From NCBI GenBank assembly GCA_018671895.1, contig JABHGV010000016.1, positions 1-44,029 of the forward strand: a stretch of DNA of 44,029 nucleotides, read 5' to 3'. The notes below the pieces were generated by a model that worked only from the letters and a program-made list of their open reading frames with translations, searched no databases and was not told where the DNA came from. Of the stretch, positions 1-44,029 are shown in pieces. Position numbers and translations under genes: made by a program. Position 1 is the stretch's first letter; every line of letters begins with the position of its first letter. This stretch comes from Rhodospirillaceae bacterium. Its GTDB lineage: Bacteria; Pseudomonadota; Alphaproteobacteria; Rhodospirillales; JABHCV01.

Positions 1-414
1 ATCCCCGCCTCGCCCGACGAGGCGACACTGGAATCCGTAGTCAATCCGCAAGGCAAGGTCGACTATATGATCCGCTTTGCGTGCCCTGAATTCACGTCGA
101 TATGCCCGGTCACAGGACAGCCCGACTTTGCCCATCTGGTCATCGATTATGTGCCCGGTGACACCATTGTCGAAAGCAAGTCGCTGAAACTGTATCTGAC
201 GGCGTTTCGCAATCACGGGGCCTTTCACGAAGACTGCACCATCGCCATCGCCACAAAAATTATCGATGCGGCGAAACCGAAGTGGCTGCGCATCGGCGGG
301 TACTGGTATCCGCGCGGCGGCATTCCCATTGATGTCTTTTACCAGACCGGCGAGGCACCCGATGGCGTCTGGATTCCCGACCAGGGCGTCGAGTCTTACC
401 GGGGGCGCGGATAA
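1..414 (+). CDS. queF: QueF, NADPH-dependent preQ0 reductase (5' end cut off by window)
   Basis: The reading frame is open from base 1, so the N-terminus lies outside the window; 137 residues are visible. QueF reduces 7-cyano-7-deazaguanine (preQ0) to preQ1 in the cytoplasm, a step of queuosine biosynthesis. The tunnelling-fold signatures are visible: [15 protein letters not shown] with the nucleophilic Cys, then [10 protein letters not shown] and [11 protein letters not shown], and the C-terminal [12 protein letters not shown]. Length and motifs fit the short, single-domain (type I) QueF. queG and a VUT-family transporter lie 2-3 kb downstream, which supports a queuosine neighbourhood. The last 99 bases (316-414) are repeated in diverged form at 1716-1814, behind the inserted gene, so this C-terminus may be an imported or replaced tail. 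Confidence 0.95.
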
Positions 415-445
415 GAAGGCGACTATTCGAAGAATGGAGTGATTC

Positions 446-1714
446 GTGATTGAATTCCCAAGAAACCTAGCAGAAGCCGTAGTTGGCCGATGGAATAATT
501 TGGTGGCAGGAGATTACGTCACCCCACCCTGCCCACCTGTGGACCTTCTAAATGAATTACTCGAAACGGCATACATTGTTGCCAGTGCGCCAGAAGAAAC
601 CAGATACCCCCAATTCAATTTGTTAGCGCTTTCTAAAAATGAAGATGGAGATTATACCGACGAATTCATTCAGAAATGGCCTTTCGATAAACCTCGCTCA
701 CTTTCCATCGCCGAATTGAGGCGCTTAGCCCCGGCTGTAGACGTTAAAAAATCCGGCATTTGGGTCGAATGGGGAAAAGATGGCTGGAAAATTATAGGCT
801 TAATCGACCTTGGAACTTCCTGGTTTCGCGCCCGAATAGGACTTGAATATTCATACAAACATCCATCATGCCTTTTCATTCAAGTTGATGGCCCTGGTCG
901 GATGCGAGTCCATCAAGGAGCCTTCCTTGTAGCCATGCTCATAGATGGTCGAATCGAAAGGCTTGAGGGTATTGATTTAGATATATCACTGCATCCACCT
1001 ATTAATTCTGGTTTGAAATTCTTGTCGGAGAATCTGGTTCTTCCTGCATCAGAACCGATGAGAGATTTTGATAGTTTTGCTTTTACGGCCATGTACAACA
1101 CATATTCAGGTATTTCGAATTCTATCAGGCTAGAAGGGCATGGTGGCTCAATCATTGTAGTTCCTGCAGGTGAACAACGGCCTGTAGATGGACTAAAAAT
1201 AAAATATCCCCTAAACTCTTCCTGCTTAAAATTGGCATTCATTGAATTTATGAATGCACGCACAGAACACACTGATCTTGTTGTGCAACATGAATCTGGA
1301 AAGCATGTGCCAAAGGAACAGTTGTCACAATTCGCATTTTCTGTTCGTGAAACCCTCACAGAACTAGTAGAGGCATCACGATTTGTAGCTCGGCTTGCGG
1401 GATGTGATGGTGCAATTGTTATTTCGGAGGATCTTGTAGTTCTTGGCTTTGGTGCTGAAATCACATCGAATTTCAACACCAAGACAAAAATTGTGGAGCA
1501 CCTAGGGTTCGGCAAAAGTAATTTTCCACCTCTTGATATTGAGCGGTTTGGAATGCGGCATAGGTCAGCAGCAAAACTTGTGAGTCAACAATCAGACTAT
1601 TGTGTCCTTGTTATTTCTCAGGATGGCCCTATCAGTACAATTTGGTCAGAAGATGGAAAAATAAACGTAAAAAAGAACTTCTATCTTGTTAATCTTAATT
1701 TGCCATGGACATAG
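446..1714 (+). CDS. Lone diadenylate-cyclase (DAC/DisA_N-like) domain protein, inserted at queF
   Basis: This protein of 422 residues starts at GTG 446, with GGAG at 435-438 as ribosome site. The C-terminal part resembles the DAC domain that makes cyclic di-AMP from [11 protein letters not shown] carries the DGA motif (residues 321-323), VLGFGAEI follows, and [12 protein letters not shown] carries the RHR motif (371-373), followed by [11 protein letters not shown]. Both motifs that define active DAC enzymes are intact. The first ~300 residues are not DisA or CdaA sequence: no membrane helices and no HhH domain, but a [10 protein letters not shown] segment near 231-240. That fits the DAC proteins with a separate N-terminal sensor region known from comparative genomics (recalled, not searched). 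Base composition is clearly more AT-rich than both neighbours, and a diverged queF tail follows, so it is probably acquired. c-di-AMP is not a usual alphaproteobacterial signal. No effector gene is adjacent. Product and role are untested. Confidence 0.85.
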
Positions 1715-1715
1715 G

Positions 1716-1814
1716 GGCGGCATCCCCATTGATGTTTTTTATCAAACCGGCGATGCGCCCGACGGCGTCTGGATTCCCGACCAAGGCGTCGAGCCCTATA
1801 AAGGACGCGGATAA
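1716..1814 (+). pseudogene. Orphan second copy of the queF 3' end (insertion scar)
   Basis: Bases 1716-1814 align without gaps to 316-414 at an exact offset of 1400. I count 15 differences in 99 positions. They still encode [19 protein letters not shown] and end in TAA, but no start or upstream part of queF precedes them. Most differences are synonymous; changed residues are E to D, S to P and R to K. The stop codon is followed directly by the ATG of the GST gene (1815), so this copy probably marks the original queF-GST junction. The copy now joined to queF would then have come with the inserted gene. Confidence 0.9.
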
Positions 1815-2468
1815 ATGAGCAATTACACCCTGATCATCGGCAACAAGAATTATTCATCGTGGTCGCTGCGTCCGTGGCTGGCGATGAAGGTCAAGGGCAT
1901 CGACTTTACGGAAAAGCTGATTCCCCTGTTCGACGACGCCTGGGCCCAAGCCATCGCCGAGGTCTCGCCAACCAGTTGTGTGCCGGTCTTGCAAGACGGT
2001 GATCTGACGATCTGGGAAACCATGGCAATCCTGGAATACATGGCCGACAGGCACCCGGACGCCGGGTTCTGGCCGACCGATGTTAAGGCGCGTGCCGTGG
2101 CGCGGTCCGTTTCGAACGAAATGCACGCCGGGTTCACCAACTTGCGTGGCAACATGCCGATGAATATTCGCAAGTCCCTGCCCGACAAGGGGGATGGTGA
2201 AGGCGTCGACAAGGACGTCGCCAGGATTCAAGCGTTGTGGGCCGATTGCCGCACGCGCTTCGGCGATGGAGGCGATTTCCTGTTCGGCGAGTTTTGTAAT
2301 GCAGACGCCATGTTCGCGCCCGTGGTCAGCCGCCTGACCACCTATTGCGTCGAACTGGACGATGCCTCGCAGAAATATGTCGATGCCGTGCAGGCGCTGC
2401 CAGCGATGATTGAATGGTCCGAAGCGGGGCGTGTCGAGCCGTGGGTCGTCGACGAAGACGAGGCCTAA
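1815..2468 (+). CDS. Glutathione S-transferase family protein
   Basis: This is a cytosolic GST-fold protein of 217 residues. The N-terminal thioredoxin-like half starts LIIGNKNYSSWSLRPWLAM, with a Ser-rich catalytic loop around residues 13-16. CVPVLQDGDLTIWETMAILEY follows, with the cis-Pro and the acidic Glu-Thr/Ser glutathione-binding site. The all-helical C-terminal half follows. Substrate cannot be told. The ATG at 1815 follows the TAA of the orphan queF tail with no gap, so it was probably co-transcribed with queF before the insertion at 415-1715. It is convergent with the VUT transporter gene, two bases away. A second, distinct GST is at 12288-12920. Confidence 0.9.
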   Translation: MSNYTLIIGNKNYSSWSLRPWLAMKVKGIDFTEKLIPLFDDAWAQAIAEVSPTSCVPVLQDGDLTIWETMAILEYMADRHPDAGFWPTDVKARAVARSVSNEMHAGFTNLRGNMPMNIRKSLPDKGDGEGVDKDVARIQALWADCRTRFGDGGDFLFGEFCNADAMFAPVVSRLTTYCVELDDASQKYVDAVQALPAMIEWSEAGRVEPWVVDEDEA

Positions 2469-2470
2469 GC

Positions 2471-2956
2471 CTAAGCCAGCGTTTGTTCGCGCCGACGGAT
2501 CAGCCACCAGACAATGGTGGCGCCCAACAGTTTCGACGCCGTCATGGCGATTGCTCCGGCCGGGGTCAGGATTCCGACGATGCCCAGAAATACGACGCTA
2601 TCGAGCGGTGCGCCGAACAGGCTGGATAACAGGACACGTTGTGACAGGGGCCGTTTGGTGAAGGTGTAAACGGCCCAGTCGACCAGTTCACTGACCAAAA
2701 ACGCCGCCGCGCTGGCCGTCGCCACAAACGGGTCGGCCATGACGTAGCTGAGTGCCACACCCGCCAGCATCGCCAACAGCACCTTGTGACCAATCTCGCG
2801 CTGGGCGAAATCGCGCGCCACGAAGACAAACCCGACCAACAGGGCGACAGGCGGCCATTTGGTGCCATCGGGCAGCTCGATAAGCGGAACCACAGTGAAC
2901 GCATAGTTCACCAGAACAATCAGACCAATATAAAGGGCGGTATACTTCAAACGCAT
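2471..2956 (-). CDS. VUT family (YhhQ-like) queuosine-precursor transporter
   Basis: An integral inner-membrane protein of 161 residues with about five hydrophobic segments. The VUT-family core is visible: VGFVFVARDFAQREIGHKVL near residues 42-61, then FLVSELVDWAVYTFTKR and the glycine-rich SSLFGAPLDSVVFLGI. YhhQ of E. coli, in the same family, imports preQ0/preQ1, and position next to queF and queG fits a queuosine-precursor or salvage transporter. It is somewhat short for the family (often ~200-230 residues). It is divergent from queG with 60 bases between the starts, which must hold both promoters. The family name is well supported; the substrate is inferred from context. Confidence 0.85.
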   Translation of the reverse strand: MRLKYTALYIGLIVLVNYAFTVVPLIELPDGTKWPPVALLVGFVFVARDFAQREIGHKVLLAMLAGVALSYVMADPFVATASAAAFLVSELVDWAVYTFTKRPLSQRVLLSSLFGAPLDSVVFLGIVGILTPAGAIAMTASKLLGATIVWWLIRRREQTLA

Positions 2957-3016
2957 GACGACCTGTTTCCAACTCTCGTGTTATCTTGCGGCGGCTAGAT
3001 ATCATATAGGGCGACC

Positions 3017-4066
3017 ATGGGCAACGTTGTGGACATAAAAAAAGCCATTCGCGAACAGGCGTTGGACATCGGTTTCGATGCCGTCGGCTTCGCGCCCGTC
3101 GATGGCGCACCGGATAATACCGCCCATCTGGATGAGTATTTATCCCAGGGCCGCCATGGCGATATGGGCTGGATGGCCGAACGCAAGCAGCAGCGAGCGG
3201 CCCCCAACGCCCTGTGGGATGGGGCAAAGACGGCCATCGTGCTGGGCCTGAATTACGGTCCCGCCGTTGATCCGATGGATATCACCAGCCAGCCTGAGCG
3301 CGGTGCGATCAGCGTCTATGCCCAAAACCGGGATTACCATGACCTTGTCAAAAAGCGCCTGAAACGGCTTGCGCGCTGGCTAATTGAGGCCCATGGCGGC
3401 GAGGTCAAGGTATTCGTAGACACGGCCCCGGTGATGGAAAAGCCGCTGGCCATGCAGGCCGGTCTTGGCTGGCAGGGCAAGCACACCAATCTGGTGTCTG
3501 AGACATATGGCTCGTGGCTGTTTCTGGGCGAGGTCTTCACCAGCCTTGAAATTCCGCCCGACAAGGCCGCCGCTGACCAGTGCGGCAGTTGCACCGCATG
3601 CCTGGACGCGTGCCCGACCGGGGCGTTGACGGCACCGTATGAGATCGATGCCCGACGCTGTATTTCCTATCTGACGATCGAACACAAAGACCCCATTGAC
3701 GACGAACTGGCAGACAAAATGGGTAATCACATCTATGGCTGCGACGATTGCCTGAGTGTTTGTCCGTGGAATAAGTTTTCAACACCGACCAAGGAAGATG
3801 CCTTTTTTGGCAGGCCCGAGCTGACCTTGCCGCGGCTGAAAGACATGGCAGGGCTTGATGATGCGGCCTTCCGCGCGCTGTTTTCCGGCTCGCCGGTGAA
3901 GCGCACCGGGCGCGACCGTTTTATCAGAAATATACTGATAGCCATTGCCAACGGACGCGACTCGAACCACACTGAATGTATCGAGACGCTGCGTGAGGAT
4001 GCATCGCCGCTTGTCCGCGATGCAGCAGCAAAAGCACTGAGTAAAATCATCCCTGGGGAGAGATAG
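3017..4066 (+). CDS. queG: QueG, epoxyqueuosine reductase
   Basis: This cobalamin- and iron-sulfur-dependent enzyme reduces epoxyqueuosine in tRNA to queuosine, the last step of the pathway. Of 349 residues, the N-terminal part holds the B12 and active-site region, with VFVDTAPVMEK containing the likely catalytic Asp at 135. Two 4Fe-4S clusters are bound by C189, C192, C195, C199 (CGSCTACLDACP) and by C215 with C242, C245, C249 (GCDDCLSVCPWNKF). The C-terminus is a short HEAT-like end (ASPLVRDAAAKAL). Length and all cluster ligands are complete. It lies 7 bases upstream of the Crp-family gene and shares the neighbourhood with queF. Confidence 0.97.
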   Translation: MGNVVDIKKAIREQALDIGFDAVGFAPVDGAPDNTAHLDEYLSQGRHGDMGWMAERKQQRAAPNALWDGAKTAIVLGLNYGPAVDPMDITSQPERGAISVYAQNRDYHDLVKKRLKRLARWLIEAHGGEVKVFVDTAPVMEKPLAMQAGLGWQGKHTNLVSETYGSWLFLGEVFTSLEIPPDKAAADQCGSCTACLDACPTGALTAPYEIDARRCISYLTIEHKDPIDDELADKMGNHIYGCDDCLSVCPWNKFSTPTKEDAFFGRPELTLPRLKDMAGLDDAAFRALFSGSPVKRTGRDRFIRNILIAIANGRDSNHTECIETLREDASPLVRDAAAKALSKIIPGER

Positions 4067-4073
4067 CAGGAAC

Positions 4074-4769
4074 ATGACGGCCCTGACGCCCGTTGACATG
4101 AATATTATCCGGCGCGCGCCGCTGCTGATGGACATTCCCGAAAAGGAAATGACGCGGCTGCTCGACGCATCCAGCGTCGTCGAACACAAACGCGGCAAGC
4201 TGTTGTTCCTGCGCGGCGAGGCGGCTGACCATATTTTCCTGCTGCTCGACGGATGGGTCAAAGTGTTCCGCGACTCACAGGAAGGCGAACAGACTGTCAT
4301 CGGTGTCTTGAAGCCGGGTGAAACCATCGCCGAGGCCGCCATTTTCCTGGGCCGTGATTATCCCGCCAGCGCCGAGGTCGTCGGTGATGCGCGACTGCTG
4401 GAGATTCCGTCCAGTGTCCTGTTATCGCTGTTGCGTGAAGACGGTGAGCTGGGAATTCGCATGCTCGGCACCTTGTCGCAACGGCTGCGCGGGCTGGTCC
4501 TGCACATTGAACAAATTCAGGCGCGCTCGACGCCGCAGCGGCTGGGCGAGTTTTTGCTGGGGCTATGCGCCACCTGTGATGGCGGCGAATCTGAGACCAC
4601 CATCGACCTGCCCTATGACAAATTCCTTGTCGCGGCGCGTCTGGGGATGAAGCCGGAAAGCCTGTCGCGCGCACTGGTCAAGCTGCGCGACGTCGGCGTC
4701 ACCACCCAGGGCCATCAGGTGATGCTCGGCGACATCCAGAAATTGCGGAATTATTGCAGCGAGACCTAA
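4074..4769 (+). CDS. Crp/Fnr-family regulator, DNR/NnrR-like
   Basis: A 231-residue regulator with an N-terminal cyclic-nucleotide-type beta barrel (about 20-130; LFLRGEAADHIFLLLDGWVKV), a dimerisation helix (about 130-155) and a C-terminal winged helix. The recognition helix GMKPESLSRALVKLRD carries E195, S198 and R199, the ExxSR pattern by which FNR reads TTGAT half-sites. The N-terminal cysteine cluster of FNR is absent, so it is not an oxygen-sensing Fe-S protein; the layout fits the DNR/NnrR group that responds to nitric oxide. A perfect TTGAT-N4-ATCAA box lies in the nnrS upstream region (5997-6010). It overlaps the convergent nnrS gene by 4 bases. AGCAGGA before the ATG is the ribosome site. 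Confidence 0.88.
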   Translation: MTALTPVDMNIIRRAPLLMDIPEKEMTRLLDASSVVEHKRGKLLFLRGEAADHIFLLLDGWVKVFRDSQEGEQTVIGVLKPGETIAEAAIFLGRDYPASAEVVGDARLLEIPSSVLLSLLREDGELGIRMLGTLSQRLRGLVLHIEQIQARSTPQRLGEFLLGLCATCDGGESETTIDLPYDKFLVAARLGMKPESLSRALVKLRDVGVTTQGHQVMLGDIQKLRNYCSET

Positions 4770-5938
4770 GTTCTAGGCCGGGTCAGGATTGGCCAGAAGG
4801 CGATGGTGAAAATAACGAACGCCAGCGTCCATAGAACACCGCCGACAATAACCGCCTGAAATCCCAGATACGGTGTCAGCACCCGAAGCAGCGCGCCGAT
4901 GGAAACCAGCACATAGGCAACGACGATAGGTTTGCTGGCATGCAGTTGGCGACCCGAATGACCCAGCGCCGCGCGTGTCATCACCGCCAGGATCATTGTC
5001 CCTATGGCGCCTGCGGTCAGGGCGTGCAGGGCCGCGCCTTCGCCGGGATGGCCGATAATCCCAGACAATCCCAACAGGGCAAAGCCGACGACCAGCCACA
5101 GGTGCCCCAGATGCAGCACCCAGACAATGGGTTGGCCAAGGGTCTTCAGGGTTTGCCAGTTGCGCATGCGAACCAGCAGACTGGCTGAGGCGAGCAATTG
5201 CATTGCCGCGGTGACCATCTGGGGTACCGCATCGCCGGCAAGGTCGGCGACGATGGCAGCGAGCAGGGTTAGCACCACCAGTTTTTCGATGGCAGGTGGC
5301 GTCGATGCCTCGGCTGGCACGGCATCCATCCGTAACGCACCGCTGGTAAAGTTGGGCACGATGCGCCCGGCAATCAACGTCACCAGCAGAACGAAGCCAT
5401 AAATACCAAGACGCAATCCCATTTCCGCCGTATCCGTGGTCACCCCGATGGCCTGTAGATGCATCAGCAGGTTGCTCGCGAACAGCACCGTCAGCAGACC
5501 GATAAAAACAAAGTTCCGTTGCAACCCGGCGCTAATAATGCGCCCACCAGCGACAATGCCCAGCGCCGGTATCAGCATCAGGTCGATGACCGCGACCGGC
5601 ATCGCGCCTAAATCCCAACCAACCCAAAAGGCAATTCGTCCGGCCAGCCACAGCCCCGCCAGAACCATCAACACCGGTCCGGCGACGGGTGGCGTGCGGG
5701 TCCAGTTGGGCACCGCCGTCAGCATAAAGCCGCAGACCGCCGCGATGGCGAACCCGAACAGCATTTCGTGACCATGCCAGTAAATTGGCGGCAACGGCCC
5801 CGGCACATAGCCCTCGCCGCTTGAAACCATCAGCCAGAACACCATCGGGGCCATGCCATAAAGGCCCGCAAACATAAAAAACGGCCGGAAGGCGGCACTG
5901 AAAAAAACTGGTGGGTTATTATCCGACGATGTTTGCAC
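4766..5938 (-). CDS. nnrS: NnrS family membrane protein (nitric-oxide stress)
   Basis: A 390-residue polytopic inner-membrane protein with about 12 hydrophobic segments. The NnrS family start FFSAAFRPFFMFAGLYGMAP, then IYWHGHEMLFGFAIAAVCGF with conserved His residues, and HALTAGAIGTMILAVMTRAALGHS near residue 320 are all present. NnrS proteins bind haem and copper and ease nitrosative stress; in denitrifiers they are under DNR/NnrR/FNR control. The FNR-type box centred 65 bases upstream of its ATG and the DNR-like regulator convergent with it agree with this. No nitrite or nitric-oxide reductase gene is in the window. Confidence 0.93.
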   Translation of the reverse strand: MQTSSDNNPPVFFSAAFRPFFMFAGLYGMAPMVFWLMVSSGEGYVPGPLPPIYWHGHEMLFGFAIAAVCGFMLTAVPNWTRTPPVAGPVLMVLAGLWLAGRIAFWVGWDLGAMPVAVIDLMLIPALGIVAGGRIISAGLQRNFVFIGLLTVLFASNLLMHLQAIGVTTDTAEMGLRLGIYGFVLLVTLIAGRIVPNFTSGALRMDAVPAEASTPPAIEKLVVLTLLAAIVADLAGDAVPQMVTAAMQLLASASLLVRMRNWQTLKTLGQPIVWVLHLGHLWLVVGFALLGLSGIIGHPGEGAALHALTAGAIGTMILAVMTRAALGHSGRQLHASKPIVVAYVLVSIGALLRVLTPYLGFQAVIVGGVLWTLAFVIFTIAFWPILTRPRT

Positions 5939-5996
5939 GTTAATTCTCGCCTGCTGAGTATTGGGAAAACCCTATACGGGGGACTGGTTCGTGCCC

Positions 5997-6010
5997 TTGA
6001 TGAAAATCAA
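5997..6010. promoter_or_regulatory. FNR/DNR-type operator, TTGAT-N4-ATCAA
   Basis: TTGATGAAAATCAA is a perfect inverted repeat matching the FNR/DNR consensus. It lies in the 119 bases between nnrS (start 5938) and the FGE-like gene (start 6058). A possible -10 for nnrS, TATAGG on the minus strand at 5973-5978, puts the box near position -38 to -41, the usual activating position. The neighbouring regulator at 4074-4769 has the ExxSR residues that read this half-site. Confidence 0.8.
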
Positions 6011-6057
6011 AATTCCCCATAGTCTTGCCACTCTTGGTGAAACTATATGGAATTATC

Positions 6058-6849
6058 ATGACCTTTCGTGTCCTCGTCGGCTTTCTGTTTAGCGTCTTGC
6101 TGGCCTCGTCGGCGTCGGCGACCGAACCCGGCAAAACATTCCAGGACTGCGAAACGTGCCCGAAAATGGTGGTCGTTCCGACCGGGTCTTTCACCATGGG
6201 CAGCGACGGACGCCACAAGTACGAGCGCCCTTCGCGCGAAGTCACCATCGCCAAGCCATTCGCCATCGGCATATACGAAGTCACCTTCGATGAATGGCAG
6301 GCCTGTTTTGACGAGGCGGGCTGCAAGCGCGTGCCAGACGACCATAAATGGGGAAAAGACACCCGCCCGGTGATGAACATTACCTGGTTCGAAACCCAGG
6401 AATTTACCGAATGGCTGAGCAAAAAAACCGGGCATACCTATCGCCTGCCCAGCGAGGCGGAATGGGAATACGCGGCGCGCGCCGGTACAACGACGGAATT
6501 CTGGTGGGGCGACGAGGTCGGCGAGAACCTGGGCAACTGTCGTAACTGCAAAAGCGAATGGAGCAAGAAGGGCTCAGCCCCGGTCGGTTCGTTCGCGCCC
6601 AATCCGTTCGGGCTTTACGATGTGCATGGCAACGAATGGGAATGGATGGAAGATTGCTGGACCCCGAACCAGATTGACGCCCCCACCGACGGCTCGGCGC
6701 GCATGGACGGTGATTGCGGTTCGCGCGTCATGCGATCCGGGTCATGGTATTATTTTTCAAAGAACATGCGCTCTGCATGGCGCTTCAAGAACGACGCCCG
6801 GGTTAAAAGCTATGGCATCGGCATGCGGGTCGTCAGGGAAATGCCCTGA
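6058..6849 (+). CDS. Secreted FGE-like (SUMF1-fold) protein without catalytic Cys, possibly NirV-like
   Basis: ATG 6058 gives a clean signal peptide (FRVLVGFLFSVLLASSASA), so this start is preferred over a TTG at 6025; product 263 residues. The formylglycine-generating-enzyme fold is clear: VVVPTGSFTMGS, YEVTFDEWQACF, PVMNITWFETQEFTEWLS, YRLPSEAEWEYAARAG, NPFGLYDVHGNEWEWMEDCW, MRSGSWYYFSKNMRSAWR. The active-site cysteine pair of true FGE, expected just after the SGSW segment, is missing, so it should not convert Cys to formylglycine. A periplasmic binding or maturation role is likelier. SUMF1-fold proteins named NirV occur with nitrite reductase nirK; the shared upstream region with nnrS and its FNR box makes a link to nitrogen-oxide metabolism possible but unproven. 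Confidence 0.85.
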   Translation: MTFRVLVGFLFSVLLASSASATEPGKTFQDCETCPKMVVVPTGSFTMGSDGRHKYERPSREVTIAKPFAIGIYEVTFDEWQACFDEAGCKRVPDDHKWGKDTRPVMNITWFETQEFTEWLSKKTGHTYRLPSEAEWEYAARAGTTTEFWWGDEVGENLGNCRNCKSEWSKKGSAPVGSFAPNPFGLYDVHGNEWEWMEDCWTPNQIDAPTDGSARMDGDCGSRVMRSGSWYYFSKNMRSAWRFKNDARVKSYGIGMRVVREMP

Positions 6850-6855
6850 CGGGCA

Positions 6856-7446
6856 CTATTTTGCTTTCTTGCCCTTTTTGCCCTTCATGGCGTTGAGCTG
6901 ATTTTGCATGGCTTCCAGCTGTTCATGCAGGGCGTTCAGGTCTTGTTCCGGCGCTTCTGATTTTTCATCATTATCCTGAGCGCCATACAAAGGCGTGAAC
7001 ATTTTCATGGCGCCTTCGAACAGCTCCATATTCTGTTTGCCCATTTCCTCGAACTGTTGAAACGGCATCAACCCGTCCAGGGCATCACGCATGTAATGAC
7101 GCATCTGTTCCTGATTGCGCGCAAACGAGCCCATGGAATGGTCCAGATATCGCGGCACCAGCGATTGCAGACTGTCGCCGTAAAAGCTGATCAGGTGGCG
7201 CAGGAAATTGATCGGCAGCAGGTTTTGGCCCTTGGATTCTTCCTCGACAATGATGTGGGTGAGCACGCTGCGGGTAATATCGTCGCCAGATTTTGCATCG
7301 AAAACGACAAAGTTAATGCCGTCCTTAACCATCTGCGAAAGATGATCCAGGGTCACGTAGCTGCTGGTCGCAGTATTGTAAAGTCGCCGGTTTGCGTACT
7401 TCTTGATCGTAATCGGCGCTTCTTCCGTGGCATTTTTGTCGGCCAT
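6856..7446 (-). CDS. phaR: PhaR, polyhydroxyalkanoate synthesis repressor
   Basis: A 196-residue regulator. The N-terminal PHB/PHA accumulation DNA-binding domain is visible at residues 12-75 (ITIKKYANRRLYNTATSSYV, then LDHLSQMVKDG and FVVFDAKSGDDITRSVL). The middle part (FLRHLISFYGDSLQSLVPRYLD) is the second conserved PhaR block, and the Lys-rich end follows a Gln/Glu helix. PhaR binds DNA when no PHA granule is present and moves to granules once they form, which derepresses phasin and synthesis genes. It is divergent from the phaE-like/phaC genes; TGCA-N-TGCA sites lie in that gap, before phaA and before ccr. Confidence 0.95.
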   Translation of the reverse strand: MADKNATEEAPITIKKYANRRLYNTATSSYVTLDHLSQMVKDGINFVVFDAKSGDDITRSVLTHIIVEEESKGQNLLPINFLRHLISFYGDSLQSLVPRYLDHSMGSFARNQEQMRHYMRDALDGLMPFQQFEEMGKQNMELFEGAMKMFTPLYGAQDNDEKSEAPEQDLNALHEQLEAMQNQLNAMKGKKGKKAK

Positions 7447-7498
7447 ATTTCCGTCTTTTCAGTTGTATGTGTCAAAGCAACATAAACTATCTTCGCAG

Positions 7499-7530
7499 AA
7501 AATGCTGCATTGCAAAGAAAAAATGCTGCA
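7499..7530. promoter_or_regulatory. Putative PhaR operators between phaR and phaE-like/phaC
   Basis: AAAATGCTGCA occurs twice in direct orientation, at 7499-7509 and 7520-7530, 21 bases (two helical turns) apart. The first copy runs into the palindrome TGCATTGCA (7506-7514). PhaR of Paracoccus binds TGC-rich palindromes. The second copy lies just upstream of a likely -10, TATAGT at 7551-7556, so binding would block transcription of the phaE-like gene. The same AAAATGCTGCA word is found on the minus strand before phaA. Confidence 0.65.
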
Positions 7531-7563
7531 AGCGCCCCAAAGCATCGCGTTATAGTTTCTCCC

Positions 7564-7944
7564 ATGAGTGATGATACGGACAAAACGAATATTGACGAAC
7601 TGGCGGGTCGTTACATTGACCTGTGGCAGAAACATCTGGCCGCGCTGTCGGCGGATGGCGAAGTTGCCGAGCTGGTCGCCAAGAGCGTCGAACTGATGAA
7701 CAGTTCTGCCGCCACCATCGCCGCCATGAATTTGGGGGAGCACGAGAATGCCGGAGCAACTTCAGGAAACCCATGGGCACAAGCAGGATTCCAGGGTGGG
7801 GCCACGGCCGCTGGCGCTACACATGGCAACCCAGACCATGATGTGGACGAGCTTACTCGCCGCATTGCCGAGCTTGAGGAACGGGTCGCTGAGTTGGAGT
7901 CCAGACCTGCAAAACGCCGCAAGGGGGCTGGAAAAAAAGCTTGA
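7564..7944 (+). CDS. Small coiled-coil protein, putative PhaE-like PHA synthase partner
   Basis: The ATG at 7564 gives 126 residues; the 18-codon upstream extension is not needed. The N-terminal helix (ELAGRYIDLWQKHLAALSAD) is amphipathic, the middle is Gly/Ala/Asn-rich, and the end is a coiled coil (DELTRRIAELEERVAELESR) with a basic KRRKGAGKK tail. Position directly before a short PhaC resembles the phaE-phaC pair of class III synthases, but the protein is far smaller than classical PhaE, so the name is only positional. No ribosome site precedes the ATG, and TATAGT lies 7 bases upstream, so the mRNA could be leaderless. Its 3' half overlaps the phaC frame. Confidence 0.6.
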   Translation: MSDDTDKTNIDELAGRYIDLWQKHLAALSADGEVAELVAKSVELMNSSAATIAAMNLGEHENAGATSGNPWAQAGFQGGATAAGATHGNPDHDVDELTRRIAELEERVAELESRPAKRRKGAGKKA

Positions 7945-9007
7945 GGGTGTCGAGCCCGAGGACTTTGCCGCGGCAATAGATGCCGAGGCACGCCGCCGCC
8001 TGATGTGTTTCGCCGATGGCGTCATTGCCTATCGGGACAACAAACGCATTCCCCGCCCGCCTGAACCCGATTGCGTCTGGCAACAAGGCAGCACCCGGCT
8101 GCTTGATTACGGCACCATCGACGGGGCCGACAAAAACGGCATCGGGGTGCTGTTCGTGCCGTCGTTGATCAACCGGTCCTACATTCTGGACCTCAGTGAA
8201 AAGCGCAGCCTGTTGCGCGACCTGTCCAAGCGCGGATTTCGTCCGCTGCTTGTCGATTGGGGCGAGCCCGGCGAGGAAGAATTAAAAGCCGATTTGAACG
8301 ATACCATTTGCGGGCCGCTGGATGCGGCATTCACCGCCGCGCGAAACCTGACGGATGGCAAGATCGCCGTCGTTGGATATTGCATGGGCGGGCTGTTGGC
8401 GCTGGCGCTGGCAAAACGCCGCATCGAAGACGTTTCGTCGCTGGTCATGCTGGCGACGCCCTGGGATTTTTACGCCTATGACCCCGGCAAGACCCGGATG
8501 CTGAAGGCGATGGTGCCGAACATTGAGCACCTGATCGACACCGTCGGCTTCCTGCCGGTAGATGTTTTGCAGGCCATGTTCGCCAGTTTCGATCCCAACA
8601 TGACACCGCGAAAATTCCGCACCTTCGCCGCACTGAACGGCAACAGCGCCCGGGCGCGGGATTTTGTCGCACTGGAAGACTGGCTGAATGACGGCGTTCA
8701 CCTGGCCGGACCGACGGCCCGGAACTGTCTGATCGACTGGTATGTGGACAACCTGCCCGACAAGGGGGAATGGATCATGGACGGCGAGCCGGTGCGCCCG
8801 GAAGATATTCATGTGCCGACATTGGTTGTTATTCCAAAGCGTGATTACATCGTGCCGCCGGAATCGTCCGCACCGTTGTTGCGGCTTTTGCCCGACGTCA
8901 CCGAGATGGAGATTGATGGCGGACACATCGGCATGATGGTCGGTTCCAAGGCAAAGGGCGGCCTGTACACGCCGCTGGCCAAATGGCTGGAGAAAAATAT
9001 CGTCTAA
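7748..9007 (+). CDS. phaC: PhaC-like poly(3-hydroxyalkanoate) synthase, short form
   Basis: An alpha/beta-hydrolase-fold PHA synthase, which polymerises (R)-3-hydroxyacyl-CoA on the storage granule. The lipase-box variant VVGYCMGG holds the nucleophile C212, with D366 (PKRDYIVP) and H393 (GGHIGMM) completing the triad (numbering from 7748). VPSLINRSYILDL and LLVDWGEPG are typical of the short class III-like branch. ATG 7748 has a strong ribosome site (GGGGGAG, 7734-7740) and gives 419 residues, but this makes a 197-base overlap in another frame with the upstream gene. ATGs at 7823 and 7838 are alternatives without a clear ribosome site. Homology begins only around residue 60-80, so the exact start is open; the enzyme call is firm. 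Confidence 0.9.
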   Translation: MPEQLQETHGHKQDSRVGPRPLALHMATQTMMWTSLLAALPSLRNGSLSWSPDLQNAARGLEKKLEGVEPEDFAAAIDAEARRRLMCFADGVIAYRDNKRIPRPPEPDCVWQQGSTRLLDYGTIDGADKNGIGVLFVPSLINRSYILDLSEKRSLLRDLSKRGFRPLLVDWGEPGEEELKADLNDTICGPLDAAFTAARNLTDGKIAVVGYCMGGLLALALAKRRIEDVSSLVMLATPWDFYAYDPGKTRMLKAMVPNIEHLIDTVGFLPVDVLQAMFASFDPNMTPRKFRTFAALNGNSARARDFVALEDWLNDGVHLAGPTARNCLIDWYVDNLPDKGEWIMDGEPVRPEDIHVPTLVVIPKRDYIVPPESSAPLLRLLPDVTEMEIDGGHIGMMVGSKAKGGLYTPLAKWLEKNIV

Positions 9008-9028
9008 GCACCCCAGAATATTTATTGT

Positions 9029-9037
9029 TGCAGTGCA
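9029..9037. promoter_or_regulatory. Putative PhaR operator before phaA
   Basis: TGCAGTGCA is a TGCA-N-TGCA palindrome; its flank to 9044 is AAAATGCTGCA on the minus strand, the same word seen twice upstream of the phaE-like gene. It ends 10 bases before the predicted -35 of phaA (9048-9053), a position suited to repression or regulated access. Confidence 0.6.
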
Positions 9038-9047
9038 GCATTTTAGC

Positions 9048-9076
9048 TTGCCGACGAAAATTGCCGGTTCTATAAC
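9048..9076 (+). promoter_or_regulatory. Predicted sigma-70 promoter of phaA-phaB
   Basis: TTGCCG at 9048-9053 and TATAAC at 9071-9076 are 17 bases apart. Transcription would start near 9083, leaving a leader of about 30 bases with AAGGAGA at 9101-9107 before the phaA ATG at 9115. The putative PhaR palindrome lies just upstream. Confidence 0.55.
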
Positions 9077-9114
9077 GAATGCAAGGGTCAATTTATAACC
9101 AAGGAGATTCTCTT

Positions 9115-10290
9115 ATGACTGATGTCGTTATCGCCGCCGCCGCCCGTACGCCTGTCGGTGCTTTCGCCGGTTCGTTGAGTTCCCTCCCCGCCCATGAACT
9201 GGGCCGCATTGCCATTGTCGAAGCACTGAACCGCGCCGGTGTCGATGCCGCCGATGTATCAGAAGTCATCATGGGACAAATCCTGAGTGCCGGTGCCGGA
9301 CAGAACCCGGCCCGTCAGGCCGCGGTCAATGCCGGTGTGCCGGTCGAAGCGACTGCTTATGGCATTAATCAGCTCTGTGGCTCTGGCCTGCGCACGGTAG
9401 CCCTGGGAAGCCAGGCGATCCGACTGGGCGATGCCGACATCGTCGTCGCCGGTGGACAGGAAAGCATGAGCCAGTCGACGCACTGCATGCACCTGCGCGA
9501 CGGCGTTAAAATGGGTGACGGCCAAATGATCGATACCATGATCAAGGACGGACTGTGGGATGCTTTCAACGGATATCACATGGGCACGACGGCAGAAAAC
9601 ATTGCCGAGAAATGGCAACTGACCCGTGACGACCAGGACGCCTTTGCCGCCAGTTCGCAAAACAAGGCCGAAGCGGCGATGGCCGATGGCCGCTTCGCCG
9701 ATGAAATTGCACCGGTCACCATTACCACCCGAAAGGGCGAGACCGTCGTTGATACCGATGAATACCCGAAGCCGGGTATCACCGCCGAAGGCCTTGGAAA
9801 ATTACGCCCGGCCTTCGCCAAGGACGGCACGGTAACCGCAGGTAATGCGTCGGGCATTAACGATGGTGCCGCCGCCGTCGTCTTGATGAGTTCTGAAGAA
9901 TCCGAGAAGCGCGGCATCAAGCCGCTGGCCCGCATCGTCTCGTGGGCGACCGCCGGTGTCGATCCGGCAATTATGGGAACCGGTCCAATTCCGGCCAGCC
10001 GGGCGGCTTTGGAAAAAGCCGGTTGGAGCGTCGATGATCTGGACCTGATCGAAGCCAACGAGGCGTTTGCCGCCCAGGCCTGCGCGGTCAACGCCGACAT
10101 GGGTTGGGACACAGACAAGGTCAACGTCAACGGTGGCGCCATCGCCATCGGCCACCCCATCGGCGCCAGCGGCGCCCGGGTTCTGGTGACGCTTTTGTAT
10201 GAAATGCAGCGCCGTGATGTGAAAAAGGGACTGGCAACGTTGTGCATCGGCGGCGGCATGGGAATTGCCATGTGCGTGGAACGCACTTAA
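9115..10290 (+). CDS. phaA: PhaA, acetyl-CoA acetyltransferase (beta-ketothiolase)
   Basis: Condenses two acetyl-CoA to acetoacetyl-CoA, the entry step to both PHA and the ethylmalonyl-CoA pathway. The ATG at 9115 has AAGGAGA 7 bases upstream, preferred over the earlier in-frame ATG at 9079. The 391-residue protein has the thiolase active site in full: nucleophile C88 (NQLCGSGLR), H347 ([12 protein letters not shown]) and C377 (TLCIGGGMG). NEAFAAQ and [13 protein letters not shown] are further thiolase signatures. It stands 107 bases after phaC and 85 before phaB. Confidence 0.97.
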
Positions 10291-10375
10291 TGAAAACCAG
10301 CGTGGAACGTTGATAACGATTTTAAAACCACACGATTACGAACAAAGACATTAAATCTGACAGGGAGATTTATCG

Positions 10376-11101
10376 ATGAGTCGAATCGCAGTTGTTACCG
10401 GGGGAACACGCGGCATCGGGCGCGCCGTTTGTATAGCACTGAATGAAGAGGGTTACACCGTCGCGGCCAGTTATGCAGGCAACGACGAGGCCGCCGAAAA
10501 GTTCCGCGAGGAAACCGGCATCCCGGTGTTCAAATTCGACGTTGGTGATTTCGACGCCTGCGCCACCGCCATCGCAGCCATCGAGGCCGACCTTGGACCC
10601 ATCGACGTGTTGGTCAACAATGCCGGCATCACCCGCGACGCCGCCCTGCACAAGATGACGCCCGATGAGTGGTCAGCGGTGATAGACACCAACCTGAGCG
10701 GGCTGTTCAACATGTCGCGCAATGTCATCGACGGCATGCGCGAACGCAAGTTCGGGCGCATCATTTCCATCAGTTCCATCAATGGCCAGAAAGGCCAGTT
10801 CGGCCAATCCAACTATTCCGCCGCCAAGGCAGGTGACATTGGCTTTACCAAGGCATTGGCGCTGGAAACGGCGGCCAAGGGAATTACTGTGAACGCCATC
10901 GCACCGGGCTACATCGGCACGGAAATGGTTCTCGCCGTTCCCGAAGATGTGTTGAACGAGAAAATCATTCCGCAAATCCCCGTTGGCCGATTGGGCGAGC
11001 CCGAAGATGTGGCGCGGTGTGTGGTTTTTCTGGCAGATGACAGTGCCGGTTTCATCACCGGGGCGACGTTGACCGTTAACGGCGGTCAGTATCTGACCTG
11101 A
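10376..11101 (+). CDS. phaB: PhaB, NADPH-dependent acetoacetyl-CoA reductase
   Basis: A short-chain dehydrogenase of 241 residues that makes (R)-3-hydroxybutyryl-CoA. The cofactor loop is TGGTRGIG (residues 8-15), NNAGITRD follows at 81-88, and the catalytic residues are S133/S134 (ISSI), Y147 and K151 (YSAAKAG). The C-terminal GATLTVNGGQYL is that of PhaB rather than FabG. Ribosome site CAGGGAGA is present. Downstream of phaA with an 85-base gap, so probably one transcript phaA-phaB. Confidence 0.95.
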   Translation: MSRIAVVTGGTRGIGRAVCIALNEEGYTVAASYAGNDEAAEKFREETGIPVFKFDVGDFDACATAIAAIEADLGPIDVLVNNAGITRDAALHKMTPDEWSAVIDTNLSGLFNMSRNVIDGMRERKFGRIISISSINGQKGQFGQSNYSAAKAGDIGFTKALALETAAKGITVNAIAPGYIGTEMVLAVPEDVLNEKIIPQIPVGRLGEPEDVARCVVFLADDSAGFITGATLTVNGGQYLT

Positions 11102-11214
11102 TTTTTCGCCGATATAAGGATCTCTTAAGGGTATTGCCCTAATAATTGGCTGTCTTCACATTATATGATGAAGATGGACGATTCGCGTCGTCGCCATTTT
11201 TAGACCGAGCCGAA

Positions 11215-12102
11215 ATGACTGCAATGCGCCTGATAATTCTGTCCCTTGTTCTTGCCATTTTTTGTGCGAATACGCAGGGATTTGCCGCAACGAAAAAAAT
11301 AGCGGACGGCAAGGTCGCGTTCCTGGCAAATCTGGCGGACAAAAAAGCATCGAACGGTAAATCCACAAACGGCAAAAGGCGCTATATGAAGCCCGGCTTC
11401 ATTGGCAAATCCTATCCGCAATTTAACTATCGGGAATTCACCCTGATCGGCACTGAGCCCGGAACCCAGGGGATTCCGTCGAACGACATATTCTTCGATA
11501 AAGTCAGGGAAGCCATCGACCTGATCGCCAAAAAGTCGCCAGAAATTTTTCAATTTATGCAGGACATCAACCCCAAGGGGAAACGCATTATTGCCTATAC
11601 CGGCAAGATCGGCCCGGCATCGTTCGCATCGTGGGACGGCGATTATGTCGTCAATATTTCTGTAACCGGTATTAATGAAGACCCGGTGTTTGAAAACTCC
11701 CCCTATTCACTGGCGTCAAGTATGGTCCATGAACTGGCCGGACACGGCAGTCAGGAAAACGATGATCGCCTGTGGGCCATGTATGACTGGTGCGGCAAGG
11801 ACAGCAGCACCGTCAAAGGTGTTCTGTGGCAGGCCAACCATACCGGATCGAGCAGCGGGTTCGTTGAATACGAGGCCAACCTGTACGCCCGCTGGTTCCT
11901 GGAGACTGTGCGCGGCACCTATCCTGATCTGATCGAACCCGCCGTCCGGCGTTATGTGAAGACGGTGCGGATTATGAAAAAACGGTTCCCCGGCTGGTAC
12001 GACGAACGCAAGGACACGATTACCTTGCTTGCCGAGTTTGGAGCCCATTTCGGCAAAGTCTGCCCCGAGCAGAAATTCACGCCGCATACATCTGATAATT
12101 AG
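11215..12102 (+). CDS. Secreted protein with HEXXXH motif, putative zinc metallopeptidase
   Basis: ATG 11215 (or 11224) gives a signal peptide (MRLIILSLVLAIFCANTQG) and about 295 residues. I do not recognise the family. The central feature is MVHELAGHGSQ with H172, E173 and H177: one residue more between Glu and the second His than in classical HEXXH zinc peptidases. Such HEXXXH spacing is known from dipeptidyl peptidase III, where an EExxxE/D-type motif supplies the third ligand. Here GFVEYEANLYARWF about 45 residues later offers E218 and E220. The rest is not recognisably DPP III and is much shorter. It follows phaB by 113 bases and ends inside a perfect 14-base inverted repeat. Peptidase activity is inferred only. 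Confidence 0.7.
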   Translation: MTAMRLIILSLVLAIFCANTQGFAATKKIADGKVAFLANLADKKASNGKSTNGKRRYMKPGFIGKSYPQFNYREFTLIGTEPGTQGIPSNDIFFDKVREAIDLIAKKSPEIFQFMQDINPKGKRIIAYTGKIGPASFASWDGDYVVNISVTGINEDPVFENSPYSLASSMVHELAGHGSQENDDRLWAMYDWCGKDSSTVKGVLWQANHTGSSSGFVEYEANLYARWFLETVRGTYPDLIEPAVRRYVKTVRIMKKRFPGWYDERKDTITLLAEFGAHFGKVCPEQKFTPHTSDN

Positions 12103-12121
12103 GTTTCACCTAATTATCAGA
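12091..12121. terminator. Perfect inverted repeat at the end of the metallopeptidase-like gene
   Basis: TCTGATAATTAGGT (12091-12104) and ACCTAATTATCAGA (12108-12121) form a perfect 14-base stem with a 3-base loop. The left arm contains the stop codon (12100-12102). No T-run follows on the plus strand, so it is not a textbook intrinsic terminator; mRNA end protection or recognition by a protein is as likely. Confidence 0.55.
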
Positions 12122-12150
12122 AAGATGTTATTGCCCCTCAAACGCCGGGC

Positions 12151-12205
12151 GGGGCTCCTCGCCCCTTGGCTTTCGCCGAACGGTCGGCGGCCCGCAGTCG
12201 CGGGC
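12151..12205. repeat. Three consecutive perfect short hairpins
   Basis: GGGGC/GCCCC (12151-12155, 12161-12165; loop TCCTC), CGCCGA/TCGGCG (12174-12179, 12184-12189; loop ACGG) and GCCCGC/GCGGGC (12190-12195, 12200-12205; loop AGTC) stand in a row in a non-coding stretch. Together with the stem at 12091-12121 and repeat copy A this fills the whole 185-base gap with foldable elements. Confidence 0.7.
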
Positions 12206-12211
12206 TTGTAG

Positions 12212-12271
12212 AAAACCTGACTCCTATAAAAAATAGAACTTGGCTTCCAGAACCCGCGCCGCGAAGCGCGA
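12212..12271 (+). repeat. Dispersed hairpin repeat, copy A
   Basis: Copy A has AAAACCTGACTCCT, then ACTTGGCTTCCAGA, then a GC-rich hairpin around GCGAAGC. It shares AAAACCTGACTCCT at nearly the same distance (32 versus 33 bases) with copy D, and TTCCAGA plus a GC stem-loop with all five copies. It lies between the convergent ends of the metallopeptidase-like and GST genes. Confidence 0.65.
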
Positions 12272-12287
12272 AAAACAAAAAAGGCCT

Positions 12288-12920
12288 CTATGCCGGATCT
12301 TTAGGGGTTGTTTTGGCCATCGATGCGCGGCCTGAAAAAGTATCGTAAAAATCGGCCAGCGCCGGGCGATTTTCGCGCCAATTATCGGCATCGAAACGAA
12401 GGTCCAGATAGCCCAGCGCCACGGCAATGGTGATGTGGCCGATGGTGACATCGTCGCCAGAGCCATCAGCCTCTTTACCAGCAAAGCCGTCGGCTTCTTC
12501 TTCCAGGGCATCCAGCGCCCGGTCGATAGCCGCCTTCTGGCGCTCAGCCCAACTGTCGGAACGTTCGCCGTCAGCGCGTTTGCCTTCCATCAGCCTGAGA
12601 ATAGCCGCATCCATGATGCCGTCGGCCAGGGCCTGACGACGCAACGCCGTCCAGCGCGCGCCACCTGCGGGCGGGAACAGTTTGACCCCGTCGTGCAGGC
12701 TGTCCAGATATTCGCAAATGACCGGCGAATCATACAGTGTCTCGCCGCCGTCCAGCACAAGGGTGGGCACTTTGCTTAATGGATTGTCGTTGACCAGATC
12801 GGGTCCTGACTCCCAGGCGTTGGTAGCGATGGCTTCAATGGAATCCTCGAGCCCGGTTTCGATGGCCATCACCATCACTTTGCGAACGTAGGGAGAGGTC
12901 GGCGAATAACGTAATTTCAT
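12288..12920 (-). CDS. Glutathione S-transferase family protein
   Basis: A 210-residue cytosolic GST; the ATG at 12920 with AGGAC upstream begins the real homology (MKLRYSPTSPYVRKVMVMA). SPTSPYVRK is the N-terminal catalytic loop, KVPTLVLDGGETLYDSPVICEYLD carries the cis-Pro and the Glu/Asp-Ser glutathione site, and the helical C-terminal domain ends in WRENRPALADFYDTF. It resembles GstA/YibF-like bacterial enzymes; substrate unknown. It lies 16 bases after gloB on the same strand, so the two glutathione-dependent genes are probably one operon. Confidence 0.9.
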   Translation of the reverse strand: MKLRYSPTSPYVRKVMVMAIETGLEDSIEAIATNAWESGPDLVNDNPLSKVPTLVLDGGETLYDSPVICEYLDSLHDGVKLFPPAGGARWTALRRQALADGIMDAAILRLMEGKRADGERSDSWAERQKAAIDRALDALEEEADGFAGKEADGSGDDVTIGHITIAVALGYLDLRFDADNWRENRPALADFYDTFSGRASMAKTTPKDPA

Positions 12921-12936
12921 CGGCTTTTTGTCCTGT

Positions 12937-13707
12937 CTAGAAAATGTCTTTGCGGTGGCGGATTTCGGCGAACGCACTGACCGCATCCTGGCCCGTCAAC
13001 CCGGTAGCGGCAAGCAGGCTGTCGTCATCGGCGCGCAAAAATGGATTGGCGGCCTTTTCATCACCCATCATCGACGGCACTGTCGGCTGACCGGCTTCGC
13101 GCAGCCGGGTGATTTCATCGGCGCGACGGTTCAACGCTGCATTATCGGGGTCGATGCTGAGGGCAAAATCGGCATTGGAATTGGTGTATTCGTGGGCGCA
13201 ATAGACGCGTGTGTCGTCAGCCAGGCTGCGAAACTTCAACAACGAGGCCCACATCTGTTCGGCAGAGCCTTCGAACAGCCGGCCACAGCCAAGCGAGAAC
13301 AAGGTATCGCCGGAAAACAACGCCTTCGAATTTTCGAACCAAAAGGCGATATGACCGCTGGTATGGCCGGGCACATCCATCACCCGGGCGACATGACTGC
13401 CAATGGCGACGGTATCGCCTTCAGCGACCCGGACATCAATGCCGGGGATGCGGGCGGCATCGGCAGCGGAACCGACAATTGTACACCCGGTTACCTGCTT
13501 CAATTCCATATTGCCGCCGGTATGATCGCCATGGTGATGGGTGTTGAGGATATGGCTCAACCGCCAGCCCTTGCCTTGCAGCGCATCGCGTACCGGACCG
13601 GCAACGGCCGGGTCGACACACGCCGTCTCGCCGCTGACAGAATCGTGCACAAGATAAACGTAGTTGTCACCCAGCACTGGAATTTGATGTATTTCGAGGC
13701 GCGCCAT
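12937..13707 (-). CDS. gloB: Glyoxalase II (hydroxyacylglutathione hydrolase)
   Basis: Hydrolyses S-lactoylglutathione to lactate and glutathione, the second step of methylglyoxal detoxification. The metallo-beta-lactamase motif THHHGDH (H57, H59, D61, H62) and further metal ligands in VPGHTSGH, FSGDTLF and YCAHEYT are present, with the C-terminal glyoxalase II domain (NPFLRADD). ATG 13707 gives 256 residues, the family norm; a TTG at 13719 is a possible alternative. It is divergent from a methyltransferase gene, 70 bases away, the usual neighbour in related genomes as I recall. Confidence 0.95.
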   Translation of the reverse strand: MARLEIHQIPVLGDNYVYLVHDSVSGETACVDPAVAGPVRDALQGKGWRLSHILNTHHHGDHTGGNMELKQVTGCTIVGSAADAARIPGIDVRVAEGDTVAIGSHVARVMDVPGHTSGHIAFWFENSKALFSGDTLFSLGCGRLFEGSAEQMWASLLKFRSLADDTRVYCAHEYTNSNADFALSIDPDNAALNRRADEITRLREAGQPTVPSMMGDEKAANPFLRADDDSLLAATGLTGQDAVSAFAEIRHRKDIF

Positions 13708-13777
13708 TGAAATTTTCAATCTTCATAAACATTCCAGATAGCCTAACACTTCTATCAACTATGGTAGTATCACGATT

Positions 13778-14488
13778 ATGTGGACAGACGCCGTCGATCT
13801 CAGGGATTTCTATGCATCCAGCCTTGGCAAAGCCGCCAGGCGGATGATCCGGCGCGCCATTCGGGCCCACTGGCCGGACCTTGGTGGCATGGACGTTCTG
13901 GGCATCGGTTTTGCGACGCCTTATCTGGGCCTTTATCAGGGACAGGCGCGACGCGTCATTGCCGCCATGCCTGCGGCCCAGGGGGTCCTGCACTGGCCGG
14001 CAGATGCGCCTGGCCTGACATCACTGGTCAATGAATACGAGTTGCCGTTTCCCGACATGTCCATGGACCGGGTATTGATTGTCCATGCACTGGAGTGTTC
14101 GGAAACGGTTCGCCCATTGATGCGCGAGGCATGGCGAGTGTTGGCCGACGGTGGCCGGTTGCTGGTGGTGACACCGAACCGGCGCGGCCTGTGGGCGCGG
14201 TTCGAACGTACGCCCCTTGGGCGGGGCCACCCCTATTCGCAAAGTCAGTTATCGGCTGTGCTGCGCGAGAACATGTTCACGCCAACCCAGACCAGCCGCG
14301 CCCTGTTCATGCCGCCGACGAATTCTCGCATGATGCAGGCATCGGCACCGGCAATGGAAGAAATAGGCCGGCGCTGGTTCAGGACGTTCTCTGGCGTCGT
14401 CATCGCCGAGGCCAGTAAACAGATCTATGCCGGCAATGCCGTTGGCAGCCCGAAACGCGTGTATATACCGGTATCACAGGGCGGATAA
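13778..14488 (+). CDS. SAM-dependent methyltransferase-like protein
   Basis: A 236-residue class I methyltransferase fold protein. The SAM-binding motif I is degenerate (DVLGIGFATPYLG instead of DxGxGxG), while DRVLIVHALECSE matches motif II and AWRVLADGGRLLVVTPNRRG motif III. RVYIPV ends the protein. The altered glycine loop leaves open whether it still binds SAM. The substrate is unknown. It stands alone between gloB and metW. Confidence 0.8.
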   Translation: MWTDAVDLRDFYASSLGKAARRMIRRAIRAHWPDLGGMDVLGIGFATPYLGLYQGQARRVIAAMPAAQGVLHWPADAPGLTSLVNEYELPFPDMSMDRVLIVHALECSETVRPLMREAWRVLADGGRLLVVTPNRRGLWARFERTPLGRGHPYSQSQLSAVLRENMFTPTQTSRALFMPPTNSRMMQASAPAMEEIGRRWFRTFSGVVIAEASKQIYAGNAVGSPKRVYIPVSQGG

Positions 14489-14496
14489 AAAGATTG

Positions 14497-14516
14497 ATTC
14501 CCGCCTACGCGGGAAT
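14497..14516. repeat. ATTCCC-N8-GGGAAT palindromic repeat unit
   Basis: ATTCCCGCCTACGCGGGAAT is a perfect 8-base stem with a CTAC loop, followed by GACGG. It fits the formula of the dRS3-type short repeats of Neisseria, and similar units are widespread in Proteobacteria. It stands between the convergent ends of the methyltransferase gene and metW. Confidence 0.7.
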
Positions 14517-14590
14517 GACGGTGAAAAACAAAACTCCTGCCGATCGCCCGGCGCTTGAGGGGAAAAAAGAAACTTTGTCTTGAAACAAAA

Positions 14591-15217
14591 TTATTTTTTC
14601 AGGAGGAACAACGCCTGTTCACCCATCAGGTTGGATAACAACGGCGACAGGTCGATGCGCTGCACCGAATCCGCACCCTGGCTCAACGCCATGGCACGTT
14701 CCGCCGTAATCCCCATTTCACGACACAGCTCGGTAAAGTCCTTGATCGTGCAAAAATGGATATTGGGTGTGTCGTACCATTGATCGGGCAGGGTCTCGCT
14801 GACCGGCATCCGGCCTTTCAACAACAGATGCAGGCGAATACGCCAATGGGCAAAGTTCGGAAACGAGACAATCGCCCGCTTGCCAATCCTGAGCATTTGT
14901 TCAAGCGCCTCTTTCGGTGCCGTCATCGCCTGCAACGTCTGGCTGAGAACCACATAATCGAAGGCATCGTCCGGATAGTTTTTCAGGTCCGTATTGGCAT
15001 CGCCCTGAATAACCGACAAGCCGCGAATGACACACGCGTTGACGCCTTCGGTACTGAGCTCGATACCGCGCCCGTCGACCTGTTTTTCATTGACCAGATA
15101 TTCAAGCAAGGCACCGCGGCCACAGCCGACATCAAGCAGCCGCGAGCCGGGCTCGATCATGCGGGCGATAAACTGCAAATCGACGCGAATTGCCTTGCGC
15201 TGATTTTCCTTCATCAT
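14591..15217 (-). CDS. metW: MetW, methionine biosynthesis protein
   Basis: A 208-residue class I methyltransferase-fold protein that accompanies MetX in many Proteobacteria and is needed for, or stimulates, homoserine acylation. [15 protein letters not shown] is an intact SAM-type glycine loop; [13 protein letters not shown] and [18 protein letters not shown] are MetW signatures, as is the C-terminal FLLKK. It overlaps metX by 4 bases (ATGA), so translation is coupled. Confidence 0.95.
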
Positions 15218-16401
15218 GATGCGTCGCCTCCGCGTGATGGAAGCCCGCGATGGCGCGCCGCACCGTCGATAAAGCCACCCAGCACCCGGATGAATTCTTG
15301 CTCGTCGAGCAGAAATGCATCATGGCCGTTGTCGGACTTGATCTCGGCAAAGCTGACATTGGCGGCAACCGCGTTCAAGGCGTGCACGATCTCGCGATTG
15401 GCATCCGTCGGGAACAGCCAGTCGCTGGTGAACGAAAACACGCAAAAGCGCGTCGGCGTATCCTTGAAGGCGTTGGCCAAATTATCGTCGTAATCACTTG
15501 CCAGATCGAAATAATCCATGGCGCGCGTCGTATACAAATACGAATTGGCATCGAAGCGATCAACGAACGTGATGCCCTGATGGCGCAGGTAACTTTCGAC
15601 CTGAAAGTCAGCTTCGAACCCATAGGTGATTTCCTTGCGATCCTGCAAGCGTCGCCCGAATTTTCGGTGCAAGGCCGATTCCGACATATAGGTGATGTGC
15701 GCCGTCATCCTGGCCACAGAAAGCCCCCGGTTCGGGTTCTTGCCTTGCGCCAGATAATCACCGCCGCACCAGTCCAGGTCGGCCATGATCGCCTGACGCC
15801 CAACCTCGTGAAAGGCGATGTTCTGCGATGAATGACGGGCCGCAGTGGCAATCGGCACGGCGGCAAATACCCGGTCCGGGAAACTGGCCGCCCATTGCAG
15901 GACCTGCATGCCGCCCATGGACCCGCCAAGCACCGCGAAAACATCGTCGATGCCCAGATGATCCAGCAGCATGGCCTGTACGTTGACCATGTCGCGAACC
16001 GTAATAACCGGGAAATCCAGCCCCCAGGGTTTGCCGGTGGCCGGGTTGATGGACTTCGGCCCAACCGTTCCCATGCAGCCGCCGAGAATATTCGAACAAA
16101 TGACAAAGAACCGGTCCGTGTCGATGGTTTTGCCGGACCCGACGATATGATCCCACCAGCCTTCCTTGCCGGTCAACGGGTGGGTTTCAGCGACGAACTG
16201 ATCACCGGTGAGGGCGTGACAAACAACGATGACGTTGGATTTGTCCTCGTTCAGGGTCCCGTAGGTCTGATAGGCGACGGGGAAATTCTGCAAGTCGGCA
16301 CCGCAATCCAGGCGCAAGGGTTCATCGATGCCAAGCCTGACACTGTGGCCCGGCAGATCGTCGTCCTTCACAATATTATTTTCGCCTGTTGTCGCGGTCA
16401 T
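15214..16401 (-). CDS. metX: MetX, homoserine O-acyltransferase
   Basis: Acylates homoserine at the start of the methionine branch. It is an alpha/beta-hydrolase of 395 residues with nucleophile S161 in [13 protein letters not shown]; the Asp and His of the triad are near the C-terminus ([15 protein letters not shown]). Oxyanion and substrate motifs [18 protein letters not shown] and [13 protein letters not shown] are intact. It is named acetyltransferase by family, but MetX proteins paired with MetW are often succinyltransferases, and the acyl donor cannot be settled by eye. First gene of the metX-metW operon. Confidence 0.93.
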
Positions 16402-16438
16402 GGCTTCTAAAGTCTGTTATTCCCGAAAAGCGGGATCA

Positions 16439-16467
16439 TTGCTATGAATCAGCCCGTCTCATGTCAA
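16439..16467 (-). promoter_or_regulatory. Predicted sigma-70 promoter of metX-metW
   Basis: On the minus strand a perfect -35 TTGACA (16462-16467) is followed after 17 bases by TAGCAA (16439-16444). The leader to the metX ATG would contain the small stem TCCCG-AAAAG-CGGGA at about 16420-16434. Confidence 0.45.
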
Positions 16468-16552
16468 TGTTTTCTTTGATTTTAACGGTTTCAGAGACTA
16501 TCACTGATTTCACGTTACGGGGCAGTTTTAAGACTTGCGAGAACCATTACCC

Positions 16553-17458
16553 ATGGCCAAAAAACCATCACTCGACGATTTACGCCGGGAAATCGATGCC
16601 ATAGACGATCAACTGCATGATTTGTTCATGGCGCGGACCGAAATCGTCAAACAAGTGCGCGAGGTTAAACGCGGCCAGCCGGTAAAGATTCGCCCGGCCC
16701 GTGAAGACCGGATTCTCTATCGTCTGATCGAACGCCATCGGGGGCCATTCCCGAAACGGGAAATTGCCCGCATCTGGCGCGAGGTGATCGTCGCCACCCT
16801 GTCCTTCGAAGGGCCATTTTCGGTCGCTGTGCACATGCCCGAGTCCGAGCCGTCCCAGACCCAGGCAGACGAACGGCGAACTGGACTGTGGAACATGGCG
16901 CGCGACCAATACGGATCATTCACCCAAATGACCGGCCACGTCAGTCGTCAGCGCGTTATCGAGGCGGTAAAAAATCAAGATGTAACCGTCGGCGTTTTAC
17001 CAGTCCCAGGGCGCGACGACGCCGATCCATGGTGGGTGCATCTGGCATCAGACATGGACGGCACCCCGAAGGTCATCGCCCGCCTGCCCTTTGCCGGTTC
17101 GCCCAATGGCCGCGGCGGCGACATGCAGGCGCTGGTGATTTGCCCGGTCATGCACGAGCCCAGCAGCGATGACGGCAGCCGCGACCGCACCTATCTGATT
17201 GTCGAGACGGACACGGAAGTCGGCCTCGACCGATTGACCGCTGCCATGAATAAAGCCGACCTGAACGTCTGTTTCAGCAGCGTTGCGCAAAACCCGGAAG
17301 TGCCATCGAAGTGGCTGCATCTGGTCGAGGTCGAAGGTTTCGTTACCGAAGACGAACGCCGTATTGGTCGCCTGAGCGAAGCGCTTGGCGAAAAACCGCT
17401 GCGCATCCTGTCCATGGGCGGCTACGGCACTGCATTAACAGATAAAGAGCTGTCCTGA
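16553..17458 (+). CDS. Chorismate mutase with long C-terminal PDT-like region
   Basis: ATG 16553 gives 301 residues. The first ~90 are an AroQ-type chorismate mutase (DDLRREIDAIDDQLHDLFMA, KQVREVKRGQ, REDRILYRLIERHRG), which turns chorismate into prephenate. The remaining ~200 residues recall the periplasmic-binding fold of prephenate dehydratase, with an ACT-like LIVETDTEVGLDRLTAAM stretch, but the dehydratase catalytic Thr-Arg-Phe motif is not visible. It may be a regulatory or degenerate P-protein. It overlaps the hisC-like gene by one base (TGATG); tyrA follows, so the three form one aromatic amino acid operon. Confidence 0.85.
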   Translation: MAKKPSLDDLRREIDAIDDQLHDLFMARTEIVKQVREVKRGQPVKIRPAREDRILYRLIERHRGPFPKREIARIWREVIVATLSFEGPFSVAVHMPESEPSQTQADERRTGLWNMARDQYGSFTQMTGHVSRQRVIEAVKNQDVTVGVLPVPGRDDADPWWVHLASDMDGTPKVIARLPFAGSPNGRGGDMQALVICPVMHEPSSDDGSRDRTYLIVETDTEVGLDRLTAAMNKADLNVCFSSVAQNPEVPSKWLHLVEVEGFVTEDERRIGRLSEALGEKPLRILSMGGYGTALTDKELS

Positions 17459-18546
17459 TGAGCCCCCTTAATCCGAAACCCGGCATTCTGGATATCGCGC
17501 CATACGTTGGCGGCGATTCCGCCATTGATGGCATTGATGACATTATCAAGCTGGCGTCCAACGAAGGCGCGCTGGGGCCAAGTCCAAAAGCCGTTCAGGC
17601 ATACAGGCAAGCCGGAGAAACCCTGCACCGTTATCCCGATGGTGGCAGCGCAGACCTGCGCGAGGCACTGGGCAAGGCCAACGGTATCGATGCCAACCGC
17701 ATCGTCTGTGGATCGGGATCAGACGAACTGCTCGACCTGCTGGCCCGCGCCTATGCCGGTCCCGGCGACGAGGTCTTGTTCACGGAACACGGTTTTTTAA
17801 TGTACCCGATTGCCACCAAGGGCGTTGGTGCGACCCCGGTCGTGGTGCCGGAAACGAACCTGACCGCCGATGTCGATGCGATCCTGAAAAGGGTCACGGA
17901 CAACACCAGGATCATATTTCTGGCGAACCCCAACAACCCGACCGGCACATACTTGTCGGATGCCGAAGTGCGTCGTCTGCACGCCGGGTTGCCCAGCGGA
18001 GTGCTGCTGGTGATCGACGCGGCCTACGCCGAATATGTCGAGCTTGACGATTACACCGCCGGTGCCGAACTGGTTGATGAGTTCGATAACGTGGTGATGA
18101 CGCGCACGTTCTCGAAGCTGTATGCATTGGGCGGTGCCCGCCTTGGCTGGGCCTATTGCCCCGAGGCCGTCGCCGATGTGCTGAACCGCTTGCGTGGGCC
18201 ATTTAACGTCAACTCAGCCGCCCAGGCCGCCGGTCTGGCAGCGCTCGCCGATACCGATTTCGCCGACAAGGTCCGCGCCCATACCCGCAAGTGGTACGAC
18301 TGGACACGTCAGCAACTGGGTGGCCTTGGGCTCGAGGTGCCGTCAAAAGTCGGCAACTTCCTGCTGGTGCGTTTCCCCGGTGACGACGAACACAATGCAG
18401 GTGCGGCAAACGAATTTCTGAAATCCCGCGGCATCATCGTCCGCCTGATGGCGGGCTATGGCCTGCCTGACTGTCTGCGCATCACCATCGGACAGGAGAA
18501 TGAAATGCGTGCGCTGATCGATGCGCTGGCCGAGTTTATGGGCTAG
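17458..18546 (+). CDS. hisC: Histidinol-phosphate / aromatic aminotransferase
   Basis: A class I/II PLP-dependent aminotransferase of 362 residues. The PLP lysine is K220 in TRTFSKLYALGGARLGW; NPNNPTG (157-163) and the start LASNEGALGPSPKA, with HRYPDGG, are the HisC-type signatures. Position between chorismate mutase and prephenate dehydrogenase suggests that it mainly transaminates phenylpyruvate/hydroxyphenylpyruvate (or prephenate), perhaps along with histidinol phosphate; no other his gene is near. Start overlaps the preceding stop by one base. Confidence 0.93.
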   Translation: MSPLNPKPGILDIAPYVGGDSAIDGIDDIIKLASNEGALGPSPKAVQAYRQAGETLHRYPDGGSADLREALGKANGIDANRIVCGSGSDELLDLLARAYAGPGDEVLFTEHGFLMYPIATKGVGATPVVVPETNLTADVDAILKRVTDNTRIIFLANPNNPTGTYLSDAEVRRLHAGLPSGVLLVIDAAYAEYVELDDYTAGAELVDEFDNVVMTRTFSKLYALGGARLGWAYCPEAVADVLNRLRGPFNVNSAAQAAGLAALADTDFADKVRAHTRKWYDWTRQQLGGLGLEVPSKVGNFLLVRFPGDDEHNAGAANEFLKSRGIIVRLMAGYGLPDCLRITIGQENEMRALIDALAEFMG

Positions 18547-18555
18547 GTTACGGAC

Positions 18556-19467
18556 ATGACCGCAGACACCCCCCTGTTTGAGCGTATCGCGCTGATCGGC
18601 ATTGGCCTGATTGGATCGTCTCTGGCGCGCGCCGTCCGCCAGCATGGTCTGGCCGGGCACATTGCCATCTGTACGCGCAGCGCCGAAACCCTGGCGGCTG
18701 CCGAAAAGCTGGAACTGGGCGACAGCTACACCCAAGACGCGGCTGTTGCCGCCAAAGACGCCGATCTGGTCGTCATATGTGTGCCCATGGGCGCTTATGG
18801 TGCGGTCGCCGAAGCAATTGCACCTTCCCTGAAGGCGGGTGCCATTGTAAGCGATGTCGGTTCGACCAAAAAATCGGCGATTGACGATCTGGGCCCGTCG
18901 ATCCCCGACGGCGTGCATCTGGTCCCCGGACACCCGATTGCCGGCACCGAACATTCCGGGCCTGAACACGGCTTTGCCAGTTTGTTCGAGAATCACTGGT
19001 GTATCCTGACGCCGCCCGATGGCACCAACAGCGACGCCATCGACAAGATGACGCGGCTGTGGGAAACCTGCGGCTCCATGGTCGAGATCATGGATGCGGC
19101 CCATCACGATCAGGTGCTGGCCATCACTTCGCATCTGCCGCACCTGATTTCATACACCATCGTTGGCACCGCCACCGATTTGGAAGACCATCTGAAAAAG
19201 GAAGTGGTCAAATTCGCCGCCGGTGGTTTCCGCGACTTCACCCGCATCGCCGCGTCGGACCCGATAATGTGGCGCGATATCTTCCTTAACAACAAGGATG
19301 CGGTGCTCGACGTTCTCGGTCGCTTTACCGAAGACCTGACCGCCCTGCAACGCGCCATCCGGCGCGGCGAAGCCGATACCCTGGGCGACAGTTTCGAGCG
19401 TACGCGCGACATTCGCAAAGGCGTCATCGAAGCCAAGCAGGATTTCATGGATAAAGAAGAAGAGTAA
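18556..19467 (+). CDS. tyrA: Prephenate/arogenate dehydrogenase
   Basis: Oxidative decarboxylation of prephenate (or arogenate) to the tyrosine precursor. A 303-residue protein with a Rossmann NAD(P) site IALIGIGLIGSSLARA near the N-terminus. VSDVGSTKKS, GHPIAGTEHSGP with the catalytic His, HHDQVLAITSHLPHL and FRDFTRIAASDPIMWRDIF are dehydrogenase signatures. No ACT domain is seen at the end. Last gene of the chorismate mutase-hisC-tyrA operon, 9 bases after hisC. Confidence 0.95.
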   Translation: MTADTPLFERIALIGIGLIGSSLARAVRQHGLAGHIAICTRSAETLAAAEKLELGDSYTQDAAVAAKDADLVVICVPMGAYGAVAEAIAPSLKAGAIVSDVGSTKKSAIDDLGPSIPDGVHLVPGHPIAGTEHSGPEHGFASLFENHWCILTPPDGTNSDAIDKMTRLWETCGSMVEIMDAAHHDQVLAITSHLPHLISYTIVGTATDLEDHLKKEVVKFAAGGFRDFTRIAASDPIMWRDIFLNNKDAVLDVLGRFTEDLTALQRAIRRGEADTLGDSFERTRDIRKGVIEAKQDFMDKEEE

Positions 19468-19469
19468 TT

Positions 19470-19512
19470 AAAACTTGGCTTCCAGAGGACGCACCACCCG
19501 AAGGGTGCGCCA
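19470..19512 (+). repeat. Dispersed hairpin repeat, copy B
   Basis: AAAACTTGGCTTCCAGAGG is followed by the stem CACCC-GAA-GGGTG and GCGCC. It begins 2 bases after the tyrA stop and lies between the convergent ends of tyrA and the DUF2125 gene. Same TTCCAGA plus GAA-loop layout as copies A, C, D and E. Confidence 0.7.
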
Positions 19513-19526
19513 ATCAAACAAGACGA

Positions 19527-20585
19527 CTAGTCGATTCGTCCGAACTGTTTCCAGTCGACCTCATCAAACTTCATCAACCCGACCGGCCCCGCGAACAGCT
19601 GGCGGTCCTGTAGCGTCAGCGCCAGATTGAGTATCGGCGGACCGCCGTTATCCGACCGCCGCGACATGACGCCCAAAATCATTTTGGCGGCAACCGCATC
19701 GCGCGACTTGACCAAGCCGGTTTCTTTCAGGGCATCAATGGCATCGAAGAAGCCCTCCACATGGGCGGTAAAAGCGCCAATCGGCTGCAACGCGGCATCC
19801 AGCGCCAATGTGCCATCCCCCTTTAGCGCCAGCGGCCCGTGACGCACAGAAAGCCGTTCGATCTCGATGGTGCCACCCGCATCGCGCCAGACCTCGAGTG
19901 AATCCCGCATCGGCCCGGACTCGAGATGTCCCTGCAAGCGGGCCTCGACCTGAAATTCCCGAATTCCCTTACCCAAAGGCGTCGCCATAAAATTCGGCAG
20001 CCTGAGACCATTGAGACGAATGTCCATGTCCGCGCCGTCAGAGTCGGGCTTCTCTACGTGGACCCGGCCGCTGCTGACGGCCAGACCGCCGAGCCCCGGT
20101 TTGTCGCCGTTCAGTGTCAGGCCGTTGATGGATACATCAAGCCCCCGCCCGCCAACGCTGACCGAGACGTTTTCTGTCTCGCCGATATAGGTGGACATTT
20201 CTGTATCGGGCATGGTGAAGCTGAGCATTTGCTGACCGGTTGTTTTCAACCTCACCGTGGTCCAGTCCCATGGCGTCAGCGAAACTTCCAGTTTCTCGCC
20301 TTCCCAGCCCCACGGGTTTGGTGAATTGGGGCCGCCGATGCCGGGATTGGCGATGTCGAGGCGAATGCGCATCGGGTAGCCGGTTTCTTCCATGCTGTCG
20401 AAGCGCACGGTGTAGCCTTCGCCGCGGCGCGCATCGACCCAGTCCAGCGTGGCTTCACGGGCAATGGTCGCGAGATAAATCCAGACACCCGTATAAACGA
20501 CCACCGCAAAAGCACAGGCGAGGGTAACGAACAGCCACTTATTACTGCGGGTTGGCGTCACGGGACGGCGATAGGAATCAATCAT
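19527..20585 (-). CDS. DUF2125 domain protein
   Basis: A 352-residue protein of the alphaproteobacterial DUF2125 family. One N-terminal membrane anchor (WLFVTLACAFAVVVYTGVWIYL, about 18-40) is followed by a periplasmic domain rich in beta strands, starting ATLDWVDARRGEGYTVRFDS. Repeated strand patterns (MDIRLNGLRLP, GTIEIERLSVRHGPLALKGDG) suggest a long lipid-transport-like or AsmA-like fold, but this is inference and no function is known to me. It is divergent from chaC, 52 bases away. Confidence 0.85.
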   Translation of the reverse strand: MIDSYRRPVTPTRSNKWLFVTLACAFAVVVYTGVWIYLATIAREATLDWVDARRGEGYTVRFDSMEETGYPMRIRLDIANPGIGGPNSPNPWGWEGEKLEVSLTPWDWTTVRLKTTGQQMLSFTMPDTEMSTYIGETENVSVSVGGRGLDVSINGLTLNGDKPGLGGLAVSSGRVHVEKPDSDGADMDIRLNGLRLPNFMATPLGKGIREFQVEARLQGHLESGPMRDSLEVWRDAGGTIEIERLSVRHGPLALKGDGTLALDAALQPIGAFTAHVEGFFDAIDALKETGLVKSRDAVAAKMILGVMSRRSDNGGPPILNLALTLQDRQLFAGPVGLMKFDEVDWKQFGRID

Positions 20586-20637
20586 GGAGACGTTATAGGA
20601 CGTTGCGCGGTTATGCGCGAGGGGATAGCTTTTCCGT

Positions 20638-21195
20638 ATGGTCGATAGAGAACAATCTGATGAAACCTGGGTCTTCGGTTATGGCTCGCTGATGTGGCGA
20701 CCGGACTTTCCGTTTGTCGAAGCCAGCCCGGCCCTGCTTCAGGGGTATAACCGGGCGCTGTGTATCTATTCGACCATTTACCGCGGCACCGAGGAAAAAC
20801 CGGGGCTGGTGCTGGGGCTGGATGAAGGCGGCGAGTGCCATGGTCGGGCCTTCAGGCTGGACCTGAACGATGTCGACGATGTCATGGAAACCCTGCACAA
20901 GCGCGAGATGCCGACCAACGTCTATACGCCGCGATTCTTAAACGTCTGTCTTGAGGGCGGACGCAATGTGCAGGCCTATACCTTTATCGTCAGGCGCGAC
21001 CACGAACAGTACACCGGGGTGTTGAGCATTGAAGAACAGGCCCGCCTGGTCAAACAGGGGATCGGGCCGAACGGCAGCTCGCTGGACTATCTGGCCAACA
21101 CGCTGGAGCATCTGGACGAAATGGACAGTTCGGGTGCTATTTCCGAAGGCGATGCAGAGCAACGCCTGCACGAGGTTTTGAGGGCAGTAGGTTAG
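20638..21195 (+). CDS. chaC: ChaC-like glutathione-specific gamma-glutamylcyclotransferase
   Basis: A 185-residue gamma-glutamylcyclotransferase-fold protein. WVFGYGSLMWRPDF is the ChaC substrate-binding signature (YGSL), and the catalytic Glu is the one in LHKREMPTNVY. RAFRLD and YTFIVRRDHEQY follow as in the family. It cleaves glutathione to 5-oxoproline and Cys-Gly in the cytosol. Its 3' end is one base from the convergent nrdJ. No clear ribosome site is seen before the ATG. Confidence 0.93.
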   Translation: MVDREQSDETWVFGYGSLMWRPDFPFVEASPALLQGYNRALCIYSTIYRGTEEKPGLVLGLDEGGECHGRAFRLDLNDVDDVMETLHKREMPTNVYTPRFLNVCLEGGRNVQAYTFIVRRDHEQYTGVLSIEEQARLVKQGIGPNGSSLDYLANTLEHLDEMDSSGAISEGDAEQRLHEVLRAVG

Positions 21196-21196
21196 C

Positions 21197-23575
21197 TCAC
21201 CCGCACTTGGAATAATCGCACGACATGCATGTGTCGCAGCCTTCGATACGGGCCAGAGATGGCTGGGCGCATTTCGGACACTGGCGCAGACGCATGTTGG
21301 GGGCCGCATCGGAACCGTCACCGCCTGAGGACTCCTCGTCGCCGCCAGCCATATTGCCTGCTAATGCCGCCATCTGGATTTTCGCCTCTTCGGCCTTGTC
21401 GCTGAGCGCGCCCGGCGCCTGCAGGAAACCGATGGAAATCATGTGCTTTTCGATAACGTCGCCGATGGCCGCCAACAGCGACGGCACGTAGCGCCCACCC
21501 ATCCAATGGCCGCCGCGCGGGTCGAACACCGCTTTCAGTTCCTCGACCACGAATGAAACATCGCCGCCGCGACGAAAGACCGCCGATATCATCCGCGTCA
21601 GCGCCACCGTCCAGGCATAGTGTTCCATGTTCTTGGAATTGATGAAAATCTCGAACGGACGGGTCCGTCCGGCATCATCGAGAATATCGCTCATGGTGAT
21701 GTAGATGGCGTGGTCGCTTTCCGGCCAGCGCACCTTGTAGGTCGCGCCCGCCAGTTCTTCGGGACGATCCAGCGGCTGGAACAGGTGGGTGACCGGGCCG
21801 GAGTCGCCAAGGTCCGTCGGTGTCGCCGTCGCGGTCGGGGCCTGTAGCGGCAGTTCCGGTTCGTCCCCTTCTTTCTTGGCCACCAGCACCGCGCCGGTCA
21901 CATCGTTTGGCCGGTACGTGGTGCAGCCCTTGCAGCCCAGGTCATAGGCCTGCATGTAGATGTCCTTGAAATCATCAAAGGTGATGCTTTCCGGGCAATT
22001 GATGGTCTTGGAAATGGATGAGTCGATGTAGTCCTGTACGGCCGATTGCATCACCAGATGGTCGTTCGGGGTCAAGCCTTGGGCATCGACGAAGGCATCG
22101 GGCAGGGCCGCATCGGGGCCGTACAGACGCTTGAACAAACGCCAGGCGTAATCGCTGACGTCTTCGGAACGCCGGGTGCCGTCTTCCATCAGTACATTGC
22201 GGGTGTATTTAAAACTGAACACCGGTTCCAGCCCCGAAGATACATTATCGGCGAACAGGGAAATGGTGCCGGTCGGCGCCACCGACGTCAGCAGCGCGTT
22301 GCGAATCCCATGTTTGGAAATGGCGTCGCGGATATCCTCGTCGAGGCCTCCAATGGCATCTGTCGCCAGATACTTTTCCGCATCATAAAGCGGAAACGCG
22401 CCTTTTTCAGCGGCCAGATCGACGGACGCCAGATAAGACGCCCGGCGGATGACGGCCATCCATTCACGTGTCAGGGCGACCGCATCGGCCCCGCCATAAC
22501 GCGCCCCGCACATAATCAGGGCATCGGCCAGCCCGGTAACGCCGAGCCCGATGCGACGTTTTGATTCCGCTTCATGGCGTTGTTCGGGCAGCGGGAAATT
22601 GGAAATGTCGATGACGTTGTCCATCATCCTGACCGCGGTTGCCACCAGTTCGGCCAGTGCCTCTTGATCAAGGTGGGCTTCTGTCGTGAACGGGCTTTCA
22701 ATCAGCCGGGCCAGATTGACCGAGCCCAGCAGGCACGCCCCATAAGGCGGCAACGGTTGCTCGCCGCACGGGTTGGTGGCGTGGATGGTCTCGCAATAAT
22801 TCAGCGGGTTCAGGCGATTGATGCGATCAATGAAAATAACGCCCGGTTCGGCATAGGCGTAGGTGGCGCGCATGATCTTGTCCCACAGTTCGCGCGCCTG
22901 CAGGGTTTTATAGGTGGTGTCGTTAAAGGTCAGATCCCACGGGGCGTCTTCCTTGACCGCCTGCATGAAATCGTCGGTGACCAGCACCGACAGGTTGAAC
23001 ATGCGCAGCCGTCCGGCCTCTTGCTTGACCTCGATAAAACTCTCGATGTCGGGATGATCACAGCGCATGACGCCCATCATCGCGCCGCGACGCGAACCGG
23101 CGCTCATGATCGTCCGGCACATGGCGTCCCAGACATCCATGAACGTCAACGGGCCCGATGCATCGGCACCGACGCCTTTAACCGCCGCCCCCTTCGGGCG
23201 CAGGGTCGAAAAATCATAACCGATGCCGCCACCCTGCTGCATGGTCAGGGCGGCTTCTTTCAGGTTGTCGAAGATGCCCGCCATGTCATCGGCGATATCG
23301 CCCATGACGAAACAGTTGAACAGGGTGACGTTGCGCCCGGTGCCGGCCCCGGTAACGATGCGCCCGGCTGGCAGGAACTTGAAATCCTGCAATGCGTCAT
23401 GAAAACGTTCGCCCCAGTGCTGGCGCGCTTCCTCGTCCTTTTCCGCCGAGGCCAGCGTTGTCGCGATGCGCACCCAAGTGTCGTCGATGGTTTTATCCAC
23501 AGGGCGTCCGTCGGCATCTTTCAGACGGTATTTCATATCCCAAATGCGTTGCGAAATAGACGCGACCTGACTCAT
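21197..23575 (-). CDS. nrdJ: NrdJ, adenosylcobalamin-dependent (class II) ribonucleotide reductase
   Basis: Makes deoxyribonucleotides with coenzyme B12 as radical source, independent of oxygen. ATG 23575 with GGAG 9 bases upstream gives 792 residues; a GTG at 23590 is less likely. The catalytic barrel has LFNCFVMG, the loop NPCGEQPLPPYGACLLGSVN with the radical-site Cys and Glu, and SVAPTGTISL. CKGCTTYRP and a long tail follow, ending in the zinc ribbon CPKC...CDTCMSCDYSKCG typical of alphaproteobacterial NrdJ, which holds the redox-active cysteines. No class I nrdAB is in the window. The PduO adenosyltransferase at 39451 could supply its cofactor. Confidence 0.96.
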   Translation of the reverse strand: MSQVASISQRIWDMKYRLKDADGRPVDKTIDDTWVRIATTLASAEKDEEARQHWGERFHDALQDFKFLPAGRIVTGAGTGRNVTLFNCFVMGDIADDMAGIFDNLKEAALTMQQGGGIGYDFSTLRPKGAAVKGVGADASGPLTFMDVWDAMCRTIMSAGSRRGAMMGVMRCDHPDIESFIEVKQEAGRLRMFNLSVLVTDDFMQAVKEDAPWDLTFNDTTYKTLQARELWDKIMRATYAYAEPGVIFIDRINRLNPLNYCETIHATNPCGEQPLPPYGACLLGSVNLARLIESPFTTEAHLDQEALAELVATAVRMMDNVIDISNFPLPEQRHEAESKRRIGLGVTGLADALIMCGARYGGADAVALTREWMAVIRRASYLASVDLAAEKGAFPLYDAEKYLATDAIGGLDEDIRDAISKHGIRNALLTSVAPTGTISLFADNVSSGLEPVFSFKYTRNVLMEDGTRRSEDVSDYAWRLFKRLYGPDAALPDAFVDAQGLTPNDHLVMQSAVQDYIDSSISKTINCPESITFDDFKDIYMQAYDLGCKGCTTYRPNDVTGAVLVAKKEGDEPELPLQAPTATATPTDLGDSGPVTHLFQPLDRPEELAGATYKVRWPESDHAIYITMSDILDDAGRTRPFEIFINSKNMEHYAWTVALTRMISAVFRRGGDVSFVVEELKAVFDPRGGHWMGGRYVPSLLAAIGDVIEKHMISIGFLQAPGALSDKAEEAKIQMAALAGNMAGGDEESSGGDGSDAAPNMRLRQCPKCAQPSLARIEGCDTCMSCDYSKCG

Positions 23576-23657
23576 GACAATCTCCGGCACGGCAAAAACG
23601 CCGCGTATATAAAGGATAGCGCCGCTAAGTGTTTGCTAAATAGCGACTTTCACAAGG

Positions 23658-23686
23658 ATTTTAGGGCCGGGATGGAAATTCGTCAA
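23658..23686 (-). promoter_or_regulatory. Predicted sigma-70 promoter of nrdJ
   Basis: On the minus strand TTGACG (23681-23686) and TAAAAT (23658-23663) are separated by exactly 17 bases. The start would fall near 23651, about 75 bases before the nrdJ ATG. Two DnaA-box-like sequences lie 20-40 bases further upstream. Confidence 0.6.
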
Positions 23687-23705
23687 GCAGATGTTCATGC
23701 TTTGT

Positions 23706-23726
23706 TTACCCACAGACTTGTCCACA
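23706..23726. promoter_or_regulatory. Pair of DnaA-box-like 9-mers upstream of nrdJ
   Basis: TTACCCACA (23706-23714) and TTGTCCACA (23718-23726) each differ at one position from the DnaA box TTATCCACA, in the same orientation and 3 bases apart. They lie about 55-75 bases upstream of the predicted nrdJ start point. DnaA control of ribonucleotide reductase is known for E. coli nrdAB; here it is only suggested by sequence. Confidence 0.4.
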
Positions 23727-23736
23727 AGACAGCCGA

Positions 23737-24459
23737 TCAGGTGCTTTTTTCGGCCTCGGCGATGAGCCTGGCCGTCGCCGTTTCGATACGGCTTTCCAGT
23801 TCAGCCATGAATTGGCGGCGGTCGAGGCCGGTCGGCATCGGTTCCAGGTATTCCAGAACCACCCGTCCCGGCTGTTTCAGAAACGCCCGACGCGGCCAAA
23901 AGACACCCGAGTTCAGCGCCACCGGCACCACCGGCGCATCGCCGGTCTTGTACACGGCGGCGACGCCGGGGTGGTACGGCAGGCTGGAGCCAACGGTCGA
24001 ACGGGTGCCTTCGGGGAAAATAATGACCTTGCGGCCCTGGCCCAGACGATCGCGAACGTCCTTGATCATTTGTTTCAGGGCCGACCCGCCACCGTCGCGA
24101 TCGATGGCGATCATGGCCGATTTTTTCAGCAACCAGCCATAGACCGGCACAGATAACAGTTCTTTTTTCAGCACGTAACTGGCGTCATCCAAGGCCATCA
24201 GATAGACGCCCGTATCCCATGCCGATTGATGCTTCGATGCGATAATGGCGGCACCATCGGGCACATTCTCGCGGCCGCGAATTTCAAAATCCAGCCCGAT
24301 GACAACCTTCAACAGCGCCATCATATAGACCATCCAGTAATGCAGACATCGCTGCAGGACGCTGCGCGGAAACGGCAGCGTCAACAGCATCAATATGACG
24401 ATAAGCGCCGAGGTCGGAAAAAAAACGGCATTAAAGATCAGGGAACGGACCGCCTTCAT
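23737..24459 (-). CDS. plsC: 1-acyl-sn-glycerol-3-phosphate acyltransferase (PlsC-like)
   Basis: Acylates lysophosphatidic acid in membrane lipid synthesis. ATG 24459 overlaps the stop of the ydcF-like gene (ATGA) and gives 240 residues, the family size. An N-terminal membrane segment (FFPTSALIVILMLLTLPF) is followed by the acyltransferase motifs: a KHQSAWDT variant of HX4D, IIFPEGTRS and a VPVALNSG block. The last gene of the ftsE-ftsX-ydcF-plsC operon. Confidence 0.93.
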   Translation of the reverse strand: MKAVRSLIFNAVFFPTSALIVILMLLTLPFPRSVLQRCLHYWMVYMMALLKVVIGLDFEIRGRENVPDGAAIIASKHQSAWDTGVYLMALDDASYVLKKELLSVPVYGWLLKKSAMIAIDRDGGGSALKQMIKDVRDRLGQGRKVIIFPEGTRSTVGSSLPYHPGVAAVYKTGDAPVVPVALNSGVFWPRRAFLKQPGRVVLEYLEPMPTGLDRRQFMAELESRIETATARLIAEAEKST

Positions 24460-25088
24460 GGAGCGTCCCCGGACGACAACAGGCGACTGCTGAAATGCCG
24501 GACCCAGGCCAGCAACACCTTGCTGTATTCCCCGGCGATCAATATCGCCGTTCCCGGCCAGCGCCACCAGTTGTCGACCTTGACCCGTTCGGGAAACACC
24601 GCATGGGGTATGACATTGACATCGCGCATGACGAAACTGAATTCGAGCAGGCTGCGCGGCATATGGTAACTGCCGGTAACCAGCCTGAGAGACGTGTACC
24701 CTTGTCGTCTTATCCATTGCGCCGTTTCACGGGCATTGCCCTGGGTATTGGTTGCCGTGCCGATGGCGACGCGGCGTTCCAGATTGCCGCCCCGACGTTT
24801 CGACAGACCCAGCAGGGCCTGAACATCAAGACCCTGATAGACGCCCGAGACGAACAATTGATCGGCATGGCCCTCGGCGAGCAGTTTCAGCCCCTCATCC
24901 AGGCGTCCGCTGCCACCGGTAAGCACGACAATGGCCTCGGCCTTTTTCGACATATCCGCAGGAGCATCGGGAATGGTGCTGGCAAACCGGATCAGGCCAA
25001 CCAACCAGGCAAACGCCAACACGCCGATGACAATCATCAACAACAATAACGGATGCCGGGAACTCTTGCGTGAGTAGTGAACAGCCAA
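24456..25088 (-). CDS. YdcF/SanA/ElyC family protein (DUF218)
   Basis: A 210-residue protein with one N-terminal membrane helix (LLLLMIVIGVLAFAWLVGLI) and a periplasmic DUF218 domain: AEAIVVLTGGSGRLDEGLKLLAEG, LFVSGVYQG, ATNTQGNARETAQWI and LVTGSYHMPRSL are the family motifs. DUF218 proteins are linked to envelope integrity and cell-wall intermediates, but the reaction is unknown. The start is a TTG at 25088, supported by GGGGAG a few bases upstream and the lack of a later good start. It sits between ftsX (39 bases) and plsC (4-base overlap). Confidence 0.88.
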   Translation of the reverse strand: MAVHYSRKSSRHPLLLLMIVIGVLAFAWLVGLIRFASTIPDAPADMSKKAEAIVVLTGGSGRLDEGLKLLAEGHADQLFVSGVYQGLDVQALLGLSKRRGGNLERRVAIGTATNTQGNARETAQWIRRQGYTSLRLVTGSYHMPRSLLEFSFVMRDVNVIPHAVFPERVKVDNWWRWPGTAILIAGEYSKVLLAWVRHFSSRLLSSGDAP

Positions 25089-25127
25089 ACCTTGCTCCCC
25101 TTTGGACCGCAGAATACAGAATCAGGA

Positions 25128-26042
25128 TTATAGCATCCGGGCCAGAGTCTTCATCACCGTCATGCGCGCCGTCACCATGGCGATCACCGCCACCGTCAAC
25201 GGCAACACCAACAGCGTCATCCAGTGGGTAACCCCCAGCGACAGATCGGGCAACAACCCCGATTGCAGGGAATCGGCCAAGGCCCCGATCCCCCAGAGCG
25301 TCGGCAGGGCCAGCAAAAGGCCGATGATCCCGCCCTTCAGACCCAGCGCCAGCGCACGGCCAGCAAATTGACGGGCAATATAGGAATCATGGGCGCCGAT
25401 CAGATGCAACACCTCGATGGCGTCTTGATGAATGGCAAGGCCCGTGCGCGTCGTGAAGATCACCGTGCCAACGGTCGCCAGCGCGATAAAGGCCAGCACC
25501 GCCAAAGCCAGTGCCTCGACCGTCCGAACCAGTCGGATCAGGCGCGCCAGCCAGACACCGTGATCGTCGATAACGGCACCGGGTGCAACGGCTGTCAGCT
25601 TGTTCTGCAAGGCAGCCATATCAATTTCGGCCCCGCGTTCAAGCTGCACATCAATCAACCGCGGCAAGGGCAGGTCCCCGGCCACCGCACCACCACCGAG
25701 CCAGGGCTCGAGCAGGGTCAGCAGATTCTGTTCCGACAGCGCCTCGGCGCTGGCAACACCGGATGTGGTCTTCAGGGCGACGACGGCGGAACGCAGCCTT
25801 TTTTCGTCCTGGGCACGGGCCGCTTTCGCCCCGGCACCCCCGGCGATGGCCTTTGCCGACGGCTTGATCTGTACCGTCAGGGTGCCGCTCATGCCCGTAT
25901 CCCAACGCCCAGCCAGCTGATTCAGCGCCAGCGTCCCGGCCAGCGCCAGCACCGACAGAAAAACCATAAAGGCGATCAGCCAGGGCAGGAACCCGCCCAA
26001 CTGGTCGCGGTCGAGTTGCAAATCAGTACGGCGAGAGAACAT
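25128..26042 (-). CDS. ftsX: FtsX, cell-division ABC transporter-like permease
   Basis: Inner-membrane partner of FtsE that couples divisome assembly to peptidoglycan hydrolase activation. Of 304 residues, the first helix is [22 protein letters not shown]; an extracytoplasmic loop follows (about 45-165), then three helices ([20 protein letters not shown] and two more near the end). [13 protein letters not shown] between helices is the conserved cytoplasmic coupling segment of FtsX. The ATG directly abuts the ftsE stop, with a strong GGGAGGGGG site inside the ftsE end. Confidence 0.94.
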
Positions 26043-26738
26043 TTACCCCCTCCCCGCCGTTAGCTGTAATTGCCCGTCGGTCAGCCCAAGACACGGATGC
26101 CCCAGTTTTTCGACCAGCGTCTTGTTATGGGTGGCAATAACGACCGTCGTGCCCAGTTTGTTCAGTTCGTCAAACAGGTGCATCAGCCTCAGCGCCATAG
26201 CGTCATCGACATTGCCCGTCGGTTCATCGGCAATCAGCAATTTCGGCCGCGCGATAACGGCGCGCGCAATGGCAAGGCGTTGTTGCTGGCCACCCGACAA
26301 GGTCGGCGGTCGCGCTTCTAAATGATCGTGCAGTCCAACCCATTCGAGCAGTTCGGCAACGTTCTTCTGGATTTCGGCCTCGCGGGTTCCAGCAACCCTG
26401 AGCGGTAACGCCACATTATCGAAAACAGACAAATGACGCAGCAACCGGAATTCCTGAAAAACGACGCCGACCCGGCGACGCAGAGATGGCAGTTCGCCGC
26501 GTTTGGTCGTCGCGATATCGCGCCCGAACAGGGAAATCAGCCCGCGTGACGGTTTCAATGCCAGATACATCAATTTCAACAGCGAAGATTTGCCGGCACC
26601 GCTGGAACCGACCAGAAAATGAAATGAGCCCGGCGCCAATGAGAACGAGATGTCCTGCAAAACCTCTGGCCCAAGGCCATAACGCAAACCCACGTTTTCA
26701 AAACGAACTACGCCGCTCTCACTATTCATGACGACCAT
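26043..26738 (-). CDS. ftsE: FtsE, cell-division ATP-binding protein
   Basis: ABC ATPase of 231 residues that pairs with FtsX. Walker A is [11 protein letters not shown], the Q-loop VVFQEFRLL, the signature LSGGQQQR, Walker B LLIADEP and the switch His is in [22 protein letters not shown] is close to other FtsE proteins. ATG 26738 (AGAG upstream) or ATG 26729 are both possible; the earlier TTG at 26786 is unlikely. First gene of the four-gene operon, divergent from the zinc-ribbon gene across 205 bases that hold three GANTC sites. Confidence 0.94.
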
Positions 26739-26943
26739 GCAAACTCTAAGGATGAATCGGAAACGCTCTCTCAGGAGCATCTGCAAACGGCGCTCCCGAC
26801 TCCGATAACAATGACACGGCCCGAGTGCGTCGTCCAGAGTCTGAAAACAATCCTTAAAAGGGCCTCACCACGGCTTGCGTTCAATCCCTCAAACGCATAT
26901 AAACGACCGTAGATAAAGACAAATTGGTGCCCAAGAACATTTC

Positions 26944-28059
<1,116 letters not shown>

Positions 28060-28061
28060 TT

Positions 28062-28103
28062 GGGCGCGCCTTCGGCGACGAGGACACTGGAAGTCAAAAC
28101 AAG
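28062..28103 (-). repeat. Dispersed hairpin repeat, copy C
   Basis: Read on the minus strand this matches copy E at 37 of 42 positions without gaps: CTTGTTTTGACTTCCAG, then TCCTCG, then a stem CGCC-GAA-GGCG and GCGCCC. It faces copy D in inverted orientation, 3' of the zinc-ribbon gene. Confidence 0.75.
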
Positions 28104-28114
28104 AATGGTGGAAC

Positions 28115-28139
28115 GAGTCAGGCTTTCAAAACCTGACTC
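28115..28139. terminator. GAGTCAGG hairpin between zinc-ribbon gene and lysA
   Basis: GAGTCAGG (28115-28122) and CCTGACTC (28132-28139) form a perfect 8-base stem with a 9-base loop, joining the inward-facing repeat copies C and D. It lies between convergent gene ends and may end transcription from either side, though no T-run is present. Confidence 0.45.
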
Positions 28140-28191
28140 CTGTTGCCCTTTAAAGTCGGACTTCCAGAGGCGTTGCCCCGCAGGGCACACT
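28128..28191 (+). repeat. Dispersed hairpin repeat, copy D
   Basis: AAAACCTGACTCCT, then GACTTCCAGAGG 31 bases on, then the stem GCCC-CGCA-GGGC. It shares its first 14 bases and spacing with copy A. It stops at the 3' end of lysA (28193). Confidence 0.65.
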
Positions 28192-28192
28192 A

Positions 28193-29458
28193 TTAAAGCC
28201 AGTCTGGCTGTCTTTCCAGATCAAGTAGATCATCGACTTCGAGGCGACGGCGCACGACCGCATATTCGCCGCCGTTGACCAGCACTTCGGGCACCAGTGG
28301 CCGGGTGTTGTAGGTCGATGCCATCGACGCCCCATAGGCCCCGGCGCTGCGGATCGCCAGCAAGTCGCCTGCCTGTAGCGGGGCCAAAGCGCGATCCTTG
28401 CAAAACGTATCACCGGTCTCGCAGACCGGGCCGACGATATCGGCCGGGCTGGTCTGGGCACCTTCGGCGGGCTCGGCAACGGGAACAATTTCGTGAAAGG
28501 CGTCGTACATGGCCGGGCGCACGAGATCGTTCATCGCCGCATCGACAATAACGAAGCGACGCGTCGCACCTTCCTTCACATAAACGACGCGGGTAACCAG
28601 CACCCCGGCATTCCCGACGATGACGCGGCCCGGCTCGAACGTGAAACTGACACCCAGGTCGCCTAGAACTTCGGTGACGACATCGGCGTACTCAGCCGGT
28701 GTCGGCATCGGCTCGGCGCTGTCGCCATAAGGAATACCAAGCCCGCCGCCAAGGTCCAGACGCTCGACGGTCAAGCCATCGGCACGCAACATCGCCACCA
28801 GATCGCGCATGCGCACATAGGCATCCCGAAATGGCTGCATCTCGGACAATTGCGAGCCGATATGAACGGCCAGCCCAACAGGACGAATGCCCGGCAGATT
28901 CGTTGCCTTCCCATAGACCTCGTGGGCGCGGGTCCATTCGATGCCGAACTTGTTTTCGCCCTTGCCGGTGGTGATCTTGGCATGGGTGTTGGCATCGACA
29001 TCCGGATTGACGCGCAGCGCCACCTTGGCCTCGAGGCCAAGGTCCTGGGCGATGGCCGACAGGGATTCCAGTTCCTCTTCGGATTCGACATTAATCTGGG
29101 CGATGCCAGCCCGGAGCGCATCGGCCAATTCATGGTCGGTCTTGCCGACGCCGGAGAAAACAATCTTGTCGACCGGCACTCCGGCTGCCAACGCCCGCTT
29201 CAGCTCGCCGCCCGAGACCACATCGGCACCCGCACCCCGGTTTACCAATGTGCGGATGACGGCCAGATTGGAATTCGCCTTGACCGAATAGCAAACCGTC
29301 GCATCGAGCCCGTCAAATGCATCGGCAAAATTCTGGAAATGACGTTCCAGCGTTGCCGTCGAATAGGCATAGAACGGCGTTCCGACATCTTCGGCAATGT
29401 CAGCCAACGCAACATCTTCGGCCGACAAGCGACCGTTTTGATATTGAAAATGATCCAT
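28193..29458 (-). CDS. lysA: Diaminopimelate decarboxylase
   Basis: Last step of lysine biosynthesis: meso-diaminopimelate to lysine, PLP-dependent. ATG 29458 begins the homology (MDHFQYQNGRLSAEDVALAD) and gives 421 residues, the usual length. The PLP lysine is in VCYSVKANSN; HIGSQ, GGGLGIPY, EPGRVIVGNAG, CETGDTF and SAGAYGASMASTYN are the fold III signatures. It follows lptM by 4 bases, so argH-lptM-lysA form one operon, a gene order seen in many alphaproteobacteria. Confidence 0.97.
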   Translation of the reverse strand: MDHFQYQNGRLSAEDVALADIAEDVGTPFYAYSTATLERHFQNFADAFDGLDATVCYSVKANSNLAVIRTLVNRGAGADVVSGGELKRALAAGVPVDKIVFSGVGKTDHELADALRAGIAQINVESEEELESLSAIAQDLGLEAKVALRVNPDVDANTHAKITTGKGENKFGIEWTRAHEVYGKATNLPGIRPVGLAVHIGSQLSEMQPFRDAYVRMRDLVAMLRADGLTVERLDLGGGLGIPYGDSAEPMPTPAEYADVVTEVLGDLGVSFTFEPGRVIVGNAGVLVTRVVYVKEGATRRFVIVDAAMNDLVRPAMYDAFHEIVPVAEPAEGAQTSPADIVGPVCETGDTFCKDRALAPLQAGDLLAIRSAGAYGASMASTYNTRPLVPEVLVNGGEYAVVRRRLEVDDLLDLERQPDWL

Positions 29459-29462
29459 CCGT

Positions 29463-29627
29463 CTAATTCTTCTTGGGGTAGTCGCGGGGGTATTTCGTGC
29501 CCTCAGGAAATTCCGGCGATCCTTTACGACCACAGGCACCCAGCGGCGAGGCCATGGCGAGAATAATCGCCACGATCAACGCCCGGCCAAGCCAGCCCGT
29601 CCTGATCTTGTTCATGGTTCTGCTCAT
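29463..29627 (-). CDS. lptM: LptM-like (YifL) small lipoprotein
   Basis: A 54-residue lipoprotein: a signal peptide (LGRALIVAIILAMASP), lipobox LGAC with the lipid-carrying Cys at 32, then GRKGSPEFPEGTKYPRDYPK. CGRKG directly after the lipobox is the mark of LptM/YifL, which in E. coli helps maturation of the LptD-LptE outer-membrane translocon. The ATG overlaps the argH stop by one base (TGATG). In E. coli too this gene precedes the lysine/dapF region. Its short length makes it easy to miss. Confidence 0.85.
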   Translation of the reverse strand: MSRTMNKIRTGWLGRALIVAIILAMASPLGACGRKGSPEFPEGTKYPRDYPKKN

Positions 29628-31042
29628 CACAAACACCTCTTGCGTGCCTGAGCCGCAGCCTTCTTGACGTTTTCGGGTGCGGTTCCCCCGGCGCTGGTGC
29701 GGCTGGCGACTGATTCGTCGAGCCCCAGAACCGAGAACACATCGTCGGTAATCGCCGCTTCCACTGCCTGCATGTCGGCGAGGGACAAATCCTCGAGCCC
29801 ACAATCCTTGTCTTCGGCCAGCTTCACCAGTTGACCGGTGACATGATGCGCCTGCCTGAACGGCAGCCCCGGCACCCGAACCAGCCAGTCGGCCAGGTCG
29901 GTGGCTGTCGTAAAGCCGTGTCCTGCGGCATCTTTCATCCGCGCCGCATCGAACGTCGCTTCGGCCAGCATGCCGTTCATGGCAGCCACGCAAATGGCCA
30001 GCGTATCGGCAGCATCGAACACCGGTTCCTTGTCTTCCTGCATGTCCTTGCCATAGGCCAGCGGCAGGCCCTTCAATTGCACCAGCAGGGAGTTCAGCGC
30101 ACCGATCACCCGGCCGCTCTTGCCCCTGACCAGTTCGGCGGCATCCGGATTGCGCTTTTGCGGCATGATCGAGGAACCCGACGAGAACGAATCCGAAATC
30201 TTGACGAACCCGAATTGGCCGCTGCTCCACAGCACGATTTCTTCTGCCATCCGTGACAAATGCACGGCCAGCAACGATCCGGCGGCCAGAAACTCGACAG
30301 CAAAATCCCGGTCCGACACCGCATCCAGCGAATTCCGTGTCACACCATCGAAGCCGAGCGCCGCCGCCGTCGCATCCCGGTCGATGGGGAATGACGTTCC
30401 GGCCAGCGCCGCGGAGCCCAGCGGGCTTTCGTTCATCCGCGTGCGCGCATCAGCCAGCCGCCCCCGGTCGCGCCCGAACATTTCAACATAGGCCAGCATG
30501 TGATGACCCAGCGTCACCGGTTGTGCCGCCTGTAAATGGGTATAGCCCGGCATCACCGTTCCGCTGTGCGCTTCGGCAATGCCAATCAGGGTTTCCTGCA
30601 AGCCCTGCACACCGGCATCAAGGCCATCCATGGCGTCACGCAGCCACAGCCTGAGGTCGGTGGCAACCTGATCGTTCCGGGACCTGGCCGTGTGCAACCG
30701 CCCGGCGGCCTCGCCAATCAGTTCGGCCAGCCGGTTTTCAACATTCATATGGATGTCTTCAAGGGCGGCGGAAAACTCGAACGTGCCGTTCTCTATTTCT
30801 GCCTCAATACTCGCCAAACCATCAACAATTGCCGTCGCATCATCCTGGCTAATGATCCCCTGGGCGGCCAGCATCCGGGCATGCGCCTTCGATCCGGCGA
30901 TGTCGTGCGCATAGAGCCGCTTGTCGAAACCGATAGAGGCGTTAATATCCTCCATCAGAGACGATGGACCCGCGGCAAAGCGTCCGCCCCAGATCGTGCT
31001 GGGGCCGGTTGCGGCATTTCCCTTTGGCGTCTTCGTCGACAC
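29627..31042 (-). CDS. argH: Argininosuccinate lyase
   Basis: Splits argininosuccinate to arginine and fumarate. Fumarase/aspartase-fold protein: [66 protein letters not shown] with the catalytic His, and the signature [20 protein letters not shown] are intact. The likely start is GTG 31042 ([12 protein letters not shown] then WGGRF), giving 471 residues; a TTG at 31075 would reach into the tlpA start. First gene of argH-lptM-lysA, divergent from tlpA with only 26 bases between starts. Confidence 0.96.
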
Positions 31043-31068
31043 AATTCGTTCCAGTGCAACTTGTACAA

Positions 31069-31701
31069 ATGGCAAAAAACAATATGAACCCGTTTACAAC
31101 AGGCCCTTACACTTTCCCCGGTTTTAACCTTCAACACGCGCTTCGCATCATCCTCGGGGTGGTGATTCTGGTGATTGTCGCCATATCCCCGCATCTTGCA
31201 AGTGCCGAAGCCGATAAATGCGACAAGCCGGGCAAACACTTATCGCAGATGAGAGCCAATAAAAAGCCCATTCCAATGCCCGAAACACCGTTTTTCGACG
31301 CCAACGACAAGCCCATCAATATATCCGATTACAAGGGCCGGGGCGTCGTTATGAATTTCTGGGCGACGTGGTGCGTGCCCTGCGTCAAGGAAATGCCGGA
31401 TCTGTCGAAGCTGAAAGAGAGCCTTGCGGGCAGTGGCATCGAGGTGCTGGCACTGTCCATCGACCGGAACGGTGCAAAGGTCGCATCAAAGTTCCTGACC
31501 AAGAACAAGATTACCAATCTGGATGTGCTGATCGATAAAAAAAGCGCCGTGTTGCGCGCCAATCGCATCGCCGGATTGCCGACGACCCTGTTGATTGACG
31601 CCGAAGGCGGCGTCCGCGGGCGGGTCCAGGGTATTGTCGAATGGAACCACGACGACGTTATTGATTTCCTGAAACGCTGTATCGGACCCGGAAAATCCTG
31701 A
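31069..31701 (+). CDS. tlpA: TlpA-like thiol:disulfide oxidoreductase
   Basis: A periplasmic thioredoxin-fold protein of 210 residues, tethered by an N-terminal membrane segment ([20 protein letters not shown]). The redox site is [14 protein letters not shown] (CVPC), and the cis-Pro is in [14 protein letters not shown]. TlpA proteins reduce cysteines of periplasmic partners such as cytochrome-oxidase assembly factors. ATG 31069 is taken; ATG 31084 is also possible. Divergence from argH-lptM-lysA is a recurrent alphaproteobacterial layout. It overlaps the next gene by one base. Confidence 0.92.
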
Positions 31702-32030
31702 TGCCCGTGACGCCCATCCATGCGGTGTTGATCGGCGTTGTTATGACAATGACGGCCTGCACCGTGCCGCAATCGAAGACGACGTGGCAAAAGACCGGTG
31801 GCGATGGCGACCGCAGCGCCGATTCCGCGACCTGCTTAAGAATGGCCAACAGGGAAGTTGACCGCGAAGCAATGTTTCAAAGCGACGTCGGGCGGGGGGA
31901 TCCGTTCGGGGGCGGCAATACCTGGAGCGCCAACATGTCGACCTATGACGCCAGAAAGAGCCAGTCCACCCTGTACGAGCGATGCATGAAGCAACGGGGC
32001 TATCGTAAAGTCAGGGCGACGAAACCATGA
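31701..32030 (+). CDS. Small predicted lipoprotein, unknown function
   Basis: A 109-residue protein with a short signal peptide (IHAVLIGVVMTM) and lipobox MTAC, lipid Cys at 20. The mature part has two further cysteines (CLRMANREVD, YERCMKQRGYRKV) that could form a disulfide and a Gly-rich middle (GRGDPFGGGNTW). I do not recognise a family. YxxCMxxxGY near the C-terminus recurs in many small proteobacterial outer-membrane lipoproteins. It is translationally coupled on both sides: TGATG with tlpA and ATGA with the peptidase gene. Confidence 0.75.
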   Translation: MPVTPIHAVLIGVVMTMTACTVPQSKTTWQKTGGDGDRSADSATCLRMANREVDREAMFQSDVGRGDPFGGGNTWSANMSTYDARKSQSTLYERCMKQRGYRKVRATKP

Positions 32031-33799
32031 CTGGCGCAACACCGCTGGAGGCGCTGCGCCGGGAACTGAAACGCCGGGAACTGGACGGTTTCATCGTCCC
32101 CCATGTCGATGCGTTCAGGGGCGAGTACATACCGCCCAACGCCGAACGTCTGGCATGGCTGACCGGCTTCAGCGGTTCCGCCGGCACCGCCGTGGTAACG
32201 ATGGATGACGCCGCCGTCTTCGTCGATGGGCGGTATACCCTGCAGGTGGCAACAGAGGTCGATACTGAGCAGTTCCAGATTCGCCACCTGATCGACGAGC
32301 CGCAGACGGGTTGGATCACCGGCACTCTGAAGGCGGGCGGACGCATCGGTTATGATGCGTGGCTGCATTCCATCAATGATGTCAAAAAACTGAGCGAAGC
32401 CGCCCAGGCCGCCGATGGCGAGCTGGTTGCCGTCGAAGGCAATCCCATTGATGCGGTGTGGACGGATCAGCCGGCCCCGCCATTGGCCCCGATTGTCGCC
32501 CACGCCATTGAATACACAGGGCTGGAATCTACGGACAAGCGTCGCACCCTTTCTGAGGCCATGATCGTCGATGAAGTCGATGCGGTCGTGCTGTCGGCGT
32601 CAGACTCCATTGCCTGGTTGCTGAACGTGCGCGGCAGTGATGTCGAGTTTTCGCCGCTGCCGTTGGCCTTTGCCATCCTGCATGACGACGCGAAAGTCGA
32701 TTACTTCCTTCACCCCGATAAGGTCTCATCTGACCTGAAAAGCCACATGGGCGAAGACGTCAGCATTCACGACCCCGATACCTTCGGAACAGTGCTGGAT
32801 AATCTTGCCAAAGCAGGCAAGACGGTCGCCGTCGATGCGGCAACGGCGCCGGTCTGGATTTCTCATCGGTTACGCGACGGCGGCATCGAACCTATAAACA
32901 GAAGCGACCCCTGCCAGTTGCCGAAAGCCATCAAGAACGAAGTCGAACTGAAAGGCATGCGCACCGCCCACCGGCGCGACGGGGCTGCCCTGACGACTTT
33001 TCTGGCATGGTTGTCGCGCGAAGCTGTGGGCGGGGATATCACCGAAATTTCCGCCGCCGATCATCTGGAAGGCTTGCGCGCCCGAAGTGACATGTTCCGC
33101 GGCCTCAGCTTTCCGACCATTTCCGGGGCCGGGGCAAACGGCGCCATCGTCCATTACCGTGTTGATGATGACAGCAACCGGAAACTGGAAAGCGGTTCAT
33201 TGTATCTGGTTGATTCCGGGGCTCAGTACCCGGACGGCACCACCGATGTCACCCGCACCGTCGCCATCGGCACCCCCACAGATGAGATGCGCGACCGTTT
33301 CACCCGCGTCCTGAAGGGCCACATTGCCATTGCCCGATCGCGGTTTGGCCCCGACACGCCGGGCAGCAGCCTTGATCGACGCGCCCGTATGGCGTTGGCC
33401 GAAATCGGCCTCGATTACGACCACGGCACCGGCCATGGCGTCGGCTGCTACCTGAATGTGCACGAGGGGCCCCAGCGTATTTCCAAACAAGCCAATCAGG
33501 TGGCGCTGCGGCCCGGCATGGTGATTTCGAACGAGCCTGGATATTACAAGTCCGGTGCCTATGGCATTCGGATTGAAAATCTGGTCGTTGTGGTTGCTGA
33601 CGCGGACGACGACATGCTGGGCTTCGAAACCCTGACCCTGGCCCCCATTGACCGCACCCTGATTGATGTATCTCTACTCGACAGGGAAGAAATTGACTGG
33701 ATTAATGCCTATCACAGCCGAGTGCGCGGAACGCTGACGCCGCTGATCGACGATCAAACGGCGGATTGGCTGGCCAAATCGACGGTGCCGCTTGACTAG
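32027..33799 (+). CDS. M24 family Xaa-Pro aminopeptidase, long form
   Basis: A 590-residue cytosolic aminopeptidase P that removes an N-terminal residue before proline. Two creatinase-like N-terminal domains (GFIVPHVDAFRGEYIPPNAE and VDAVVLSASDSIAWLLNVRG) precede the pita-bread catalytic domain. Its metal ligands are visible: the two Asp in LVDSGAQYPDGTTDVTRT, the His in DHGTGHGVGCYLNVHEGP, and the Glu residues in SNEPGYYKSGAYGIRIENL. The C-terminal INAYHSRVRGTLTPL is the extension typical of ~600-residue APP proteins. Last gene of the tlpA-lipoprotein-peptidase unit. Confidence 0.95.
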   Translation: MTGATPLEALRRELKRRELDGFIVPHVDAFRGEYIPPNAERLAWLTGFSGSAGTAVVTMDDAAVFVDGRYTLQVATEVDTEQFQIRHLIDEPQTGWITGTLKAGGRIGYDAWLHSINDVKKLSEAAQAADGELVAVEGNPIDAVWTDQPAPPLAPIVAHAIEYTGLESTDKRRTLSEAMIVDEVDAVVLSASDSIAWLLNVRGSDVEFSPLPLAFAILHDDAKVDYFLHPDKVSSDLKSHMGEDVSIHDPDTFGTVLDNLAKAGKTVAVDAATAPVWISHRLRDGGIEPINRSDPCQLPKAIKNEVELKGMRTAHRRDGAALTTFLAWLSREAVGGDITEISAADHLEGLRARSDMFRGLSFPTISGAGANGAIVHYRVDDDSNRKLESGSLYLVDSGAQYPDGTTDVTRTVAIGTPTDEMRDRFTRVLKGHIAIARSRFGPDTPGSSLDRRARMALAEIGLDYDHGTGHGVGCYLNVHEGPQRISKQANQVALRPGMVISNEPGYYKSGAYGIRIENLVVVVADADDDMLGFETLTLAPIDRTLIDVSLLDREEIDWINAYHSRVRGTLTPLIDDQTADWLAKSTVPLD

Positions 33800-33834
33800 C
33801 CCTTGTTAACGGGATGATAACCTATATAAGTCAT

Positions 33835-33852
33835 TGATTCACAAGAGAATCA
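33835..33852. promoter_or_regulatory. GANTC-containing palindrome before the 33878 gene
   Basis: TGATTC and GAATCA form a perfect 6-base inverted repeat around ACAAGA; both arms contain a CcrM methylation site (GATTC, GAATC). It lies 26 bases upstream of the next ATG, so it would fall in the promoter or leader. A ccrM gene is at the end of this window. Confidence 0.4.
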
Positions 33853-33877
33853 TGACCTTCTTTAAGGGTGTTGGCGA

Positions 33878-34336
33878 ATGAGTGTGCTTGATCTATTCGG
33901 AAAAGACGGCGCGGCGGCCAATGTCGACGCGACCGATCCCCACTGGGCGAAGACCCGCCAGGGTCATTACAACCGGCTGATTTTTGTCGACCCGGAAAGA
34001 CTCGGGCTTGCAGGAACCCCCGGCATTTACATCATCTGGCACGCCGGGGTCCGCCCGGAATGGGTCTATGCGGCAAAATGCAAGGATCTGGCCGTCGATC
34101 TGGACAGCATACAAGATAACGATGATGTCATGTATTACGACAGACAGGGTGGCCTGTTCGTTACCTGGGCGCTGGTCCGCGAGGAACATCACGACGGTGT
34201 ACTGAGCTATCTGTTCGACAACATGAACCCGCTGGTCGAAAACCCGAACCCGCCGAAGAAAAAAATCAAACGCCTGCCGGTCCTGCTGCCGACGGACAGT
34301 GTGGAGAAAAAAGGCAAAAAAGCCTCAAAGGGCTGA
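33878..34336 (+). CDS. Conserved-looking protein of unknown function, possibly degenerate GIY-YIG-like
   Basis: A 152-residue soluble protein with a basic C-terminal tail (PKKKIKRLPV, KKGKKASKG). I do not recognise it firmly. PGIYIIWHAGVRPEWVYAA followed by CKDLAVDL, MYYDRQGGLFVTWALV and DGVLSYLFDNMNPLV resembles the order of a small GIY-YIG-type domain: GIY strand, YVG strand, helix, C-terminal E/N-P region. The YIG triad and catalytic Arg/Glu are not preserved, so nuclease activity is unlikely. Its 3' end overlaps the convergent ecm gene by 12 bases. The leader carries a GANTC palindrome. Confidence 0.7.
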   Translation: MSVLDLFGKDGAAANVDATDPHWAKTRQGHYNRLIFVDPERLGLAGTPGIYIIWHAGVRPEWVYAAKCKDLAVDLDSIQDNDDVMYYDRQGGLFVTWALVREEHHDGVLSYLFDNMNPLVENPNPPKKKIKRLPVLLPTDSVEKKGKKASKG

Positions 34337-36337
34337 GGATTCGACTAGTCCGGCAATGTCTTCCATGATCAGACCAAGATCAAAATCCTTCGGCGTGTAA
34401 ACCCGGGCGACCCCCTCGTTCATCAGCGCTTCGGCATCGTCATCGGGAATGATGCCGCCGACGATCAACGGCACATCGCTAAGGCCGGCTTCATCCATGC
34501 GCCGGGAAACATCGCCGATCAGCGCGCTATGGGAACCCGACAAAATTGACAGGCCGACAATATGCACCCCTTCCTGAACGGCGGCGGTGACGATTTGTTC
34601 CGGGGTCAGGCGAATGCCTTCATAGACAACATCGATACCGGCATCGCGCGCCCGGACAGCAATTTGTTCGGCACCGCTGGAATGACCATCCAGTCCGGGT
34701 TTGCCGATCAACATGCGGACACGGCGGCCAAGCTTATTGGACACCGCATCGATCCGCTTGCGGGCGGCATCATCATTATCAGCCGCCTCTGGCGTGCCCG
34801 ATATGCCGGTTGGCGCACGATATTCGCCGAACACACCGCGCAGGGCTTCGGCCCATTCGCCGGTTGTCACCCCGGCCTTGGCGCATGCAATGGACGGTTC
34901 CATAATATTGTCACCATTGCGCGCCGCGGTTTCCAGATCGGCCAGCGCCGCCTCGACTCCGGCATCATCTCTGGCTTCGCGCCATTGTTGCAGGCGCTTA
35001 ATTTGTTCCGCTTCGGCCTTGGCATCCAGTTTCAGGAAACTGCCGTCGCCTGTGGTCAACGGCGAGGCTTCAGCCTCGGTAAAGCAATTGACGCCGACGA
35101 CCTTGCGCTCACCGCTTTCAATTGCCGCCAACCGTCGGGCGTTTGATCCGACCAGTGCACTTTTCATATAACCGTTTTCGACCGCCGCCACCGCGCCGCC
35201 CATTTCGGCGATGCGCTTCATTTCTCCGGACGCTTCAAGCTTCAGCGCCTCAACAGTCTGGGTAATGACCTCGGACCCTTCCAGGATGTCGCCAAATTCC
35301 AGCAAATCCGTTTCATAGGCGACAATTTGTTGCAAACGAAGCGACCATTGCTGATCGCATGGGCGCGGCAGTCCCAGGGCCTCGTTCCACGCTGGTAACT
35401 GCACAGCGCGCGCACGACTGTTTTTCGACAGCACCACCGGCAACATTTCCAGCAGAATCCGATAGACGTTGTTTTCCGGCTGTTGTTCGGTCAGACCGAG
35501 AGAGTTGACCTGCACGCCATAACGAAAACGCCGCATTTTCTCATCGGTTACCCCGTACCGGTTCAAGGTGATGTAATCCCACAATTCGGCAAAGGCGCGC
35601 ATCTTCGATAGTTCAGTAACCAGCCGAATACCGGAATTGACGAAAAAGCTGAGCCGCCCGACGACCGTCGGGAAATCTGCTTCGGCGACCTGACCTGAAT
35701 CCCTGACAGCATCCAGCACGGCAATGGCCGTCGCCATGGCAAATGACAGTTCTTGTTGGGGCGTCGCACCGGCTTCTTGTAAGTGGTACGAACAGACATT
35801 GATCGGATTGAATTTCGGCATTTCACTGCACGCGAAGGCAACCACATCGGCGGTGAGCTTCATCGACGGCACGGGTGCAAAAATATGAGTACCGCGCGAC
35901 AGGTATTCCTTGATGATGTCGTTTTGCACCGTGCCTGACAGGGCTTCGCGCTTAACCCCTTGTCTGTCAGCCAGCGCCACATACAGCGCCAGCAGCCATG
36001 CCGCCGGGGCATTGATGGTCATCGACGTGTTCATCTTGTCCAACGGCAATCCGTCGAACAGGGTTTCCATATCGCCGATATGACTGATCGGAACGCCGAC
36101 CTTGCCGACCTCGCCACGGGCCAGTGGATGATCAGAGTCATAGCCGGTCTGGGTCGGCAAATCGAAGGCAATGGACAGGCCGGTCTGGCCACGTTCCAGG
36201 TTCGTGCGGAACAACTGGTTCGAGGCTTGGGCCGATGAATGGCCGGAATAGGTCCGAAACAGCCAGGGTCTATCCTTCGGTTGATCTTGCCCGTTTTCCG
36301 GCTTAGTCATTGTTGCGCCTGCTAATTTATCAGCCAT
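34325..36337 (-). CDS. ecm: Ethylmalonyl-CoA mutase (MeaA-type, B12-dependent)
   Basis: Converts (2R)-ethylmalonyl-CoA to (2S)-methylsuccinyl-CoA in the ethylmalonyl-CoA pathway. A 670-residue single-chain mutase: the barrel starts KDRPWLFRTYSGHSSAQASN, FDLPTQTGYDSDHPLARGE and GKVGVPISHIGDME follow, and the C-terminal B12 domain has the cobalt-ligand motif DGHSSG (in GKPGLDGHSSGAEQIAVRAR) and IVGLSILSGSH. RTYSGHSSA and the length match Ecm/MeaA better than methylmalonyl-CoA mutase. GGAAGGG precedes ATG 36337. Divergent from ccr across 161 bases, which strengthens the call. Confidence 0.93.
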   Translation of the reverse strand: MADKLAGATMTKPENGQDQPKDRPWLFRTYSGHSSAQASNQLFRTNLERGQTGLSIAFDLPTQTGYDSDHPLARGEVGKVGVPISHIGDMETLFDGLPLDKMNTSMTINAPAAWLLALYVALADRQGVKREALSGTVQNDIIKEYLSRGTHIFAPVPSMKLTADVVAFACSEMPKFNPINVCSYHLQEAGATPQQELSFAMATAIAVLDAVRDSGQVAEADFPTVVGRLSFFVNSGIRLVTELSKMRAFAELWDYITLNRYGVTDEKMRRFRYGVQVNSLGLTEQQPENNVYRILLEMLPVVLSKNSRARAVQLPAWNEALGLPRPCDQQWSLRLQQIVAYETDLLEFGDILEGSEVITQTVEALKLEASGEMKRIAEMGGAVAAVENGYMKSALVGSNARRLAAIESGERKVVGVNCFTEAEASPLTTGDGSFLKLDAKAEAEQIKRLQQWREARDDAGVEAALADLETAARNGDNIMEPSIACAKAGVTTGEWAEALRGVFGEYRAPTGISGTPEAADNDDAARKRIDAVSNKLGRRVRMLIGKPGLDGHSSGAEQIAVRARDAGIDVVYEGIRLTPEQIVTAAVQEGVHIVGLSILSGSHSALIGDVSRRMDEAGLSDVPLIVGGIIPDDDAEALMNEGVARVYTPKDFDLGLIMEDIAGLVESSAL

Positions 36338-36425
36338 TTACAAGCCCTTCCGGCTATCCGCTATTTATATAATACATTGTTAATATACATAAAATTCAAG
36401 CGTCACGGAAAATCCTAGCAAATTG

Positions 36426-36434
36426 TGCATTGCA
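36426..36434. promoter_or_regulatory. TGCA-N-TGCA palindrome in the ecm/ccr intergenic region, putative PhaR site
   Basis: TGCATTGCA is identical to the 9-mer at 7506-7514 between phaR and the phaE-like gene and has the same form as TGCAGTGCA before phaA. It lies 65 bases upstream of the ccr ATG and about 90 from that of ecm. PhaR control of ccr is inferred from this match only. Confidence 0.5.
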
Positions 36435-36498
36435 ATAAAAGTCCTGAGAGTCTATTCAGAAAACATGCATCGAATGGGTTAGCCAAGGAGTATTTTAA

Positions 36499-37779
36499 AT
36501 GAGCGACGCCGCCGAAGCCATCGACGAACTGCCGGCCCAGCCGGTCAAGGACCTTTACGAGATCGGCGAGATCCCGCCTCTCGGCCATGTTCCCAAAAAT
36601 ATGTACGCCTGGGCGATCCGTCGCGAACGCCACGGCGAGCCCGACACGGCCATGCAGGTCGAGGTCGTAGAGACCCCGGTCCTCGATAGCCACGATGTGC
36701 TGGTCATGGTGATGGCGGCTGGCGTCAACTACAACGGCGTCTGGGCGGCACTCGGCAAGCCGATATCCGTGTTCGACGTTCATGATTCCGATTATCACAT
36801 TGCCGGGTCCGATGCGTCAGGCATCGTCTGGGCCGTCGGCTCGAAGGTCAAACGCTATAAAGTCGGCGATGAAGTCGTCGTTCATTGCAATCAAGATGAT
36901 GGCGACGACGAGGAATGCAACGGCGGCGACCCGATGTTTTCGACCTCGCAGCGCATCTGGGGCTATGAAACACCGGACGGATCGTTCGCCCAGTTTACCC
37001 GCGTGCAGGCCCAACAGGTGATGCCGCGCCCGCGCCACCTGACCTGGGAAGAAAGCGCGTGTTACACCCTGACGCTGGCAACCGCCTATCGCATGCTGTT
37101 CGGCCATCGCCCGCACATCCTGCGTCCCGGCCATAACGTATTGGTCTGGGGTGCATCGGGCGGATTGGGCTCGATGGCGGTGCAACTGATCGCCACTGCC
37201 GGGGCCAACGCCATCGGCGTTATTTCTGACGAAAGCAAACGCGACTTCGTTATGGACCTGGGCGCCAAGGGTGTCATCAACCGCAAGGACTTCGATTGCT
37301 GGGGACAGTTGCCGGAAGTCAACGGCGAGGGCTTTGGCGATTACATGAAGGAAACCCGAAAATTCGGCAAGGCGATCTGGGAGATCACCGGCAAGGGCAT
37401 TGATGTCGATTTCGTCTTCGAACATCCGGGCGAGGCAACCTTCCCGGTTTCGTGCAATGTCGTGAAGCGCGGCGGCATGGTCGTGTTCTGTGCCGGCACC
37501 ACCGGATTCAACCTGACAATGGACGCCCGTTTCGTATGGATGCGCCAAAAACGTATTCAGGGCAGCCACTTTGCCAACCTGAAACAGGCGGCCCAAGCCA
37601 ACCAACTGGTCATCGAGCGACGCATTGATCCGTGCATGTCGGAAATGTTCGCCTGGGACGACATCCCCGAGTCGCACATGAAAATGATGAATAACAAACA
37701 TAAACCGGGCAATATGGCAGTGCTGGTACAGGCCAAACGCCCCGGCCTGCGTACCCTGGAAGAATGCATCGAAGGGTAA
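36499..37779 (+). CDS. ccr: Crotonyl-CoA carboxylase/reductase
   Basis: The key enzyme of the ethylmalonyl-CoA pathway: reductive carboxylation of crotonyl-CoA to (2S)-ethylmalonyl-CoA with NADPH and CO2. It is a 426-residue medium-chain dehydrogenase/reductase, with cofactor loop VLVWGASGGLGSMAVQL. NYNGVWAALGKPISVFD, HIAGSDASGIVWAVG, RHLTWEESACYTLTLATAYRM (in part) and FVFEHPGEATFPVS are Ccr-specific. AAGGAG precedes the ATG. It is followed after 4 bases by mcd and is divergent from ecm. Confidence 0.97.
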   Translation: MSDAAEAIDELPAQPVKDLYEIGEIPPLGHVPKNMYAWAIRRERHGEPDTAMQVEVVETPVLDSHDVLVMVMAAGVNYNGVWAALGKPISVFDVHDSDYHIAGSDASGIVWAVGSKVKRYKVGDEVVVHCNQDDGDDEECNGGDPMFSTSQRIWGYETPDGSFAQFTRVQAQQVMPRPRHLTWEESACYTLTLATAYRMLFGHRPHILRPGHNVLVWGASGGLGSMAVQLIATAGANAIGVISDESKRDFVMDLGAKGVINRKDFDCWGQLPEVNGEGFGDYMKETRKFGKAIWEITGKGIDVDFVFEHPGEATFPVSCNVVKRGGMVVFCAGTTGFNLTMDARFVWMRQKRIQGSHFANLKQAAQANQLVIERRIDPCMSEMFAWDDIPESHMKMMNNKHKPGNMAVLVQAKRPGLRTLEECIEG

Positions 37780-37783
37780 ACCC

Positions 37784-39433
37784 ATGACCATCACCGACCC
37801 GATCACCGTTTGTCGCGATGCCCTTGGTTCCGCCGAGGTGCTGCTCGGAAAAATCAGAGACGCCGTCGGCAACAAGGTGATGCGGGATGGCCGTGTCGAT
37901 TCCGCCCTGATTGAGGCCGAACAATTTGCCGCCCACGGACTGTCCTGGGCGGCAACCTACGTCGAGGCGTTGCGTCAAACCCTCAGTTGGGCCGAACGGC
38001 TGGACGGGGAAGGCAACCTGAACGAGCTGGAAAGCCTGATCCTGCAAATCGCCTTTGGCGAATATCTGGCGCAATTGTCCGGCGGCATCGCCATCAGCCA
38101 GGTCGAGGTCGTGCGCCCCAACCACATGGGCGTCGATGACAGCGATGTCGAAACCTATATGAGCCCGGCCGTACGCACCCTTATATCGAACGGCAACACC
38201 AACGACGCCCGGATGGCGCTGGCAGGCCACATCCGCGACGGCATGAACTTCGGCAACCGGGGACTCAACGACGAAATGCTGGACATGATCACCGATCAAT
38301 TCCGCCGCTTCGTCGACGAACAGATTACGCCCCATGCCCACGAATGGCATCTGGCCGATCAGTTGATCCCGATGGAAGTCATCGAACAGATGGCCGAACT
38401 GGGCGTATTCGGGCTGACCGTGCCGGAAGAATTCGGCGGCCTTGGTATGGGCAAAACCGCCATGTGCGTGGTCACAGAGGAACTGTCGCGCGGCTATATC
38501 GGCGTCGGCTCGCTGGGCACGCGTTCGGAAATCGCCGCCGAACTGATCCGGCTGGGTGGCACCGACGAGCAAAAGGCTCATTATTTGCCGAAGATTGCGT
38601 CCGGCGAGATTCTGCCGACCGCCGTGTTTACCGAACCCAATACCGGATCCGATCTGGCCAGCCTGAAAACCCGCGCGGTCAAGGACGGCGATACCTATAA
38701 GGTCACCGGCAACAAGACATGGATTACCCATGCGGCACGGTCCGACCTGATGACCCTCCTTGTTCGTACAAACCCGGACGAGCCCGGCTACAAGGGGCTT
38801 TCCATGCTATTGGCGGAAAAACCGCGCGGCACCGATGACAACCCGTTCCCGGCCGATGGCATGGATGGCGGCGAGATCGAGGTGCTGGGCTATCGCGGCA
38901 TGAAGGAATACGAGCTCGCCTTCGATGATTTCGAAGTCCCCGCCACGTCGTTGCTGGGGCCCGAAGAAGGTCAGGGTTTCAAACAATTGATGGCGACGTT
39001 CGAAGCGGCGCGCGTACAAACCGCGGCGCGGTCCGTCGGTGTCGCCCAGAACGCCATGGAACTGGGCCTGAACTATGCCAACGACCGACTGCAATTCGGC
39101 AAGGCGATCTATGAATTCCCGCGGGTCGCCGGAAAACTGGCGTGGATGGCGGTCGAAACCATGGTGGCGAGACAACTGGCTCACTTTGCCGGGCGCGAAA
39201 AGGATTCCGAGCGACGCTGTGATATCGAGGCCGGTATGTCGAAACTGCTGGCCGCCCGCGTCGCCTGGTCGAACGCCGATAACGCCCTGCAAATTCATGG
39301 CGGCAACGGCTATGCCCTGGAATATCCAATCTCGCGCGTGCTCTGCGATGCCCGCATTCTCAATATATTTGAGGGCGCGGCGGAAATTCAGGCGCACGTG
39401 ATTGCACGAGGCCTGCTGACAGGCCGGAATTGA
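37784..39433 (+). CDS. mcd: (2S)-Methylsuccinyl-CoA dehydrogenase
   Basis: Oxidises methylsuccinyl-CoA to mesaconyl-CoA, passing electrons to ETF. At 549 residues it has a ~150-residue N-terminal helical extension before the acyl-CoA dehydrogenase fold, as known for Mcd. The core shows GVFGLTVPEEFGGLGMGK, LPTAVFTEPNTGSDLASLKT, TGNKTWITHAARSD, YELAFDDFEVPA and the C-terminal GGNGYALEYPISRVLCDARI with IFEGAAEIQ. Position between ccr and an adenosyltransferase gene, with etfBA downstream, supports Mcd rather than a generic dehydrogenase. Confidence 0.93.
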   Translation: MTITDPITVCRDALGSAEVLLGKIRDAVGNKVMRDGRVDSALIEAEQFAAHGLSWAATYVEALRQTLSWAERLDGEGNLNELESLILQIAFGEYLAQLSGGIAISQVEVVRPNHMGVDDSDVETYMSPAVRTLISNGNTNDARMALAGHIRDGMNFGNRGLNDEMLDMITDQFRRFVDEQITPHAHEWHLADQLIPMEVIEQMAELGVFGLTVPEEFGGLGMGKTAMCVVTEELSRGYIGVGSLGTRSEIAAELIRLGGTDEQKAHYLPKIASGEILPTAVFTEPNTGSDLASLKTRAVKDGDTYKVTGNKTWITHAARSDLMTLLVRTNPDEPGYKGLSMLLAEKPRGTDDNPFPADGMDGGEIEVLGYRGMKEYELAFDDFEVPATSLLGPEEGQGFKQLMATFEAARVQTAARSVGVAQNAMELGLNYANDRLQFGKAIYEFPRVAGKLAWMAVETMVARQLAHFAGREKDSERRCDIEAGMSKLLAARVAWSNADNALQIHGGNGYALEYPISRVLCDARILNIFEGAAEIQAHVIARGLLTGRN

Positions 39434-39450
39434 ACCTCTAGGGTCCAATA

Positions 39451-40008
39451 ATGGTCAAGCTAACCAAAATATATACCCGAGGCGGCGACGGCGGCGAGAC
39501 ATCGCTGGGCGATGGCGCGCGCGTCGCCAAACACGACCCCCGGGTCGCCGCCTATGGCGCCGTCGACGAAGCCAATGCCTGCGTTGGTATCGCACGCCTG
39601 TATGCCGACGGCGATGATGACGCCCTGCTGGCACGCATCCAGAACGATCTGTTCGATCTGGGGGCCGATTTGTGCCGCCCAGACGATGGCAAGAACGAGG
39701 CCTTGCGCATTACTCAATCACAAATCGACCGTCTGGAATCAGAAATCGACGCCCTGAACGCGCAACTGGCCCCGCTGACCTCGTTCGTGCTGCCCGGCGG
39801 CAGCAAGGCCGGAGCACACCTGCATCTGGCCCGAACGGTCGTCCGTCGCGCCGAACGCCTGATATCGGAATTGATGGCGGGCGGCAGCACCGTCAATCCA
39901 CTGGCCCTGAGTTACACCAATCGCCTGTCGGACCTGTTATTCCAGTTATCCCGTCATACCAACGGAACCGATGGCGATGTCCTGTGGAAACCCGGCGATA
40001 ACGCCTGA
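39451..40008 (+). CDS. PduO-type cob(I)alamin adenosyltransferase
   Basis: Transfers the adenosyl group of ATP to cob(I)alamin to make coenzyme B12. A 185-residue PduO-family protein: N-terminal KIYTRGGDGGETSLGDG (ATP loop), RVAAYGAVDEANACVG, FDLGADLCRP, FVLPGGSKAGAHLHLARTVV and RRAERLISEL, with NPLALSYTNRLSDLLFQLSR at the end. It starts 17 bases after mcd, so it is probably in the ccr-mcd operon, where it can charge Ecm with its cofactor; NrdJ also needs it. Confidence 0.94.
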   Translation: MVKLTKIYTRGGDGGETSLGDGARVAKHDPRVAAYGAVDEANACVGIARLYADGDDDALLARIQNDLFDLGADLCRPDDGKNEALRITQSQIDRLESEIDALNAQLAPLTSFVLPGGSKAGAHLHLARTVVRRAERLISELMAGGSTVNPLALSYTNRLSDLLFQLSRHTNGTDGDVLWKPGDNA

Positions 40009-40030
40009 CGCGTCTTGGTCCCCCACATCG

Positions 40031-40059
40031 TTGACAGGCCCTGAGATTGTCCTTATTGT
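40031..40059 (+). promoter_or_regulatory. Predicted sigma-70 promoter of etfB-etfA-hbd
   Basis: A perfect -35 TTGACA (40031-40036) and TATTGT (40054-40059) are 17 bases apart. Transcription would start near 40066, leaving a leader of about 57 bases before the etfB ATG at 40123. This suggests that etfBA can be transcribed apart from ccr-mcd. Confidence 0.65.
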
Positions 40060-40122
40060 GCAGGTGCGAAGAGAGTTTGTACGCTTGAATCTATTTTATA
40101 TTTCAGTGCACTAGCAGGTACC

Positions 40123-40872
40123 ATGAAAGTTCTAATCGCCGTTAAACGGGTCATTGATTACAACGTCAAAATCCGTGTCAAAGCAGATAATTCGGGCGTT
40201 GATGAAGCCAACGTCAAGATGTCGATGAACCCTTTCGACGAGATTGCCGTCGAGGAAGCCATCCGCCTGAAAGAGGCCGGAACGGCATCCGAACTGATCG
40301 TCGTTTCGTGCGGCGAGGCCCCGGCATCGGAAACCATTCGCACAGGTCTTGCTATGGGTGCCGACCGCGGTGTGCTGGTCGAAACCGACGCCGAATTGCA
40401 GCCCCTCGCCGTAGCCAAGTTGCTTAAAGCGGTGGCGGAGAAAGAAGGCGCCGAGATGATTGTGCTTGGCAAACAGGCCATCGACGACGACTTCAACCAG
40501 ACCGGCCAGATGCTGGCGGCGCTTTTGGGGTGGCCGCAGGGCACCTTTGCTTCGAAACTGGATATTAGCGAGGGCTCTGCCTCTGTGATGCGCGAAATCG
40601 ACGGCGGACTGGAAACGGTCAGCCTGAAACTTCCCTGTGTGGTGACCACCGACCTGCGTCTGAACGAACCACGCTATGCCTCGCTGCCCAACATCATGAA
40701 GGCGAAGAAAAAGCCTATCGACACCACGACGCCTGACGAACTGGGCGTTGATGTGACGCCGCGCCTCAGCACTCTGAAGGTCTCGGCCCCGGCTGAACGT
40801 CAGGCCGGGATTATCGTCGCTGATGTCGACGAACTGGTTAATAAACTCAAGAACGAAGCCAAGGTGATCTGA
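40123..40872 (+). CDS. etfB: Electron transfer flavoprotein, beta subunit
   Basis: Small subunit of ETF, which carries electrons from acyl-CoA dehydrogenases to ETF:ubiquinone oxidoreductase. A 249-residue protein with the ETF-beta signature region ([39 protein letters not shown]), AMP site [20 protein letters not shown] and the C-terminal recognition part with [11 protein letters not shown]. The next gene, etfA, starts immediately after the stop. The likely electron donor here is Mcd. Confidence 0.97.
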
Positions 40873-41805
40873 ATGGCTGTCCTGCTGCTTGCCGAACACG
40901 ATAATGCGACGCTGAAATCGGCGACGCTGAATGCCGTCACCGCCGCTTTGCAACTGGGCGAGGTCACAGTCCTGGTGGCCGGTGAAAACTGTGGCCCGGT
41001 CGCAGAGCAAGCGTCGAAGATTGCAGGCATTACCAAAGTACTAGTCAGCGACAGTCCGGCCCTTGGCCATGCACTGCCAGAGGCCATAGCACCGTTGCTG
41101 GTCGAGCTTGCCGCCAATTACAGCCATCTTGTCGCACCGGCGACGACGACAGCCAAGAACATCCTGCCGCGCGCCGCGGCGCTTGCCGATGTGGCGATGA
41201 TTTCAGATATCATTGCTGTGGACAGCGACGATACATTCCAGCGCCCGGTGTATGCCGGTAACGCCATCGCCACGGTTCAGTCATCTGACTCCTTAAAAAT
41301 CATCAGCGTCAGGACGACGGCGTTTGAAGCCGCCGCCACCGACGGGGCCGGTGTCGAGGTTGAGACACTGGATGGCGGAACCGCGCAGGACTTGAGCACC
41401 TTTGTCGGTGCCGAACTGACACAGTCGGAACGCCCCGAACTGACCAGCGCGCGCATCGTTATTTCAGGCGGACGCGGCATGCAGAGTGGCGACAATTTCC
41501 CGCTACTGGAAGATGTCGCCGACAAGCTGGGTGCGGCAATCGGTGCTTCGCGCGCCGCCGTCGATGCCGGTTTCGTTCCCAACGATTATCAGGTTGGCCA
41601 GACCGGTAAGGTCGTGGCCCCTGACCTGTACATCGCCGTCGGCATATCCGGCGCCATTCAGCATTTGGCCGGAATGAAAGACAGCAAGGTCATCGTCGCC
41701 ATCAACAAGGATTCAGAAGCCCCCATTTTCCAGGTCGCCGATTATGGCCTGGTCGCCGACCTGTTCGACGTACTTCCCGAAATGTCGGCTAAACTTAACA
41801 GCTAA
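40873..41805 (+). CDS. etfA: Electron transfer flavoprotein, alpha subunit
   Basis: FAD-binding large subunit of ETF, 310 residues. The N-terminal half (LAEHDNATLKSATLNAVTAA) pairs with EtfB; the C-terminal FAD domain has SGGRGMQSGDNF, GASRAAVDAGFVPNDYQVGQ, GKVVAPDLYIAVGISGAIQH, and NKDSEAPIFQVADYGLVAD. It directly abuts etfB with no spacer and is followed after 18 bases by hbd. Confidence 0.97.
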   Translation: MAVLLLAEHDNATLKSATLNAVTAALQLGEVTVLVAGENCGPVAEQASKIAGITKVLVSDSPALGHALPEAIAPLLVELAANYSHLVAPATTTAKNILPRAAALADVAMISDIIAVDSDDTFQRPVYAGNAIATVQSSDSLKIISVRTTAFEAAATDGAGVEVETLDGGTAQDLSTFVGAELTQSERPELTSARIVISGGRGMQSGDNFPLLEDVADKLGAAIGASRAAVDAGFVPNDYQVGQTGKVVAPDLYIAVGISGAIQHLAGMKDSKVIVAINKDSEAPIFQVADYGLVADLFDVLPEMSAKLNS

Positions 41806-41823
41806 AGAAATAAGGACAGCATC

Positions 41824-42705
41824 ATGTCATCGAACATCAATAAAATTGGCATCGTCGGAGCCGGTCAAATGGGCTGTGGCATCGCCCATGTCTGCGCCAT
41901 TGCCGGACACGAGGTCCAGTTGATGGACATTGAGCAAGATCGTCTTGATTCGGGCCTGCAAAGCATTGAAAAGAACATGGCCCGGCAGGTGAAGAAGGAA
42001 AAACTGAGCCAAGCCGATATGGACAAGGCCCTGAAACTGGTGTCTGCGGGCACCGGTTATGACGGGTTCAAGGACTGCGATCTGGTTATCGAGGCTGCGA
42101 CCGAGAACGAAGAACTGAAAAAGGAAATCGTTCGCGAACTGTGCAAGGTGATCCCGGAACACACCATTATCGCATCCAACACATCGTCCATTTCCATCAC
42201 CCGTTTGGCCGCCCAGTCGGACCGACCCAACAAGTTCGTCGGCATGCACTTTATGAACCCGGTGCCGCTGATGGAACTGGTCGAACTGATCCGCGGCATC
42301 GCGACGGATGAGGAAACCTATTCGGCGATCAGCGAACTGACCACGCAACTGGGCAAGAGCCCGGTCAATGCCGAGGATTTCCCGGCCTTTATCGTCAACC
42401 GTATTTTGCTGCCGATGATCAACGAAGCCGTCTATACGCTGTACGAAGGCGTCGGTTCGGTCGAAGCCATCGACAGCGCCATGAAGCTGGGCACCCACCA
42501 TCCCATGGGGCCGCTGGAACTGGCCGACTTCATCGGTCTGGATACCTGTCTGGCGGTGATGAACGTGCTGCACGAAGGTTTGGCCGACACCAAGTACCGG
42601 CCTTGCCCGCTGCTCGTTAAATATGTCGAGGCCGGATGGCTGGGCCGCAAGACGGGCCGTGGGTTCTATGATTATTCCGGCGACGAGCCGGTGCCGACAC
42701 GCTAG
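41824..42705 (+). CDS. hbd: 3-hydroxybutyryl-CoA dehydrogenase
   Basis: An NAD(P)-dependent (S)-3-hydroxyacyl-CoA dehydrogenase of 293 residues. Rossmann loop IGIVGAGQMGCGIAHVCA at the N-terminus; SNTSSISITRLA, KFVGMHFMNPVPLMELVELI with the catalytic His and the Glu/Asn pair, and NRILLPMINEAV and HHPMGPLELADFIGLD in the C-terminal helical domain. It may interconvert acetoacetyl-CoA and the (S)-isomer, complementing the (R)-specific PhaB. Last gene of etfB-etfA-hbd; convergent with the deaminase gene, 4 bases apart. Confidence 0.95.
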   Translation: MSSNINKIGIVGAGQMGCGIAHVCAIAGHEVQLMDIEQDRLDSGLQSIEKNMARQVKKEKLSQADMDKALKLVSAGTGYDGFKDCDLVIEAATENEELKKEIVRELCKVIPEHTIIASNTSSISITRLAAQSDRPNKFVGMHFMNPVPLMELVELIRGIATDEETYSAISELTTQLGKSPVNAEDFPAFIVNRILLPMINEAVYTLYEGVGSVEAIDSAMKLGTHHPMGPLELADFIGLDTCLAVMNVLHEGLADTKYRPCPLLVKYVEAGWLGRKTGRGFYDYSGDEPVPTR

Positions 42706-42709
42706 GCGC

Positions 42710-43177
42710 TCAGGCGTCCTCTTCTTCAACGACCTCAATAAGATCGAGCGGGATGTCGGCTTCGGCCAGCATTTCGCGGGTAATCTGGGCAGCTTCGGAC
42801 CAGCGTTCGGCGAAGTCGCCGCCCATGGACGCGGCATCGGCAACCACGCGATTGAGGCCGACCTGGATGATGGCACGTGCGCAATCGGCGCATGGCACAT
42901 GGGTGACGTACATGGTGCCGCCCTTCAACGCCACACCCATGCGCGCCGCGTTATAAATGGCATTGCGTTCGGCATGTTCGGTCCAGTCGTATTTCGACGG
43001 ACGGGCGTGGCGGTCTTCTTTCTCGTCGTCGATGAAACGGGGAAAGCCGTTATAGCCATAAGGGCCGGGCGTCCGGTCTTCGCCGACGATAACGGCCCCG
43101 ACCTGGGTCGAGCGGTCCTTCGACCATGTCGACACCTCGCGCGCCAGCTTCAGAAATCGAATGTCCCATTTACTCAT
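42710..43177 (-). CDS. dCMP/cytidine deaminase family protein (ComEB-like)
   Basis: A 155-residue zinc-dependent deaminase. The metal and catalytic residues are in TEHAERNAIYNAARMG (His and Glu) and VPCADCARAIIQVGLNRVV (two Cys). MSKWDIRFLKLAREVSTWSK and AVIVGEDRT at the start and the length match the dCMP deaminase group, which makes dUMP for thymidylate synthesis. Short CDD relatives of unknown substrate exist, so the exact base is not certain. It lies 3' of ccrM on the same strand. Confidence 0.88.
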   Translation of the reverse strand: MSKWDIRFLKLAREVSTWSKDRSTQVGAVIVGEDRTPGPYGYNGFPRFIDDEKEDRHARPSKYDWTEHAERNAIYNAARMGVALKGGTMYVTHVPCADCARAIIQVGLNRVVADAASMGGDFAERWSEAAQITREMLAEADIPLDLIEVVEEEDA

Positions 43178-43240
43178 GCGTTTGATTGAAGCCTCTTAAG
43201 GAAAATAAGTCAAAGACGGTCTCAGTCTCGCTCCGCCAAC

Positions 43241-43282
43241 CTTGTTTTGACTTCCAGAATCCTCGCCTCCGAAGGAGCGCCC
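43241..43282 (+). repeat. Dispersed hairpin repeat, copy E
   Basis: CTTGTTTTGACTTCCAG, then TCCTCG, then the stem CTCC-GAA-GGAG and GCGCCC. It is 37 of 42 identical to copy C on the minus strand. Where C has a G-C pair in the stem, E has T-A, a compensatory change. It ends just 3' of the ccrM stop codon. Confidence 0.75.
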
Positions 43283-43283
43283 A

Positions 43284-44029
43284 TCAATGCAACTCCGCAC
43301 GCAGTTGCTGGCGAAACACATCGATGGAAACCAGCTCGCCCTTGTTCTCGACATTCCAGAATTGCCAGCCATTACACGCCGGGGCCTTCTGCACATGGGC
43401 GCCGACCTGATGGATGGAACCATTGAAGTCTGAACAGGCCAGTGTACCGTCGGCACGCACCCGTGCCTTGTGACGTCGACGACTGTCGGTCAGCACGGTC
43501 CCGGTTTTCAGCATGCCGCGTTCGAGCAGGCGGCCAAAAGGAATGCGTGGCAGGTTGCGTTTGGGCGGCGTCGAGTAGAGTTTTTTCTCCTCGTCGGGAA
43601 TTTCCCGCACCTTCTTCAGGCGTTCGCGCGCCAGCTTGACATATTCCTTTTCACGCTCCAGTCCGATGAACTGACGGCCCAGTTTCTTGGCCACGGCCCC
43701 GGTAGTGCCGGTGCCGAAGAACGGGTCGAGGATCACATCGCCGACCTCGGTCGACGACAAGATGACCCGATACAGCAGCGATTCCGGCTTTTGCGTCGGA
43801 TGCGCCTTTTGCCCATTCTGTTTCAGGCGTTCGCGACCTGTGCAGATCGGCAATTCCCAATCAGAGCGCATCTGCAGATCATCGTTCAGGCTTTTCATCG
43901 CCTGATAATTGAACAGGTATTTGGAATCCTTGTCGCGCGCGCACCAGATCAGGGTCTCGTGGGCATTGGTGAAGCGTCGTCCGCGGAAATTAGGCATCGG
44001 GTTGGTCTTGCGCCAGACGACATCGTTCA
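43284..44029 (-). CDS. ccrM: CcrM-type adenine-N6 DNA methyltransferase (N-terminus cut off by window)
   Basis: The cell-cycle DNA methyltransferase of alphaproteobacteria, which modifies GANTC. Visible are NDVVWRKTNPMPNFRGRRF at the window edge, FTNAHETLIWCARD, KAHPTQKPESLLYRVILSST, and the SAM-binding motif VILDPFFGTGTTGAVAKKLG with GLEREKEYV. The long C-terminal extension (SDFNGSIHQVGAHVQKAPAC, then NGWQFW) is the CcrM-specific DNA-recognition domain. The catalytic DPPY-type motif lies outside the window. The frame remains open to base 44029. The 3' end is followed by repeat copy E. Confidence 0.95.
   Translation of the reverse strand, partial: NDVVWRKTNPMPNFRGRRFTNAHETLIWCARDKDSKYLFNYQAMKSLNDDLQMRSDWELPICTGRERLKQNGQKAHPTQKPESLLYRVILSSTEVGDVILDPFFGTGTTGAVAKKLGRQFIGLEREKEYVKLARERLKKVREIPDEEKKLYSTPPKRNLPRIPFGRLLERGMLKTGTVLTDSRRRHKARVRADGTLACSDFNGSIHQVGAHVQKAPACNGWQFWNVENKGELVSIDVFRQQLRAELH

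Follow-up and report, generated by a model that had tools for sequence, protein, structure and literature searches.

An uncatalogued family of bacterial proteins with export signals, a conserved HExxGH–Glu site and a predicted gluzincin-like fold

One gene in a 44,029-nucleotide stretch of DNA from a Rhodospirillaceae bacterium (contig JABHGV010000016.1; the whole stretch is called the window below) probably codes for a metal-dependent hydrolase that is exported. The product is most likely a zinc peptidase, its catalytic domain being of the gluzincin type. By its sequence, the protein is a member of a widespread, uncatalogued family of bacterial proteins predicted to be exported, whose putative metal-binding motif, HExxGH, is one residue longer than usual. 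If this reading is true, a common, unnamed family of exported peptidases can be given an identity, together with a catalytic site and a mechanism open to testing, and the long-spaced HExxxH site is found in another setting. The site-bearing members, together with one member without the site, would then form a natural series for studying how a gluzincin helix accommodates an extra residue.

Export signal and conservation of the HExxGH–Glu site

The window protein begins with a signal-peptide-like segment (residues 1–25, MTAMRLIILSLVLAIFCANTQGFAA), in which the most hydrophobic 12-residue stretch gives a Kyte–Doolittle peak of 3.27 and is followed by an Ala-rich cleavage-like site, as judged by eye (table 1). 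Past the signal peptide, the sole cysteines are C193 and C283, both of which are kept in every row of the subgroup formed by the closest relatives (subgroup A, defined below). The largest subgroup, C, has a separate conserved Cys pair elsewhere in the sequence, kept in 51/51 and 50/51 of the rows labelled C, a count that leaves aside one further C-type row (of 52) that had carried the label A. These conserved pairs, at different positions in the two subgroups, suggest disulfides and fit an oxidizing location, consistent with export.

Table 1. Coordinates of the gene, of the proposed site and of neighboring features in the window
Feature	Position	Strand	Basis
CDS of a predicted exported, HExxGH–Glu gluzincin-like protein, 295 aa	11215..12102	+	ORF; relatives; in-frame TTG at 11146 as possible alternative start
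Predicted signal peptide, residues 1–24, cleavage GFA/AT by eye	11215..11286	+	Hydrophobicity scan; model helix 3–17, low-confidence stretch 17–54
HELAGH, residues 172–177; proposed metal ligands H172 and H177, proposed catalytic base E173	11728..11745	+	33/33 invariant; each 67/68; model helix 163–182
Insertion of 23 residues (about residues 190–212) with WCGKD, specific to subgroup A	11782..11850	+	Alignments A2 and A3; spacing list
C193, possible disulfide with C283	11791..11793	+	7/7 subgroup A rows; disulfide inferred
E218, proposed third metal ligand	11866..11868	+	33/33 invariant; 67/68; model helix 215–232
E220, second Glu of EYEAN, not universal	11872..11874	+	Kept in 55/68
C283, possible disulfide partner of C193	12061..12063	+	7/7 subgroup A rows; disulfide inferred
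phaB-like reductase gene, upstream neighbor	10376..11101	+	Context only; gene name as in the sequence-only reading
Terminator-like stem at the phaB end	11084..11098	+	Stem scan
Second terminator-like stem, between phaB and the gene	11177..11192	+	Stem scan

A sequence-only reading of this DNA had singled out HELAGH (H172, E173, and H177) and a downstream EYEAN at residues 218–222, and both are where it placed them. Taken alone, HExxxH is a weak signal: it appears in a shuffled copy of the window protein with a probability of 0.0042, and 2 of the 41 genes in the window carry it against 0.30 expected by shuffling, the other being the gene at 446–1714, with HESGKH. The site stands above chance because it is conserved in relatives. 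In an alignment of the window protein with 32 relatives that are 16–59% identical to it (alignment A7), H172, E173, G176, H177, and E218 are kept in all 33 rows. Loci L004, L005, L007, and L009 had been dropped because they duplicate the window, L001, L002, and L003, respectively. A7 also omits L015, which has an X and is close to L012, and L017, which is close to L016; L085 is identical to L084. For two sets of loci the ORFs were extracted via the motif, and none was missed for lacking it (8/8 and 13/13).

A wider set came from searching every fetched locus with a profile, without preselection for the motif, and comprises 68 distinct domains (102 ORFs, cut to 68 by removing matching cores); it contains all 33 A7 rows used for the profile and 35 more. 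G176 is kept in 68/68 of these domains, and H172, E173, H177, and E218 in 67/68 each, so that the variation of the site among homologs, named beforehand as grounds for refuting the idea, did not occur. The proposed site is thus, as far as conservation can tell, not a chance feature. That HExxxH is a random string in an unrelated protein, as might be argued from the 0.42 per cent of shuffles that have it and from its presence in one other window gene, is barely credible against its retention in 67/68 distinct relatives and the gluzincin-like predicted fold. E218 and E220 had been put forward as equal candidates for a further ligand, but they differ in conservation: E220 varies, being kept in just 55/68 domains, and was rejected as the third ligand, which makes E218 the likely one.

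The sole exception is L122 (657–1472, minus strand), a family member that has lost the four site residues together, with Q, R, Y, and V in their places. Its end branch (4.53) is by far the longest in a tree built from 67 rows, all of the 68 but L120, which contains a run of X, and the placement of long rows, L122 included, is unsure according to the tree tool's own warning. L122 looks like a probable pseudoenzyme, and the joint loss of the four residues is as predicted if they form one site.

Extent of the family and genomic context

The three close relatives in named records come from Rhodospirillaceae or Rhodospirillales metagenome genomes. A search with the single sequence gave matches in 12/297 genomes of the order; profile A2 gave matches in 7/385 genomes of the class and 3/398 of the phylum, and the broader profile A3 in 6/6 genomes of the family and 50/248 of the order, all of these tallies including the window's own genome and some genomes that gave rows to the profiles. 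Among the genomes searched, most of the family members found belong to the same alphaproteobacterial order.

The 68 domains fall into three subgroups. Subgroup A consists of the window protein and six close relatives, shares the 23-residue insertion with WCGKD, and is recovered as one group in the tree with a support of 100/99; subgroup B (9 rows) has a shorter loop, and subgroup C holds the other 52 rows, L014 among them, mostly with HELxGHGxQ...ECEA. The distance between the positions equivalent to H172 and E218 differs accordingly, with 46 residues in the window protein, 23 in subgroup C, and 17 in subgroup B. Sel1 repeats lie C-terminal of the HExxGH domain in all ten long C-type proteins picked for a Pfam scan, with 1 to 10 repeats each (L019, L020, L079, L080, L083, L084, L086, L088 (1309–2655), L089, and L090), and in 2/13 members of another Pfam scan; among the 68, the full-length scans covered these proteins. 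Two subgroup C copies adjoin in tandem in one genome (L088, 1309–2655 and 2708–3667, plus strand).

Searches of family libraries returned little beyond these repeats. The window protein has no meaningful match in Pfam (E up to 10), a single noise match in NCBIfam (PRK14056, E 0.22), antibody and anti-CRISPR noise only among PDB sequences (E 0.67 and above), and one weak match only among plasmids (E 0.8). Its relatives match Sel1 and TPR_27 repeats in Pfam, with one weak DUF6599 match (1/33 members, E 0.0042) and noise. In NCBIfam, 22 members gave MerG, ExoR, MotX, and AlgK models in 3–4/22 each, plus noise, and these matches presumably arise through the Sel1-type repeats. No relative was found with PADLOC among 33 members, nor in viral contigs, phages, and plasmids with subgroup C queries, and PDB profile searches gave nothing except one unrelated match to RabGDI (E 0.098). 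There is accordingly no sequence match to any known peptidase in the Pfam, PDB sequence, and PDB profile searches. In a limited search of the literature on HExxxH peptidases, the parts of the sources consulted contain no description of the exported HExxGH family, although one may well exist elsewhere.

The gene lies downstream of what we take to be a phaB-like reductase, a position that the sequence-only reading called unexplained; a role in extracellular polymer or peptide turnover was for that reading only a guess. phaB precedes the gene in 5/7 subgroup A genomes (the window and four of the six relatives examined), all five from one family; in G064, the sixth genome of that family, the only match is of subgroup C. 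In the two remaining subgroup A genomes, G026 and G078, phaB does not adjoin: one has arginine deiminase-like, DivIC-like, and AMP-ligase/acyltransferase neighbors, and the other an HD-domain gene, an Fe–S assembly gene, and a sub-threshold arylmalonate decarboxylase-like fragment. Two terminator-like stems intervene between phaB and the gene in the window; positions 11000–12350 hold five such sites versus a mean of 2.1 (sd 1.3) in shuffles, which does not show that they function. Since the adjacency to phaB is confined to one family, and since terminator-like stems lie between the two genes, it gives little as a functional clue and does not support a role in polymer turnover. A link to polyhydroxyalkanoate metabolism was rejected on these grounds and because the neighbors are others elsewhere.

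The surroundings of phaB offer two observations of their own. For a phaC-like gene at 7748–9007 (plus strand), Pfam gives general alpha/beta hydrolase models only and none specific for PHA synthases (E up to 0.001). A divergent regulator of polyhydroxyalkanoate accumulation with PHB_acc_N and PHB_acc domains (6856–7446, minus strand) adjoins the pha cluster, and such a regulator is likewise present in the three related contigs long enough to include this position (L027, L031, and L032).

Among 13 loci of distant relatives (L056–L068), neighbors cross-match in sets of two to four loci, and no neighbor gene recurs in most of the 13. This lack of a consistent clue, together with the lack of substrate evidence for the family and the persistence of L122 despite the loss of all four residues, by which the fold could outlast the site, leaves room for an exported metal-binding protein other than a peptidase, such as another hydrolase or a sensor of a metal or ligand. 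We consider this unlikely, since E173, the proposed catalytic Glu, matches the ligands in conservation (67/68), and a protein that only binds a metal would have no need of this residue.

Predicted fold and proposed mechanism

AlphaFold models were obtained for the window protein (alignment A2; pLDDT 75.8, medium confidence) and for the subgroup C member L023 (alignment A6; pLDDT 86.6). The two proteins are distant members of the family, with 17% identity; the alignments have most rows in common, so the two models are not independent. In each, HExxxH lies on one long helix (residues 148–167 in L023; window protein in table 1) and the conserved Glu on the next (residues 176–193 in L023), with E218 near the start of that helix in the window model. 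As far as secondary structure goes, this arrangement agrees with the convergence of H172, H177, and E218 on one site.

Foldseek gave no match below E 0.001 for either model, the best being an M61 aminopeptidase for the window model (E 1.6e-3) and SjiH for L023 (E 0.17). With VIA-align, ChlB comes first for both models through its HExxH domain, at Z 10.3 for the window model (173 aligned residues, 4.0 Å) and Z 9.4 for L023 (160 aligned residues, 4.1 Å). Below ChlB, the best 50 matches listed for both models include SjiH, M1 aminopeptidases, leukotriene A4 hydrolase, and clostridial neurotoxin light chains, and those listed for L023 also include lugdulysin, anthrax lethal factor, and thermolysin. 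We take all of these structural neighbors to share the gluzincin layout. The Z scores at rank 50 are 7.6 (window) and 7.0 (L023), versus the 4–5 that the tool states as typical for unmatched models, whereas the best scores of 9.4–10.3 are modestly above the 7–8 that, by the tool's own figure, are common for unmatched models. Dipeptidyl peptidase III and MATCAP chains were absent among the best 50 matches listed for both models, which was not counted against either. These predicted neighbors support a gluzincin-like fold without proving it. The His-to-Glu spacing of subgroup C, counted from the aligned strings, is 18 residues, close to the 19–20 of M1 and M4 peptidases.

The best structural match is itself a reason to consider that the family could consist of metal-dependent oxygenases with this fold, akin to the alpha-ketoglutarate HExxH peptide hydroxylases. 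ChlB exceeds the best peptidase for the window model by 1.5 (Z 10.3 vs 8.8, no tie), ties with it for L023 (9.4 vs 8.6), and is joined by SjiH at Z 9.2 and 8.3. Family members bear export signals, however, and alpha-ketoglutarate is cytosolic; their motif is also one residue longer than HExxH, with HExxGH instead of the five-residue form in 33/33 rows, and no oxygenase family of this kind appears by name among the six listed for 22 members in NCBIfam, nor among the Pfam matches of the window protein and 33 members, in libraries that may lack such a model. There is a precedent for a confusion of this sort, as one account describes a HEXXH protein that proved to be an oxygenase despite its annotation as a metallopeptidase (PMC12636437). 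With the best structural match on one side and export on the other, the oxygenase stays alive as a rival, at a low probability.

Under the peptidase reading that we prefer, the metal and the catalysis, the peptide substrate, and the location of the window protein are all things that we infer, and they would combine as follows. A metal would be held by H172 and H177 from one helix and by E218 from the next, and E173 would activate a water molecule for attack on the peptide bond. The extra residue of HExxGH relative to HExxH may be absorbed at the invariant Gly176 by a local distortion of the helix, the kind of change reported in TldD and dipeptidyl peptidase III. In the members that carry them, the C-terminal Sel1 repeats could serve to bring in a periplasmic partner or substrate.

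Relation to known HExxxH and gluzincin families

The sequence-only reading saw in the window protein an imitation of dipeptidyl peptidase III (M49), the one peptidase family to which it ascribed HEXXXH. This reading is partly right: a conserved HExxxH and Glu site in a protein with an export signal and outside the M49 profile is borne out, but the motif is not exclusive to that family: TldD, the tubulin carboxypeptidases, and some polyvalent-protein peptidases (PMC5512222) use it too, as far as the cited accounts go. The hexapeptide HEXXGH was once called unique to M49, yet some M49 members have HEXXH (PMC5805324). HELAGH agrees with the zinc motif HEXXGH/HEXXH of M49, which is not diagnostic, since other families have it. 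Neither does the spacing of 46 residues betray a likeness to M49, as it is due to the 23-residue insertion of subgroup A and shrinks in the other subgroups.

A miniature M49 enzyme would share with the window protein the hexapeptide, given as the M49 hallmark in the part of that source consulted (PMC5805324), and a downstream Glu. This is highly improbable. M49 proteins have about 550 residues or more, whereas the window protein has 295, an export signal, and no match to the M49 profile PF03571 (E up to 10 for the window protein, E up to 0.01 for 33 members) or to M49 chains among PDB sequences (E up to 10). Alignment with hhalign to 11 M49 proteins of the phylum gave probabilities of 0.2–0.3 per cent and left the motifs unaligned; these 11 are of the HExxH type, the hexapeptide type being covered through Pfam and PDB sequences only. 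The EExKAD motif with its adjacent Glu pair, invariant in those 11 M49 proteins (E404, E405, K407, A408, and D409), is absent in the family, which has EYEAN or ECEAW. The M49 proteins of the phylum (L033–L047) have HExxH and not HExxGH in 15/15 fetched loci of 29 matches.

The tubulin carboxypeptidases are HExxxH gluzincins in which an EEG motif further downstream supplies the third residue that binds the metal, as one account has it (PMC10499314). They resemble the window protein in HExxxH and a downstream Glu; the family differs from them in lacking a match to the TMCP/MATCAP profile PF08014 (window protein and 33 members) and QEGLA, which is invariant in 7/7 MATCAP rows (alignment A5) and replaced here by ECEAW or EYEAN. 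In hhalign the HE...H motifs and the Glu were superposed with those of MATCAP, without significance (probability 0.3 per cent). TldD, another HExxxH metallopeptidase, binds its metal through HExxxH, with a distorted helix, and through a Cys (PMC5810440); this third ligand is a remote Cys, and the fold of TldD is a different one. Here C193 and C283 are kept in 7/7 subgroup A rows, but no Cys position is common to all subgroups, whereas E218 is kept in 67/68. No TldD family match was found in Pfam or NCBIfam. By these comparisons, the window family belongs to none of the tested HExxxH families (M49, MATCAP, and TldD).

The remaining likenesses are of fold or architecture. The alpha-ketoglutarate hydroxylases ChlB and SjiH, of which ChlB is the best structural match, have the HExxH spacing, whereas the window protein has HExxGH and an export signal. 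BepA-type M48 peptidases join an exported metallopeptidase to helical TPR repeats. For the Sel1-fused members they provide an analogy only, since BepA has HExxH, TPR rather than Sel1 repeats, and no sequence similarity that we found, and it appears as an insignificant Foldseek match of the L023 model (E 1.7).

It is an even call whether a wider account holds in full, namely that this is a widespread family of exported gluzincins in which HExxGH is the norm, with no sequence relationship to M49, MATCAP, and TldD and with an extra residue of independent origin, whose Sel1-fused members act in periplasmic protein quality control and which includes one fast-evolving pseudoenzyme. Its nearest counterparts would be the gluzincins among the predicted fold neighbors, to which we assign the family labels M1, M4, M27, M30, M34, and M61. 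These have two His and a Glu on one helix and a further conserved Glu on the next, an arrangement that the models predict for the window family too; they carry HExxH, whereas the window family has HExxGH, no detectable sequence similarity to them, a small size, an export signal and, in some members, Sel1 repeats.
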